Positions 1 through 64,000 of a DNA stretch of 64,000 nucleotides are shown here, one piece after another. The position numbers were made by a program, and so were the translations under genes. The stretch is taken from positions 124,001 to 188,000 of the forward strand of contig FMBT01000365.1 in assembly GCA_900095095.1 (NCBI GenBank), given 5' to 3'. The notes beneath the pieces were generated by a model. The model saw nothing but the letters and a program-made list of their open reading frames with translations. It had not been told where the DNA came from and made no database searches. How positions within the stretch are numbered: position 1 is the first letter of the stretch; every line of letters starts with the position of its first letter. Source of the DNA: Fragilariopsis cylindrus CCMP1102 (Eukaryota; Bacillariophyta; Bacillariophyceae; Bacillariales; Bacillariaceae).

Positions 1-1223
1 CAAAATCTCATTCAGTACACTCTTTTGAATTGAGACGGTATCATCTGTAACTTGGATCAATCTTAGTAGGGCAAGGTATGCGTCTCGATGTTGGAGTGAT
101 GAAGTAGTGTATCCCTTAAGACTCTTGCATATTCGTTTACGATCCTTGGGAGTTCCATAGCTGGCGCAGGCAGCAACAACACGAGTACCCACTCGTGTGG
201 ATAATAAATGAATTGAATGATCTGCTATGGTTGATGATATCATTCGAATCTCACTAGGATCGACGACGTCAACATATTCCGCGAAAAGTTGTTGGAAGTA
301 TGTGTATCCATAAAAACTTTTTGCCATACCTTTATTGAGAATCGCCTGGACGAAATCAATGGCCGACTTTTTTTGTGTTTCTGTTGTTGCAGTCTCAATA
401 TTAGACTTAAGAGTTGGAACACCCGACAAATCCTTTACAAAAAGACTGAAATGAGGACCGTAAAATTCTTGTTTCAATGGAGCTGTTTGTTTTGGTGGTA
501 GATTCAAAAAAAGAGATTCTAAGACACGAGCTCCAACTCCATGAACTGCAAGTTTGGGCATTTCTCCCTTGAAAGACTTTTAGTAATAATATAACGATGG
601 AAGAAAAATTAGAATGTGTATAGTGAGCAAAATACCCAATATGTGTAATGAAATAAACTGAAATAGAAAGGCCATCCCAAAGCAATAAATACAACAAGTA
701 AAAAGTGACGTACTTTGACAATCATTTTGATGCTTGCATCATCTCGGGCACAATATTTGATAAGTTTAAGACAGCAAAAATGAGCATATTGAATCTTTGC
801 CATCTCAGCTAGACTACCCTCTGATTTGCAAATTTCTGTTAAAATTTCTTTTCTTTGTTTATCATTTCCGAATTGGATAGCTGCCTGAACGACTCGACTT
901 GCGTCGTGTTGGAGTGCAATCTCCTTCACCTTTCCATGGATAAGTGTCATAACTTTATCCATAAGGTCCTCGGTATCTTTCTTTGTGTTTGTCTTGAGCC
1001 TTAGTTTGTTCCACAATGTCTTTGCTTCTGCAACAGAATCGGCATGTTTACGTGTGGATTGACGATCTTTTCTAACCTGTCGTTTTAGCGCACTACTAGA
1101 TAACCCCTCTTTGTTCTCGTCGATACTCTTTTGCTTCTTTTTGAAGTTTTTGTCATATGGTTGTTTGTCACCACCACTACTTGGCGACTTTCGCTTGACG
1201 CTTTCTTTTTCTTTAGCAGCCAT
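1..1223 (-). CDS. PUM3: Pumilio homology protein PUM3/Puf6 (partial, 3' end outside window)
   Basis: Nucleolar RNA-binding protein of the PUM3/Puf6/Penguin family, which acts in large-subunit ribosome biogenesis (family knowledge). Exon 1 is 1223-714 and exon 2 runs from 576 off the left edge; the 713-577 intron has GTACGT and an AG end and is phase 0. The N-terminus is Lys-rich and basic, followed by Puf-type helical repeats such as HDASRVVQAAIQFG and IQYAHFCCLKLIKYC. Exon 2 continues with KLAVHGVGARVLESL, and then GTPKDRKRICKSLKGY, the hallmark of the PUM3 C-terminal half. The start is the ATG at 1223, preceding MAAKEKES. About 360 residues are visible against roughly 650 in the human protein, so the C-terminus is missing. 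Confidence 0.9.
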
Positions 1224-1563
1224 GATGATGTGTTACTCTGTTCTACTTTGTACTGTAATTATTTTAGTCAGGCTAGAGTATGATCGTATTGTATTCAAGG
1301 TAGATACGGTAGTATTACAGAATGAATCGAATCGATTATTCGATCATGCGATAACATGAAAATATGAATTCGAACTCTTTCTTCTTAACATTTTTGTAAT
1401 TGCTTCACAAGAAATGACTGGCCAAAAAATGGAGGTCCGTCCGCCCAGCGACCGAGTTCAAAAGGGGTTCCCCCTTATTTGCAAAAGGAAAAATGTGAAA
1501 CGCGAACGCTATCATGATGTGTGATTGGCTAATACCGTATGGCACAAAATTACGCGTATCTTT
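1224..1563. other. Intergenic spacer between two minus-strand genes
   Basis: About 340 bases between the PUM3 start and the proposed last exon of the dioxygenase gene. It should hold the PUM3 promoter. It is CpG-containing and non-repetitive; no coding signal seen. Confidence 0.5.
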
Positions 1564-3535
1564 CTAGAGCGATTTCGAATTCTTTTTGACATCATGGCCA
1601 TCGATGATAATGACATAAGACCAGCCAACTCCATCAGAAACTAGCAGCCTCACTGTGATGGTCACAACACCGAACTTTGTTGGCGTGTGCGAAGGGTCTC
1701 CAACGATACGCAAAGGAATCGAAAGAAGAATCCAGTTACCAGTAGAGACGATTCTAGCTAGATGATATACATATGCATATTCATGAAAAATAATAGTCCT
1801 AAATATATATATATATATATATATACATGCTTTAGAGAACTACATCTATCATCTTTTATGAAGAAAATTAAAGTACTATTATTAAGTAAGCTACTAAAAT
1901 ATTTTGTTCCAAAGACGTCTTGATCGTGCTGTCTCTTACGAGCACCTCTTGTAGTGATTTCCACGGAACCATCGTCATTAATGTTTGGTCGATCCAAGCG
2001 ATTTGCGTATGGAGGTTCAGCACAGCCCGTTGTGCGGGTGATAAATTTTCATACATTTCTTTTGGCCAACCACCTCCTTCATGACCAAAATAAGATCGTC
2101 CGTATACGTTAGTGCCGGGAGAGAATCGAAATAGAGCCGTCCGACGCTGTTCAGCACTTGTCCACGACTGCATATCAATCATTGTTGTTATGGACAACGA
2201 CACATAATGCATGGTATACAATGATTGTTTTGTGTTGTGTGATAGAAATAATGGGTGGGGAAGATATGGATGAGATTGAGTTTTCACTGAACCTTTTCCT
2301 TTTTTCTCGAGAATTCAACGAGTACGATTATTCCCCATCTATCGTCTATTCTTTAATCTTACCTTTGCTCCGTGAACTGTACCCTCGCTGAACAGAATCA
2401 CATCACCTGCCTTAGTGGCAGGTTGAATTACGTAGTCTTCATACTATTTTGTGTCATATAAAGATGACAGTATTGTGTATCATATATGAGATAAACGGGA
2501 GGCAAGAAATAGATCGGGTTTAGTTCTTAATTTTTCTGCATTCTTTTTCCTTCGTTGAGACGACATGATTACAGCTTTGATTTACCACAAAAACAATCAT
2601 GATCCATATGTATAGTCTTTATTGTATCGATAATATATTATAGTCTCTCTTCTTACCTTTTCCCCGTCGACCATGCCCTTTGGCATTTTGAGATTCGACT
2701 TGTGTGAGCCTGGTACAACACAAAAGCCTCCATCGCCAGCATTATGATCTCGAAGGATAACATTAACTCCAAGCAATGCCGATCGAATAGTCCCATGATG
2801 ATAGGTGTATGCAAGGAAAGGGTTGTACTCGCCTGACGTACAGTCTACGGTCCCTCCATGTAATTGAAATCCTTCTGATCCACTATTTTGGGCTAATACA
2901 ACTGGTAGATGATCCATCCTATATCCTTTCCCAAGAATACCATGGTAGACTGGAACTAGTCGAGGATGTGCTAGAATAGATTGAAACACTTTCGAATCTT
3001 TTTCTCCCCATTCTAAACAACGTCCAAGATCCATCCGACCGGGTCCCTTACCAAAAAAACGACTTCCAACTTTAGCATTTCGTAATTCATCATCAGATCG
3101 TTCTACCATTTCATCTGCATGTCGATCAATAGCACGATTTGCTTCCTCAACCTCCTCGGAAGATAGCACACCTCTTATGATCAAAAATCCATTCAAATCA
3201 AATAGGTAACGTTCATCCTCAGTCATTTCGATAGGATATTCTTTTTTACTTTGTTCCATTGCGATATTATCGGCAGCAAGTGTAGATTGGAGACGGGTAG
3301 TAGTAAAAGATGATGCGCTGGTGGGTGTGCTGGCTGTTATTATTGATATTGCGTTGGCTGTATATGCAGCCGACGAAACAACAATACTACTTCTACGAAT
3401 GGGCGAAACGGCAAATGCTCGTACTGTTGTTGATGTCAATCGAGTTGCGAGGCAAAGCATCCAAATAAATGTGGGAATGTTGTGAATAAAAAATACAAGT
3501 ACGACGGTGGCGGATGATCGAGCTGAAGAAGGCAT
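1564..3535 (-). CDS. Phytanoyl-CoA dioxygenase (PhyH) family protein, one frame break
   Basis: Fe(II)/2-oxoglutarate-dependent oxygenase of the PhyH family; substrate unknown. Proposed exons are 3535-2657, 2443-2363, 2167-1895 and 1757-1564, all GT-AG. The N-terminus is Ser/Thr-rich and looks like a leader. Core motifs are FLIIRGVLSSEEVEEA, the FQLHGG metal-binding segment (the H-x-x form seen in this subfamily instead of HxD), GDGGFCVVPGSHK, then GDVILFSEGTVHGA carrying the second His. In exon 3 LSPAQRAVL is followed one frame away by EPPYANRLDRP, which in the family are contiguous; one base seems missing near 2018-2020. Adding that base gives exon 3 the phase needed by exon 4. Exon 4 (reading GNWILLSIPLRIVG) has good coding character but no family match and is the least certain part. 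A TA microsatellite lies in the last intron. Confidence 0.75.
1803..1826. repeat. (TA)n microsatellite
   Basis: Run of alternating T and A of about 22 bases inside the last intron of the PhyH family gene. Confidence 0.9.
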
Positions 3536-4074
3536 TCAGATTTAATGATGTGCTTGAAATGTAAATGGTATTGATACCTTTTTATGGTTGATTCAGTTCT
3601 GTCTCTTTCTTCTTCCTTGATTAATACAATGTATTGTAATTATAGATGCGTTGTTATGTCGTCGTTTGCTTTCTGTTGCGGTATTTGATTTGCTTACTAC
3701 AGTAACTTAGTATTTCTATTTATTTTTTGTTCTTTTCGAATTATTTTGTGATGTGTCATCAAAGAAAATGCTAGTGATGAATGATGAGGTCATTTTGCTT
3801 TGCCGTCTTGCGTTGCGTCATCTATGTTCATCAGTCGTGGAAATAAGCTCTAGAGGGAGATTTGGGCGCCCCTTTTTCTAAATTTGTATCCAATCGTCAA
3901 TCGATCGATTATCGATTGTTCAAAAAACAGAAACTTTTTAACTTCTAACAAACTACTTCAGAAGTAACATTACAACAAACACATAAAGCAACAACATCAT
4001 AAACATAAACAACATAAACAAATAATACGCCCCAATTTTCGTAATCGCAAAAAAGAATATTGTCCATCACCAAT
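3536..4074. promoter_or_regulatory. Divergent intergenic region, PhyH gene / FES1
   Basis: About 540 bases between head-to-head start codons. Any promoters for both genes must lie here. It contains a TCGATCGATTATCGATTG cluster near 3898-3917; no other recognised element. Confidence 0.4.
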
Positions 4075-5280
4075 ATGTCAGCAGGCGGAAAAGGTGGTGG
4101 TGATCCATGGGCATGGCTTGGTTTATTGAAATGGACTTTGGCGCATAGTGATGGAACGAAACCATCTGATCCGGCCAAGATGATGTCGGACGAAGACCGA
4201 GCCTTCTTAGAAATGGTAATGAAGGAGGGTATCATCGATGAAAATGAACGAATGAAGATTATTTTAGAAGAATTTTCAAAGGCAATGGAATATTACAAAA
4301 GTCAGGCAGATAAACTAACAAAAATAGATGAAGAACAAAACGATGATGATGATGATGATGATGATGTGGCGGAGGAGGAGGAAAAAGAAAAAGATGCTGA
4401 ATCATCGTCTCAACCAATTCCCAACGATGAGGCTCTTGAAGAATTATTACAAGAACTACGAGATATCGTCGAGCAGGTGGATTATGCTCGAGCTTTTGTT
4501 TCCCTTAAGGGGTGTAGTTTTCTGTTAGGGGCCATCAGTGCAATGTCTTCGGCGTCGTCGTCATTATCATCATCATCATCTGCACCTGCCCCTGCACCCA
4601 TTATACCAGAACCCATACGCAATATTTGTTTAGGAATCTTATCGACTTTGGCACAAAATAATCCACCTGTACAGAAAGAACTATTAGAGATCGGTGCCCT
4701 CAAAACTTTGAGTGATATGTTTCTGCTCGATTCTGCCACAACATCATTGTCGACAAAGACCAAGATTATGCAAAGCGTGAGTGCCATCGTTCGGAATTGT
4801 GATTTGACTGAGGCAGTTTTTGAACAACTTCCTCAGGCTCCCGTTTTGATGGTTCAAGGATTGAGTAGTGATCCAGAAGTATCGAATGTGTCACTACGAA
4901 CAAAGACGCTATTTTTCTTACGGGCATACCTGACTTCAGATAACGCCACACCAGAAAGAGCGAAGACATTTAGTTACGCAATTGCTCTTGTCGCCGATCC
5001 TCAATATCTAAATGACAATGGTGAAGATGATGGTGCGGCGATTACACTTCGAGAATCGTCCATCGCCTTACTTCAACAATTGTTAGAACGTCGAATGGCC
5101 GTTACACTTTTACTACAACGTAAAAACATCTTGGCATCTTTAGGAGTAGAAAGGATAAAAAATATGCGGGCATTAACAGGAGACGATGCCGATCGCACAA
5201 AAGAGGAATTACATCTTTGGGAGACATTTTTGGTATTACTGGCACGAACTGAGCCAGAAGAGGAAATTCTCGATAACTAA
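4075..5280 (+). CDS. FES1: Hsp70 nucleotide exchange factor FES1/HspBP1
   Basis: Armadillo-type nucleotide exchange factor that opens cytosolic Hsp70 to release ADP (family knowledge). Single exon of 401 residues. The N-terminal signature is clear: PWAWLGLLKWTLAHSDG at about 11-27 and MSDEDRAFLEMVMKE at about 38-52, matching the Fes1 N-terminal domain. An acidic Asp/Glu run (about 90-107) and a Ser/Ala/Pro linker (about 160-178) interrupt the armadillo part, which is seen in LLEIGALKTLSDMFLL and GLSSDPEVSNVSLRTKTLFFLRA segments. The ATG at 4075 is chosen; an in-frame TTG at 4060 precedes it but is not a credible start. Divergent from the PhyH gene. Confidence 0.9.
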   Translation: MSAGGKGGGDPWAWLGLLKWTLAHSDGTKPSDPAKMMSDEDRAFLEMVMKEGIIDENERMKIILEEFSKAMEYYKSQADKLTKIDEEQNDDDDDDDDVAEEEEKEKDAESSSQPIPNDEALEELLQELRDIVEQVDYARAFVSLKGCSFLLGAISAMSSASSSLSSSSSAPAPAPIIPEPIRNICLGILSTLAQNNPPVQKELLEIGALKTLSDMFLLDSATTSLSTKTKIMQSVSAIVRNCDLTEAVFEQLPQAPVLMVQGLSSDPEVSNVSLRTKTLFFLRAYLTSDNATPERAKTFSYAIALVADPQYLNDNGEDDGAAITLRESSIALLQQLLERRMAVTLLLQRKNILASLGVERIKNMRALTGDDADRTKEELHLWETFLVLLARTEPEEEILDN

Positions 5281-5485
5281 CTGATGATGTCACGTGTCCT
5301 CCGATAAATAAATAACTATTGACGAGGAAAGAATTCGATCATACTAATTAATAAATAACATCATAATGATTTAAATCTATGAAAAAACATATTATTGAAA
5401 TACCGATAGAACTTTCTTTAGTTTTAGATTGTGTATTATTACTGTAGGTGACGAGTAGTTCCACATAAGAATTTCTTTTTTCGGT

Positions 5486-8400
5486 TTAATACAACTCGTT
5501 GAGTACATCCTCTCTTTGATTTTCACCTAAGATACATTTGAGTAGAGGGTATTTACCGGCACCTTCAGCAGATTCTCCCCACTCCAAACTTGCAACCAAG
5601 GCTCTATGAGCGTCCGAAAAAGCTCTTTGGACTTGATTTATTCGAAAAGCATTCCTCCCGACATTATTGCTCGAGGATAATGGATCTTCGACAAATAGTA
5701 GATCAAATGTAAAGGGACGGACATTGTCAAAGGATGGATTAGTATTGTTGTTATTAGGATGATCAACAACCTTGGGGTGGGTGGGAGCGCTTCGAGGGAC
5801 GAATCGATGACTGGATCCCGATGCGACAGTGGAGCCAGTAGGTTTCGCAAAGAGACGAGGATGTCTGCGTCTACTGCCATCAACACTACCAGCGTCACTA
5901 AAACTATTGCGGCGTCGAAAATCTATGTCGCCAGTTGGAATAGGAATATTTGTTACAGCATGTTGTGTGTGTGGATGGGGTCCGTTCCAGATAGCTGGGG
6001 GCTCGTATCCAGCAACAACAGCAGTATGGTTGTTAGTTCTGGCAAAGTATTGACGGCCGCGGACACTAATACCAATGGCTCTGGGATCAAAACAATTCCC
6101 GTAAAAGTCCAAGAAGCCCATCAACAATGATCCACAATCGCCGGATAGGGGTTGTTCCTGCAGATATCGCGCTACCATGAGGAAAAGACAATGCGATGAT
6201 AGACCCCCAGTATACGCTGTCAACAGGCCTCGACGCAGTAAGAATTGTTTTAACACCAGCATGAGAGGACGAATCAAAGGTAATTCCTCTAAAATCAGAG
6301 TTACCATTTGATTGGCTTCCAGCCCGTGATGTTCAGGTCCATCAAAGCTTATATCAAGCTGGATCATTCTTGCGCGAGTATCTTTAGTCGAAACCTTGAT
6401 AACAGGTACGACTGTTCTTTCGATTACTTTAATCGATCGTGGATCAATCCAAGACTCTCCCTTTAATTCGCGTGCCAATAGTTTCTGATGTGATGTATTA
6501 AGCGCATTTCGGCCTTCCAATACACCTGGAGCAAGAGCCAAATCCTTCTTGTGCACCGCTGGTAGACAAACGACAAAATCTAAGTCACTTGAAGGTAAGC
6601 ATAGTCCAGATATGTAGCTTCCGTATAGTTTCACTTGCGCACGCGGCCAAATAGTTTTGACCAGTCTGGAAAATCTTTCCACGGCGAGTTTACGCCCTCC
6701 ATCGAGTCTTCTTAATTTAGTGCTAGTAGCATCTAAATACTGCAAAATATCCTTCGTAAGTCTTGACTGTAGACCATTAAAGTGGAAAGAGTCATGAACA
6801 GGCATTGTTCCTGTAATCTGTCCTCCTGAGAGATGAGATTTGCTGTTATTGAAATCAATAGACGCATTAGAAGAACCAGTTATTGTCTGATTCGACGGCA
6901 TACGACGCACAGAATCAATACGAGCTTCTCGTGCTTTCGAAATGGGATCGTAAACCTCATCTTCACTGAAAAGGGACTCGTGGTCTCCATGACGAAATCC
7001 AGCATCACTCATTGGGCCAGGGCGCACCCCATTGTTAATCCCATGGAAAAAAGGTTGCATACCATGTGGATCAGTAGAGGATCCATACATTTGGGGGTGA
7101 GTAAACGATCCATGGAAGTCTACCGGAGTTGCTGCAGCAGCTTGTCGCGTTGCTAGCATTACTTTCAGTTTTGCTACTTCTGCTCCGAGAGTCAAGCACA
7201 TGTCTTGAAAATTATTCCGCTCCTCTCGAACGGCTGCAAGTTCTTCTGATTCAGCTCGATGTGAAATACCCGAAATGATTGTCGTCGTCTCGTCTCTTGT
7301 CAACTCTTCCCTATACCAATCCTGATGTTCTCCTCGATGAGCATCCATAGCGGTCTCGCTTTGAGCACATGATTCTTTGCGTTGGCCTTGCCTTTGTCCG
7401 GATGATTCTATTAGTTGCATTCCCTGGTCCAGGCTGCCACTATCAGCCCTCGGCGAAGGTTCGGGTCTTGCGAGGGACTTCACCGCAACCGATTTATAAG
7501 TAGGCACTTCCAATTCCCGTTGATATCGCAGTTTGTCTCTCCGTAATTTTCTACTACTGTGATCGTCTAGAAATGATTCAATTCGAAGGTCTTCTCCTGA
7601 CCAATTTTTCTTAATTAGTCCCTTGGCAGGTGAATTGGGAGGAAGGCTCGTAGATTCAAATTCAAGAGAAGGAAATCGTTTCAGTGCTCCCGATGAGTCG
7701 TATTTGAATTTCTTCAGGTCGGCGAGAGATACCACTATAGGCGACAACGTTGGTGGAGGCGTGATGGGAGCTTCGGGAGAAGGCGAATCCGGTATTATGT
7801 TTGCTGATTCCTCTCTGTAACCTGGTCCTGAAGTTGCTGCCGCGACTTCTTTGTCTTCCTCCTTTTCGTCGAAACTTGTCGTAGCTTTAACATCCTGATC
7901 AGAATCAACGCTGCTTTCAATCGGAACTGCCTTCTCTACATATCCACTAGTGTCTACAAGCTTCTCTCTAGAATAATTTTCGATTTTACTAACATCATCG
8001 TGGCATTTCGAATAGGCGGCATCTATTTCTCGAATAGCACTCATTTCGGTGGGCAAAGGAGTCTGTTCTGTTACCACATTATCTGGAACATTCATTTCTT
8101 CTGCTTCCACAGCCGATGCTATGTCCTTATTATAGGTCGAAGATGCGATCGACGCAGCCGTAGACGCTGCCATAAGTCTTTCTTCTTCGTCTTCGTCCTC
8201 TTTGTCGTCCATTTCTTTACTTCGCGACGACTGAAAAAAGTTAGCTAGGATACTACGTTCTCTTGATTGATAGCGGTTTACGAAAGGCAAATTGTTCACT
8301 TCTCTCCCAATACTACTAGATTGTTTCATATCAAGGACCATATCACCGTCATCTGCAATGAATGAATTGTAGAGGACGGATGGGAGACTTTCGTTTTGTC

Positions 8401-10387
8401 TGGTATAAATCGAGAAGGCATTGTTATCGTAGTGATTAGTCGCCTCCTGATCCAAACTTCGGCATGTATTTATATGCCCAGCATCATCTTTTCTAGTTAG
8501 CTTGATAGTAGATAAAATGTTCGCACTACCCTCAGCATCGCGGATATTCTTGTTCGTAGTAGTATTTTCTTCCGATGAATCCAAAAAGGACGAATGTAGC
8601 TCAGAATTAACATTCGTTGCAACACCAACAGGCGTGTCTTCATCAAAATCCTCTGATTTTTGTGAGGCCTCTAAGCCAACGTCGATGAATACTTTATCAG
8701 TAATTTCTTCTAGAATGCTAAGGACGAAAATGATATTTCGATTCCGATCTCGTGTTGATGTCTTGTTTTTGGGAAAGTCCAATGGTAAAGTTGAACATTT
8801 TGACTTTTCGTCGTCGACGTCGTCGTCGTCGTCTTTCGAAGACGAATCACTCGGATTATTGAGGAGGTTGTCATCATTTTCTATTCCGTCGGGAATCACT
8901 GGAAGTGCTGGATTATTGCGCTTTTTCTTCCTTTTGCGTTTAATCTTTTTCCGTTTCTTATTATTATTATTATTATTGAAATTAAAATTATCCGCAACAT
9001 CGTTGTTTTTTGTTTCCATTTCTTCTTCAAAGATTACCCGTTCCATTTGTTTCACTAGTTCTTCTTCTAGCTTGGTACTAACCAAACACTTAAATCGGCT
9101 ACTATGAGGAATGTGCATTTCAACGAGTCGAGTTTGAGTCCAAGTCCGAGCGATATTCTTCCAGTAACAATTATCGTTTGGGTTTTCGGCTAGTATGGAT
9201 TGTGGTGATGAAAAGATGACTTCGATACGCTGTAATGCTATAGGATTGCGTTCTAACAAAGACCAAAGAGTTCCATCCCGCAAATACTGTAACTGTGAAC
9301 TTTCTTGTTCTTCTTTTAGAATTTCCTTCAAACCTAGCGTAATTGCCCGTATCAGAGCCGCTTGAATGACTGATTCTTCGTAGTCATGCAAAGGTCCTCC
9401 TTGCCGTATAACTCGACCAGGATGACTAGCAGATTGTTGTTGATGTTGCTGTTGCTGTTGGTGTCGTCGTTGTGTTTTTATTAAATAATTTTGATAGGAA
9501 TCCCATAGTGCCATTTGAAATCGACTTGCAATATACATACTGAGAGAGAACCATCGTTTGGTAGGTTGTAACCAAGGAGCGCAGTAAGAGAGACCATGTG
9601 ATACTTTAGGGTCAACATCATGGTTCTGTTGTTGTTGTTGTTGTAAAAATTGTCCCCGTGAGGCAATCCGTAGAATATTCAATATCGACGACGCGGTTCT
9701 TTTTCCTTTTTCTTCTCCCTGACAAACGAAGCATGCCGTTGCATTGTATCTCCCCCCATTATTTATACGTGTCCCCTGTATAAGTTTCGAATCTGCATCT
9801 TCCTGTTCTAAAGTACAACCTAGACTGTATATATCACCCCATAGAGCAACCTTTTGGCGTGCAATGACATCAAATCGACGTGTATCAGCTGCAATATTAT
9901 TATTATTATTATTATTCCCCGTATTATTATTATTATTATTATTATTGTTATTGCGTTTATTGTAATTCCGTGACGAGCGACCACCGACATTCCCGTTTTC
10001 GTTATTTTTTATGGATGACGATTGTTGTTCTATCCATTGGAATAGTCGTGGTTTCGTCCATCGTAAATGTTCTTCTTCCTTGTAGAAATAATCGAGTCGA
10101 ACCCCCTTCTGACTTCTTGGTTTATATCCTGTCGCTCGTGGATGTACAGGAGTTGAAGGGGGTGGTTGCTGTTGTACCATTTGTGATAAAAGTTCATAGT
10201 CGTGACTGGGATATAAAGAGTTTGTTGAGGATAACGAGATGCTATTTTTGGGAGAGTGATCCGTATTCGATTCAAATGTGAAGGCCATAGAATCCAGTAA
10301 TTCTTCTAGATTGAGAGATGTCACCCATAGCTTGAAGTCGGAGGATATTCGCTCTCTTGTGAGCTTCTGTTTATCATCAAATTTCAT
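5486..10387 (-). CDS. Non-canonical poly(A) polymerase/nucleotidyltransferase (TRF4/PAPD5-like), very long N-terminus
   Basis: Uninterrupted 1633-residue reading frame. The last 430 residues hold a DNA polymerase beta-type nucleotidyltransferase: helix FSRLVKTIWPRAQVKLYGS, then GSYISGLCLPSSDLDFVV (about 1257-1274) with the GS and DxD metal-binding motif, and QLDISF supplying the third Asp. The PAP-associated domain follows (GGLSSHCLFLMVARYL, then GFLDFYGNCFDP at about 1410). This order matches the Trf4/PAPD5/7 group, which adds short tails to nuclear RNAs for exosome decay; that role is inferred. The first 1150 residues are mostly disordered, with poly-Asn (codons near 9897-9957 and 8958-8975), poly-Gln, KKKRKK-type basic stretches and Ser/Asp/Glu runs. 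An N-terminal patch with CFVCQGEEKGKR is unrecognised. Typical relatives have 550-800 residues, so the N-terminus is unusually long. Confidence 0.85.
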   Translation of the reverse strand: MKFDDKQKLTRERISSDFKLWVTSLNLEELLDSMAFTFESNTDHSPKNSISLSSTNSLYPSHDYELLSQMVQQQPPPSTPVHPRATGYKPRSQKGVRLDYFYKEEEHLRWTKPRLFQWIEQQSSSIKNNENGNVGGRSSRNYNKRNNNNNNNNNNTGNNNNNNNIAADTRRFDVIARQKVALWGDIYSLGCTLEQEDADSKLIQGTRINNGGRYNATACFVCQGEEKGKRTASSILNILRIASRGQFLQQQQQQNHDVDPKVSHGLSYCAPWLQPTKRWFSLSMYIASRFQMALWDSYQNYLIKTQRRHQQQQQHQQQSASHPGRVIRQGGPLHDYEESVIQAALIRAITLGLKEILKEEQESSQLQYLRDGTLWSLLERNPIALQRIEVIFSSPQSILAENPNDNCYWKNIARTWTQTRLVEMHIPHSSRFKCLVSTKLEEELVKQMERVIFEEEMETKNNDVADNFNFNNNNNNKKRKKIKRKRKKKRNNPALPVIPDGIENDDNLLNNPSDSSSKDDDDDVDDEKSKCSTLPLDFPKNKTSTRDRNRNIIFVLSILEEITDKVFIDVGLEASQKSEDFDEDTPVGVATNVNSELHSSFLDSSEENTTTNKNIRDAEGSANILSTIKLTRKDDAGHINTCRSLDQEATNHYDNNAFSIYTRQNESLPSVLYNSFIADDGDMVLDMKQSSSIGREVNNLPFVNRYQSRERSILANFFQSSRSKEMDDKEDEDEEERLMAASTAASIASSTYNKDIASAVEAEEMNVPDNVVTEQTPLPTEMSAIREIDAAYSKCHDDVSKIENYSREKLVDTSGYVEKAVPIESSVDSDQDVKATTSFDEKEEDKEVAAATSGPGYREESANIIPDSPSPEAPITPPPTLSPIVVSLADLKKFKYDSSGALKRFPSLEFESTSLPPNSPAKGLIKKNWSGEDLRIESFLDDHSSRKLRRDKLRYQRELEVPTYKSVAVKSLARPEPSPRADSGSLDQGMQLIESSGQRQGQRKESCAQSETAMDAHRGEHQDWYREELTRDETTTIISGISHRAESEELAAVREERNNFQDMCLTLGAEVAKLKVMLATRQAAAATPVDFHGSFTHPQMYGSSTDPHGMQPFFHGINNGVRPGPMSDAGFRHGDHESLFSEDEVYDPISKAREARIDSVRRMPSNQTITGSSNASIDFNNSKSHLSGGQITGTMPVHDSFHFNGLQSRLTKDILQYLDATSTKLRRLDGGRKLAVERFSRLVKTIWPRAQVKLYGSYISGLCLPSSDLDFVVCLPAVHKKDLALAPGVLEGRNALNTSHQKLLARELKGESWIDPRSIKVIERTVVPVIKVSTKDTRARMIQLDISFDGPEHHGLEANQMVTLILEELPLIRPLMLVLKQFLLRRGLLTAYTGGLSSHCLFLMVARYLQEQPLSGDCGSLLMGFLDFYGNCFDPRAIGISVRGRQYFARTNNHTAVVAGYEPPAIWNGPHPHTQHAVTNIPIPTGDIDFRRRNSFSDAGSVDGSRRRHPRLFAKPTGSTVASGSSHRFVPRSAPTHPKVVDHPNNNNTNPSFDNVRPFTFDLLFVEDPLSSSNNVGRNAFRINQVQRAFSDAHRALVASLEWGESAEGAGKYPLLKCILGENQREDVLNELY
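9897..9957. repeat. AAT/ATT trinucleotide repeat coding poly-Asn
   Basis: Two ATT-rich tracts in the plus strand, encoding about ten and eight consecutive Asn residues in the TRF4-like protein. Likely length-variable between alleles. Confidence 0.8.
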
Positions 10388-10911
10388 CTTGGAAAAATCT
10401 ACAGAAGAGCATTCGCCTAGGACCTATACTATCACGTCATATAATAAGTTCGAAACTTTGTTGATAATAGTAGGGCTATCACTAAAAGCTAATAGCAGAG
10501 TGATCTTTGTAAGTTAAGAATTACTTGAGGAACTTTTATGCAACAGATAAATATGTACAGTATGTATCTACTGTATAGGCCTAGTACCACCCCCGTACTG
10601 TACTGACACTCCATGGCCGTGAACTCAACGAAAAAAATGTAAATAATCACAAGAAAAAGTGACCAGTCGTGGATATTGTGGCGCGCCATTTCCAGTCCCG
10701 CTCAAATTTTCCACCACACAATATTTCCACACACATTTTTTATGAATGAATGAAAATCGAATATTTCATTTTGTAACGAAGTATAACGAAGAGACTTTCG
10801 ACGACTCACCATGTACAGTATTACAAATACTTGTAAATAACAAGCAAAAAACATTCGGCATCTCATTGGATCCAATAAGCTAATACTTTAACCAAATAAT
10901 AATAGGCAGCC
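10388..10911. promoter_or_regulatory. Divergent intergenic region, TRF4-like / ACL4
   Basis: 524 bases between head-to-head starts. It contains one exact GTACTGTAC at 10595-10603 and near copies (GTACAGTAT at 10555 and 10812), a word that recurs in other spacers of this window. No other element recognised. Confidence 0.4.
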
Positions 10912-12357
10912 ATGCCGAGCTCGAGGAGGATCACCAACAAAAAGAATAACAAGAAAAAGGTCAAGCAAAGACCCGCTTCAATTCAAAAGAAAAATGCTCC
11001 AGAACCTACTGTAAATGAATTACTGGAGGCAGCATCGGCTGCAACGGAATCCTTGGACATTGATCGTGCGTATCAGATCTTTAGTTGTGCAGCGACTATT
11101 TTGCAAAGAAAAGAGAACAACACTAATAATAAACAGCAAGAAGGGCGGGCAGATCTGATCCACGCATTGGAAAAGATGGGAGAGTTACAAGTGTCAATAG
11201 GCGATCAAGACCTAGCGAAACAACATTTCCTTCAAAGTCTGAAGTTATTGGAAGAAGGTCGTAAAAATGAACAGCAACAAGGTGAAAATAATTCAAAGAA
11301 TATAAGTTTCTATGAAACACATTCTAATCTCTGTTTTTATGTTGGTCAGTTATCGTTAGAAAAAGAAGCACTCGAAGCTTATCAACGTGGAATTCGTAGC
11401 TTAGAAGAATGCATTCAACTAGTTGCGAATGGAGAAGCAAGCGATGATATGCAGGATGACACCGACACGCAAAAACAAGAAGGGCCGTCATCATCATCAG
11501 TAATACACGACCTGATGAAACAGAAATTGTCTAGCGCATATTGCAACCTTGCCGAATTGTACCTTACAGACTTGTGTGAAGAAGAAACGGCCGAAAGTGA
11601 TTGTGAACAATATCTCGAAAAGGCTCTTCAACTCAAAGGTAGTGATGGAGAACCACCTGTTGATGCCCTACAAACTATGGCTAGTCTAAGATTGTCACAG
11701 CAAGACAGACAACTCGAGGCTGTTTCTTTTATTCTACGGTCATACGAAAAACAAAGAGTCGGATCGGAGGCATTGGCAACTCTGGTGGGTCTTCATCATG
11801 GAGGAACGAAGGATGATAACAACAATAAAATGAAAGAAGAAGAAGAAGAGGGGCAATCACGAGAGCTATTGGAAGTGGAGGCTGCCAACAACTTACCAGA
11901 GTTCGAATTCCGATGTAATACAGCTAAATTGCTACTTGAATGTGCTGGATTATTAAAAGATAGTAGGAAAAAGACGTCGTCCACTTCTGGTACTAACCAA
12001 GAAGAAGATGAATGTATTACAGCAGCCATTTGCGTTTTGGGAAGTCTTTTAGCACAAAACGATGAGGTGGTAGAAATTTGGTTCCTCACCGGTTGTGCCT
12101 TCGCGGGTAAGATACCACCATTGGTTGACGAAGCAAAATTTTATTTAGAACGAGCGAAAGAAATGTTAACGGACATTCAGAAGGCATTGAAAGAAGAATC
12201 TCAATATGTATGCGATTCCGAACGACAAGATTTGGAGGAACAACTCGAGATGAACGCGGATCAAATGCAGGATGTTCAATCTAAGCTTGATGAATTACCG
12301 GCCGAATTAGAAGAAGTTGATACTACTGATGATAAATTAATGATGAAAGAGGGTTGA
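10912..12357 (+). CDS. ACL4: TPR protein, RPL4 assembly chaperone ACL4-like
   Basis: Single-exon, 481-residue tetratricopeptide protein. The family chaperones ribosomal protein uL4 to the nucleus (family knowledge; assignment by similarity of layout). The N-terminus is basic (KKNNKKKVKQRP). TPR helices include LDIDRAYQIFSCAATILQ, ADLIHALEKMGELQVSIGD and LSSAYCNLAELYLTDL. The conserved C-terminal half has FRCNTAKLLLECAGLL, an AAICVLGSLLAQNDEVVEIW segment and a TPR helix FYLERAKEML, which are typical of Acl4 proteins. Low-complexity Glu/Gln stretches sit between repeats. The chosen ATG at 10912 follows an AT-rich leader; AATAAA-like signals occur just after the stop. Another TPR protein cannot be excluded. 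Confidence 0.7.
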   Translation: MPSSRRITNKKNNKKKVKQRPASIQKKNAPEPTVNELLEAASAATESLDIDRAYQIFSCAATILQRKENNTNNKQQEGRADLIHALEKMGELQVSIGDQDLAKQHFLQSLKLLEEGRKNEQQQGENNSKNISFYETHSNLCFYVGQLSLEKEALEAYQRGIRSLEECIQLVANGEASDDMQDDTDTQKQEGPSSSSVIHDLMKQKLSSAYCNLAELYLTDLCEEETAESDCEQYLEKALQLKGSDGEPPVDALQTMASLRLSQQDRQLEAVSFILRSYEKQRVGSEALATLVGLHHGGTKDDNNNKMKEEEEEGQSRELLEVEAANNLPEFEFRCNTAKLLLECAGLLKDSRKKTSSTSGTNQEEDECITAAICVLGSLLAQNDEVVEIWFLTGCAFAGKIPPLVDEAKFYLERAKEMLTDIQKALKEESQYVCDSERQDLEEQLEMNADQMQDVQSKLDELPAELEEVDTTDDKLMMKEG

Positions 12358-12570
12358 AACTTATATTTCTAAGGAAGATATAATAAATATTCTTAAATAG
12401 TATGTATCTCTTCTCTAATGTTCTTTATTTTTTTATGCCTATTTATTTTTTATACAATGCAATCATACCCAGAATATTATCATATATCCTATAACATTCT
12501 CGATATTAAATATATGCATAGTAATTTTCTTTCGTAAGATTACGATAATTTGAATAATACAGTCGTTCAT

Positions 12571-15500
12571 TTAGAAGTATGCATCAATGGATGAAACACC
12601 TGTTGTACGACGGATCATCAAAGCCAACTTGTTTGGAATGAATTCTTCCTTGATAGTCTCAATAGATCCATCCTTCAAGGCAATAACGTACTTCTTAGGT
12701 GGAACTCCATACAGGTTGCTGCCATCAGGGTTGTGATACGTAACCTTAATTAGTCCAAAGAGTTTGAACGAAACAGTGTATTGACCGTCGTCATCCATGA
12801 TAGATTCACCAGCACTTTCTTCATCCTCAAACAACCACGAAGGAAGAGCAGGGACCAATTGAAACTCGACCTCGTCTTTCTTGTTAAGGTAGAACATATT
12901 TGGTCCGTAGAACATAAGCTGGTAAATATCCATAAACTCAGCAGTAGAACCAGATAGACGAGCCAAGAAACCCATGCCGTGGATATCGGGGTCGGGGAAG
13001 GCAGAGGAGGCGATAAAAGAGGAACATTCAGTAAGAGGGCGACCGTACTCATCTGGGTCCATAAAGGGAAGGATACCACCTCCCTTGTACTCATTGAAGA
13101 ATTGATCATAAAGCTTTCCACGAAGAAGCTGTAGGTAGTATTTGTACGACATATGCATCCAGATCGATTGGTTCTCCAACCAACCTGGAGCAAATGCAAT
13201 TTGACGACCCATGTCGTAAGACTGTCCAGTTAGACTAGCAGACAAGTAGTACATTTTAAGTTTCTCGTCACGTAGTTCAGATGTGAGAACTCGTTCGTAC
13301 ATATCGGTCATTTTCTTTTCATCATCTTGGATGGTCTTCATATAACGGACCGGACCCTCTAAAAACATGGGGAAGACACCAACCTTCATGGATTTGGCAT
13401 TGACGAGAGGAAGTCCTAACATAGTATTACTTCCAGTAGTTTCCCATTCAGTAATATCGTAAGAGAAAAATGATGCGGGGACTCCGGAAGTACCATCATC
13501 GTGGAATCCTTTTGTTCCAAAATCGTGAGCACGTTCGATACCAAGTTCAACCTCAGCGATCCAACGCTTCACCATCTTCGAAACCTTTGCTCCAGTGTAG
13601 GTGGTAGTATTTCCAGCAAAATAAGTTTCGACATCACTACGGTATGTTTCACGTGCAGTTGCAACTTCGTCCCAGTAGTCGAATAGAGGCTCTGGAACAT
13701 CATGTGGAAGAGGGAATCTATCCTTGTACTTTGCTGCTTGTAATTTATCAAGGGATGCTTCAACGGTAGTTATCATGGTGCCAAGTTCAACGGGTACAGA
13801 AACATCGCGGTCATAACTGTCAACAACCTTCTTTACGTATTTCAAAAGCAAGAGCAACTCGTACGATTCGGGCATACCACTACCAACCATACCTGGAAGA
13901 CCATTCATACTATCTAACCAACCAGGACGGCCACCTTCGTATTCGACACCCATACCCCATGCATCTCGCATTGCAAATTTGATGGATCCTAACAAGAAAA
14001 GCTTAGCAATTGGACTACTCGTGAACGTAACTCCTCTGTTGTTGTTATTGGTTCATTATCATTATCATAAGAAATTTGTGGAAGCGTATAAGAAAGATAG
14101 TGAGAAAAAAGAAAGGAGAAAAATCACATGCAAAAAAATATAAAAATAATAAATGTTGCTTTTACTTACTTTTTCGTTCGTTGCCAATTGGCCTCAATTC
14201 CGAGAAGACCAGTCTTGCCATTGCGGAAATTCTCTTGCTCTTTCGCCTTATCTTCGTCGTAATAGGTGGCATCGAGCTGCATAACGTGCTTGCGCTTTCC
14301 GTCAAAAGTATAGTCCAAGACGTACTTTTGGTCTCGCGGTTGAACGGTGGCAGTAGAAAAGAAATATCGAAGCTTGTTATCGTACATAAGTGCTTCTTCA
14401 CCGTCAGGGTAGATAGACAAATATGCTTCAATTAAGTCAATGTAGTAGTCCCAGTGATCAGCCCAGTATCCTGATCCGTAAACAGCCATTGCATGATCTT
14501 CGGCATCTGCCAAAATTGTGTTAACGTAGAACGAATCGTCGTCGGTACGATTAATATTGAGTTGATCAGCCAAATCGAAAAGTTGACCAGGTCGGAAAGT
14601 ACCACCCTTTAGAACATTTCCAAGGATTACTGCACTATTCGAATCCGTGGTAACCTTCTTCGCAACCTCGTCTGCTTTTGCAGGATCTTCGTAAACGTAA
14701 ACTTGTGCCTCTACAGTCAATGGTTCGTATCCATCAGCTTGGATGAATGAGAGAAATTGTTTCACATCAAAACTACCAATTCGTGGTGAAAATGTCACAT
14801 CATTACGTCTATTTTGTGCAATGTCACGGTAGTTACCCGGTCCTTGAGAAAAGTAGGTGGGCTCGATAGAAAAGGCATTATAATCACGTTCCAGGTCACC
14901 ATGGATACGAGAGAATGAATGATAAATTTTTACACCAGGATCTTCATCATAGGTTGTGTCACTGTCAACATTACCCAAAATTGTTGGGACACCTCCACGA
15001 AGGGAATTATCTAAGAACATTTGACTGACGGTGGAATCAAAAAGTGGGTTGGTAGTATTTGTTTCAACTCCAACGGTCAATTCGTTGATCATCGTTCGGG
15101 CACGATCGAATTTCGATGAGATAAAACCAGGCGCGGTTACAATTTTGGAAATTTTAGGAACTTCTTCGATGTGATCAGCACGGCCATAGACAGATGCGAT
15201 GGTGACGTTCTGACCAGGTTTAAGAGTAATAGACCGAATGGCAGCGAATGACGACGAGGTTTTAGCATCCCCATATTGAGGCTTATCCAAAATACCACCA
15301 ACAGAACTTGCATAAAGACCGTGGGGGTTTTCCAAACTGGTTGATTTTCCAAATACCTTATCCTTGTCAAAAACGATCGGTAATAACTCTGCTTCATTAT
15401 CATCAGATTCGATGAAAGAAAGACAATAATTTCCTTTCTCTTCAATAGTCACCTTAGCTGAATCGGATGGTTCGGTTGACATCTTGAAAAAGGGCATATT

Positions 15501-16593
15501 CAATGATTCATCGGCGTGGTGTACACCAAACCAACCTTCTAAAGTACGTCCCATACTCTTGAGCTGACCATCAAGCATTCCACCACTGGGTTCCATCTTT
15601 GCTAAACCATCAAGAATTTCTAATTCAAGATCAGTGGTGCCTGTATTTGTAAAGGTTGTACGACGGATCATTGCGGCAAAGTTTTCTTCTGGAAGAATAA
15701 AGTATTTCACCGCGGTGGTAAGATCGTTAACGCCATCAATTTCTTGGATTTCAACTTCATTGGTACCAACGAACAAGATACGCTTAGGTTTGTCAGCGTC
15801 ATCATCGGCCTTGTCGAGGATACGACTACGATCAGAGCTAAAGGGTTCTACCTGGAAAGATGATCCAGTTAAACTAGCAGCAGCACCCTTACGAGTACCT
15901 CTCACAAAGGTACGGAACCCAATGTAGGGTGTAACTTGATACGCCTTGTTGGCAGCGTTAAATTCTAAAAGTGGATAATCCTTTGATTCGACACCGAATG
16001 TAGCAATTGCCTGCCCACGATTCACATAAAATACCCAAACTGGCTTTCCGAAGAATCCAGCAACACCAGGAAGGAATGAGGCAAAGTTGGACTTTGCATC
16101 GTAATCCTCCATGACGAAACGCTCTGTTGTGTTAATACAATAATTGTTCAAGTTGGGAAGGGAAAAGCAATAGAAAATTGGAATGTCAGTTTGCTTTCAG
16201 TCCCAAAATGAAATAATAAATTATAAATAATATTGCCGCCGTAACCGTATTAATAATTAATAATAATCAATCAATTAATTATTACCATATTGAATACAAT
16301 AGAGATTAAAATAAATTATGTGCGTCTGTGTGTGTGTACTTACTCAAATGGTCAAAAAGCTTTACAGATCCATCCTCATTGAGTGGAAGACCAGATTTCT
16401 TTATAGCAGCATCGGTAGATGCACCTGCAGGTTTATGGATTGTAACAGCTAGAAGAATTCCAACAACAACAATAACAGCAGCAATCATCCATTTCTTTGT
16501 GCTTTTTCCTTTGTTGTCGGATGGATGTGATCCATTACCGTTGATGGGTTCATATTCCCCATTCTTCTTGGAGTCATGTTGATAACTTGCCAT
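12571..16593 (-). CDS. Membrane-anchored GH94-type glucan phosphorylase-like protein
   Basis: Exons 16593-16344, 16123-14170 and 14035-12571 (introns GTAAGT...AG) give 1222 residues. Residues 35-52 form one hydrophobic helix (WMIAAVIVVVGILLAVTI) after a short cytosolic tail, a type II signal anchor, so the enzyme should face the lumen or vacuole. The body resembles cellobiose phosphorylase-like enzymes of the GH94/GH149/GH161 group: GYWADHWDYYIDLIEAYL near 630 and GWLDSMNGLPG near 772, corresponding to the WNDGLN-type segment with the catalytic Asp in GH94. The length fits GH149/GH161 beta-1,3-glucan phosphorylases better than GH94 (about 800). A role in turnover of a beta-1,3-glucan such as chrysolaminarin is inference. 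A sugar phosphorylase is well supported; the exact substrate is not. Confidence 0.75.
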
Positions 16594-17200
16594 GGTTATA
16601 GTAGTAGTCTCTGACTTTTTTTAATAATTGGTTGGTCTGTATACCTAAAATATCTTTTTCTTTTTCTTTGTCTCTCTCTCTCTCTCTCTCTTCCAATCGT
16701 CACAATTCAGATTCGTCAACGACCCTTTTTTCAAAAGTTCAACAATTTATGTTTGTATAATGATATTATGTATTGTGTGGTTTGTGTGGGTGGTACACAA
16801 AGCAATAGGAGTATCCGGAAGGAAAATCTGTCGTTTGTCGTAAATCTTTCACTGCTGGCTGTGTCTACACGCACGTCGTCGATTGTCGAACGAAGTGTCG
16901 AAGCAAAAATTTGAAAGATTCTGAAAAATGATGGAAATACAAAAAAGACACTGGAATTCACGTAATAATAATCTGGTGAGACAGATGTTTGTTCATTCGT
17001 TAAAGATTCGATGGCCGTGAATTTGCCTATTCATCATTCATTCCTAATTCCATCAGATTCTCCGTGCATTTTCTTCACACGGGACTGAGCGGATGCCGTA
17101 CAGGCGTCCTCTGCTGTGCAATGGCGTACTAGCACTACAATAAGGTGTGGATGCAACTACTACGCGATAATGTACTTCGCAAACTAAAGCAGAAAATGCC
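16594..17200. other. Upstream region of the phosphorylase-like gene
   Basis: About 600 bases holding a (TC)n tract near 16671-16691 and normal CpG content, which sets it apart from the CpG-poor stretch that follows. Presumably contains the promoter of the minus-strand gene. No gene seen. Confidence 0.4.
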
Positions 17201-19870
17201 GAGAATAAAGTTGAACTATGAACGTCTTCTGGAAGGCCTCAAACTACTAGTACCATTACAAATGGCTACTTGAAGAAGCACATCATTATCTTGTATGTAC
17301 ATAGCAAGTGAATAATGAAAATATTGTACATATTAGAGTACAATGTACGTATGCATTCTTTCTCCCATAGAAATCACAAAAAGAATGAAGATGATAGAAT
17401 CAACCAAAAAGATAAGATATAAGCTCAGATACACCTTGATAATATTCCCTATCATAATATTATCAATGGTATATCATAGTAATAAATTATTGACACAAGT
17501 GATATTTCTGCCATTCTAGTACATATTTGCTAGCTGCTATCATGATACTTAGATCAGTTGCACCCTTCCATACCATGCCATGAGACCAGCAGAGTAAGTA
17601 ACTTAATTGCCATTCATTGTGAGGATATAATTTTATTCTCAAATCCTTTGGTACCATCACTTTCTGGTTGGTAGACACCTTGACCTGCTCAGTGGTGGCC
17701 TTGTCCTCCTCCTCCTCCTTACCAGCCATCAACATTTGTTGCTACTGATGCTGAGCCGGATGATCTGTGCTTTGAGGTTGTCAATATCTATCTGTTGCAT
17801 TCTCTGTTGTGTAAGGCAATATGCCATTTTCATTGCTGGTGTTCATGGTTTTGTTCATGGTGGTGAGGCTTAGTACCTGTGGTTGTTTGATTGTTGTTCA
17901 TAGATGGAGTTCCTGTCAAACTCGAATAGAAAATTACTGTGGTGTCTGTTGTAGGCCTTCTTGAATTTGCACATTATTGTTGGCAATACTGAGGATCTGC
18001 AAGGAGTCTATTGACGCATCAAACAACTCAGTCGCTACTTTGCCCCCTATTGCCTAAAAAAGGAATGACAGACAACAACAGCTAATAATTCATCACACTG
18101 CTGCCTCTCCTGTCCTGCCTTGGTAATTGCTAACTAGATTTTACTGATGTCTGTTTATGTAAAGTACAATTATTATTATCTAATGCAACAATATCTACCT
18201 ATAGCAGGAAATCCTGTCAATCAAACCACCAAAAACCACCCTATGGAGGTAATACTTTGGGGCTGGCCATATCCCCTGTCCTTTGTCATATATTTGATAT
18301 ACCAAAGTATAACAAAATATGATGTCAAAGTATTTTCATGCTCCAACCATGCAGAAGATATCAAATTCACTAGAGAAAAACCACCTATAATAATATGCTA
18401 GTAGTAGCAAACAAGGTCAAGTAGTATTGCTCTCATGAGAATGTAATAATTGTATGAAAAAAAAAGCACTGGTGCAACATGATAATATGCAATAAGAGCA
18501 GCCCTGTTGCATTTTGAATGGGGGTATGTAAAAATATGAAAACAGAAGAATTGTTCCAGAGACTGGCAACTCAAAGTCTAGCAGCCATTATAGGAAAACA
18601 TAGAAGGTAAATAAAGAAATGTGAAGATGAATTAAGTGAACAACAGATTCAATTATGGACCCAAAATAAATACAGAAGAAGACCCAGTGCATAGGTCGGT
18701 AATAATAACGGTGGAAGAGATACAATGCTGGAGCACTTGATGGCATGAAAAAAGAGCTTACAGATCTCTATCCAAAAAAAGAGCCTACAGGTCTCTATCC
18801 AAAGTTACAGGTTTCTATTCAAAGAAAAAATAATTGGTTTGTACACCTATGGAAACAAAATTTCTTTCTATTCTATACTATCACTTCTATGTTTTCTGGT
18901 GAATTCTCCATCCCTAACCCAGTAGTTAATAACATCAATTTTCAGGATGCAGTGGAGACCTGGCTCCAATTGATGACAGATCCTATACCCAATTCTGAAC
19001 CTTTCCAGCTCCTGCTACAGAGACAGTAAGGTCATATTCTTTCTCCGGGATTATTAATATTGTATATTCTTCACTAGTTCTATTGTGCAAACCATATGAA
19101 TTTGATGATCTTTGGTTGTGTGTTTGACTCATCATATTTTTGTAGTGTTACCACACTAGGATGAAATGCTTAAAATTCCTCCTGAATTTTGTGAAAATTT
19201 AGGAAACAACTCATTAGTTATTGTTGATTCCTTCCTTGATATATATTCTTATTCATTCATAATAATTAGTGTTTGATGGTGAAATTGCTGTCTGGACTGA
19301 CCTAGAGATAATAATTGAGATTGCTCAAGATGATACACTTGAACAGCGGACACATGAATGCTCAGGTTGTTACAATAGTAGAACAAGACTGGCAGGCAGA
19401 ATTTTCACTCTTAGTCAGTTGTCAGTAAAATGGCTGCAAGACTGGCATCCATCAACACATGGTGAGTAAGTTGACTCATTTGGAACTGGAACAATATGAT
19501 TGCTTTGTTTTTACATGGTCCCAAGACATGCAGCAAAGGTATTGCTTGACTAGTTGGAGGTAATTGGACTACACCCAACAAAATGGTTCTTTTGATGACC
19601 CACCTCTCTCAGCACTCCTGCTAGGACTGTCAATTGCCAACAAGTCTGGCAAATAATGGACAACAATAATGTACAGGAATCAATTTGGCTCAACCAAAAG
19701 CCAGTCCGGTTTCTGCTTCTATTTGCCACAGGTTGCTCATACCACATGTCGCTCCTGCACCAATTCAATCTCCATCAGAAGTGGCCACAAAGCCCTGTTT
19801 TAACCATGCTGATTGCTGATACCAAAAATCTAGTGTGTTTGATTTCCCAGACCCTCCACGCACTTTCGTT
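17200..19870. other. Gene-free, CpG-depleted intergenic island
   Basis: About 2.7 kb with only short, unrelated reading frames and no recognisable family. CpG is nearly absent: many 60-base lines have none, whereas neighbouring coding lines usually have several. TpG and CpA are common. This is the signature of methylated sequence that has decayed by cytosine deamination, so it is probably an old repeat or transposon remnant, but I cannot name the element. Short frames at 17487-17735 (minus) and 18745-19029 (plus) have no motif and are not called as genes. Confidence 0.45.
18754..18827 (+). repeat. Three imperfect tandem units of 23-27 bp
   Basis: Units start at about 18754, 18781 and 18804 and share the core TTACAG-TCTCTATCCAAA. 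Lies inside the CpG-poor island. Confidence 0.7.
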
Positions 19871-20184
19871 GCGGTTACGGTAGTAGAATATGATATAGGT
19901 CTAGTGTTACAGTAATCATACACATCTTCAAATCATCAAATACAACTCTCAAGAATACCGTACATGACAATAATCTTTACGGAACTTAAGTTAGTATTTA
20001 CCGATAGTCATATCTATCTCTATCAGAAGAAGTATTTATAACGATCACATACCGTATGCTGTAGAGTAGTAATCGATTGTTCCCTTGCTTGCTGTTGTTT
20101 ATTTACTTCCTGAAGAACGAAAATAACGAAACAAATAAATCTACTAAATACTTAACGAAACAAACAAACAAACAAACAACAAGC

Positions 20185-22241
20185 ATGTCGAGTGGAGGGA
20201 AAGGAGGGAAATCTCTTGAGCTCATGCAGCGGCGGCTGTTGAGCGGAGAAGGCCAACAACAGCAACAAAATGATCAAACGCCACCTACCCAAACATCGCA
20301 AGCGGCTACACAAGCGTCTACAACACAGGCGCCAGCAACAACTACAGCGACAGCACCAGTACCAGCGCCAGCACCAGCACCAGTACTAGCAGGACGACCC
20401 AAAGGAAAAGACTTCAATGCAATGGCGAACCGTTTGGGAGGTCCTCCTCCTAATTCATCTCCAGTCGCACCTGCTGTACCTGCTCCTGCACCTGCTCCTC
20501 CTGCCGCTGCCGCTGCCTCCAAAGTAAAAGTCAAGGGGAAAGATTTTTCCGCAATGGCTAATCGAGCTGGAATGCCCCCGGCTCCTCCAGCGATGGGAGG
20601 AGGAGGAAGCGTTGTTCCAGCTACTCAACAAACGGATGCTGCTCGACGACGAGCTCAACAAATGCAAGCGGCGGCTCGAGCGGCAGCTGGGCTACCACCA
20701 CTCGACAGTCCCACCGCCCAACCTACCGGTAGTCCACCACCGATCAGCACATTAGTTGGTTCTCCCGTTCAGGCTTCGCAGCAGCAACAGCAACAGGGGC
20801 AACTGCCCAACGTAAGTTTCATTTATTAATATCTTATCTTGATTTTTAAAATAGTTGTTGACGTTGCTTTCGATGAATATTTATGTCGTGTTTCATTCTA
20901 TAGTTATCACTTTTTATTTTTTTTATTCTCCTTACAAGAACTAATTCATTTTCTTCTTCTTAATTTTACTTTTTTCTTAATTCATTTCAATTTATATTTT
21001 TATCTACAAATACGTGTACTAAACACAAACAAAAACAGCAGCTTCAACAGCCACAACAACCACAACAACATCACAGTGTGGGAGGAAGTACTAGTCGAAG
21101 CCAACCACCACAATCACTTCAACCTGTACAACAGCATCAGCAACATCAATACCAGCAGCAGCAATCACCACCAAAAACTCAGCAGCAGCAGCAGCAACCG
21201 CCACAACAACAGCAGCATCAACAACACTCGCCACAACAAGCGATTCCGAGTGCCCGTTATGGTCGTCAACCCCAGCAACAGCAACAATTTCAACAACAAC
21301 ACCCACCGCAACAAAAACCGCAGATGACGCACAATACTAATCAGCCGCCGCTGCAGCAGCAGCAACATATACAGCAACAACCACCGCAACAGCAACAGCA
21401 AGCACCACCAAAGCAGGTGCAGCAACAGCTACAGCAACCGCAACCACCACCACAAAAGCAGGTACAGCAACAGCAACCACCACCGCAAATTCCTCAACCA
21501 AAACCTACCGTCGCAGTGGCGGCTAAAAAGGTGACAGCGCCCAAACAGGGAGGAAAAGCTGTACAACGTAAAGCTAGTAAAACATCCTCGACCGGTGCTG
21601 CTAGTCGACGAGGATCCAAGACTACCAAGTCGACGGCTGAGGATCTCGCTAATAAGACATCCCCGGAACCTACTACCGCGGAGGGTCGTCTCTCCTTGAC
21701 TGCTACCACCGCTATTAGTAATCGAGGTAGCGGGAAGAAGGTATCCGTCAAGGGTGGTGGATCAGGACCACACATGGCACCGTTAGTCGGTCCACGAATT
21801 GCTGATTTGGTCCGATCAATTGATCCCAACTATGGTATCGAACCTGATGCAGAAGAGCAGGTATTGCAACTTGCGGATGATTTCTTAGACAAGGTAACAA
21901 AGCAGGCTATCCGATTGGCTCAACATCGTGGATCTAAAACGCTTGAAGTACGAGATTTGCAAATCGTCCTTGCAAAGAACTTTGGTATTGTCGTTCCTGG
22001 ACTTGGTATGCCTCCCGCTCGTTCCATCAATCGTTCGTCAGTAACGAGCAAGACTTCGGCAACAGCTAGTGGATCCAACAGCAAATCGTCATCATCATCA
22101 ACATCAGGACCGGGATCGGCGACGAAACGGAATTCTTCTACCTCCATCGGCGGAGAAACAACTAATAGTGCCCGTAAAAAGGCAAACATTGGTTCTCAGG
22201 AAGGTGCTGTAAGTGGGGGAGCGTCGGCATCTATTATCTAA
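20185..22241 (+). CDS. TAF12: TFIID/SAGA subunit TAF12
   Basis: Exons 20185-20811 and 21039-22241 (GTAAGT, phase 0) give 609 residues. The C-terminal part carries the histone fold: GPRIADLVRSIDPNYGIEPD then EEQVLQLADDFLDKVTKQA and LEVRDLQIVLAKNFGI, about residues 450-530, diagnostic of TAF12, which pairs with TAF4 in TFIID and SAGA. The N-terminal 400 residues are low complexity, Ala/Pro-rich in exon 1 and Gln/Pro-rich in exon 2, and repeat the block KGKDF-AMANR twice in exon 1 (about 75-82 and 119-126). The start is the ATG at 20185 (MSSGGKGGKSLE), not the upstream TTG. The acceptor is a CAGCAG tandem, so two mature forms differing by one Gln are possible. Converges on H2A.Z. Confidence 0.93.
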
Positions 22242-22637
22242 ATTAAGACATACAACATAATAGTGCAGAGCAAACAAACTAACTAATATAGCTAACTAGC
22301 TATAAAAAATGGGTACAATACTAACAAAATAAGTGGTAAAAATAAATAAATAATAGTTAATTATAATATGTCTTTAGTTCGTTTAAAAAAAGTCATATAT
22401 ATATCTATTGAATTTGCAACACAGATAACGTAGACTACATAATAATGATGATGATGATCTGGATAAGAATTACCCCCGACTATTTTCCCCCATGGGTCAA
22501 AGGTATCAAGAAGTTTGAGAGAACAAATGTTTCTTCCTCGAGTTGCGCTACTATTATCACAATCACAAATCACCGAGGAAGGGTTGGTTAAAGAATTTAA
22601 GGTTAAAATAATACACACTTTTTGTCTCTTTTTTTGT
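22242..22637. other. Convergent spacer between TAF12 and H2A.Z
   Basis: 396 bases shared by the two 3' ends. AT-rich, with AATAAATAAATAA near 22341-22354 as a likely TAF12 polyadenylation region and a short ATG/ATC repeat near 22443-22457. No gene. Confidence 0.5.
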
Positions 22638-23288
22638 TTAGAATTTGGCTTTCTTTCCCTTCGATGACTTATTGATGAGAGATTTGTGGATATGTGGGAT
22701 GACACCACCCCCAGCAATAGTCGCCTTGATTAATGCGTCTAATTCTTCATCACCACGGATGGCAAGTTGTAAATGACGAGGTGTGATACGTTTCACTTTC
22801 AAATCCTTACAGGCGTTACCGGCTAATTCTAATACCTCAGCTGTTAGGTATTCTAAGATAGCCGATGTGTATACGGCAGCAGTTGCACCAACACGTGAAC
22901 CTTGATGGACAGAATTCTTCAAGAAACGATGCACACGACCGACAGGAAATTGAAGACCGGCCTTCGAACTTCGTGATTGTGGTGCCTTCTTACTGGTTGG
23001 GGCTTTTCCTCCCTTTCCACCCTTACCTCCTTTTCCACCTTTGCCAGACTAATGGACGTTAATAAAATCAGAAATAGAAACAAATATATATATATGATAT
23101 AATATGATATGAGCATTGTATATTAGTAAACGAACTCATTCTCAAATCGAATTGAATTAAAAGGCCATAAAATAGTATCTATCTTATTTCAACACCAATT
23201 ACCAGTCACTGTTAGGTAGAAAGAATACAAGCACAATTCGACAGCTGTCTACTAGTACTACTACTGCTATCTTTAACATACGTACCAT
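22638..23288 (-). CDS. H2AZ: Histone variant H2A.Z
   Basis: Two exons, 23288-23286 and 23048-22638, give 137 residues. Exon 1 contributes only the ATG, followed at once by a GTACGT donor; exon 2 begins [14 protein letters not shown]. The fold is highly conserved: [52 protein letters not shown]. The segment [20 protein letters not shown] is characteristic of H2A.Z rather than canonical H2A. The N-terminal tail is a run of GGK units available for acetylation. H2A.Z marks promoter-flanking nucleosomes. The 237-bp intron lies between the start codon and the body, so promoter, first exon and intron together occupy 23049 upward. Confidence 0.95.
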
Positions 23289-23925
23289 TGTTGTATTATT
23301 TCTATTTGAGATATATTTAAAAACTTTGTGAGTAACGTAAAATATTGTATATGAGTACAATGGTGACTAAAAGCGGGAAGGTGTTGATTGTTTTTGGATG
23401 GGCATGCATTGGAAGATTTATCGTCGCCGCAAAAGGTATGTTACCGCGTGGTAGTAGTGTGCCAGCTTTAAAAAGCGAAAATTTAAATCGTGTAGCCGGC
23501 CCGGCCTAAAATAGCCCCGCGCCAGATTTTTGTTATGTGATATTGTATATTTGCAGGCCTATCTCAGTACCTAATAAGGCCTATCTCAGTACCAATCAAT
23601 ATTGAACTACCGGTACGAGTACTGTACCTACAAAATTCCACAATTGTGGATTTAATGGTACATCAAATACCTCTCGCGCGATAATGCTGTATGAAAATAT
23701 AAACTTAGGTACCGTTGCAAAAATACACGCAAAAATTGTATGTACAGCTCAATTTTTCCAGTACATTTTCCACCAATTGTAGTTCTCTTAGTGGAAAAAT
23801 CCACACGCCATATTACGTTAAAAATTGGATAAATTCCACCTCCGGGTCGCTCATTACAACACAACACAACATCACAAAATAACATAAAGAAGAAATAATA
23901 TAATAAAAGGAGATAGAACATAACG
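23289..23925. promoter_or_regulatory. Region upstream of the recombinase ORF, with repeats
   Basis: About 640 bases between H2A.Z and the tyrosine-recombinase frame. Contains a perfect 17-bp direct repeat (AGGCCTATCTCAGTACC at 23555 and 23577, period 22) and the left arm of an inverted repeat at about 23619-23650. The H2A.Z promoter must be in the left part. Confidence 0.5.
23619..23650 (+). repeat. Left arm of inverted repeat flanking the recombinase
   Basis: Contains GTACTGTACCTACAAAA then TTCCACAATTGTGGA, which is itself palindromic around ATTGTGG. The reverse complement of 26842-26878 matches its core with a few gaps. Confidence 0.6.
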
Positions 23926-26523
23926 ATGACGACAGATTTAAATCAAAACGAATCCGAATTCCCGGTATGTGGTGGATGGTGTGAGGGACCAAATAATAGA
24001 TGCATGTTGATTGGAGGGAGTAAACATCTCACTAGAGGATGTTTTGACCCTGTTGATGCAACAAAACCGAAGCACCCGTGTACATGGAACTGTGATAGGT
24101 ATCTTCATTCATCAATGTGTTCTGCTATTGAAGGAGCAACGGAGAACAAAGAAGAATGGCTGTGTATTACGTGTCGGGATCAAACTCGAGACAACAACAA
24201 TAACAACAATAAGAAGAAGAAGAAAAAGACACGGACAACAGGGACACGAAAACGAAAACGTAAAGCTTCCCAACAGCATGATGAAGAATTTGCTGCTGCA
24301 TTTGGTGGTGGTGGTGATGGTACTGCTACTGATGTTGACGATGGTCATAGTGATGCTGCTGCTACTACTACTGGTGCTACAACTGATGCTATTACTGATG
24401 GTAGTAGTACACTCCCTCCTGTTGCATCGTCAATGAGTAAAGCACCAAAGAAGAAGAAAGTAACAACAAAAGATAGACATCAATCAAATCTTAGGAGGTT
24501 TATGAATCACATACATGGTCGTAATGTAGCTGCAGATAATTTATTTGAGAAAGAACATGTTTGGACAAACGATGAAATGTTTGCTATCATGCCAGATCTT
24601 ATAGTTGGCTACTGTAAAGTACGTGCTTACGGTGATGCTGATGCCGATATTGAAACATCTCGTCCTACTTTTTGTCGTTGGGAAACATTACAGGCAGTTA
24701 AAAAAGGAATTTCATTTTTTCATCCAGAAAAAGATACTGATTGGAATATACGTAACAAAACAGGAAATCCTACAAGGTCAGTTGTTGTACGAAACTTAAT
24801 GAAGAAAGTCAATGATCACGAAATTGCAGGTAATGGAGCCACTTCAAAAGAAAGAGGCCCATTTGTTGAAGACGAATTTGAACAAACAATACATATGCTA
24901 GAAGCAAACAATAATTTTGAGGAACGTCTTTTTTCCTCTTCTATTTTTCGCACCCAATATAATCTTGGTGGTCGTGTTGATGATATATCAAAACAAAAGT
25001 GTGTGAATATCATTCCAAATAAGGATGTAGCACATAGTAATATATCTATAATAACAAGACTTCCGTGGAGTAAGAATGTAAAAACAAAAAAACAAGCACC
25101 ATGGCAGATTTTAATAGGGGCAAGCCATCCATGCTACTGTGTTTTGATTGGATTGGCTGTTTGGCTTGAATATATGATTATCTACGGCCGTGATGCAGAA
25201 AGTGAATTTGTGTACGCATTTCGGGGTAGCAACGATGAAGATGCAATTAAGCGAAAAGCATCTAGTATAATGGAGCGTGTTTTAAAAGATCCTGCCTTTG
25301 TTACTGTATTAGATGAATTAAAAGGAACACATTCAATGCGAAAGTTTGCTACTGACATGGCAAAAAAAATGGGAATTGTGAAAGATTGGATTGATCACCG
25401 GTTCAGGTGGTTATCGAAACGAATGCAAGATAATTATGCCTCTACTACTATCCCGTCCGTTGATGGTCAAGTTGCTGCTGCTTTATGTAAAGATGGTCCG
25501 ATTCATTATCATTTGAAAGAATATAGTGGTATTAATGATGAATGGGTATGTGATATAGTTTGTCCAAATATTACAAGAAAATTTGGGAAGCAAGTTGGTA
25601 AAGTTTTAGGACGTGCATTATTATGGTCCGTGTTTGATACAGAACAGACAAATGTTGTACCTAATTTTATGGTAGATCGTATTAAAGAAGAGTACAAGAA
25701 AGTGACCACAGAGGAAAAACAGTTAGCAGATGGCGAGAACCCTGTCGCAAAAGTTCCTTTGTATGTTTCTGGTGATTCAAATGGTAATTTAATTCTAGAA
25801 CCAATGATCGTTGGAGTAGATGAGGAAGAAAATATAGAAAACGAAACAGATAATGAACGTATGGAACGTCTTAGTAATCGATACAATGAAAAGAATTTGA
25901 AAGAACGTGCTGTTGTACAACGTAGCAATGGTGAGCAAATGGACCGAATAAGTTCTAACCAGGCCGCCTTAGATAGAAGGATAAATAGTATTGAGGGAAA
26001 CAATGAGAGAAGACATGAAGTATTATTGAAACGATTTGATCGGCAAGATACTTTACTTCGTTCAGTACTAAAACAACCATACCGTGTACTAGAAAAGGGT
26101 GGAAGAAAAAATGGTCTTCCTGATCATGATGGGAGAATATCAAGATTAGCAGCAGCAAACTCGGCAGTAGAAGCTGCAAGTGAAGCATCACGTTTACTTC
26201 CAAAATTAATGGATAATCCACGATGTTTACACACTCTATGGATGGAATATGAATTCGGATTGGGAGGAAAGAAAGCAGCTAAATTATTCACGGACAAGGA
26301 GAGAGGAGCAGATCGTTCACGTTATTCTAAGCGTCTTATATTTTGGGAGAAAATTTCTGAGATGGTCCGTGCGGGATGGACTAGTACTGCTGCTATTAAT
26401 ACAGTTATTAATCATTATGGTACGAACTTGTCTGTCTCCAAAGTTATATTGAAAATGCAGAAGGACAGAGGAGGGAAAAGTAGGAAGAGTACGTATCCTG
26501 CTGTATTAAATCTTCCTTCTTAA
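23926..26523 (+). CDS. Crypton-like tyrosine recombinase
   Basis: Intact 865-residue reading frame. Residues 15-83 are Cys-rich (C15, C19, C26, C39, C52, C56, C65, C80, C83), a PHD- or zinc-finger-like DNA- or chromatin-binding head; a basic and low-complexity linker follows. The catalytic core has the complete tyrosine-recombinase set with canonical spacing: R350 in GGRVDD, Lys in KTKKQ (386-389), H469 and R472 in THSMRKF, W495 in RWLSKR, and the nucleophile Y504 in MQDNYAS. The C-terminal block from about 766 (LWMEYEFGLGGKKAAKLF, then a W-containing helix) resembles the GCR1_C-type DNA-binding domain found in Cryptons. No introns. Because no catalytic residue is lost, it is either recently active or domesticated. 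Confidence 0.8.
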   Translation: MTTDLNQNESEFPVCGGWCEGPNNRCMLIGGSKHLTRGCFDPVDATKPKHPCTWNCDRYLHSSMCSAIEGATENKEEWLCITCRDQTRDNNNNNNKKKKKKTRTTGTRKRKRKASQQHDEEFAAAFGGGGDGTATDVDDGHSDAAATTTGATTDAITDGSSTLPPVASSMSKAPKKKKVTTKDRHQSNLRRFMNHIHGRNVAADNLFEKEHVWTNDEMFAIMPDLIVGYCKVRAYGDADADIETSRPTFCRWETLQAVKKGISFFHPEKDTDWNIRNKTGNPTRSVVVRNLMKKVNDHEIAGNGATSKERGPFVEDEFEQTIHMLEANNNFEERLFSSSIFRTQYNLGGRVDDISKQKCVNIIPNKDVAHSNISIITRLPWSKNVKTKKQAPWQILIGASHPCYCVLIGLAVWLEYMIIYGRDAESEFVYAFRGSNDEDAIKRKASSIMERVLKDPAFVTVLDELKGTHSMRKFATDMAKKMGIVKDWIDHRFRWLSKRMQDNYASTTIPSVDGQVAAALCKDGPIHYHLKEYSGINDEWVCDIVCPNITRKFGKQVGKVLGRALLWSVFDTEQTNVVPNFMVDRIKEEYKKVTTEEKQLADGENPVAKVPLYVSGDSNGNLILEPMIVGVDEEENIENETDNERMERLSNRYNEKNLKERAVVQRSNGEQMDRISSNQAALDRRINSIEGNNERRHEVLLKRFDRQDTLLRSVLKQPYRVLEKGGRKNGLPDHDGRISRLAAANSAVEAASEASRLLPKLMDNPRCLHTLWMEYEFGLGGKKAAKLFTDKERGADRSRYSKRLIFWEKISEMVRAGWTSTAAINTVINHYGTNLSVSKVILKMQKDRGGKSRKSTYPAVLNLPS

Positions 26524-27780
26524 GCACTAATTATATATCATTTAATATCATAGCTATTAATATATTTATTGTCTTCGTTGATGCTATCTTATCTTGCCAT
26601 TTTCACTTTTGGTGATGTTGACGACAACAAAAAAGGTTTCGTTTCACAGTTGTTTTACTAGTGTTTACTAGTGTTTCTGCCTTGTTAACTTTTTAAAAAA
26701 AACAGGTCAATAATCACTAGTAACTTTTACTTTTTGCAGTGTAATTACTAGTAAAAATTAGTTTTGATTCACAGTTGTTTTACTAGTGTTTCTGCTTGTT
26801 AATTTCTCTTAGTGCTTTTTACGTGTTATTTAATTGTGGATCGTACTGTGGATTTTTTTGTAGGTACAAGTACTGTACTATACTAATAGCTGCTTACTAA
26901 GGTACTTGTAGTATGAATGTTCAATCCAATTGTAATTCTCATGGGAAGTTACCACAGATACAAAGTACATCACAAAGGGTTGCAAAATTCACAATACATT
27001 ATTGGGAATTGAAATTTTTACCTGCCTATGACAAGCGAGCCCACCCATGATTTTGCTTCACACTTCTTAGAACCATGGCCCAAGATGATGATGATGATGA
27101 CAAAGAGAAACTGTACACTGATTCCCCATTTATTTTCAGTCACGATTCACGTATAGATATTGGAAGTAAGATAATCTAGTAAGCTTACAATTATTATACT
27201 TTACCATTGCAAATCCAAGACACATTCCTTATCTATAGTACACTAGATTAGAAGAAGTTGGCATCATGGCAGAAACTACACCAACCAATCAATTCATTTT
27301 TTCATTGAGAACAGATTACTAAGTCATCCATGGTTGTATTCTTAATGAACATATTGCTGGTGCACACCATCCTAAGTTACCAAAAAGTAGTGGTTCAATG
27401 TTGGAAGGGGCAGTCAGTGTCAGCACAAAATGAATGCACTCTCATACTCCCACATCATGTAGCACTTCAACTGCAACTCTAGTTTTTGTCCATTCTTGTA
27501 ATGTATCTTGGTCATGCCTATTTTTATTGACCATGACATTTAACAAAAGAATATTCAGCAACAAAAAGAGGTCTGAGGGTGCGGTGGATGATTGATTCAT
27601 GATACTACTGTCACACTAACTATATTATAGACACATAACTGCAAGTGGTTAATGGAACCAATATACAAAATCAACGAGTTTGTTTTAGAGTCAAAGAAGA
27701 TATTAATCTCGTATAAACATAGTAGTTAACGATCGGTTTTAATATGAATTGAGAACTATATTACTAGTAGCTACAGGGTA
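26524..27780. other. Gene-free stretch, partly CpG-depleted
   Basis: The first 360 bases contain tandem-like AT-rich repeats and the right inverted arm of the Crypton-like element. From about 26880 to 27700 CpG is nearly absent and no family is recognisable; a 35-codon frame at 27074 is not supported. Probably decayed repeat DNA. Confidence 0.45.
26842..26878 (-). repeat. Right arm of inverted repeat flanking the recombinase
   Basis: Reads GTGGATTTTTTTGTAGG then TACAAGTACTGTAC on the plus strand; its reverse complement shares AGTAC...GTACCTACAAAA and TCCACA with the left arm. Confidence 0.6.
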
Positions 27781-27816
27781 GTCTATGCTGGTAAAAGGAA
27801 TGATTATTCACACTTT

Positions 27817-28686
27817 TTACCAATCACCGGCACCAGAGGCGGCGGCTGCACCAGCTTGTCCACCTTCCCATGATGTTCCGAATGCTCCTTCAGCAGCTGG
27901 AGCTTCAAATCCACCGGTAGGGGCAGGAGCATCAGTTGCAGGGGCGGCATCAGTTGCTGGAGCAACAGCCATGACATCGTCATAGGTTGGTACAACAGCG
28001 GCGGCGGCACTATCTTCAGCCTTTTGGGCTTGTTCTTCTTCACTCTTCTTTAATTCTTCAACATCACGATGGAAGAAAAGATCAACTGGTACATCCCAAT
28101 CAGAAGTACGACTGACGGATCCACGTAGACGAAGGATTTCACGTGATAATAACCAGTACATTAATCCAATAGAGTATTTACCCTTGTTATTGGCAGGAAT
28201 GGCAATATCAACGAATTGAAGAGGAGAATCGGAATCACAAAATGCAATAACAGGAAGATTCACATATGATGATTCTCTAACAGATTGAGAATCCGTTCGA
28301 GGATCGGTAATGACCAAAAGACGTGGTTCACGGAATTGTTTGGTAATTTGATTTGTGAATGTACCAGGTGTGAATCGTCCAGCTAAAGCTTGTGCACCAG
28401 TGTATTGTGCAAACTTAAGAACAGCACGCATACCGTATGGGCGGGCAGAAATTGCGATAACATCTTCAGGATTTTCAATGGCAACAATAACACGGGCAGC
28501 TAAGATAAGTTTTTCCCAAGTCTTTCCGATGTTAAGGATGTGTACACCATCATTACGACGACGCCAGATATATTCCTCCATGGCAGAATCGGAGTTTCTA
28601 GTTCCGGTATGGACACCGGCGGATAACATCATTTGGATGTCCTCCTCCTTAGGTTGGAGGACAGCAGGGAGTGAGGCGAAGTTCAT
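27817..28686 (-). CDS. RPSA: 40S ribosomal protein SA (uS2)
   Basis: Single-exon, 289-residue small-subunit protein. It starts [18 protein letters not shown] and shows the uS2 core: [79 protein letters not shown]. The end of the core is [16 protein letters not shown], followed by [11 protein letters not shown] and an Ala/Glu/Pro-rich acidic tail typical of RPSA. Located on the solvent side of the 40S head. The 470-bp spacer to bystin is divergent, suggesting joint control of two small-subunit genes. Confidence 0.97.
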
Positions 28687-29157
28687 GGTTAAATTCGTTT
28701 GTTGTTGTTTATTGATTACTTTCTGGAAGCGATTGTAACAGTTTGAACGTAATAGATCTTGCTATCGTTGTTGCTAGACGTTTTCGTTGCTATCGATACA
28801 GTTAAAAACACGTGATTTTTTCGTGGCTCTCTCGTTTAGTGTAGTGTACAAGTCAAGCAGAAAAAAATAGTAAAGAGGAAAATCGGTATTTTACGAGAAA
28901 CTCGAACCCTAATGGAGATGTTCTAATTTTTCTTAATCTCGTCTGTCATACGCACGACAGCCACAATAACCAATCATAAAAAAAAAGCATGTTGTCGTAA
29001 AATCGAAACAAACAAGACTTTTTAAACTACAAAAAAAACTTCATTTGTATTAAAACATTATTACCGTGCTCTGTGCAATTGTTCTGCTGTCCAGTTGTCG
29101 ATACGGTATACATACCTTATTGTAGTGTAAAACAAATCTTAAGGAACAAAAAATAAG
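28687..29157. promoter_or_regulatory. Divergent promoter region, RPSA / bystin
   Basis: 471 bases between the start codons of a 40S structural gene and a 40S assembly factor. No specific binding site identified; poly-A runs occur near 28861 and 28979. Confidence 0.55.
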
Positions 29158-30712
29158 ATGCCGAAAGTAAACAAGAAATTGAGAGCACCAGCACTTGAAT
29201 CGCAGTTGGTTCGACATGAACCACTCGGTCAAGTGATTGAAGGTGATTCACTTCGTGGGAAGTATGCACCGAGTAGTGCCGGCCGTCGTAAGCGACGAAA
29301 AGATGAAGCGGGAGATGATGGGGAATACCTCGATGAGAAAACATCAAGAAAAATTATAGAAATGAGTAGAGAACAACAAATCGAGGATCAAATTGATGAA
29401 CAACGAGCATGGAATCAAAAGAATAAACGAAATCAACAACAGCAGCATAACAATAATAATAAACTTGGCGACGACAGTGACGATGAAGAAGATGCCGAAA
29501 TTGAAGAAGAATTCAACGACGTAGAGGAAGAGGACGAGTAAGTTCGATTCAAGTCCGAGTTCGAACTAAATTGTATCCATTATTTTAGGTACAGCTTAGC
29601 TACTTAAGTGTACATGGATTTCTTTTCTTTTATCAATATTGTCTTATCATCGGATACCTTTTTTCTGTCTCTTTTTCTACTTCAGCTATATCGAAAACGA
29701 CGAAGGGTTTGTAAATGTTCGCGATGGGGCACTAGGATTATCGGCAGAAGATGAGGCAATTGTAGCTGCCATGAATGCTGGGGGAGGTGCTGAAGAACGC
29801 AAGACACTTGCTGATATCATTATGGAAAAAATTGCTGAAAAAGAAAGCAGAGATAGAGGAGAAATGCTGGAAGATGGTGACGATGATGAAGATGAATTAC
29901 CACAACTGCCTCCTAAAGTTGTCGAAGTTTATACCGATATCGGAAGAATCCTTGCTCGTTACACTTCTGGAAAGCTACCAAAAGCATTTAAAGTTATCCC
30001 ATCATTGAGTAACTGGGAACAAGTACTTTATTTGACACGACCAGATCAATGGACGCCTCATGCTATGTTTGCAGCCACACGGATCTTTGCTTCGAATTTA
30101 AACCCAAAAATGGCACAAAGATTTTACTACCTAGTTTTACTGGATGCCGTTCGGGCTGATATATACCAGCAAAAAAAGTTGAATTATCATTACTATCTTT
30201 CGTTGAAGAAGGCTGTGTACAAACCAGCAGCATTCTTTAAAGGTATACTGCTACCTTTATGCAAAGAAGACTGTACACTCCGTGAGGCTGCTATTATAGC
30301 ATCTGTTCTGCAACGAGTTTCTATTCCGGTCCATCATTCGGCGGTTGCTATACACAAATTAGCACAAATGAAAGAATACAACGGTGCTGCTTCTATATTC
30401 ATTAAAACACTTCTGAATAAAAAGTATGCACTTCCCGTACCGGTTATTGTTTCGCTTGTTCGTCATTTCGCATCCTTCCTCGATGACGATCGTGATTTAC
30501 CTGTTTTGTGGCATCAGGCTCTGTTAGCATTTTGTCAACGTTACAAGAACGAGATTCAAGACCAAGCAAGAGAGTCATTGCGATTGGTAATGAAGAAACA
30601 TTTCCATTACAAGATTACACCAGAAATTCGTAGAGAATTATTTGGAGCATCAGCATGGAAGAATGAACGAGCAGCTGCTTCAACACAAGGTATTGATAAA
30701 ATGGTCATGTAA
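29158..30712 (+). CDS. BYSL: Bystin (ENP1), 40S assembly factor
   Basis: Exons 29158-29537 and 29686-30712 (GTAAGT, phase 2) give 468 residues. The N-terminus is charged with KLRAPALESQLVRHEPLG; the acidic Glu/Asp run sits next to the junction. The bystin domain follows: EGFVNVRDGALGLSAEDEAI, IGRILARYTSGKLPKAFKVI, LYLTRPDQWTPHAMFAATRI, REAAIIASVLQRVSIPVHHS and the C-terminal YKITPEIRRELF. Human bystin is 437 residues. Enp1 binds pre-40S particles at the head; it is required for 20S pre-rRNA processing (family knowledge). Confidence 0.96.
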
Positions 30713-30889
30713 TCAGTAGTAGTGTCTTCTCTTATAATACTATGCTATATATATGATCAGAACGAATCAATGTTTTAGTAATTATAGAATTTATTCTTAA
30801 TTTAAATAGTACATATATAGTAGAGAACTTTTGTGTTTTCGATCATCTGCGGCGAAACTGTGTTGATAATATGCTATGTTATTCGACTT

Positions 30890-31507
30890 TTATAGTGCAC
30901 AGCAATTTTCTAAGATATTCTCTCTAAGTTTTGGGCTTACGCACTTGTCATCAAGATAGACATCGCGAAAAGCTTTTCCTAAAGCGTCACTTGGAACATT
31001 CCCATACCCCTTTCCATCAACTTTCACCTCAACACCATCATCAGTACAATCGAATTCTAGTACCGTCCCCTTCACGGCTGCTCCCTTCCCTGATACACCC
31101 TCAAAGATTAGATCCTTTAGCTGTGAAACTTCTGAATCCGAAGAATGTCGTGGAGAGACACTATCGGCAATTGCCGATGCCATCTTTTCAGCACCTACTT
31201 TGAAATTCATCTTCAACACAAATGTCGTTGGGTTTGATGACGCCCCACTTCGTAGAGCAGCGATGGCCTTTTTGTCCTTTGAATCGGATCTAGAAATCGA
31301 AGAGAGGTCTTCTTGAACATTATCTGAACAGTACATTCCAACCGAGTATACTTTGATTGGACCCTTTTTCCTGACACCCACACCGAAAAGAGAAAGTCCA
31401 CTCGATTTACTATCAAACGGAATGCCAGTAGCAGCATCTTTCATTGCTGATACTGTGCTGACTAACAGCAACGAACATAGTAGCGCATAACGTTGAATCA
31501 TCATCAT
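30890..31507 (-). CDS. Chalcone isomerase-like protein with signal peptide
   Basis: 205 residues starting with MMMIQRYALLCSLLLVSTVSA, a clear signal peptide, then a chalcone-isomerase-like fold: GLSLFGVGVRKKGPIKVYSVGMYCS, FVLKMNFKVGAEKMASAIADS, FECTDD-type strand and GKAFRDVYLDDKCVSPKLRE. In algae this family is thought to bind fatty acids rather than make flavonoids. The start is the ATG at 31507; an upstream in-frame TTG lies in the repeated leader. A 64-bp tandem duplication sits just upstream. Secreted or organellar targeting is inferred from the leader. Confidence 0.75.
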   Translation of the reverse strand: MMMIQRYALLCSLLLVSTVSAMKDAATGIPFDSKSSGLSLFGVGVRKKGPIKVYSVGMYCSDNVQEDLSSISRSDSKDKKAIAALRSGASSNPTTFVLKMNFKVGAEKMASAIADSVSPRHSSDSEVSQLKDLIFEGVSGKGAAVKGTVLEFDCTDDGVEVKVDGKGYGNVPSDALGKAFRDVYLDDKCVSPKLRENILENCCAL

Positions 31508-31514
31508 TGCTGTA

Positions 31515-31642
31515 GTCGAGTTCTTGTTGTTGTTGAGATACAGTAGTTTCAAGAGTTAGTTGTAGAATTATTCTGATAGTCGAGTTCTTGTTGTTGTTGA
31601 GATACAATAGTTTCAAGAGTTAGTTGTATAATTATTCTGATT
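31515..31642. repeat. Tandem duplication, 2 x 64 bp
   Basis: Units 31515-31578 and 31579-31642 differ at two positions only (a G/A in each of two places). The duplication lies in the 5' leader of the chalcone isomerase-like gene and looks recent. Confidence 0.93.
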
Positions 31643-32123
31643 TGTGGTGATGACAGCTATTGTTTCCACATCATTGTCGAGATTAAAAAAAGATCCAATT
31701 TCAAATTGGTGTCAAATACGTACTAAGTGTAGCAAAGTGCAAACGTGGAAGTTTTAACAATAATTTTGTCCCCAAATATGAATTCGGGGGATATCTAAAT
31801 TTACCAAAACTTTGATGTCATTCGTTTGTATTTTAATAAGGTATCTTTCTGTGATTTCTTTTTTCTTCGCTATCACACAAACTATTCTCATTCCTCAATT
31901 GTAATGGTCGAATAGCTAACTTGTGATCTTTTCCTTTATTTATGTATCACGACCGTTACTGTGTAACTGTTCTGTTCCTAGTTTGCTGTATCACACAAGT
32001 TCAACTTTAACCTTCCTTCTTGTTCTTATGAGATCTCATCTGTGCGAGAGAAAGAGAATCAGACGCAGACACTGACACAGATACTGACAGAGAGATTGAC
32101 TGCGGCGGAGGCAGGAAAGAATA
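31643..32123. promoter_or_regulatory. Intergenic spacer upstream of ACSS3
   Basis: About 480 bases, divergent between the chalcone isomerase-like gene and ACSS3. AGA/CAGA-rich leader near 32047-32100. No further element recognised. Confidence 0.4.
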
Positions 32124-34596
32124 ATGGCGTCTTCCATCTATCGATATGGTTCTCACACTCTAACTGCAATGAATTCCTGCTGGAAAAGACTAACAATGAA
32201 AAATAGTAGCGGACGATGCCAATTTGCCTCTTTCGATCGTTCATCGATTAAAGGAGAATTTGGTTCATACGCGAAAGAATACGATGCATCAATTAATTCT
32301 TCGGAATCTTTTTGGAAGGAAGCAGCTACTGCTCTTCATTGGTTCCAAGAACCAAAAATTATCTTACAAAAAGACCCAAACAACTCACACCTGTATGACT
32401 GGTTTCCAGATGGGAAAATCAACACGAGCTATAATTGTCTCGACGTTCATGTACAGAATGGACGCGGAGATCAAACGGCACTCATCTACGATTCTCCGAT
32501 GACAGATAAAAAAGAAAAATACACATATTCTGAACTATTAACGAAAGTTTCTAAATTTGCTGGTGTTTTAAAGACTTTAGGGGTTGAACCAGGTGATCGT
32601 GTCGTTTTTTACATGCCTTTGATACCACAAGCCGCCATTGCTATGTTGGCATGTGCACGTATTGGTGAGTTTCTTATCTTCCCCTTCTTGCAATTACGTG
32701 TATCGCCGGATTGAATATTCTAAAGACAGGGTACAGTATGATCATTCTCACAACTTATCTCTAAAATATTTGGATGTGGATGTGAACTCTTTTCAAGGCG
32801 CCGTTCATAATGTGGTATTTGGTGGATTTGCCAGTCACGAACTCAGTAGTCGTATCGATCATTCTACTCCTAAAGTTATCATAACTGCCAGCTGTGGCGT
32901 CGAACCAACGCGTATCATACCGTACCATCCAATTCTTGACGATGCGTTGAAACTATCGAAGCATGAAGTAGAAAGCGTTATTGTTGTCCAACGGCATGAT
33001 GTTCAAGGATGTACGTTAGGACCACTCGATCTTGATTACGATGAACTAATGGCAAATGCAAGCCCAGTGGATGCTATTCCACTTCCATCCAACCATCCGC
33101 ATTATATTTTATATACATCAGGCAGTACAGGGGCGCCAAAAGGAGTACTTCGAGACACTGGGGGTAACGCAACAGCTCTTAAGTGGTCGATGGAAAAATT
33201 CTACTCAGCGCGCCCTGGTGACGTCTTCTGGACCGCATCAGATATAGGTTGGATTGTTGGGCATGTAAGTTATGTTACAAGTACGTAGATCTTTTGTTCC
33301 TTCGCCTGAAGTTATATATCATATTCTAACAAAAACAATTATCATCTAAGTCATACCTAGTATACGGGCCTCTTCTTCATGGTTGTACAACCATCATGTA
33401 CGAAGGCAAGCCCACTGGAACTCCCGACGAAGGAGCCTTTTGGAGGATGATTAAGGATTACAAAGTAAAGACTATGTTTACTGCACCTACAGCATTCCGA
33501 GCAATAAAACAGGTCGATCCCCAGGGAGACTGCGCGAAAAAGTATAATCTGAAATCTCTTGAAAATTTATTCTTGGCAGGAGAACACTCTGACCCAGAGA
33601 CGATTCATTGGTTAGAGCGAGTATTGCCCCATATTTCACCTCCTATTGATCACTGGTGGCAAACTGAGCTTGGTTGGCCTGCTGTAGGAAACTCTATAGG
33701 ACTCGGAAGAGTTCCTGTACGTTATGGGTCTTGCTCTATGCCCGTATGGTAAGTCTCCATTCGTTATAAATTATTAGTTATAATGTACTTTCTCTCTCTC
33801 TCTTCAACTTACATACCGACCCCTTACCAAAATGACAATAATAGTGGATCCGAAATCTCGGTCTTTGATGACGAGGGAAAGGAATTAGCTAATAATGAAC
33901 TGGGGAACATGGTAATCAAGACTCCGTTACCACCAGGATCAATGATGACACTTTACAATGACGACGAACGTTTTGTAGAAAAATATTTGACAAAATATCC
34001 AGGTAGGTGCAAGTTATTTTTGCTTTGCTTTTCAATAACACTTGGTGGAAGCCACTTTAACAATCCCCCCCCCCCCCCCCCTAAATATCTATCTTCTTTC
34101 GTGTATTTATTCAGGTTATTATGACACGGGTGATGCAGCATTTGTCGATGACGATGGATATATATCGATTATGGGACGGACAGATGATACGATTAATGTA
34201 GCGGGTCATAGACTTAGTACAGGATCAATGGAAAGGATTCTTTTGGAACATCCTAGTATTGCCGAATGTGCAGTCATCCCCGTAAAGGACAAAATCAAGG
34301 GTCAGCTCCCCTTTGGTTTTGTCGTTTGTAGTAAGGGTACGCATCTTGTTGAATACGATGAAATTTGTAAGGATCTTGTAAAAATGGTTCGAGACGTATT
34401 AGGACCTGTAGCCGCATTCAAAAATGTTACCATAATTGAATGTGGTCTGCCAAAGACACGATCTGGTAAAATTTTGAGAGGTACAATGTCTAAAATAGCA
34501 AATGGTGAATCTTACAAGATCCCACCAACAATAGAAGATGAATCGGTGTTTGAACGATTGGTACCAGCAATTCTGGACTTGGTCGGGAAAAAGTAG
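32124..34596 (+). CDS. ACSS3: Short-chain acyl-CoA synthetase, ACSS3/propionate-CoA ligase type
   Basis: AMP-forming ligase of acetate/propionate to CoA. Five exons: 32124-32664, 32798-33264, 33351-33748, 33845-34002, 34115-34596, all with consistent phases, give 681 residues (human ACSS3 686). Motifs: GELLTKVSKFAGVLKTLG region, GGFASHELSSRID, the AMP-binding loop YTSGSTGAPKGVLRD near 287, DIGWIVGHSYLVYGPLLHG, HWWQTELGWP, GYYDTGD near 522 and the C-terminal Lys in TRSGKILRG near 640. The first 30 residues are basic and Ser-rich, compatible with a mitochondrial leader. An intron has a 15-base poly-C run (34067-34081). The stop codon lies three bases from the oppositely oriented sulfotransferase stop. 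Confidence 0.9.
34067..34081. repeat. Poly-C homopolymer in ACSS3 intron 4
   Basis: About 15 to 16 consecutive C on the plus strand, unusual in this AT-rich sequence; its length may be unreliable. Confidence 0.8.
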
Positions 34597-34599
34597 ACA

Positions 34600-35775
34600 T
34601 TATAAGTATCGTTGCAATATATCCCATAGTTCTGACGATGCTAAAGCTTGAAGTAATTTGATGGCAGCCAATTTCTCCTTCTCAACGTAAAATTCATCAT
34701 ATTGTTTCCCAAGAATAAATTCTGTAGCTGTCCCATCGTTAGCTGGAGACAGTAACAGAAAGCTTAACAATCGATTCACATTCTCATCCCAATCTGAAGC
34801 ATAGTCTTCATAGAATAATGTTAGAACTGGAATCCCTTTCTTTTCTACAAGTTGGATCGCATGATTATGCCACTTCGTATATGTTATAAATTCGGCATAG
34901 CATGGAACATCTTTGGCATAATCTAATAACGTATCATTCAATAAACGGTATCGCATCTCTTGTTTAAAGGAACGTTTATCTCTAAATTTACAATACGCAT
35001 GAAAGCCTTCCTTGGTATTATTAAATAAATCTAATCTTTCTTCGTATTTATCACTCTGATTGTTATCTTTTCCTTCGAAGCGTGCCCATCGTCGTTCCTT
35101 GAGATGTAATCGTGCAACAATATTATCAAATGGATTGCGTATTAGATGAACAGCTCTCTTGGGAATATCTAAAGAATAGGTTGTTTTGACTTTAGTATTG
35201 TTGAATATCCTTTTCCCACTGCAACATGCCACTTCGAATGCATCTATCGTATCATTGTATTCCTTACTACCAGGAGTATGACAAGCATCACATTCTCCTC
35301 CACAATGCGTCTTTGTAAGTATATAGGCTGGTGGTATCGTCCAGGTTGGATAACGGAAAAATGGTCCATCAGTAGAGTTTGGAAGGACTGATATACTTGT
35401 TTCTTTTGTGCTTTGTTCATGTCCATAATTTGTGGCTGTTGTTGTGTTTGTATAGTCTTGTATCAAATGATTTGTATATGTTGTTCCACTATTTGGGAAT
35501 GACATTAACCATGCAACTTCTGGTAATTTCCTATCTCGATAATTTACATTATTGACTTCGTCGTTCAAATAATAATTGTTATTGTTATTGTTATTGTTAT
35601 TATTTATATTAATGTTTGCAGTAGTATTACTAGCAACAGAAACATACATTTGTAACTTCCCATAAAACGCTAGGATAGAAAATATAGACAATAGTGATAT
35701 TGCGGAGAGGACGACTCCGTACCTAAACGATAGAGATATATGATGGTGATAATTATTCTCCCTCATCATGGCCAT
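34600..35775 (-). CDS. Membrane-bound sulfotransferase-like protein
   Basis: 391 residues from the ATG at 35775 (an upstream TTG is ignored). Short cytosolic tail, then a hydrophobic segment around VVLSAISLLSIFSILAFYG makes a type II signal anchor; a luminal stalk with a poly-Asn run follows. The catalytic domain shows the PAPS 5'-phosphosulfate loop WLMSFPNSGTTYT and the 3'-phosphate site AVHLIRNPFDNIVARLHL. Cys-rich pairs in CGGECDACHTPG suggest disulfides. Likely acts in the Golgi on a carbohydrate or protein; substrate unknown. Converges on ACSS3 with a 3-bp gap, so the transcripts' 3' UTRs must overlap. Confidence 0.82.
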   Translation of the reverse strand: MAMMRENNYHHHISLSFRYGVVLSAISLLSIFSILAFYGKLQMYVSVASNTTANININNNNNNNNNNYYLNDEVNNVNYRDRKLPEVAWLMSFPNSGTTYTNHLIQDYTNTTTATNYGHEQSTKETSISVLPNSTDGPFFRYPTWTIPPAYILTKTHCGGECDACHTPGSKEYNDTIDAFEVACCSGKRIFNNTKVKTTYSLDIPKRAVHLIRNPFDNIVARLHLKERRWARFEGKDNNQSDKYEERLDLFNNTKEGFHAYCKFRDKRSFKQEMRYRLLNDTLLDYAKDVPCYAEFITYTKWHNHAIQLVEKKGIPVLTLFYEDYASDWDENVNRLLSFLLLSPANDGTATEFILGKQYDEFYVEKEKLAAIKLLQALASSELWDILQRYL

Positions 35776-36412
35776 TTTGTAATCTTTATCTTTGGCTTCT
35801 GAATTATTAACTTCGACTTTTTCTCGGTTCAAAAAAAAGCAAGAAAGAAAAAGGAATGTAATGGAAAGTATGTATCATAGGACACCTGTATTGTATGCGT
35901 AGCTATGGTTTATCGATGATTTCTCTCAAGCACCACATATGACATAATTACTTCATTCGATAGATTGAATACATATAAATGCCTCTATCTTTTTCAATTC
36001 GTTTCAATTGATGCTCTTCTTCGAATTACCTTTCCTCAATACAGGCTGTAGAGCCTTCGGATTAAGCAAACAACAAAATTCATCATTGTTTCATTTTATT
36101 TGTTCGAATAGATCGAGCAGTCAAATTCAAAATTTCGCGCGATTAATCAATCATGAATTCAGTAACGCATGATGCAAGACGGCAGATGATTTCTAATGCG
36201 CGAACGACAAACCTCCACCACGAACAACATAATCCGCGCAAAAAGTTCTAAATAAATTAACAATGCTGGAATAATCAATCATCCACATCTCGTCCTTGAT
36301 GTGATGAAATGAAGAATAAATAATGATTTGAAAATACGCAAGAATAACAAGCGATTACCAATATTCCTCTAGACCCACAAAAATCAATTTTTAAAGTCAG
36401 ACAACATTCAAA
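35776..36412. promoter_or_regulatory. Divergent intergenic region, sulfotransferase / GARS-GART-AIRS
   Basis: 637 bases between head-to-head starts. AT-rich, no repeat or specific element recognised. Confidence 0.4.
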
Positions 36413-39400
36413 ATGTGTGACATCAATGTTCTTGGTTTCGGAGGAAAAGCTCCTATCGAGGTGTTGAATTTGCTCTCGAAAGCTCGTCTTGAATATGGAA
36501 TCGGCGAAATCATTCCAAATCGTTCACAATCGATCCAATCCGCTCTTCTTCAAGCTCCTCATCGTACATTTTTGAAGGATACCGTCGTGAGCGACACTAA
36601 GGCAACATCATCACTCGTTATTTATTGTCTTCCTACAACAGTTACGGAATATATTGGTTTCTCTTCCGAGGCAGATCAAGTCCGATCGAATATTTTATCT
36701 GGAGGTAGCGACGTCGTTGTTGTCGTATATGATATTATTAGTAATAAATTCCTTGGTGGATCAATAGATGATATTTTGGTAGCCATTACAGGAAATGCAG
36801 ATGCCCAATCTGCGTTTGCAGGAACATCACTAATGGCTCTGTCAAAACTTGACGCAAAAGCAGTAGAACAAGCAGTCGGTCCTACCAAAAGGAAGGATGT
36901 TGTTATCATTGTCGGTTCAGGTGGTCGTGAACATGCATTGGCAGTTGCTTTAGCCAAGTCACCACTAGTATCTGAGGTATTATGTTGTCCAGGAAATGGC
37001 GGAACAGCGTCAGAAGAAAATCCGAAAATTAAAAATAAAGGTGCCAATCAGTCCAATGATACTGTTATTGCGCTTACCAAAGAGGTCAGTGCTACAATGG
37101 TTGTGGTTGGTCCCGAAGCTCCCTTGGTTGATGGATTAGTTGATCAATTAACTGTAGAATGTCCTGATGTATTATGTTTTGGACCTACGAAGGCCGCCGC
37201 TGAGTTAGAAGCAAGTAAGGCATTCAGTAAGGATTTCCTTAAAGAATGTGATATACCAACTGCAAAGTATCGAACCTTCACTGATCCTGCCGAAGCAATC
37301 CAATACGTCGAATCGTTGGACGATGATGATAGACAGGTAGTAAAGGCGTCCGGTCTTGCAGCAGGAAAGGGTGTGTTACTACCAACGACCAAACAGGAGA
37401 CAGTTGAAGCTGTAAAAGAAATCATGTCAGATAAATCATTCGGTAGCGCTGGCGATGTTTGTGTAATTGAATCCTTCTTGATCGGACCAGAAGCATCCTG
37501 CTTTGCTTTATGTGACGGGAAAACTGCAGTTCTTATGCCCGCCGCACAAGACCATAAACGTGCATTAGACAATGACGAGGGTCTAAATACTGGAGGTATG
37601 GGTGCATACGCGCCTGCACCTTGTGTGACACCAGACCTACAAAAAGAAATTGAAGCTATGTGTATTAAAACGGTTGAAAAAATGGCCGAACGCGGAACTC
37701 CCTATGTTGGTCTGTTATACGCTGGTATGATGTAAGTATTTATATTTATATCTCGTTTTTTGTAAACAGTTATTGTAAATGAACGATCTTATGTTTTTTT
37801 TCCCAATTTTTTCCCTTTTCTAACACCACTCTTACACTGTATGTTTCACTATGCATTCATGATCTTGTGTGTGTGTGTGTGTGTGTATGTGTGTGTATAT
37901 TTGACGACTTAATATTATAGGTTAACTCCCGATGGACCACACGTACTGGAATTCAACTGTCGCTTTGGCGACCCAGAAACTCAAGTTGTCCTTCCACTAT
38001 TGGAAACGGATTTGTACGAGATTATGACAGCTTGCTGTACTGGTACACTAGATAGTATCGATGTTCGTTTCAAGGAAAATGTTTCAGCTGCCACAGTTGT
38101 CTGTGCCGCACAAGGATACCCACTAAAATATCCTAAGGGTATGGAGATCAACGGATTAGATGTAACAAATAAGCTTGATGGCGTGAAAGTTTACCATGCT
38201 GGAACAAAACTGGATGAAAATTCTGTCACGCGTTGCTCCGGTGGTCGGGTATTGGCCGTTACAGGAATTGGATCGGATCTAAAATCTTCTTTGCGGGCAG
38301 CATACAAAGGTGTTAATGCTATTTCTTTTATTGACACGGATGGCGCTCCACAGATGCACTATAGAACTGACATCGCCAAAAAAGCACTACAAAAGAAGCT
38401 ACGAATTGGCGTTCTTGGATCTACGCGGGGAACTGCCTTGATTCCGGTCATGGAAGCATGTGCATCCGGTGCATTGAATGCTGAAATTGTTGCTGTTATC
38501 AGTAACAGTTCAAGTGCTCAAATACTAGAAAAAGGAAAATCTCTCGGAGCGACCGTAGTGTCAAAGTTTGTCTCGGCCAAGGGTCTATCTCGAGCACAAT
38601 ATGATGCTGAATGCACAGCCGCCCTCGTCGGTGCAGGTGTTGACTACGTTCTTTTGGTCGGATACATGAGAATTTTGTCTCCTTCATTTTGTAAATTTTG
38701 GGCTGGTCGCTGCATCAATGTCCATCCATCTTTGTTACCGAAACATGCTGGTGGAATGGATCTTCATGTACACCAAGCTGTTATCGACGCAGGGGAAGAA
38801 GAAACAGGATGTACAATCCACGAAGTGACAGACGATGTTGACGGTGGACCCATCATTCTCCAAAAGAAGGTCCTTGTCGGAAAGGATGATACAGCTGAGA
38901 GTCTCAAGGCGAAAGTCCAACCATTTGAAGGACCAGCCTTCGTAGAAGCTATTGAGGGTTTTATGAAGGGAAAAGTCATTAGTTATGCAGACGCTGGGGT
39001 GAGCATCGATGCAGGAAACAATCTGGTAGAGATGATCAAGCCTTTCTGTAAGGCGACACGTCGCGTAGGTTGTGATGCCGATCTAGGTGGTTTCGGTGGC
39101 CTCTTTGACCTTGCCGCAGCAGGTTATGATGCAAAAGAAACTGTTCTGATCGGTGCGACAGATGGTGTTGGAACCAAGTTGCGAGTCGCCCAATCAACGA
39201 AGAAACACTCTACTGTTGGCATTGATCTTGTAGCTATGTGTGTGAATGACCTTATCGTTGCAGGGGGTGAGCCTTTGTTCTTCCTGGATTATTTCGCTAC
39301 TGGTCACCTAGAAATCACAGAAGCTGCTGAAGTCGTTAAAGGTATTGCAGAAGGGTGCAGACAAGCTGGATGCGGACTTATTGGTGGTGAAACAGCAGAA

Positions 39401-40021
39401 ATGCCATCTATGTATGCCCCTGGAGACTACGATCTTGCCGGTTTCAGTGTAGGAGCCGTTGCAAGAGATCGCATTTTACCACAAGGTATTGGACCTGGTG
39501 ATGTATTACTTGGTCTAGCTAGTAGTGGAATTCACAGTAATGGATTCAGTCTTGTTAGAAAATTGATCGAGAAAGAAGGTCTATCTTACGAAAGTCCGTG
39601 TCCATGGGATCCTAACGCTGAAACTATCGGGGACTCATTACTCACTCCAACTAAGATTTATGTCAAGTCATGTCTTCCTCTACTCAAGGAAGGTATTGTC
39701 AAGGGAATGTCTCATATCACTGGTGGGGGTCTCCTAGAAAATCTACCTCGTAGTCTACCGAAGGGAATCGGGGCAGAGATTACCAACCACCCAAGTCTAC
39801 CTAGTGTCTTCTCATGGATGAAGAATGTGAGTGGACTTGATGACGCCGGTATGCTGACCACTTTCAATTGTGGTATAGGAATGGTCCTTATTGTTGACAA
39901 GTCGTGCGCTTCTCAAGCGAAAACAATGTTGCTTGAAGCGGGAGAAGATACAGTTTTTGATTTAGGAACTGTAGTAGATTATCCTGAAATTAAAATGATG
40001 AGTCCGTTGACATGTAGCTAG
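36413..40021 (+). CDS. GART: Trifunctional purine enzyme GARS-GART-AIRS
   Basis: Exons 36413-37731 and 37921-40021 (GTAAGT, phase 2) give 1139 residues catalysing three steps of de novo purine synthesis. Residues 1-155 form an unrecognised extension. GARS (about 160-590) starts VVIIVGSGGREHAL and has ATP-grasp KASGLAAGKGV and LNTGGMGAYAP. GART (about 597-790) has INVHPSLLPKHAG (N and H) and VTDDVDGGPII with the catalytic Asp. AIRS (about 800-1139) has GATDGVGTKLRVAQ, VAMCVNDLIVAGGEPLFFLD and GLIGGETAEMP. The animal protein runs GARS-AIRS-GART; here GART is in the middle. A GT-repeat lies in the intron near 37866-37900. Confidence 0.95.
37866..37901. repeat. (GT)n microsatellite in purine gene intron
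   Basis: Alternating G and T with two interruptions, within the 189-bp intron. Confidence 0.85.
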
Positions 40022-40126
40022 CTAAGAAAAGGCAATGCGTTGTAAGAGAAGAACTATTAATTTAATAATCACAATTTCATACAAAGTGCGCATATAATAT
40101 TATACAACTCAACAGGGCATATGCTC

Positions 40127-42721
40127 CTATCTTATAGAATCTTTATCTATCCTATTATCTAAGGCAGCACCACTCTCATCGTCTCCATTCCACGCAAATC
40201 GATATCGATTTATATCATCGGACATTATACAAGTTGCCTCAGCAAAGGCCATCCACTGATCCTTCTCGATTGGACGCCCCTCCAAACTTTATTACGGATA
40301 CAAGAAAAGAGTGATATATGAGTTTCGAATAAGATTTTTATACATACTATTGCAAAACCAGCTTAAATGAACTATACTACGTACCATTGATTTGTAATGA
40401 TACCAATAACGTCTTTTAATCGATGCAAATGTTTTTCCATCGCATCTGGGATGGGGTCTTTTGGCAAAATTCGCACCGAAGGTGGATCGTGTTGATCATT
40501 GTCTGTTGCTGTTCCATCAGATCTTGCTACTAAATCGCCTTGATGTTTCTTTGTTGCTGTTCCATCAGATCTTGCTACCGAACCGTATCTGTTCATATCA
40601 CGCAGCAGTTTCGTAACCACCACTGGTTCTCCACTCAACACCCGGCGAATCTTAGGCAAAACAACACATGTATTTGTAATCATAGCGATTGCTACCATCA
40701 CGGTTATGTATAGACCAGCAGTTGCGCTTGGGTTGAGCAATGTCGCATTAGAAATTATAGTGACAAGAAGAAAAACTGCGGAACAAATACCATTAATTAT
40801 TGAAGAGTTAAATATCTGGTCTCTGTCATTAAACGCCGAAGGAATATTTCGCGAAACACATGCCACATAAAACGCCAGGCTGAGTTAAAAAGAAGAAGAT
40901 TAAAATAGTAGTAATGTGAGAATTGTTGTTTTATATTTAAGAAAGAGTGAGAGAGAGAAAGAGATTTTTTCAAGATTAATTGTGGAGCTAAACTTACAAG
41001 TGCATCATAATAAGTAGTATAATTCCTGTGTAGAATACCAAATCGTAGGATGTGGAAGATTCACGATAACATACCTGAGAAGCGTATTTACCATTCGGTG
41101 CGAGTTGTAATTGTACATGACTATCGTAAGCCACGACACTGAATACTTGCAACACGATCTGAGGTAAAGACAGGACGAGAACAAGTCGTACTGTGTCCCA
41201 CCTTGTTGTTTTCGTTCGAATAGTCATCGAGTTACTTCGATCAGCATTACAACGAAACGTGATACCATTTTTCTTGCATACTGCACAGCGAGAGAGGGCA
41301 ACGAAACTAAGCAAATTCATAAGATGTTGTTCTGTTTGTTGCGATGCATTTGCTAATCTCTTTTGTGCCTCGTTCCTTAACTCATTATTACTAAAACGTT
41401 TTCGGCCCAAACGACTGGCAGCCATAAGCGTTGCGTAAACGCGCCACAATCGTCCAACCATGATCGATGGTATAATTGTAGCAGGAATTAACAATAAACT
41501 ATTGAACCTGCAAAATAAATCATTCGTGGGCAACATTGTGCAGGAAAAAACAATCACAATAAGAGATGTTGAACTCAACCAGCCCAACGATCCAGCTTGA
41601 GCCATTGTCATAACTTCGTGATTTCTATATCGAATAATCAGATAGAGCATCCAAATAGTGATACAGCTGCATATTCCAATGATAATTCCTGTATATATTT
41701 TTAATGATCTTGTGATATTTTTGGGTTTCGGATGTGAACCAAGATTAAACAACCCATTTCCAATCTTATCGGCTATATCAATTCTCATCGCGGTTATGCT
41801 ACTGTTGTTATCAGAAAAATTGTTGTTGGTATGATGAAGAAGTGTTGTCGCATGACCAATGAAAAAATAAGAACCTTCAGCTGCAAATTCCATTGTCTTC
41901 GCTGCTATATTAAACTCCTTATTGTATTGACAATTAGATCCATTTACTCTTGAAATGTTGAATGCAACCCATTTTGATACAAATGTATTATTGTTAAAAT
42001 CTGTTGGTAGGACATATAAAACGGTCTTATTGGGTTCGTAATAAAATTCATCCGAAGATGCTTTTTCATAACCACCTGGATAATAACTTGACCACCTTTC
42101 TGTGTCAAGAAATGGCTCACAGTACCCTACTTTCCACGCTGCACATATCATTATTCGAAACCATGCTTGTATATTATCAGGTTTAATCACTGGGTTGTAC
42201 GAGGCCTGACATAAGTCAATTGTCAAAGATAATGGAAACGAAACATTTTGCTTCAAATATAATGTATTGTCTTGTCCATCATTATCACTGATATTATAAA
42301 TGTAGGGAGAAGTAGGGTCAGTATCGACCTCCAATGTTGTACTGTCCGAGCAATCTACGAATTGTCCGAAGTTTGTATCTTGTGTATCATTCACAAGAAT
42401 TTCATTCATCAGCACGATACTGGCAGGATCGTATATATCGTTCGTAGCCAGTATTCTATCATCATCGTATTCAGATCTCCAGCAAACAGATTGATTGCCT
42501 CCAACATCGTACCCTTGGTTTGTTCCAACAATTCTACTATTGTTTGTAAGCGTCCTACAATCATCATCTGCAATATAACAAACAGCCGGCGGCGAATAGA
42601 AAGATGCAATGTTGTTTGTTTCGGAGCAGCACACTTTAGTATGAGATTCATGTAAGAAGAATAGTAGGAATACTACGAAGAATACTATACTTGTAGGGCG
42701 GCTTGTCTGAAAGACCACCAT
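40127..42721 (-). CDS. Class C (GABA-B/mGlu-like) G-protein-coupled receptor
   Basis: Three exons, 42721-40998, 40879-40385 and 40286-40127, phases consistent, give 792 residues. An N-terminal signal-like helix (IVFFVVFLLFFLHES) is followed by about 300 extracellular residues rich in N-glycosylation sites (NDT, NNT, NSS), without a recognised Venus-flytrap motif. Seven hydrophobic segments start near 342 (IIIGICSCITIWMLYLI), with GSLGWLSSTSLIVIVFSC, LLIPATIIPSIMVGRLWRVY, VRLVLVLSLPQIVLQVF and, across the first intron, IILLIMMHLFLAFYVAC. RNIPSAFNDRDQI before TM6 is the class C signature. The cytosolic tail repeats VARSDGTAT twice. The ligand is unknown. The second and third exons were placed by phase and homology, the last by phase only. 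Confidence 0.75.
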
Positions 42722-43330
42722 TCTTATCTTTGGAAACGAACAGCTAGTCTACTGCTACCGGCGCTAATCGAAGAATAGTTGTGCTATTGAACCAATAGCT
42801 ATTATGTGTACATTGTACAATGTTCCATCGATCAATGATATACGTGTATATGAAAAAAGTAAGATACTTTACTTCGCTTTAGTTTTATGTTCTTTTATGT
42901 ATTATGTTTTCAAGGTGGCATTAAGAAAATAAAAGAATCAATATAATATCGTAGCGCGAGCATCATCAGCCATCAGCACGTGCCCTTAAATGCTTAAAAA
43001 ATAAGCTATAAAATAAGATGTGACGCTAGGTTGTCCTCGATTAGCACTTAGATAGTTCCTAATTATTATTTTATACGCTTGTCGTTTTTCCGTGAACAAT
43101 TACATACTCTCGACGTAGGATAATAGTAATCAATCTACCGTACTGTACCGCGTATCTTTACATCTTCCATCTCTTCACTTTTTTTTGTTTTTTTGTGACG
43201 ACGACCGAAAAAAAGCAAATGGAAAGTTCGAAACAACGGATAAGAGAAAAAGCATAACAGTTGCGACGGAAAAGGACAGAAGGAAGGAACGAACGAACGA
43301 ACAAACGAGCAAACGAGCAAACAGTATATC
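42722..43330. promoter_or_regulatory. Divergent intergenic region, class C receptor / CLPTM1
   Basis: 609 bases. Contains an exact GTACTGTAC at 43140-43148 about 180 bp from the CLPTM1 start, and an ACGAACGAACGAAC-type repeat near 43285-43330. Confidence 0.4.
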
Positions 43331-46119
43331 ATGACAGAAATTACCAACAATGAGGAGACGACGAAGGAATCCAATTCTAATAAAAGTACATGGGGTGGTA
43401 TGCTTAGATCGTTTTTTTCGACATCCTCTCTCGCCACTGTATTTATGGTAGGGTATGTTTTTTTTGCATTATTCAACCTGTAAGTAATAAATGAATCTGC
43501 ATGGGGTGCATTTGTCTTTATGTAAAAATGATTTTGGAGGTGAAGTTTTTGTGTGATCACAGCCAACATGCATGCCTCAATTTGCTCACAAATATTATCC
43601 ATCATAATTTGTAATTGTATCAATTAAATTGAATTGAATCCAAAAAAGTTACGGGCTGATGCATCCGTTGACGAAAATTAATCTAGATAAGTACGAACCC
43701 GATGACTTTATCCGTCCGCTATGGGATACAGAAACTAAAATGGCAATGAAAGTGTATCTGAGCATGAAACCAAAATTTGAAGAATCATTTTTATTGTCAG
43801 AATTTGAAGCAACGCTACCACCGGATCAATACGAGGAACAAGGACAACCAGACACGGTTTTATTGTGGAAGGAATACATCAATACCGCGTCTCTTTCCAA
43901 AACATTTCTCATATCTAGTCTAGATTGCATTGGTAACGACAACGGTATTTGTAACACTGACGACGACGTCGACGAAAGCAACGATGCGTCTCTTAAATTT
44001 GCTCGAGATTGGTTGGATACCCAAGATAAAGCTAAACTAGATGATGATGGAAGTATTCTATCAACATCCAATCTGCTGCTGGACAAGGAATAGAATCTAC
44101 GTCATTACTTTTAACCGCTGGACAAGGTATTTCGAATAAAATAAATTCTCTATTAGTCTATCTTGGAATTGCAGAGAAAGAAAAGAAGCAGCAGAAGAAA
44201 TCATCGCCGCTAGTAAGGGTATTCTTGATCGTTCGAATGTATTTTTACCGAAATCTTCACCAATGTGGAAAAGTCTTATGTCCAATTCAACTATTTACGT
44301 ACACGTGGTGGTTGTACGAGAACAATACCACGTAGATAAACCGGAAACGACATTCAATGAAGCTTCGATGGCATTAGATCAAGCTTCTCGAACGCATTCC
44401 TTGTTACTTGGGACAGTCGATTTAGTTAAATACGACGTACCAAATCACTTGGGTAAGCCCGGTAGAATCCTCTTCCATGATTTATCTTATTTGTTTCGGA
44501 AACATATCTTACTGAACGACGAAGTTGCTAAACAGCGACCACCATGGGATATGGCGGTAGCCAAACCAGAATATTACGCCGCTTATGAACATGCACAACA
44601 AATGAAAGCAGATGGAAGTGGATACCCATACTGGAAACCAGAAGTTGCTATAAAGTATCTTATTGATGAAGATTCGTATCCAATGGATTTGGCCCACGTT
44701 TCGGGAATGGTAAGTCATTCATTATATCATATGTTTTTGCATGATCTGATCTGATCATGATTGTGTGCGATTTGCTTTTTGTTTTGTTTTACATAGTAAT
44801 TCACTTATCATCTAATACTAGGTGTTATTATTTGTGTATGGTTGGTGCCTTAAAATGTCGTATAGGATTTCGTACGCGTGAAAAAGAGCACCTCGCACCC
44901 GTCCGGAATTGCCCATATTCCCGCATTACACGTCGACGAAATTGGAATGACGAGCGATAAATATATCCCAATTAACGGAACTATTACTAGTCTACCGCTG
45001 CATATTTCGTTTGATCGAAGTGACATGGAGGAGGAACAACACCATGGCCGTGCAAAAACTGCAACAGCAGGAGGGATCAGTCCAGCACGGTGGCGTCTCC
45101 TCCAACATCTATCGAAGTCATTAGAATCCCAAAAGGAGTTAGGATTCGAACAATCCGATATCGACGATTTACGCCACTTAATTGCCGATACAAATGTGAT
45201 GCTACTGGGAATTACTCTCCTTGCATCGGCTCTTCATATGCTATTTGAATTTTTAACGTTTAAATCTGAAGTTTCCTTTTGGCAGAATAACTCTGATTTG
45301 ACGGGATTATCCGTTCGCTCGCTCTTTCTTGATATGGTGGGTCAATTTATAATCATCCTTTATTTGATCGATCAAGAAACGAGTTTGCTCATAACGGTAA
45401 CAAGTGGCTTCGGGGTATTAGTTGCCCTTTGGAAATGTCAGAAAGCCGCAGGATTTGCCATCGTACCTCTTTCTGATGATGATAAGAAAAAGAAATATTC
45501 TATCATCAATTTTTTGCCTCGAATATTTGGATATCAATTCAAGGCAACGAGACTGGAATCATATTCCAAAAAATCTGCTTCTTCCAGCAACGGAGATGGA
45601 AATGAAGAGCAAAGTGGCAGCAATAAAACTGTTGAGACTCATACTCCTGATCTGCAACTATTAACTATTGAAGCTGACCGAAAGGCGACTAAATTGCTAG
45701 GCTCTACTCTACTTCCCTTTGTACTTGCATATACACTTTACTCTTTGATTATTCAAGAACACGTTTCGTGGTATTCTTGGCTTGTAACATCTGCCTCGTC
45801 GGCTGTATATGCATTTGGTTTTGTCCTAATGACTCCTCAGCTCTTCCTCAATTACAAGATGAAGAGTGTTGCACATCTGCCATGGAGAGTCCTGGTATAC
45901 AAAAGCCTGAATACTTTTATCGACGACCTCTTTTCATTTATTATTCGAATGCCTACAATGGCCCGCATAAGTTGCTTTCGAGACGACATTGTTTTCTTCA
46001 TTTATCTCTATCAACGGTGGCTGTATCCAGTCGATACTTCGCGACCAGTGGAAGGTGGAGGGGATGCACCTCAGTCTACAGCTAAAACTAATGCAACTGA
46101 AACCAAGAAGAACCAATAA
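43331..46119 (+). CDS. CLPTM1: CLPTM1-family transmembrane protein, two frame breaks
   Basis: Exons 43331-43452, 43649-44709 and 44866-46119. The family is an ER/plasma-membrane multi-pass protein involved in lipid scrambling and receptor trafficking. Diagnostic C-terminus: MTPQLFLNYKMKSVAHLPWR, then KSLNTFIDDLFSFIIRMPTM and FRDDIVFFIYLYQRWLYPVD. Upstream: LLWKEYINTASLSK, NSTIYVHVVV, GLSVRSLFLDMVGQFIIILY. Exon 2 changes frame near 44049-44053 and again near 44181-44184. If one base is missing from each homopolymer, the reading passes through a plausible GKYSINIQSAAGQG and KEKEAAEEIIAA, exon 2 ends in phase 0 as required, and the total is 812 residues. The breaks therefore look like assembly errors. 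A short N-terminal helix follows the cytosolic tail. Confidence 0.85.
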
Positions 46120-46289
46120 ACAAAACTACAATCGAATAAACTAGATCTCAACGCATACAAATGTCAAATTCTATTGGGTCTTAATAAATACGACTACCTT
46201 AGAATTTATTACTATTCAAATATGGGAAATTAATATCCAAATAGGGGACCCAAAACAAACCAGATTAGTGTATACACCCAAGATAATCA

Positions 46290-48251
46290 TTATCGAAGTT
46301 GTCCAGAATCGGCAATCGTAACTGGTTGTTTGTTTATTAAATTAAATTAAATTGAAAATCGGTGGACCAAACGAACGTTGTTAGTTAACTGAATTTTAAC
46401 ACATTCTACTTAAAACGACAGCAAAAAGACCAATACAAATTGATAATCCTCACCTTTTACGCGAGTAGTACCAGAATCGCTTCCTACTAGTTCAATTGCA
46501 GAAACTACATTCTGACCGGAGATCACCTAATCGAATTTAACAAAGAGAAAAGAAAGAGATCGTAAGTCTCTTTTCGTTTCATTTTTTTTAAGTCGTTCAG
46601 TTTCGTACTAACAGATTTGACTTGATACGATTGGACTAACTTGACTTACTTTTCCGAATACAACGTGTTTATCATCTAATATAATGACAGGATATACCAG
46701 AGAATTAAAATTAAATATGTATTGAGTGCAGTTTTTGTTGTCGGAGCTTGACTCTTAGAAGGAACATATATTTTCGAACTTACCTAGCCAAGCAGTTTCG
46801 GCAGTACATAGAAAGACTTTCAAATTAGAAAAACAAAACATAAAATCAAACCAGTGAGTAACACTCATCTTCAATGTTCCTTGCGATCAGTGTTCCCATG
46901 TAACGCTACCATTTAAAATATCAAGTAGAAAAAGCTTCTACAACAGGATTTGACAAGATCATCACTTACACTGAGACCCATTAGAATTAGCACCAGCATT
47001 CGCCCTTCACGTAACACAGCAAACAAGTATCATACGATATCAGGCAAAGAATAATAATGAGTATCAAAACGACTGTTTGTACTAAATAATCGTGGCGAGA
47101 TTATTGTAGCGTTCTTTTTCTGCTTTTCATTATTTCGTTACCTACATTGAAAGAATTCCTGTTCTATCCTCCCCGAGCAATATAACAAAGTATGATTGAT
47201 TCAAAGAGTGTGAGTATATTTGTTATAGTCAATTCCATAAAGAATACGAACAAAATAAGGACTTGATTGTTACCAAGTTGCAGTAATCACATACCCTGTA
47301 TGCTTCAATTTGACTTTTGGAAAAATAGAATGTCATCAGAAGAGATCGAAGAGAAATTGTGAGTGGAAAATTCACAAACACATTCGCACACACTCAAAAC
47401 CCAGGATGCAAAATGAGATTACATGTATCAGGGCTTTTATTACCACTGGCATTCATACGTACAGTTTTCGTCAGCGAATTTCTCACCGTAAATCTAGCAA
47501 AGAAATTAAGATAATCAAAAGGAAAAATATGTCAGAAATAAAACTCATTTAACTCCAGTTGAATCACACAATGATCTATGGAAGTACTTCAATATTCGAC
47601 ATCACTCACGCTTTCGCCACCTGTTCCATTTCCCCTAAAACCGCAGTAGTTCATAGCGAAAAAAAAGTAGAATTATATTAAGAAGAAAAGAGCAGCGACA
47701 CGAACGATCATCGAGATTGAAAAACGTTTTGATGAGATCATGGTCATACTGTACAAACAATAATAACATTCAAAGTTCCTACACATCTCCTAGATTTTTT
47801 CTCCTTGTTTATTTTTCTCTATTTTTACCTCGTAAAGTCGCCACCTTGGCACATGAATCCTGGAATGACTGCATATACATGGAAAGAAAATGAACGAATC
47901 AAGTCAAACCGTAAAACAAACAAAATGTTGAGCGGGATCGAAGTGTGTCATTCTCACAGATGTGTACGCTCAAAGATACACACGCACACATATATACCGA
48001 ATATATTATACAATGTGCGACATGCTCTTACCCCGATGAAAGCTTGATCCTTTAAAATGCAATGGCTTTCCACTCTTTCCACTTCCTTTCTCTCCAGTAC
48101 ACAACGCACGAAAGTTTTCAGCTGTCCTTGGGACGACATCGGCACGTAATTCCATTTCAATTCTACCTCTTGGGCTCCCACCGATAGAAATATCAAAAAA
48201 TACAACTGGATTAGAATCACTCATATTGTCGTTGTTATCGTCGTTAGTCAT
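46290..48251 (-). CDS. Cyclophilin-type peptidyl-prolyl isomerase, eleven exons
   Basis: Not visible as one frame. Exons: 48251-48032, 47868-47829, 47634-47610, 47493-47463, 47313-47295, 47164-47147, 47004-46970, 46816-46784, 46675-46650, 46526-46454, 46321-46290. All introns are GT-AG and all phases agree, giving 183 residues. Product: [124 protein letters not shown]. The catalytic Arg, Phe, Gln, Trp and His of cyclophilin A are all present. A one-residue difference in the exon 7 donor (CA|GTGTAAG or CAGT|GTAAG) was settled by phase. Cis-trans prolyl isomerase, probably cytosolic or nuclear. Confidence 0.9.
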
Positions 48252-48620
48252 CCTCTTGTTACAATGATGATGTGTTTTCTTTTTCGATCTATAAATCGTG
48301 GTCTGCCGATGTTATGTTTTCTTTCGCTCTCTCGAAAGATTTTCAAATGATGATTTTTATTTTGTAAGAAATTCACAAAAAAACCAATCTTAGTTTGCAG
48401 GGCCACGCTGAATCGAGTCCCGCATGAATTCAATTTTTCTCTGCGTCACTTTTTTCGCCATTTCCGCGAATGAGAATGTGAGAATCAGAAAAAAAAAGAA
48501 TAACAGATACTCCCACCGTTAGCTAAATCCATAATTTTCATTTCTAAACAACATCCACTTGAACAAGTATATTGAATATTGAGCACCACCACCACCCAAT
48601 TACAAACTATCTTCATCATC
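48252..48620. promoter_or_regulatory. Divergent intergenic region, cyclophilin / RAD7
   Basis: 369 bases between head-to-head starts. No specific element recognised. Confidence 0.4.
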
Positions 48621-50673
48621 ATGCCTCGTCGCAGCAACAGAAATACCAACGATGGCGATGGCGATCAAGAACCGGAACAAAAACAACAGGGCAACAGCGT
48701 ATCACAGGTCGTTCGAGATCGACAACGAGGTATGTGTTGTAGTAAAATGTATTAAAAAATACTCTTTCTAATTTTTTGTTCTAGATTATCTGGTACTACG
48801 TGTTATAGTATTAGTCATATCCCTGCCTCACATTTTTTTCCTCTTCTTTTTGACGTTTTGTTTTGTTTTGTATAGCCGTGGCGGAACGTGAGGCAGCTAG
48901 GTTCGTTGAAAAATCTTTGAAATCTTTTTATTTGGTAGTGCAATCGATCCCTTAATTCCTTTCAACGCGTCTCTAATATCTTATCTTATTTTCTTCCTTA
49001 TGTTTATATACAATAATAGGTTAGCGCGACCTGAGCGTTCAAACCGATCAGTACTGGCGCATGCAGATAAAAAGTTATCGGCTGTATCCAGTACTCCTTT
49101 TGGATTCTTTTCTTCGACCCAAAATAATGACGATGACGATGATGATGATGATAATGAGGAAGAATGGTGTGGTCCATTTTCAGTCGCTCGACAAATGATT
49201 GCCAAACGAGAAAAAGCGAAACGAAAAAGAGAAGAGGAACTTACGGAGGAACAACAAAAAGAACATCATCCACTCGACGGTATCATGGACGAAGTTAACT
49301 TAGAACAACAACGCAAGATACACCCATCAATGAAGTGGAAAAGTAACGTTTCTAGTGGTATGGTAACATCTACATATGCGAAACGCCAAAGACGAGTCGA
49401 TTTGACTAAAAGTGGGACAAGTCGTATCCCAAAACTATATGAACTCGCCGTAGAATTTTTGGTAGACAATTTTGACTGTGTTCCTGATACTTTGGGATAT
49501 ATTGACAACGACGTCCGACTTGCAATAGGTAAAGAATTGGTCGGACGGAATAAACTTGATGCGACGGCATTTGAAACGTTAATCAATCCAGCTGAAATAA
49601 TCGAAACATTAGAGATTGTAGATTGCGCGGGCATCCCTCAAGAATCGATGGCATCAATACTGGCACGTGCAACGTCGTTACGACATCTTTTGTTAACACA
49701 CGCGGGACGATGCTTTGGACCAAAAGCCATTAGAATGTTACTACCAGAACAGAATACTGGTGCACAACTATGTATTCTTTCTATTGCTGGTGCTTATCTA
49801 TTGGAAGATGAGGATGTAGCGAAACTAATTGAGGCTCATGATTCAACTCTACAATCTCTCGCATTTCAATCATGTCCTTTATTGGGAGCGAATTTTGCAA
49901 ATACGATTCATAGTAATAAGAATTTGTGTGGAAATTTGGTGGAATTTTCCTTACAAGATATGAAATTTTCAAATGATCATCTCAATATTATAGCAAATTC
50001 TAAGGACGTACTAAAAAGTTTAAAAAGTCTAACTCTAAAGTCCATAACTGGATTGACCGACGAGATTCTTGCGAAATTTTTAGAGATTGTCCACGAATCA
50101 CTTGAAGAATTGAATATAGCTTTTAATTATACAATGACGGATGCGACTCTATCATCGATTCGTAAATACAACCAGAACCTGAAAACCTTAGTATTGGATG
50201 GAAATAAAGATTTTACTGCGGCTGGATTAGAAACATTATTCACCCATCCACTTGAGGGATTACCACCTCCACCCAAACTTAATTATTTGAAACTAGCATC
50301 AATCGATCATGAAGCTGTAACTGACGACTTTTTGAGGTTAGTCACGGCGAGTTCGTCGTTTAATGGTCGTCACAGCCTTGTAGATATTGACGTTCAAGGA
50401 AGCACGTTAGTAACGGATCAGATGCTTGAACAGTTGGTTGAAACATCGGCGAGAACTTTACAGAATATTAATGTAAGTTATTGTCCACTTATAAGTGACA
50501 AGGGATTAGGATACATGGTCTCAAAAATGGGGAATCAATTAACGAAGATCAAAGTTTGGGGATGTGCTCAACTGACAGATGAATTCTTCGACGGGCACGA
50601 TCGCGTAAATGATGGTACACTCGAAATAATTGGTGCATGGATGAAGAAGAGTGGCACAAGCACTTTGCGATGA
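48621..50673 (+). CDS. RAD7: RAD7-like leucine-rich repeat protein
   Basis: Exons 48621-48729, 48876-48900 and 49020-50673 give 595 residues (phases 1 and 2). Rad7 pairs with Rad16 and works in global-genome nucleotide excision repair (family knowledge). N-terminus MPRRSNRNTN... basic and Gln-rich, AEREAARLARPERSNRS and an acidic run, then TSRIPKLYELAVEFLVDN, the start typical of Rad7. The C-terminal half is a set of Cys-containing leucine-rich repeats, for example LQNINVSYCPLISDKGL and LTKIKVWGCAQLTDEFF. A 25-bp microexon supplies AVAEREAA. Another LRR protein of AMN1/FBXL type is the alternative. Confidence 0.75.
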
Positions 50674-51050
50674 AATAACGATTATACTATACAATGTACA
50701 TACCTGTCAACATCGGTTCCTGGCTACTCTTTTATAGAAACGGGATATCATACACATTTACAAACAACAACTTAATGATCAGGTATATAATATCTGGTGA
50801 CCCGGGAGCTAGCAGATATTCGCATTACACAAAGTTTGGAAAATTCTATGAAACATACAAATTATCTTAGTCTATATTTTGATTTTAAAGTTCCTCGTCG
50901 TCAGATTCTACTTCTACGTCGTCGGTGATATTTTCGGAGGAAGAATCATTGGATTCTTCTTCGTCAATCTCCTCCTTTCTTCCTCCTCTTCTACGATGAA
51001 TGGTACTAGGGTCCATTTTATTACAGCACCTTCGTTAGAGCAACGTGTAG

Positions 51051-53521
51051 TCATGAGTTGTTTGCCCAACCAATACAATAATGATTGATATTCCGCGTCT
51101 TCTTTTCTTCTTCTCCTATATCTTCCAAATCTTCATCGAGGTCTTCATAGCTCTCGAAAAATTCTTCCCTCTTACCAAACCAATCTTCTTCGTCTAACTT
51201 ACCACGATGCGCTACACCCAGACACATGTAAGGTTCCTGAACCCTATTAGTGGAATTTACCCTTTTTTGCGTGTACAGTGGAATTACAGTGTGGATACTG
51301 CCCGCGGGAGCATCCTGGCCATTGCCAAATGATAAATACTGATTCCATCGTTTAACACAGGGATATACATGGACGGGTCCGCCTGGTTGGTTGTCCAATG
51401 ATTCGCCATCTAAACACCTTCCAGCTCTAATACCGTCCATCATTGTAAGAGAACACTTAGGACCGGTTGGCACGAATGATCCTGGCGTGACCGAAACTTC
51501 ACCAGAGTCACTAGAGATTAATAGATATCGTACACCAAAACAGTTTTTTAAGAATGTCAGCAAGTTTTTAGGCCAAAAGAAAAACATTACAGAGATATTG
51601 CTCTTCTCCACATGCAAATCTACACGTTATAGCACTTACAGCCGTTCTAGATTTCCATTTGAACTGCATGGTCCGATCGACCATCGAGTATGATTTTTAA
51701 CTTCTTCCAGTATAACTGCTCCTGTCTCCCATCCATTGGCTAATGTTGGAAGACCCAGTCTTGAAAACATGGTACTAATCTCACAGGATTGTAATTGTCA
51801 CCCAAACCAAGACACAAAGGATGTGAAGTGTTTACAGTGTCAGTTGCAACGATTAATACTCCATGGCCCTCTAACTTCATATTGTCTTCGGGTTTCTTTT
51901 GGTAGACAGCAAACTTTCGTCAGTGGCATTGGTAGTCGTAACATTACTAAGTTCTATTTCTTCTTTGTTTCTAATTTCATCAAGAGCATCCTTCACCCTA
52001 GAGTCGTAGGAATCAACAAACTTACGAGCGAATAGATCCCCAGAGAGCTCCAGTACATCCAGATAGTCCAATCCTAACGTTGTTGGCGATCTCCCACAGT
52101 GGTTTGGATCAGGCATCATACATTTCCGTTGGTCTCTTTTATCAAGATCTTGTTCATTTTCCCATTGGTCAAACATTAAATGTAAGAAGTTCCAATTATG
52201 ATGCTAGGAAAAGGAATAGTAATAAGATATCAAAAAAAGTAAATCATAGTGAGAATCGAATCGAAAATAAGTAGCTCAAAAGTTGTATATATATATATAT
52301 GTATTCAATCACCCAAACAACACATGATCGCCGTTCGTACCTTGTTACAAAAATGAGTATTTCGTAAAACCGTACCAAAGAAATTTTCATCTGCCACAAC
52401 TGCTTTTGAAATATAGTCTAGATATTGTCGGAGGAAGATTCCTTCCTCTTCTTGAGGATTGGCCAAATAATGAGCAAAATCCTTACTAATTATAAACCAT
52501 TGACTGGAAGTGTAAAAGTCGGCATTATTGAGTTCTTTGGTTATAACCGGCAACCTATGGATACGATGAAGTTGGTCGTCACATTCGACGTAGTAATTCC
52601 AGATAGATTCGGCAGGCCTAGCAGGTTTTAGGATTATATGCATAAATTAGCATCAATGGGATAGTCAGCAAGTGTGTTCCGTATACGTTGGTTGCTAACA
52701 ACTGGGTACGATGTACTAGCCATATGTACAAAGTGCGTAAATTGTATATCGTTTTGATCGATGTAATTCAGTATTTGAAGCGTCGCGTTTACCATACTGA
52801 AGCCACCCCAATTGACACGGACGCGATGAGGATGATCTAATACAGTAACTCGATCTCGTTTGCTAGCATATTCTTTAAGTTCTAAATAATTTTCCTCGTA
52901 TTTTCCGTCGATGTGCACTACAAACATTGTTGTTGGTTCATCGACAGCCTCAATGATTCGAATCGTCGCTTCTGCACTGTCATGGGCAAGAATACCATAA
53001 CACAAAACAATTTTGTCTGGTGTAATATATAGAGATCCCTCATTTGTTTCATTGCGGGGAGGTGTATAGGATCGATTTTGTACGTGACCCATATGTATCC
53101 CTTTGGGTAGATTGTTAAAATCCCATGGATGTTCATCTTCACAGGAAGAATCGAATTTCGTACTGGCGAAAGGAAGTGGTGTTTCGGTTGCAATTGCCTT
53201 CAAAAAATAACCATAATGTTCTGCGATCAACGCTCTACATTCAGGTGTGGTAGCTTTTTCAAAAAGTTTTTCAATCCGTCCAGTATTCTTTATATCTGCA
53301 GTGATTGCATCGACGACTAATGCTGCCGCTGTTGATGGATCACCCGAGAAATCGACATCTGTAAAATCTACAGTAGTTTTTTCTAAGTGTTCTTGATGTT
53401 CTGTCAAGGGAACGATTGTTGCTGTTGCTGTTGCTGTCTCATCCTGAGCGGTCGACGAATGTGACACCAGTATAAAAAATAGCAGAAGAAGTACCTTAGT
53501 TAAAGATAGAAGACCTTTCAT
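51051..53521 (-). CDS. GT14 glycosyltransferase with lectin-like tail, frame-broken
   Basis: Exons 53521-52341, 52203-51640 and 51510-51051. It begins MKGLLSLTKVLLLLFFILVS, a secretion signal or anchor. The GT14 core (core-2/I-branching or xylosyltransferase family, Golgi) has GILAHDSAEATIRII, FVVHIDGKYEENYLEL, RVNWGGFSMVNATLQILNY and, in exon 2, LSGDLFARKFVDSYDSR. Frame changes occur near 52645, 51916 and 51765, each a one-base shortage in an A or T run. Filling them makes all phases fit and gives 735 residues. The C-terminal part then reads like a ricin B beta-trefoil: PLCLGLGDNYNPVRLVPC, RCLDGESLDNQPGGPVHVYP and YMCLGVAHRG. Such a GT14-lectin fusion is inferred. The exact 3' end near 51051 is uncertain; an acidic frame at 50882-50970 may be a further exon. 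Confidence 0.75.
52285..52303. repeat. (TA)n tract in GT14 intron 1
   Basis: Short alternating TA run inside the intron between 52341 and 52203. Confidence 0.7.
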
Positions 53522-53917
53522 TCTGGAACTGCTGAATCAACCAAAAACCCGTCTTGACTGTATATTGTACACGGTAGCCGTGCTAACAGCGCCGTCGCAG
53601 TTCTCTAGTACCGCCCGACGTCCAAGGTACGATAAGTTCTCCGTATCTAGCTCTATGTAAGCGAGAGCAGTCTGGAGGGATCGAAGATGATCGGAATAGA
53701 AAGTTAGCTATGTGTTTTGATTATAATGTATTGTCATTGTTGGCATCGATGAAAGCAGTAGCCTTTGTTTGACTTTATTTTGTTGTGAATTTCTAAATTT
53801 CAAATCATAATTTGTTCCAGTGAATCCCGCGTGATTTATTTGATTTTGAATTTTGAATTTATACTGTACTTACCCTACTAAGGTTACCGTAAGTAAGTTA
53901 CTGTCATCCAAAATAAA
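53522..53917. promoter_or_regulatory. Divergent intergenic region, GT14 / sulfotransferase-like
   Basis: 396 bases, no specific element recognised; contains an ATACTGTAC variant near 53865. Confidence 0.35.
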
Positions 53918-55496
53918 ATGCTCACATCGGATCGACAACAAACCATAATACATAATACCAAAAACGACAAAGGGAAGAGAAGAGTGGACGACGGCGCAAA
54001 GATTTCTGCTGAATATAAGTATACATCGACTAAAGCAATGGGTAAGACTTCCGCCTCTCGAAGAGGAAAAAAGGATGCCAATAATGATTCGAACAAGAAG
54101 ATCAACGATAATGATGGCAATGATGAAACAACGCCAAAATCACCTCTAGAAGAATTACTACAGTTGGATGATTATTGGATTATTCTAAAAAATCATCGAA
54201 CCAAAATTTATTGGATATTAGTACTTGTTGGAATACCATACGCATTGAATCTGATATGGAAAAAATTGATATTACAACATCCACAGATTATTCTATTATT
54301 GCCATTGAATATGAATATTGTTAGACCATCCGTCGTACGACGAGATGATCCTCGTCAAGTATTAATCTTGGGTAGTATGATGTCATATTCTGATTCTGAT
54401 AATAATAATAATATGACATGTCGAAACAATTTCATAATGAATTTCATGGTTGATAGAAATTGGATATGAAAATTCCGATACATCATGGAATTTTGTACGT
54501 GATGGATCCATTTTGGATACATGGCATACGATATTTCGATAATAATAGAATGATGAAAATGACAATGACTTATCCGTAAATTATGTCGTTTAAAATATGC
54601 ATTAACATATGAAAGTCGTGACCGATACGGATTTGCGGAACCATCAATATTTGGGAATGAAACAAATCAATGTTCCATTTTGAATCCTGATTCACGTCGA
54701 TGCGAATTACCTGCTTGTGAAAAAACATTAAAAAAAGAATATGGTTGTGCTACTGCTACTGCTACTACTAAGTCATCATCATCATCATCTTCTTCTTCTT
54801 GTGATATGATGATGCCATTCCAAACAACTTTATTACAAACTCGTCAACCTTGGGCTATTGTACGATCATTAGTATACAAATATTGTTGGAGGAGTACCAC
54901 GAGTTCAAGTTCTTCTTCAACAAGAATAACATTGAAGTAGGACCAGTACAAGATAATATGCCATCATCATTATCGTCATTGTTTGAAGTATTAGGTTTGA
55001 TTCCTCCTACTCCTGACAATGATGACAATGATAAAGACAAGAACGAAAACGACAAGAATAATCATAATCATAATCATCATTGTGTAAATCAATTTATTGA
55101 TTATGTGTCTGGATATTACAATACAATTTTAGATAACAGCAATGCTAATAACGATTACGATTACGATACGACTGAGACCAAGACTAAGACTACTACCGGC
55201 TTAAAAAGTGGAATCACGATGTATAAAATCGAAGATGCATCACCGTGTGATGTAGCAAAGATGGCAGGATTATATGATCCAATTACAACAGTATATAAAC
55301 CAAATCATGAAATTGTAGCAAATAAATGTCGTTCGGAATAAAAGATAATGACAAAGATACTGAAGTGATGAAGAAAGACGAAACAAAAAAGATTATCTCC
55401 GTAAAACGAGATTTAATACCTTATACTACACCAGAACATATAACAAAGATGAAGGAATTATTTATTAGTTTGAATTATGAATACAATGAAGAATAA
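53918..55496 (+). CDS. Sulfotransferase-like P-loop family protein, multiple frame breaks
   Basis: The first frame (53918-54469) starts MLTSDRQQTIIHNTKN, has a basic tail, a TM helix IYWILVLVGIPYALNLIW and RQVLILGSMMS, a P-loop-like strand. Later frames carry the rest in order: EIGYENSDTSWNFVRDGS, LCRLKYALTYESRDRYGFA, PFQTTLLQTRQPWAIVRSLV (resembling the 3'-phosphate site of sulfotransferases), FIDYVSGYYNTILDNS, YKIEDASPCDVAKMAGLY and a C-terminal IKDNDKDTEVMKKD. I recognise this layout from unannotated diatom sulfotransferase-like proteins. At least five one-base frame changes occur, for example near 55335 where one G seems missing. Whether this is a pseudogene or an assembly problem cannot be told; the motif order and lack of large deletions favour the latter. 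Asn/Ser repeats are frequent. Confidence 0.55.
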
Positions 55497-55632
55497 AGAC
55501 TAAGATTGAATTAATTAAAACAAATAAAAACTATTTGCCTTCGTTGCAGTAAACTAGTTTAATTGAAGGGCCGTCTGGTAGTCATCGATACTTTATCCCC
55601 CCAATAGTCTATTTAATTTCCACTCGCTGCAT

Positions 55633-56658
55633 TCAGGTGGCTGGTGGTCCATTTGTTGCGGCGGTTGCAGAAGTTTTCACATTTCCCAATAGTTTGTGAT
55701 CAAGCGTAGCCATTACTAATTCCCCACTGAATTGTTCCCCCTCGGTCTTGGCTACAATTGGTTTCCCTCCCCAAAAGAATTGCATCGAGACTTGAAGCTC
55801 TTGATCTACAACTGCTTGCGAGCAATATTGTAGGAATGCTTTCAGTTCCTTGAGTGTAAATACCAAGACCACTTGCTCCTTCAAGTCTTCTGGAGGTGCA
55901 ACATTTTCATTTTCATTTTCGTCAGCATGTCCAACATAATTGACGTCAACTAAATCATCGTAGCTGACACTGGTTTCAGTTTTCAAAGATGCATTTAATT
56001 GACTTCGATTCAAACTCGATGTTGCTTCATCAGGAAGGTCGTCATGCGCAAAAGATACACTGGATACTAAACGATGAGTCTCATTGACCAATATAGCGAT
56101 TTCAACAGACCGTTTCAGAGGTTCCAGCATAGTTGATAATATGTTCGGTTGAATAATCAATTCCGATGCATTATCAGTTGATGTCACCGCCGCAACTCCC
56201 GCTGCGCTGGAATATCCCACCTTATGTGTTACACGGACTATAGAGCCGCCAAGCTTCTGTATCTGAAATTCGAAGGCTAAGTGATCGCCGATTGTCGTAA
56301 TATGCAAGTTCAAAACTTCCTTTCGTTGACGAATAACAGCTGCCATTGCCTTAATTGCAATTCGAACGGTCCACCGTTCATCATCATTATTGTTTGTCGA
56401 CGCATCATTTATCTTTCGTTTTCTTCTGCTGGATTTTGTTTGTGGTCGCTTCATGGACGTGGGGGCAGAGCTACATCGAGAGAAAAAAGTCGGCTCGAAG
56501 TGAAAACTACCAAATACAGATTTGGAATCATTCAGTGAACGAATACTACAACCCTCGATCGGGTCGAAGTCGATATAAATTTCCTTGCCGATTCGCGATA
56601 AACATCCAATAGCGGCGCAGAACGGTCGTATGGAATGTCCAGGGATAATACAGTCCAT
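55633..56658 (-). CDS. RAD9: Checkpoint clamp subunit RAD9
   Basis: Single-exon, 341-residue protein. It opens MDCIIPGHSIRPFCAAIGCLS with GKEIYIDFDPIEGCSIRSLN, FGSFHFEPTFFSRC, the Rad9/PCNA-like fold. The second half has EVLNLHITTIGDHLAFEFQI and VVLVFTLKELKAFLQYCSQ followed by MQFFWGGKPIVAK, the C-terminal PCNA-like strand. A Lys/Arg linker (KRPQTKSSRRKRKIND) may act as a nuclear signal. Rad9 forms the Rad9-Rad1-Hus1 clamp that signals DNA damage. The phosphorylated tail of the animal protein is short here. Located close to RAD7, with which it shares a DNA repair theme but no evident co-regulation. Confidence 0.9.
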   Translation of the reverse strand: MDCIIPGHSIRPFCAAIGCLSRIGKEIYIDFDPIEGCSIRSLNDSKSVFGSFHFEPTFFSRCSSAPTSMKRPQTKSSRRKRKINDASTNNNDDERWTVRIAIKAMAAVIRQRKEVLNLHITTIGDHLAFEFQIQKLGGSIVRVTHKVGYSSAAGVAAVTSTDNASELIIQPNILSTMLEPLKRSVEIAILVNETHRLVSSVSFAHDDLPDEATSSLNRSQLNASLKTETSVSYDDLVDVNYVGHADENENENVAPPEDLKEQVVLVFTLKELKAFLQYCSQAVVDQELQVSMQFFWGGKPIVAKTEGEQFSGELVMATLDHKLLGNVKTSATAATNGPPAT

Positions 56659-56890
56659 GGTAAATGTCTCTTATTGTGAAATCAATAATGAATGTTACGT
56701 TCCGGAAACAATAGTGTCATTGTTGTTACTATGTTTTTATTTTTATTTGAGAATTACCGTACCGTACAATGGCGCGGGCGGTAGGGACGTCCGGGAAACC
56801 TGTGAATTTACTACTTAAATTGTTGCTATATATTATTTGTTTGTATTTTTAGTCTCAACATTAGCACGGTATACCTACCTGTACTGTACT
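56659..56890. promoter_or_regulatory. Upstream region of RAD9
   Basis: Contains CCGTACCGTACAATGG near 56758 and an exact GTACTGTAC at 56881-56889 near the RAD9 start. Confidence 0.35.
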
Positions 56891-56899
56891 AGCATGACT

Positions 56900-57800
56900 T
56901 AGCATTTTCAAAGATCCTCTGGAGTAGTTTAAAAGTCTTATTTGACAAGTACATATAATGCTTAAGAAATCAATACAACAACAGCCACAACAAAGAGTTT
57001 GATTTTGGAAGCAAAGAACATAATATACACACTGCTACATTCATTTATTGTGTCAACGATTCCTTCCTTGGGGCTACTACAACACACAGCAAGATAAGAT
57101 GCATATAGCCACACAGTAGATTAGTTGTCTATATTATTTTCAGCATATATATTCATAATATGTATAAACACCAAGTTGTTGAGTAGTGTAACAACAACAA
57201 GTCTCAATTTGATAGTCATTTTTGTGTGTCTTCTAAATAATGTGACGATGATGGCTGGTATTAAACTAGACTATCAAAGATGAGACTGAATAAATATAAC
57301 AACAATATAAGAGAATACTACTGTGCTTTGTTTGGGATGCAGAAAAACAGCTCATCAAATGAAGCAAAGATTGCTGGGCATTGCTCAAGGTTTCATCATT
57401 GTTGTTATGTTGACTGCTTGCTTTTGTTTAATTGATGTGGAATAACAATATAATAGCCAACACCACTACCAAATTGAAGAAGAAAAAATTACTGTTCTCA
57501 GCATGAGACTTTTACACATGCTGGACTAACTGCTTGGAAAATTCTTCAAGATCAATCAATGAAAATTAATCAATCACTATGAGCCAGTTTGCTTACTAGC
57601 TTTTGCCTCATAAAACATTGCTATTGATTGATTCATCAAACAGTCCCAGGGTAAAGAAATCGGTTTTGTATGCATGTATTGATTGGGTACTTTTGAGTCT
57701 GCAAAGATTGTTGGACCAATAAGATCAAGCACTGACTTCCTTCCTAGGTCTATCTTTTATAAATTATGAATTTGAATTCAAAAAATAAACATTCTAGTAT
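56900..57800. other. CpG-depleted intergenic island
   Basis: About 900 bases with roughly three CpG in total, where adjoining DNA has many. No coding frame or named repeat. Same character as 17.2-19.9 kb and 26.9-27.7 kb; probably decayed methylated repeat DNA. Confidence 0.45.
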
Positions 57801-58650
57801 TGTACTTAAAGTACATGAGATAGCATTCGTAACGTTATTTCCCTGAAATATAACGGCGGGAAGTGAAAGGGAGTTACCTAAAAAACGTCACTTAAGCGAT
57901 TGCCGTATGGATCAGTTCTTGTATGATCACGAAATTTGGCCGTTGCGATAGTGGGAATTACAAAAGAACCCCGTTGTGTGTCACTATGGCGTGGTGACAC
58001 GTGCTACCCGGCACTAAACCGGGAGTTACAAAAAAAAACAATTTATTGTACGATAGTGGTGTGAAGTCTCCGTGTTACTAAATGTGCATCAGTTTCGTTA
58101 AGTGAAAGTTAACAACAAACGTACTAGAGCTAAATTTTGGATTCGCCTATATTATACCATTCGCGGCTTCGCCAGCAAGGTTTTCCTTCACTATTAGCTT
58201 GGCTTGTTTTCGTTCACTTGACTTGACTTGTTGTCGGTTGTCGTTCTCTTTCGTGAAGTAGAGTATAAACTGTAACAACGCACCTCGGTACCATCATAGC
58301 TACTAAGTAAAGAGATATTCAATTGATTGTTTCTTTTCGTCTGTTGAGAAAGTACAAGTACCGTGTTGCCGTTTTTGGAAATCAACTAACTGACTCACTC
58401 ATCAATGCACAACCGAAGAATTGCTATTAACCAGAAATGTATTAAGAGAATCCGTAATAATATGCACACAACTTCTTGTTTGAGTTAAGAATTACCAACG
58501 TACATACCATAATACAAGCAAATACAGTAGTACCGAAATACAAAAGCATTTGCATTGTTCATGGAAGTACCTTGAAATATACTATATCATATTATATTAA
58601 GTTAAGTTATATTCTACTAATTGAATACGCATCGTATCGACTACCGTATA
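57800..58650. promoter_or_regulatory. CpG-normal upstream region with hairpins
   Basis: Separates the CpG-poor island from the metallophosphoesterase. Two hairpins lie close together at 57978-58000 and 58007-58023, and GGGAGTTAC/GGGAATTAC occurs three times (57871, 57952, 58021). Function unknown. Confidence 0.35.
57978..58023. repeat. Pair of inverted-repeat hairpins
   Basis: First: GTGTCAC and GTGACAC with a 9-base loop (57978-58000). Second: CCCGG and CCGGG with a 7-base loop (58007-58023). Both are perfect stems and almost adjacent. Confidence 0.6.
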
Positions 58651-60485
58651 ATGGTCTTCTCTTTATGGATCCCATATACCGATACGCAAGAAGATGAGTC
58701 TGATAGAAGTATTTCATCTGAGGCTGCTATTATTAATAGTGTTGAAAATAACAATGGTAATGGTAATGGTAATGGTAATGGTAATGAAAATGAAAATGAA
58801 AATGGTGACAATAACCATGGAAGAATACACGGTAAAAAACAACCCAAGAATAATTCGTTTTCGAAGTTAAGAAAAAGTTGCAACGAGAATAAACATGTTA
58901 GTAATAATACGAATACATCGCTGACAAAAATACGAACAAGTGATGTCAATAAAAATAATAATAGAAAACATATAAACGATATGAATACTAATTCATTCAC
59001 TAGTTTACCATCAAGCGTCCAAGAGATTGAACACAATAAATCGGTCGACAATTGCTGGAAAAGTAATACTGATGCATTAGAAAAATATTGGAGAAATTGT
59101 TCAAACAAGAAACGGATGATATAATTTTATCTGTCGGATTTATAATCTTACTTATTATTGTTACTATTGGCGTAAGTGTTGGTACTACGACGTCGAGAAG
59201 AAATAATAATAACAACTCACCGTCATCATCATCATCATCAACAACGCAAAAGAAGGTGGTCCCTTCGACTTTTCTGGTGTCGACGTTGACGGCAGTGGTG
59301 GTTCTTCTTTGAATACCACAATACTAACTGGAATACCGTCCATACAAAGTTCTGTCGCCCCTTCTGAGCAGAACTCGATATCACCATCGACATCCAAACC
59401 AACCCAATCTGCACCTCCCTCCGGACTACCGTCAGATTATCCGTCTCTTGAACCATCCTCAAAACCATCAGAATCTTATGTACCATCCATTCCTCCAAGT
59501 AACAATCCATCCGATATTGCATCGTCAAGTCCAACATATACACCAACGGAACCGGTTCAGCCTGTAGCTAGACCACCGATACTACCATTTGGTAATATTA
59601 CTGAAGAAAATGTCGATTCATTACAACCTTTTGTGTGATTGCTGATGTTCCGTATACACAACTCGAACTCGATGAACTTCCGAATCAAATCGCAACACAA
59701 ATGGAGGGGTGTGAATTTTTAGTCATTTAGGTGATATATTTATAGGTGATACTGAATGTAACATTGAGGACTACATTATCATCCAGGATGTAATGCTTCA
59801 GTCACACGTACCAGCATTTGTTGTTCCTGGTGATAATGAATGGAATGATTGTCAACGTCCAAATATTGAAATCGGATGGGATCATTGGACGGATCATTTT
59901 TTAGAATTTGAAGATAATTGGAATCATACATTTTCAGTTATGCGTCAACCAGATTATGAAGAGAATTTTTATTTCATTCATAAGCGGACATTATTTTTTG
60001 GACTTAATATAGTTGCTGGTCGTGTCCATGATGAAACTGAATGGAAGACACGATTAAAATCAGAATTCCTTTGGGTGAAAGATATAATGGAATTAAATCT
60101 TGTAGATATGGAAACTGCAGATGGTGTTATACTAATGGCACATGCACATCCCTCAGAAGATCATCAAGAGTTCTTTAATGCATTTCGTATGTACATTAAA
60201 AATGACTTAGAGAACAAGTTTCCTGTTTTATACCTACATGGTGACGGTCATAACTTTTTAAATACACACAACTATCATAATCAGCCAAACTTCCTTCGTA
60301 TCCAACACGAGGGTGGAACGAACGAACCAGTATTGAAGATTATGGCTGGTCCACAACGAATAGGACCACGAACAAATGCATATAACGCATTCCAGTATGA
60401 TCGACAATTGGAACTTATAAATAATAAGAATCCTAATAATAACAACAATAGTAACAACAATAATAATAATCAGAAAGGGAATTGA
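58651..60485 (+). CDS. Membrane-anchored metallophosphoesterase, four frame breaks
   Basis: Frame 1 (MVFSLWIPYTDTQEDE..., start 58651) is low complexity with NG and NE dipeptide repeats. Frame 2 (from about 59088) supplies the TM helix VGFIILLIIVTIGVSVG and a Ser-rich stalk. Frame 3 (from about 59260) is a PSxxPS-repeat region (PSDYPSLEPSSKPSESYVPS). The catalytic domain follows: VIADVPYTQLELDELPNQIA, LGDIFIGDTEC, FVVPGDNEWNDCQRP, ILMAHAHPSEDHQEFF and VLYLHGDGHNFLNTHNYHNQ, the calcineurin-like metal sites. Frame changes near 59094, 59252, 59629 and 59724 each fit one base missing from a run of A, A, T and C; corrected length is 612 residues and a multiple of three. The C-terminal Asn-rich tail is probably extracellular. 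Confidence 0.65.
58750..58810 (+). repeat. GGTAAT/GAAAAT hexamer repeat
   Basis: Six-base units encoding Gly-Asn and Asn-Glu dipeptides in the phosphoesterase gene. Confidence 0.8.
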
Positions 60486-61011
60486 AAGTTGAGATTGAAA
60501 ATTGCAAGTTGCAAGTTGAAATAAATATAGTACGTTCAGACATAAATGTTAAGCATTATTCTATATAGCATGGTCTCTTATCAAGGTCATCGCATAATAA
60601 TGAATCTGAGCGCACCATCATATTGTAAAGGTGTTAATCATACGCTACCGGTACTAACTTACTGTAATTCTTATAATTTGATTATTATAACTACAAAAGG
60701 ACTGCAAAATGATAATTTTATCAGTTATATATATAATATCTGGTTATTGTTCGTTTCATAGAATATGATAGGTAAAATCAATATGAATTTACAACGGAAG
60801 GAAATGAGTTCTAGGATGATATGATAGTAGTAAGACTCTTGAAGTACAGTAATCTACTGTACATTGTATAGTAGAAATAAAACTATATTTCAGTCTGACC
60901 ATCGTACGAAAGACTCAGTTTCTTCTAAAATAAAAAGCGTATAAATTTAAATATAAAATTGATCTCATATAAGGGAAACAATCGCGTAATGCTCACAATG
61001 GTATAGAATCG

Positions 61012-61088
<77 letters not shown>

Positions 61089-61121
61089 ATCATCCTCAAG
61101 CAACAACCTTAAGCAACTACA
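60486..61121. other. Intergenic region, including upstream of UXT
   Basis: About 640 bases, AT-rich. The last 90 bases (about 61012-61095) are an almost pure CAT/CGT repeat directly upstream of UXT. A GTACAG near 60845 and TCTACTGTAC near 60851 occur. No other gene seen. Confidence 0.4.
61012..61095. repeat. (CAT/CGT)n microsatellite
   Basis: Trinucleotide repeat of ATC/GTC units about 25 bp before the UXT start codon, i.e. in its 5' leader. Confidence 0.9.
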
Positions 61122-61667
61122 ATGAGCAGCTCATCGGAAATTGACCTACAGGATCAGCTTTCATATTATTTACGTTTCGTAGAAACTATTCTAAAACCAA
61201 AACTTGAAAAGGCAGAGATAGCAGCGAACATCGTTCGAGAAGAGATTACAAACTATGAAGAATTAGTAACACGTATGAAAGCCACAAAAAAGACGTTGTT
61301 GACGTCGACGACGACGACGACAGCGACCAAAAAAGACGACGTTTCAGGAACGAATAATAATAATAATATTATGGTTGATATAGGTCATAACGCAATATAT
61401 TGTAATGCTACAGTAAAAGATTTAAATAAGATATTTGTACATGTTGGAATGGGTTTTCATGTCGAATTAAATACAACAGAAGCATCGGAGTTTGCAACGA
61501 AAAGAATAGTTTTTCTACGAGCAACACCATTAAAAGAAAAAGAAGTTGAAATTATTGAAATAAAAGATCATATCCAATCTGCTACAATAATTCTTGATCA
61601 ATTATATACAGAAATGAAGAAAGGAGAGACACGATTTGACGATAACGGGAATAATTTGAATGTATAA
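61122..61667 (+). CDS. UXT: UXT/prefoldin-like alpha-subunit protein
   Basis: Single-exon, 181-residue protein. Helical N-terminus SYYLRFVETILKPKLEKAEIA, EEITNYEELVTRMKATKKTL (coiled coil), then the beta-strand pair IFVHVGMGFHVELNTTEASEF and the closing coiled coil IIEIKDHIQSATIILDQLYTE. The HVGMGFHVELNTTEA segment matches UXT. UXT is part of the URI prefoldin-like complex. A Thr/Asn-rich insertion (about 62-82) interrupts the domain. Its start at 61122 follows the CAT microsatellite. Confidence 0.75.
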   Translation: MSSSSEIDLQDQLSYYLRFVETILKPKLEKAEIAANIVREEITNYEELVTRMKATKKTLLTSTTTTTATKKDDVSGTNNNNNIMVDIGHNAIYCNATVKDLNKIFVHVGMGFHVELNTTEASEFATKRIVFLRATPLKEKEVEIIEIKDHIQSATIILDQLYTEMKKGETRFDDNGNNLNV

Positions 61668-62107
61668 TGCATATAATATTAATTCATTCATTATAATAAT
61701 TTATATACAGTACAGTACTGATCATGATATATTTTCTTTCAATTTCGCTCCTCTATCCTGCTTCTTTTGATGCAGTCATACGCAATACGTCACACAACAC
61801 ACATATTTCCTCGGGAGTCTGATTATTATTTCTATTCCCATTATTTGCATGTCTACACCATTTATTCGTCAGTGCCGATGTTACTCTTCTACTGTACAAG
61901 TAATATACAACACTCATTATTGATAACAACGAAAAATGAATATACAGTATATCATTATATATAATGAAATAACCATTTTTTCACTATATACGAGTTTTGT
62001 AGTGCATTTACTTTTATATATACTATGAGCTGCTCGCGAACTAATAATTGTTTTATAAGCTATTAAAAAATAATAGTGCAGTTTGTTCCCACATCATTTC
62101 TCCTGTC
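61668..62107. other. Convergent spacer between UXT and a membrane protein
   Basis: About 440 bases. Contains GTACAGTAC at 61710-61718; AT-rich, no gene recognised. Confidence 0.4.
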
Positions 62108-64000
62108 TTATTCTTTATTCCGTTGTATTATTTCAAGGTAACGAATTAATCGAATGGATGACAATCCGATGACTAATATTGCATAATCTATTTGATCCCA
62201 TGAATTATAATACGTAGCTATCATGATTTGGATAGACCAACTAATAACGCCCAATGGTGAAGATAAAATATTCTTTCGTATTAGAGACATCATAAATGCT
62301 GTTGTTAGCCGACTAGAACCACTCACACCAATGATTGTACCGAATTGAGAGGAAAATCCATCGGCTAGGAATAATACAGGTAGAACGAATCTTAGTACCC
62401 TTAAAATGTGACAACAAATCTGCTCATCTCGTGGACGAGTGACATCATCTTGTTGTCGCTGCTGCTGCTGCTGCTGTGTTGTGTTGTTGCGTTGAATCTT
62501 GTTGAGTGATTATTTCAGTACTAGAATCTACTTCGGACGTAATATCTTTGCTGCTTAAGGTATTGTTGGTGGATGCTGGTAATATTGTAGACAAAGCCGT
62601 AGTATAAAGTTTACCGATGAGATAGTAAATCGAAACATCATTTTGATGCAACGTGCCGGCCTTGACCTGATGACAAAGAGGAAAAACTGTCAACAAAGTA
62701 ATCATATGAGGTGTCCAGTGAGGAAGATTGATCCAATCCATAAGTAGAGAGCACATCATTGGCATTAGGTAGAATACTAAATAACATATTGTTACATTGA
62801 ATTCCTCCAACGCTTCAAGGACACTACATTTCCACATTAGAATTGCGAACGAACCAGCAATCATAATGGCCTTTGCTATCGTCTCGAAAATTTTGAGTGA
62901 CATTTTTAGGAGTTGTATCGTTAAGACCTTAAATACCTCTTCAACATCTTTCAGCCAGATTGAAATTTTATGAAATTCTTGTGATAAGCTCGTAATTTGT
63001 TGAGAGGATATCTCATATACTTTTCTGACCGTAAGAAAGAAAGATGAACTTCTTATTCCCAATAATATCAAATTAATTCCATCAGAAGTAGCCTTTGAAA
63101 GGTATTGTACAATCGAACGTAGAAAGACTATCAATCTCTGCCAGCTAGAATGTATAATTCGATCAGCAGCACGGTGATGACACTTCTTCTTATTAGGCTG
63201 GTCTGGAGGAGGGCATACCGGTATACTTGTTTGTTTTTGTCCTTCGAAAGACACATCAATACTTATAGTCGGACTTATGGATTGTCCATCATCATCATCA
63301 TTATCATCACCAATTATTTCTTTACCATCACTACTACTACTACCCATGACATCCACAATTTGAGATACATGAGCTTGATCTGTATCGTAGCCAACACCTT
63401 CATTATGACGTGGATTGTTGTCACTCGTCGTATGAGATATAATATCTGGATTATCTACATCACTAGATGTACTTAGGGATGAAGCGTTGGATTCTCCAGC
63501 AAGACTTCCACATATACTCATGGGGATATCATTATCTATCGTCGTATCCTCTTCTTCATGTTGGTCATCATCATCATTATCATCGTCGTCGTCATCATAA
63601 TCGTCTTCAAGATCGATTAATTTACACGATGATGTTGATGATTCTTTCGTTCCAATCGTAATCGGCGACATAAGTTCTTCTGGAACACTATACGTCGCAG
63701 GTGTAGCATCAGATGAATCGTCATTATCATTTAAATGACTTAATATGGTGTTGTGAGATTTATTTATTTGTTGTTGTTGTTGTTGTTGTTGTTGTGTAGT
63801 ACTAGTAGTAAAATCGTTGTTATCTATTATTAAAGCACGGATTTCTGAAGAATTTTCTACTGATTTTAGCCGCTCTACAGATTTTGGAATTGTTTTCTGA
63901 CATCGACGGATTATTGGACGTTTAATGATAGGATCGTGTAGATTATTTGTTGTTCTCAACCGTGATGATGATTTATTATTATCTGAAGTAGTGGAGGATC
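62108..64000 (-). CDS. Multi-pass membrane protein, unknown family (5' partial)
   Basis: The reading frame is open from 64000 (reading SSTTSDNNKSSSRLRT) with no start codon in the window, so the gene enters from the right. Residues corresponding to 63959-63250 are disordered (poly-Gln, poly-Asp, Ser/Thr). From about 63190 down it is membrane-associated: KAIMIAGSFAILMWKC, VTICYLVFYLMPMMCSLLMD and HMITLLTVFPLCHQVK. Near 62455 the frame moves by one base in a CAG run and continues with ILRVLRFVLPVLFLADGF, SRLTTAFMMSLI and YAILVIGLSSIRLIRYLEII to a stop at 62108. No family recognised. The frame break there looks like a repeat-length error. Confidence 0.65.

Follow-up and report, generated by a model that had tools for sequence, protein, structure and literature searches.

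Cryptons are described as carrying a single tyrosine-recombinase ORF, without reverse transcriptase or DDE transposase, and as ending in short direct repeats whose sequence is constant; a circular DNA intermediate has been proposed for them. According to the available text of PMC3212892, their boundaries are hard to define for want of inverted repeats and long direct repeats; the same text describes a composite element, MarCry-1_FO, with 16-bp terminal inverted repeats. The element analysed here lies in a 64-kb stretch of DNA (the window, i.e., the whole stretch analysed). It holds one long ORF and bears the direct repeat TACTGTAC at both ends of the three copies of which both ends could be read (window, C324 and C565), while the left end of a broken copy on C420 deviates, reading TACTGTAGTACCTAC without an adjacent TACTGTAC. 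The 12-bp inverted arms at its ends contradict the lack of terminal inverted repeats, which is the usual description of Cryptons and not a strict criterion. By these sequence features the element is Crypton-like, agreeing with the main traits of the order apart from that usual lack.

CryptonF elements, known from fungi and oomycetes, are described in the text available (Kojima and Jurka 2011, PMC3212892) as encoding a tyrosine recombinase with a GCR1_C domain after it, an order that the window element would share through its GCR1_C-like tail, and as having, like it, short terminal direct repeats, which are 6 bp long in most of them. The window element differs from this description in its GCR1_C match below the cut-off, its Cys-rich head and its inverted end arms. 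The CryptonS elements of oomycetes and Phaeodactylum resemble it in their stramenopile range, which includes a diatom, and in their terminal direct repeats of 5-6 bp, but the accessible part of PMC3212892 reports them to lack GCR1_C and to end mostly in TATGG, whereas the window element has TACTGTAC termini and a weak GCR1_C match. On these traits the window element does not match CryptonS, TATGG being the terminus of most, not all, of them. Starships share the tyrosine recombinase, short direct end repeats and, in one described element, inverted end repeats, but they are giant elements with cargo (143 and 294 kb in the available part of PMC9594970), whereas the window element spans 3.25 kb and its one ORF has no Pfam match to DUF3435. 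Integrated phaeoviruses with a tyrosine recombinase are likened to the window element by layout: in the accessible text of PMC13236599 their ends are thought to combine into an attP with inverted repeats, a minimal core is shared with the target, and an empty homologous chromosome is compared. Unlike the window element, they are giant, many-gene viruses whose core is CC. The features claimed here are not announced in the titles and abstract openings of the literature searched; Goodwin 2003 and subscription papers may hold more.

The features of the element are as follows, in window coordinates.

23620..26878, plus strand: whole element with the two direct repeats that bound it (unit of 3,251 bp), from end comparison across three copies (window, C324, C565) and the empty site on C648
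23620..23627, plus strand: left terminal direct repeat TACTGTAC, 10 bp (AGTACTGTAC) in the window copy, from sequence
23624..23635, plus strand: left inverted arm GTACCTACAAAA, unique in the window
23637..23839, no strand assigned: left subterminal TCCAC/GTGGA at 23637, 23646, 23769, 23791, 23800 and 23835, from sequence
23887..24216, plus strand: putative exchanged cassette, made up of the Cys-rich head and the 39 bp that precede the ATG, from identity and from dS between window and C565
23926..26523, plus strand: putative recombinase ORF of 865 codons, from the open reading frame
24886..25515, plus strand: putative tyrosine-recombinase core, residues 321-530, with R350, H469, R472, W495 and Y504, from motif and spacing
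26206..26406, plus strand: GCR1_C-like tail, residues 761-827, whose 19.6 bits fall short of the cut-off (23)
26836..26852, minus strand: right subterminal GTGGA at 26836 and 26848, from sequence
26856..26867, minus strand: right inverted arm TTTTGTAGGTAC, unique in the window
26871..26878, plus strand: right terminal direct repeat TACTGTAC, from sequence

A first-pass annotation of the window had reported flanking arms in inverted orientation with TCCACA. Both ends indeed show them, TCCACA lying inward of each arm and the direct repeat overlapping the arms. TACTGTAC is common, with 14 occurrences in the window counting both strands. The 12-mers GTACCTACAAAA and TTTTGTAGGTAC occur once each in the 64 kb. 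The arms are more than chance: the homology with the C324 copy stops there, and the ends that follow from the empty site matching C565 are the same. The BLAST alignment with C324 runs from 23598 to 26879; its first 22 bases fall outside the repeat and are dissimilar by eye, so that the left flanks part at TACTGTAC. Between the two copies 118 of 3,219 aligned bases are different, a count inflated by a poorly aligned stretch near 26557-26736. A genome search with the left-end pattern, allowing up to 2 mismatches, gave 28 matches against 2 for a reversed control.

In our reading of the 64-kb window the ORF is uninterrupted over its 865 codons, and the residues R350, K388, H469, R472, W495 and Y504 lie where they had been placed by the first-pass annotation. 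All six are the same in the intact C565 copy, such that both intact copies hold the R-H-R-Y catalytic set, and the H-R-W-Y spacing of 3/23/9 equals that of Cre. K388 is the least secure of the six, its role as the catalytic Lys being uncertain, since a broken copy on C573 has by eye a His at this position while retaining K383 (within WSK); the same copy has a Gln at the position of R472. No tyrosine-recombinase profile of Pfam, PHROGs or NCBIfam matches the window ORF at E up to 1, and the assignment to this class therefore relies on motif and spacing. The sole Pfam matches are GCR1_C and one weak chance match. The GCR1_C-like tail claimed earlier was recovered on the same stretch in all three tails tested, yet each score (19.6 bits in the window, 22.5 in C565 and 19.5 in C573) lies below the Pfam cut-off of 23 bits. 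Nine Cys within residues 15-83 bear out the Cys-rich head. A sequence search of the PDB with the window protein returned nothing at E up to 10, and a two-row profile returned four weak stathmin matches (E 0.63-4.2), with no recombinase among them. The predicted structures of residues 187-620 (pLDDT 34.6) and 745-865 (pLDDT 62.0) were too poor for a fold search. Three scans of viral contigs and other genome contigs confirmed no relative outside the source genome; two of them, made with a two-row alignment, were limited to short patterns of the head or N terminus and could miss distant recombinases.

At E up to 10, the source genome (67.9 Mb in 818 contigs) yielded 30 protein matches, among which are the window, matches to the head alone and a few close to the chance level. 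Besides the window, two copies are full-length, one on C324 (93% identical, 8 stops) and one on C565 (71%, open frame); both share the window ends. The absence of decay put forward for the element holds for the window and C565 ORFs but not for the copies on C324, C573, C131 and C420, which are broken. The flanks of nine insertions were joined and searched in the genome, and a readable empty counterpart was found for three of them (C565, plus an array on C464 and a copy on C120 of a second family considered below). The C565 flanks match C648 at 94.7% and 89.4%, without the element and with one TACTGTAC; those of the C464 array match C582, with one ACAGTACAGT; those of C120 recur on C442 (85%) around a single TACAGT. 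The other six joined-flank queries gave no verified empty site, and in particular no empty allele of the window copy was found in the source assembly by this search. Two candidates could not be verified as empty sites: the match of the C54 flanks to C384 (78%), where the stretch compared has no TACAGT on either strand, and that of C640 to C617, which covers the left flank only. The genome gave 104 light-harvesting matches, which mark it as that of a photosynthetic eukaryote, perhaps a diatom; the PDB neighbours of one of these proteins pointed to no particular group. Many light-harvesting genes have equal scores on two contigs, which suggests that the assembly holds uncollapsed haplotypes; C648 could be the other haplotype or a duplicated region relative to C565. 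Mobility of the window family is supported by the existence of other copies together with the empty counterpart of the C565 copy.

The arms had been interpreted as possible paired recombinase sites. They do look like recombinase sites, but would rather be two halves of a single one, because the joined ends would read TTTTGTAGGTAC-AAGTACT-GTACCTACAAAA, with 12-bp arms and a 7-bp spacer, and have the shape of one tyrosine-recombinase site (11-13 bp arms and a 6-8 bp spacer in the available text of PMC3212892). We consider it likely that 23620-26878 is an autonomous Crypton-like DNA transposon that uses a circle and a joined site. The recombinase would bind the inverted arms, join both ends via the shared core and free a circle with a single site at its junction. 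The circle would then recombine with a genomic TACTGTAC, whereby the site would be split into two ends with the core left on both sides, and insertion beside an existing copy would produce a head-to-tail array. The sequence itself shows where the element ends, its direct repeats and arms, the empty counterparts, a tandem array (in the second family), the concerted motif change and the shared head; the circle, the protein-DNA contacts, the pairing of domains with targets and present activity are what we infer. As the ends, an empty counterpart and the predicted circle site of the family can be read directly, this mechanism is testable. A pattern search of the genome found no exact tandem junction or circle of the window family; with 2-3 mismatches the junction pattern matched four times, twice on C84 (once per strand) and once each on C140 and C144, and not at all in the control.

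Lambda integrase systems combine core-type arms with separate accessory (arm-type) sites, and the window element recalls them by analogy of layout only. Its ends hold 8 TCCAC in 385 bp against 0.81 expected and those of C565 hold 8 TCAAC in 363 bp against 1.0 expected, neither element having the form of the other at its ends. This concerted change, absent from the first-pass annotation, affects the same third base in seven of the eight aligned motifs; the motif at 23791 is the exception, and one of the other seven has a further change. At the remaining motif positions 30 of 32 bases are unchanged, compared with 181 of 281 outside the motifs in the window-C565 alignment. Of 19 pentamers with at least four copies and a change, three show one same change in over half of their copies, and these three overlap the TCCAC motif. 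Such a pattern suggests that the motifs are accessory binding sites co-evolving with the protein, probably sites for a second DNA-binding part, either the tail or the head, in which case the concerted change would represent a natural experiment on a shift of recombinase DNA specificity. Repeat homogenisation or chance, without any meaning for binding, is nonetheless a possibility to which we give real, if lesser, weight: the binomial values for the motif pattern (6e-5 and 1.3e-4) were computed after it was seen, and outside the motifs C to A accounts for 11 of 53 and G to T for 6 of 36. Against it, the motifs sit at aligned places with differing neighbours, and neither the near identity of their other positions nor the mutual exclusion of the two forms fits such an origin well.

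Evidence bearing on the circle comes from the second recombinase-like family, which forms on C464 an exact array of four head-to-tail units, each 3,841 bp long and 99.9% like the others. A 907-codon open frame is kept in three of the four, and one core is found at each of the three junctions and at each outer end. Such an array with an empty counterpart is the outcome predicted by circle insertion. We regard as unlikely that it arose from unequal crossing-over or misassembly and so says nothing of circles, even though it is the one exact array examined in full and units so alike are a hard assembly case; single units with the same ends lie elsewhere (C640, C324:417k, C120 and C420:242k), each junction has one core, the array as a whole has an empty counterpart, and a partial tandem pair of another subfamily exists on C134. 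The family appears by eye to encode a recombinase, with R, a YxxR in which Tyr takes the place of His, W and Y; its protein has no telling Pfam match, and BLASTP of the window protein against this family gave nothing meaningful (best E 0.15). The left core of its other copies varies around TACAGT. The reverse complement of TACAGT, ACTGTA, lies inside TACTGTAC, so that the two families seem to share a target motif. A third subfamily ends, by eye, near ACAGTA or ACATTA. GTATACTTTT occurs five times near the ends of the second family and nowhere between.

The Cys-rich head has a history of its own. The 39 bp that precede the ATG match at 100%. Between window and C565 identity is 0.94-0.98 from 23917 to 24216 and head DNA is 96% identical, while codons 1-95 have a dS of 0.028 against 0.54-1.73 in the five other segments. 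This contrast between a nearly identical head and coding parts with dS of 0.5-1.7 identifies the head, at the sequence level, as an exchanged, separately inherited module. Similarity by selection on the DNA of the domain, to which the conserved Cys pattern of eight aligned heads might point, is very improbable given the low synonymous divergence of the head, and given that C573 combines a recombinase core that shares 67-69% identity with those of window and C565 with a head of a different type, whose DNA is about 90% identical to that of ORFs on C184 and C158. A head-only search gave 13 matches in the genome. The window head DNA is 93% identical to ORFs on C306, C154 and C83 and 78-79% identical to large ORFs on C670, C158, C164 and C88, a sharing with other kinds of ORFs that the earlier annotation had not noted. 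The MULE label of the C306 ORF stems from one match of 18.9 bits against a cut-off of 27.6, and the rest of this ORF has no transposase match. Such sharing is a sign that transposon classes unrelated to one another have traded domains within a single genome. We tentatively propose, with more doubt than conviction, the full combination of a two-level site (core arms plus an accessory array read by a second domain), co-evolution of recombinase and array, and a head that travels, within one genome, among recombinase and MULE-like transposons and other large ORFs.

Host use, suggested by the first-pass annotation, was not upheld, the window family comprising several copies, some broken, at sites occupied or empty. 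That the window ORF is a host gene of transposon origin kept for cellular use is a very improbable reading, for although the ORF is intact, its outer flanks have no other match in the genome (a single occupied site) and it is under purifying selection relative to C565 (dN/dS 0.22 overall, bootstrap 0.18-0.28; 0.12-0.13 in core and tail, 0.12 in the core; synonymous values above 1, being close to saturation, are rough), it has defined ends common to another copy, broken copies exist, the intact C565 copy has an empty counterpart, and transposons that go on moving should likewise show selection between two lineages.

Besides the window family of Crypton-like elements, the genome holds a separate second family of recombinase-like elements. 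Two tandem arrangements were found on other contigs (C-numbers) of the same genome (L-numbers designate examined loci):

C464:224000-245500 (L066-L072, L078), second-family array of four exact head-to-tail units, 3,841 bp each
C134:217182-221915 (L039, L040), tandem pair of elements of ~1.6 kb each, without a long recombinase ORF

The C464 units exhibit 99.9% mutual likeness and each junction within the array contains a single core ACAGTACAGT. The C134 elements are 99.8% alike across 1,235 bp, and their ends are akin to those of the window family. Inverted-arm sites close in sequence to the predicted circle junction, with 2-3 mismatches, were also detected, while the control gave 0 matches:

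C84:558-589, inverted-arm site
C140:2195-2226, inverted-arm site
C144:77178-77209, inverted-arm site

These sites possibly represent tandem junctions of relatives. Taking the window in full, the + strand carries 9 copies of TACTGTAC and the - strand 5; the target motif is therefore frequent there.

The two families also share DNA within the 3' untranslated part of the window element:

window 26629-26807, 3' untranslated part, 38-bp repeat present twice (87% alike)

Positions 26704-26807 exhibit ~92% DNA identity with the second family, despite which no protein similarity was found between the window element and that family.

A broken window-family copy carries an insertion:

C420, near 10524 (L033), broken copy with a ~422-bp insert directly 5' of the ATG

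By eye this insert has inverted ends, and it may be another transposon.

The Cys-rich head of the window recombinase, or its second type, also occurs in large ORFs (L013, L014, L016, L017, L025, L026), which may be host genes or mobile. Their open frames reach 2,423 codons, and one contains DnaJ and fasciclin matches, both weak.
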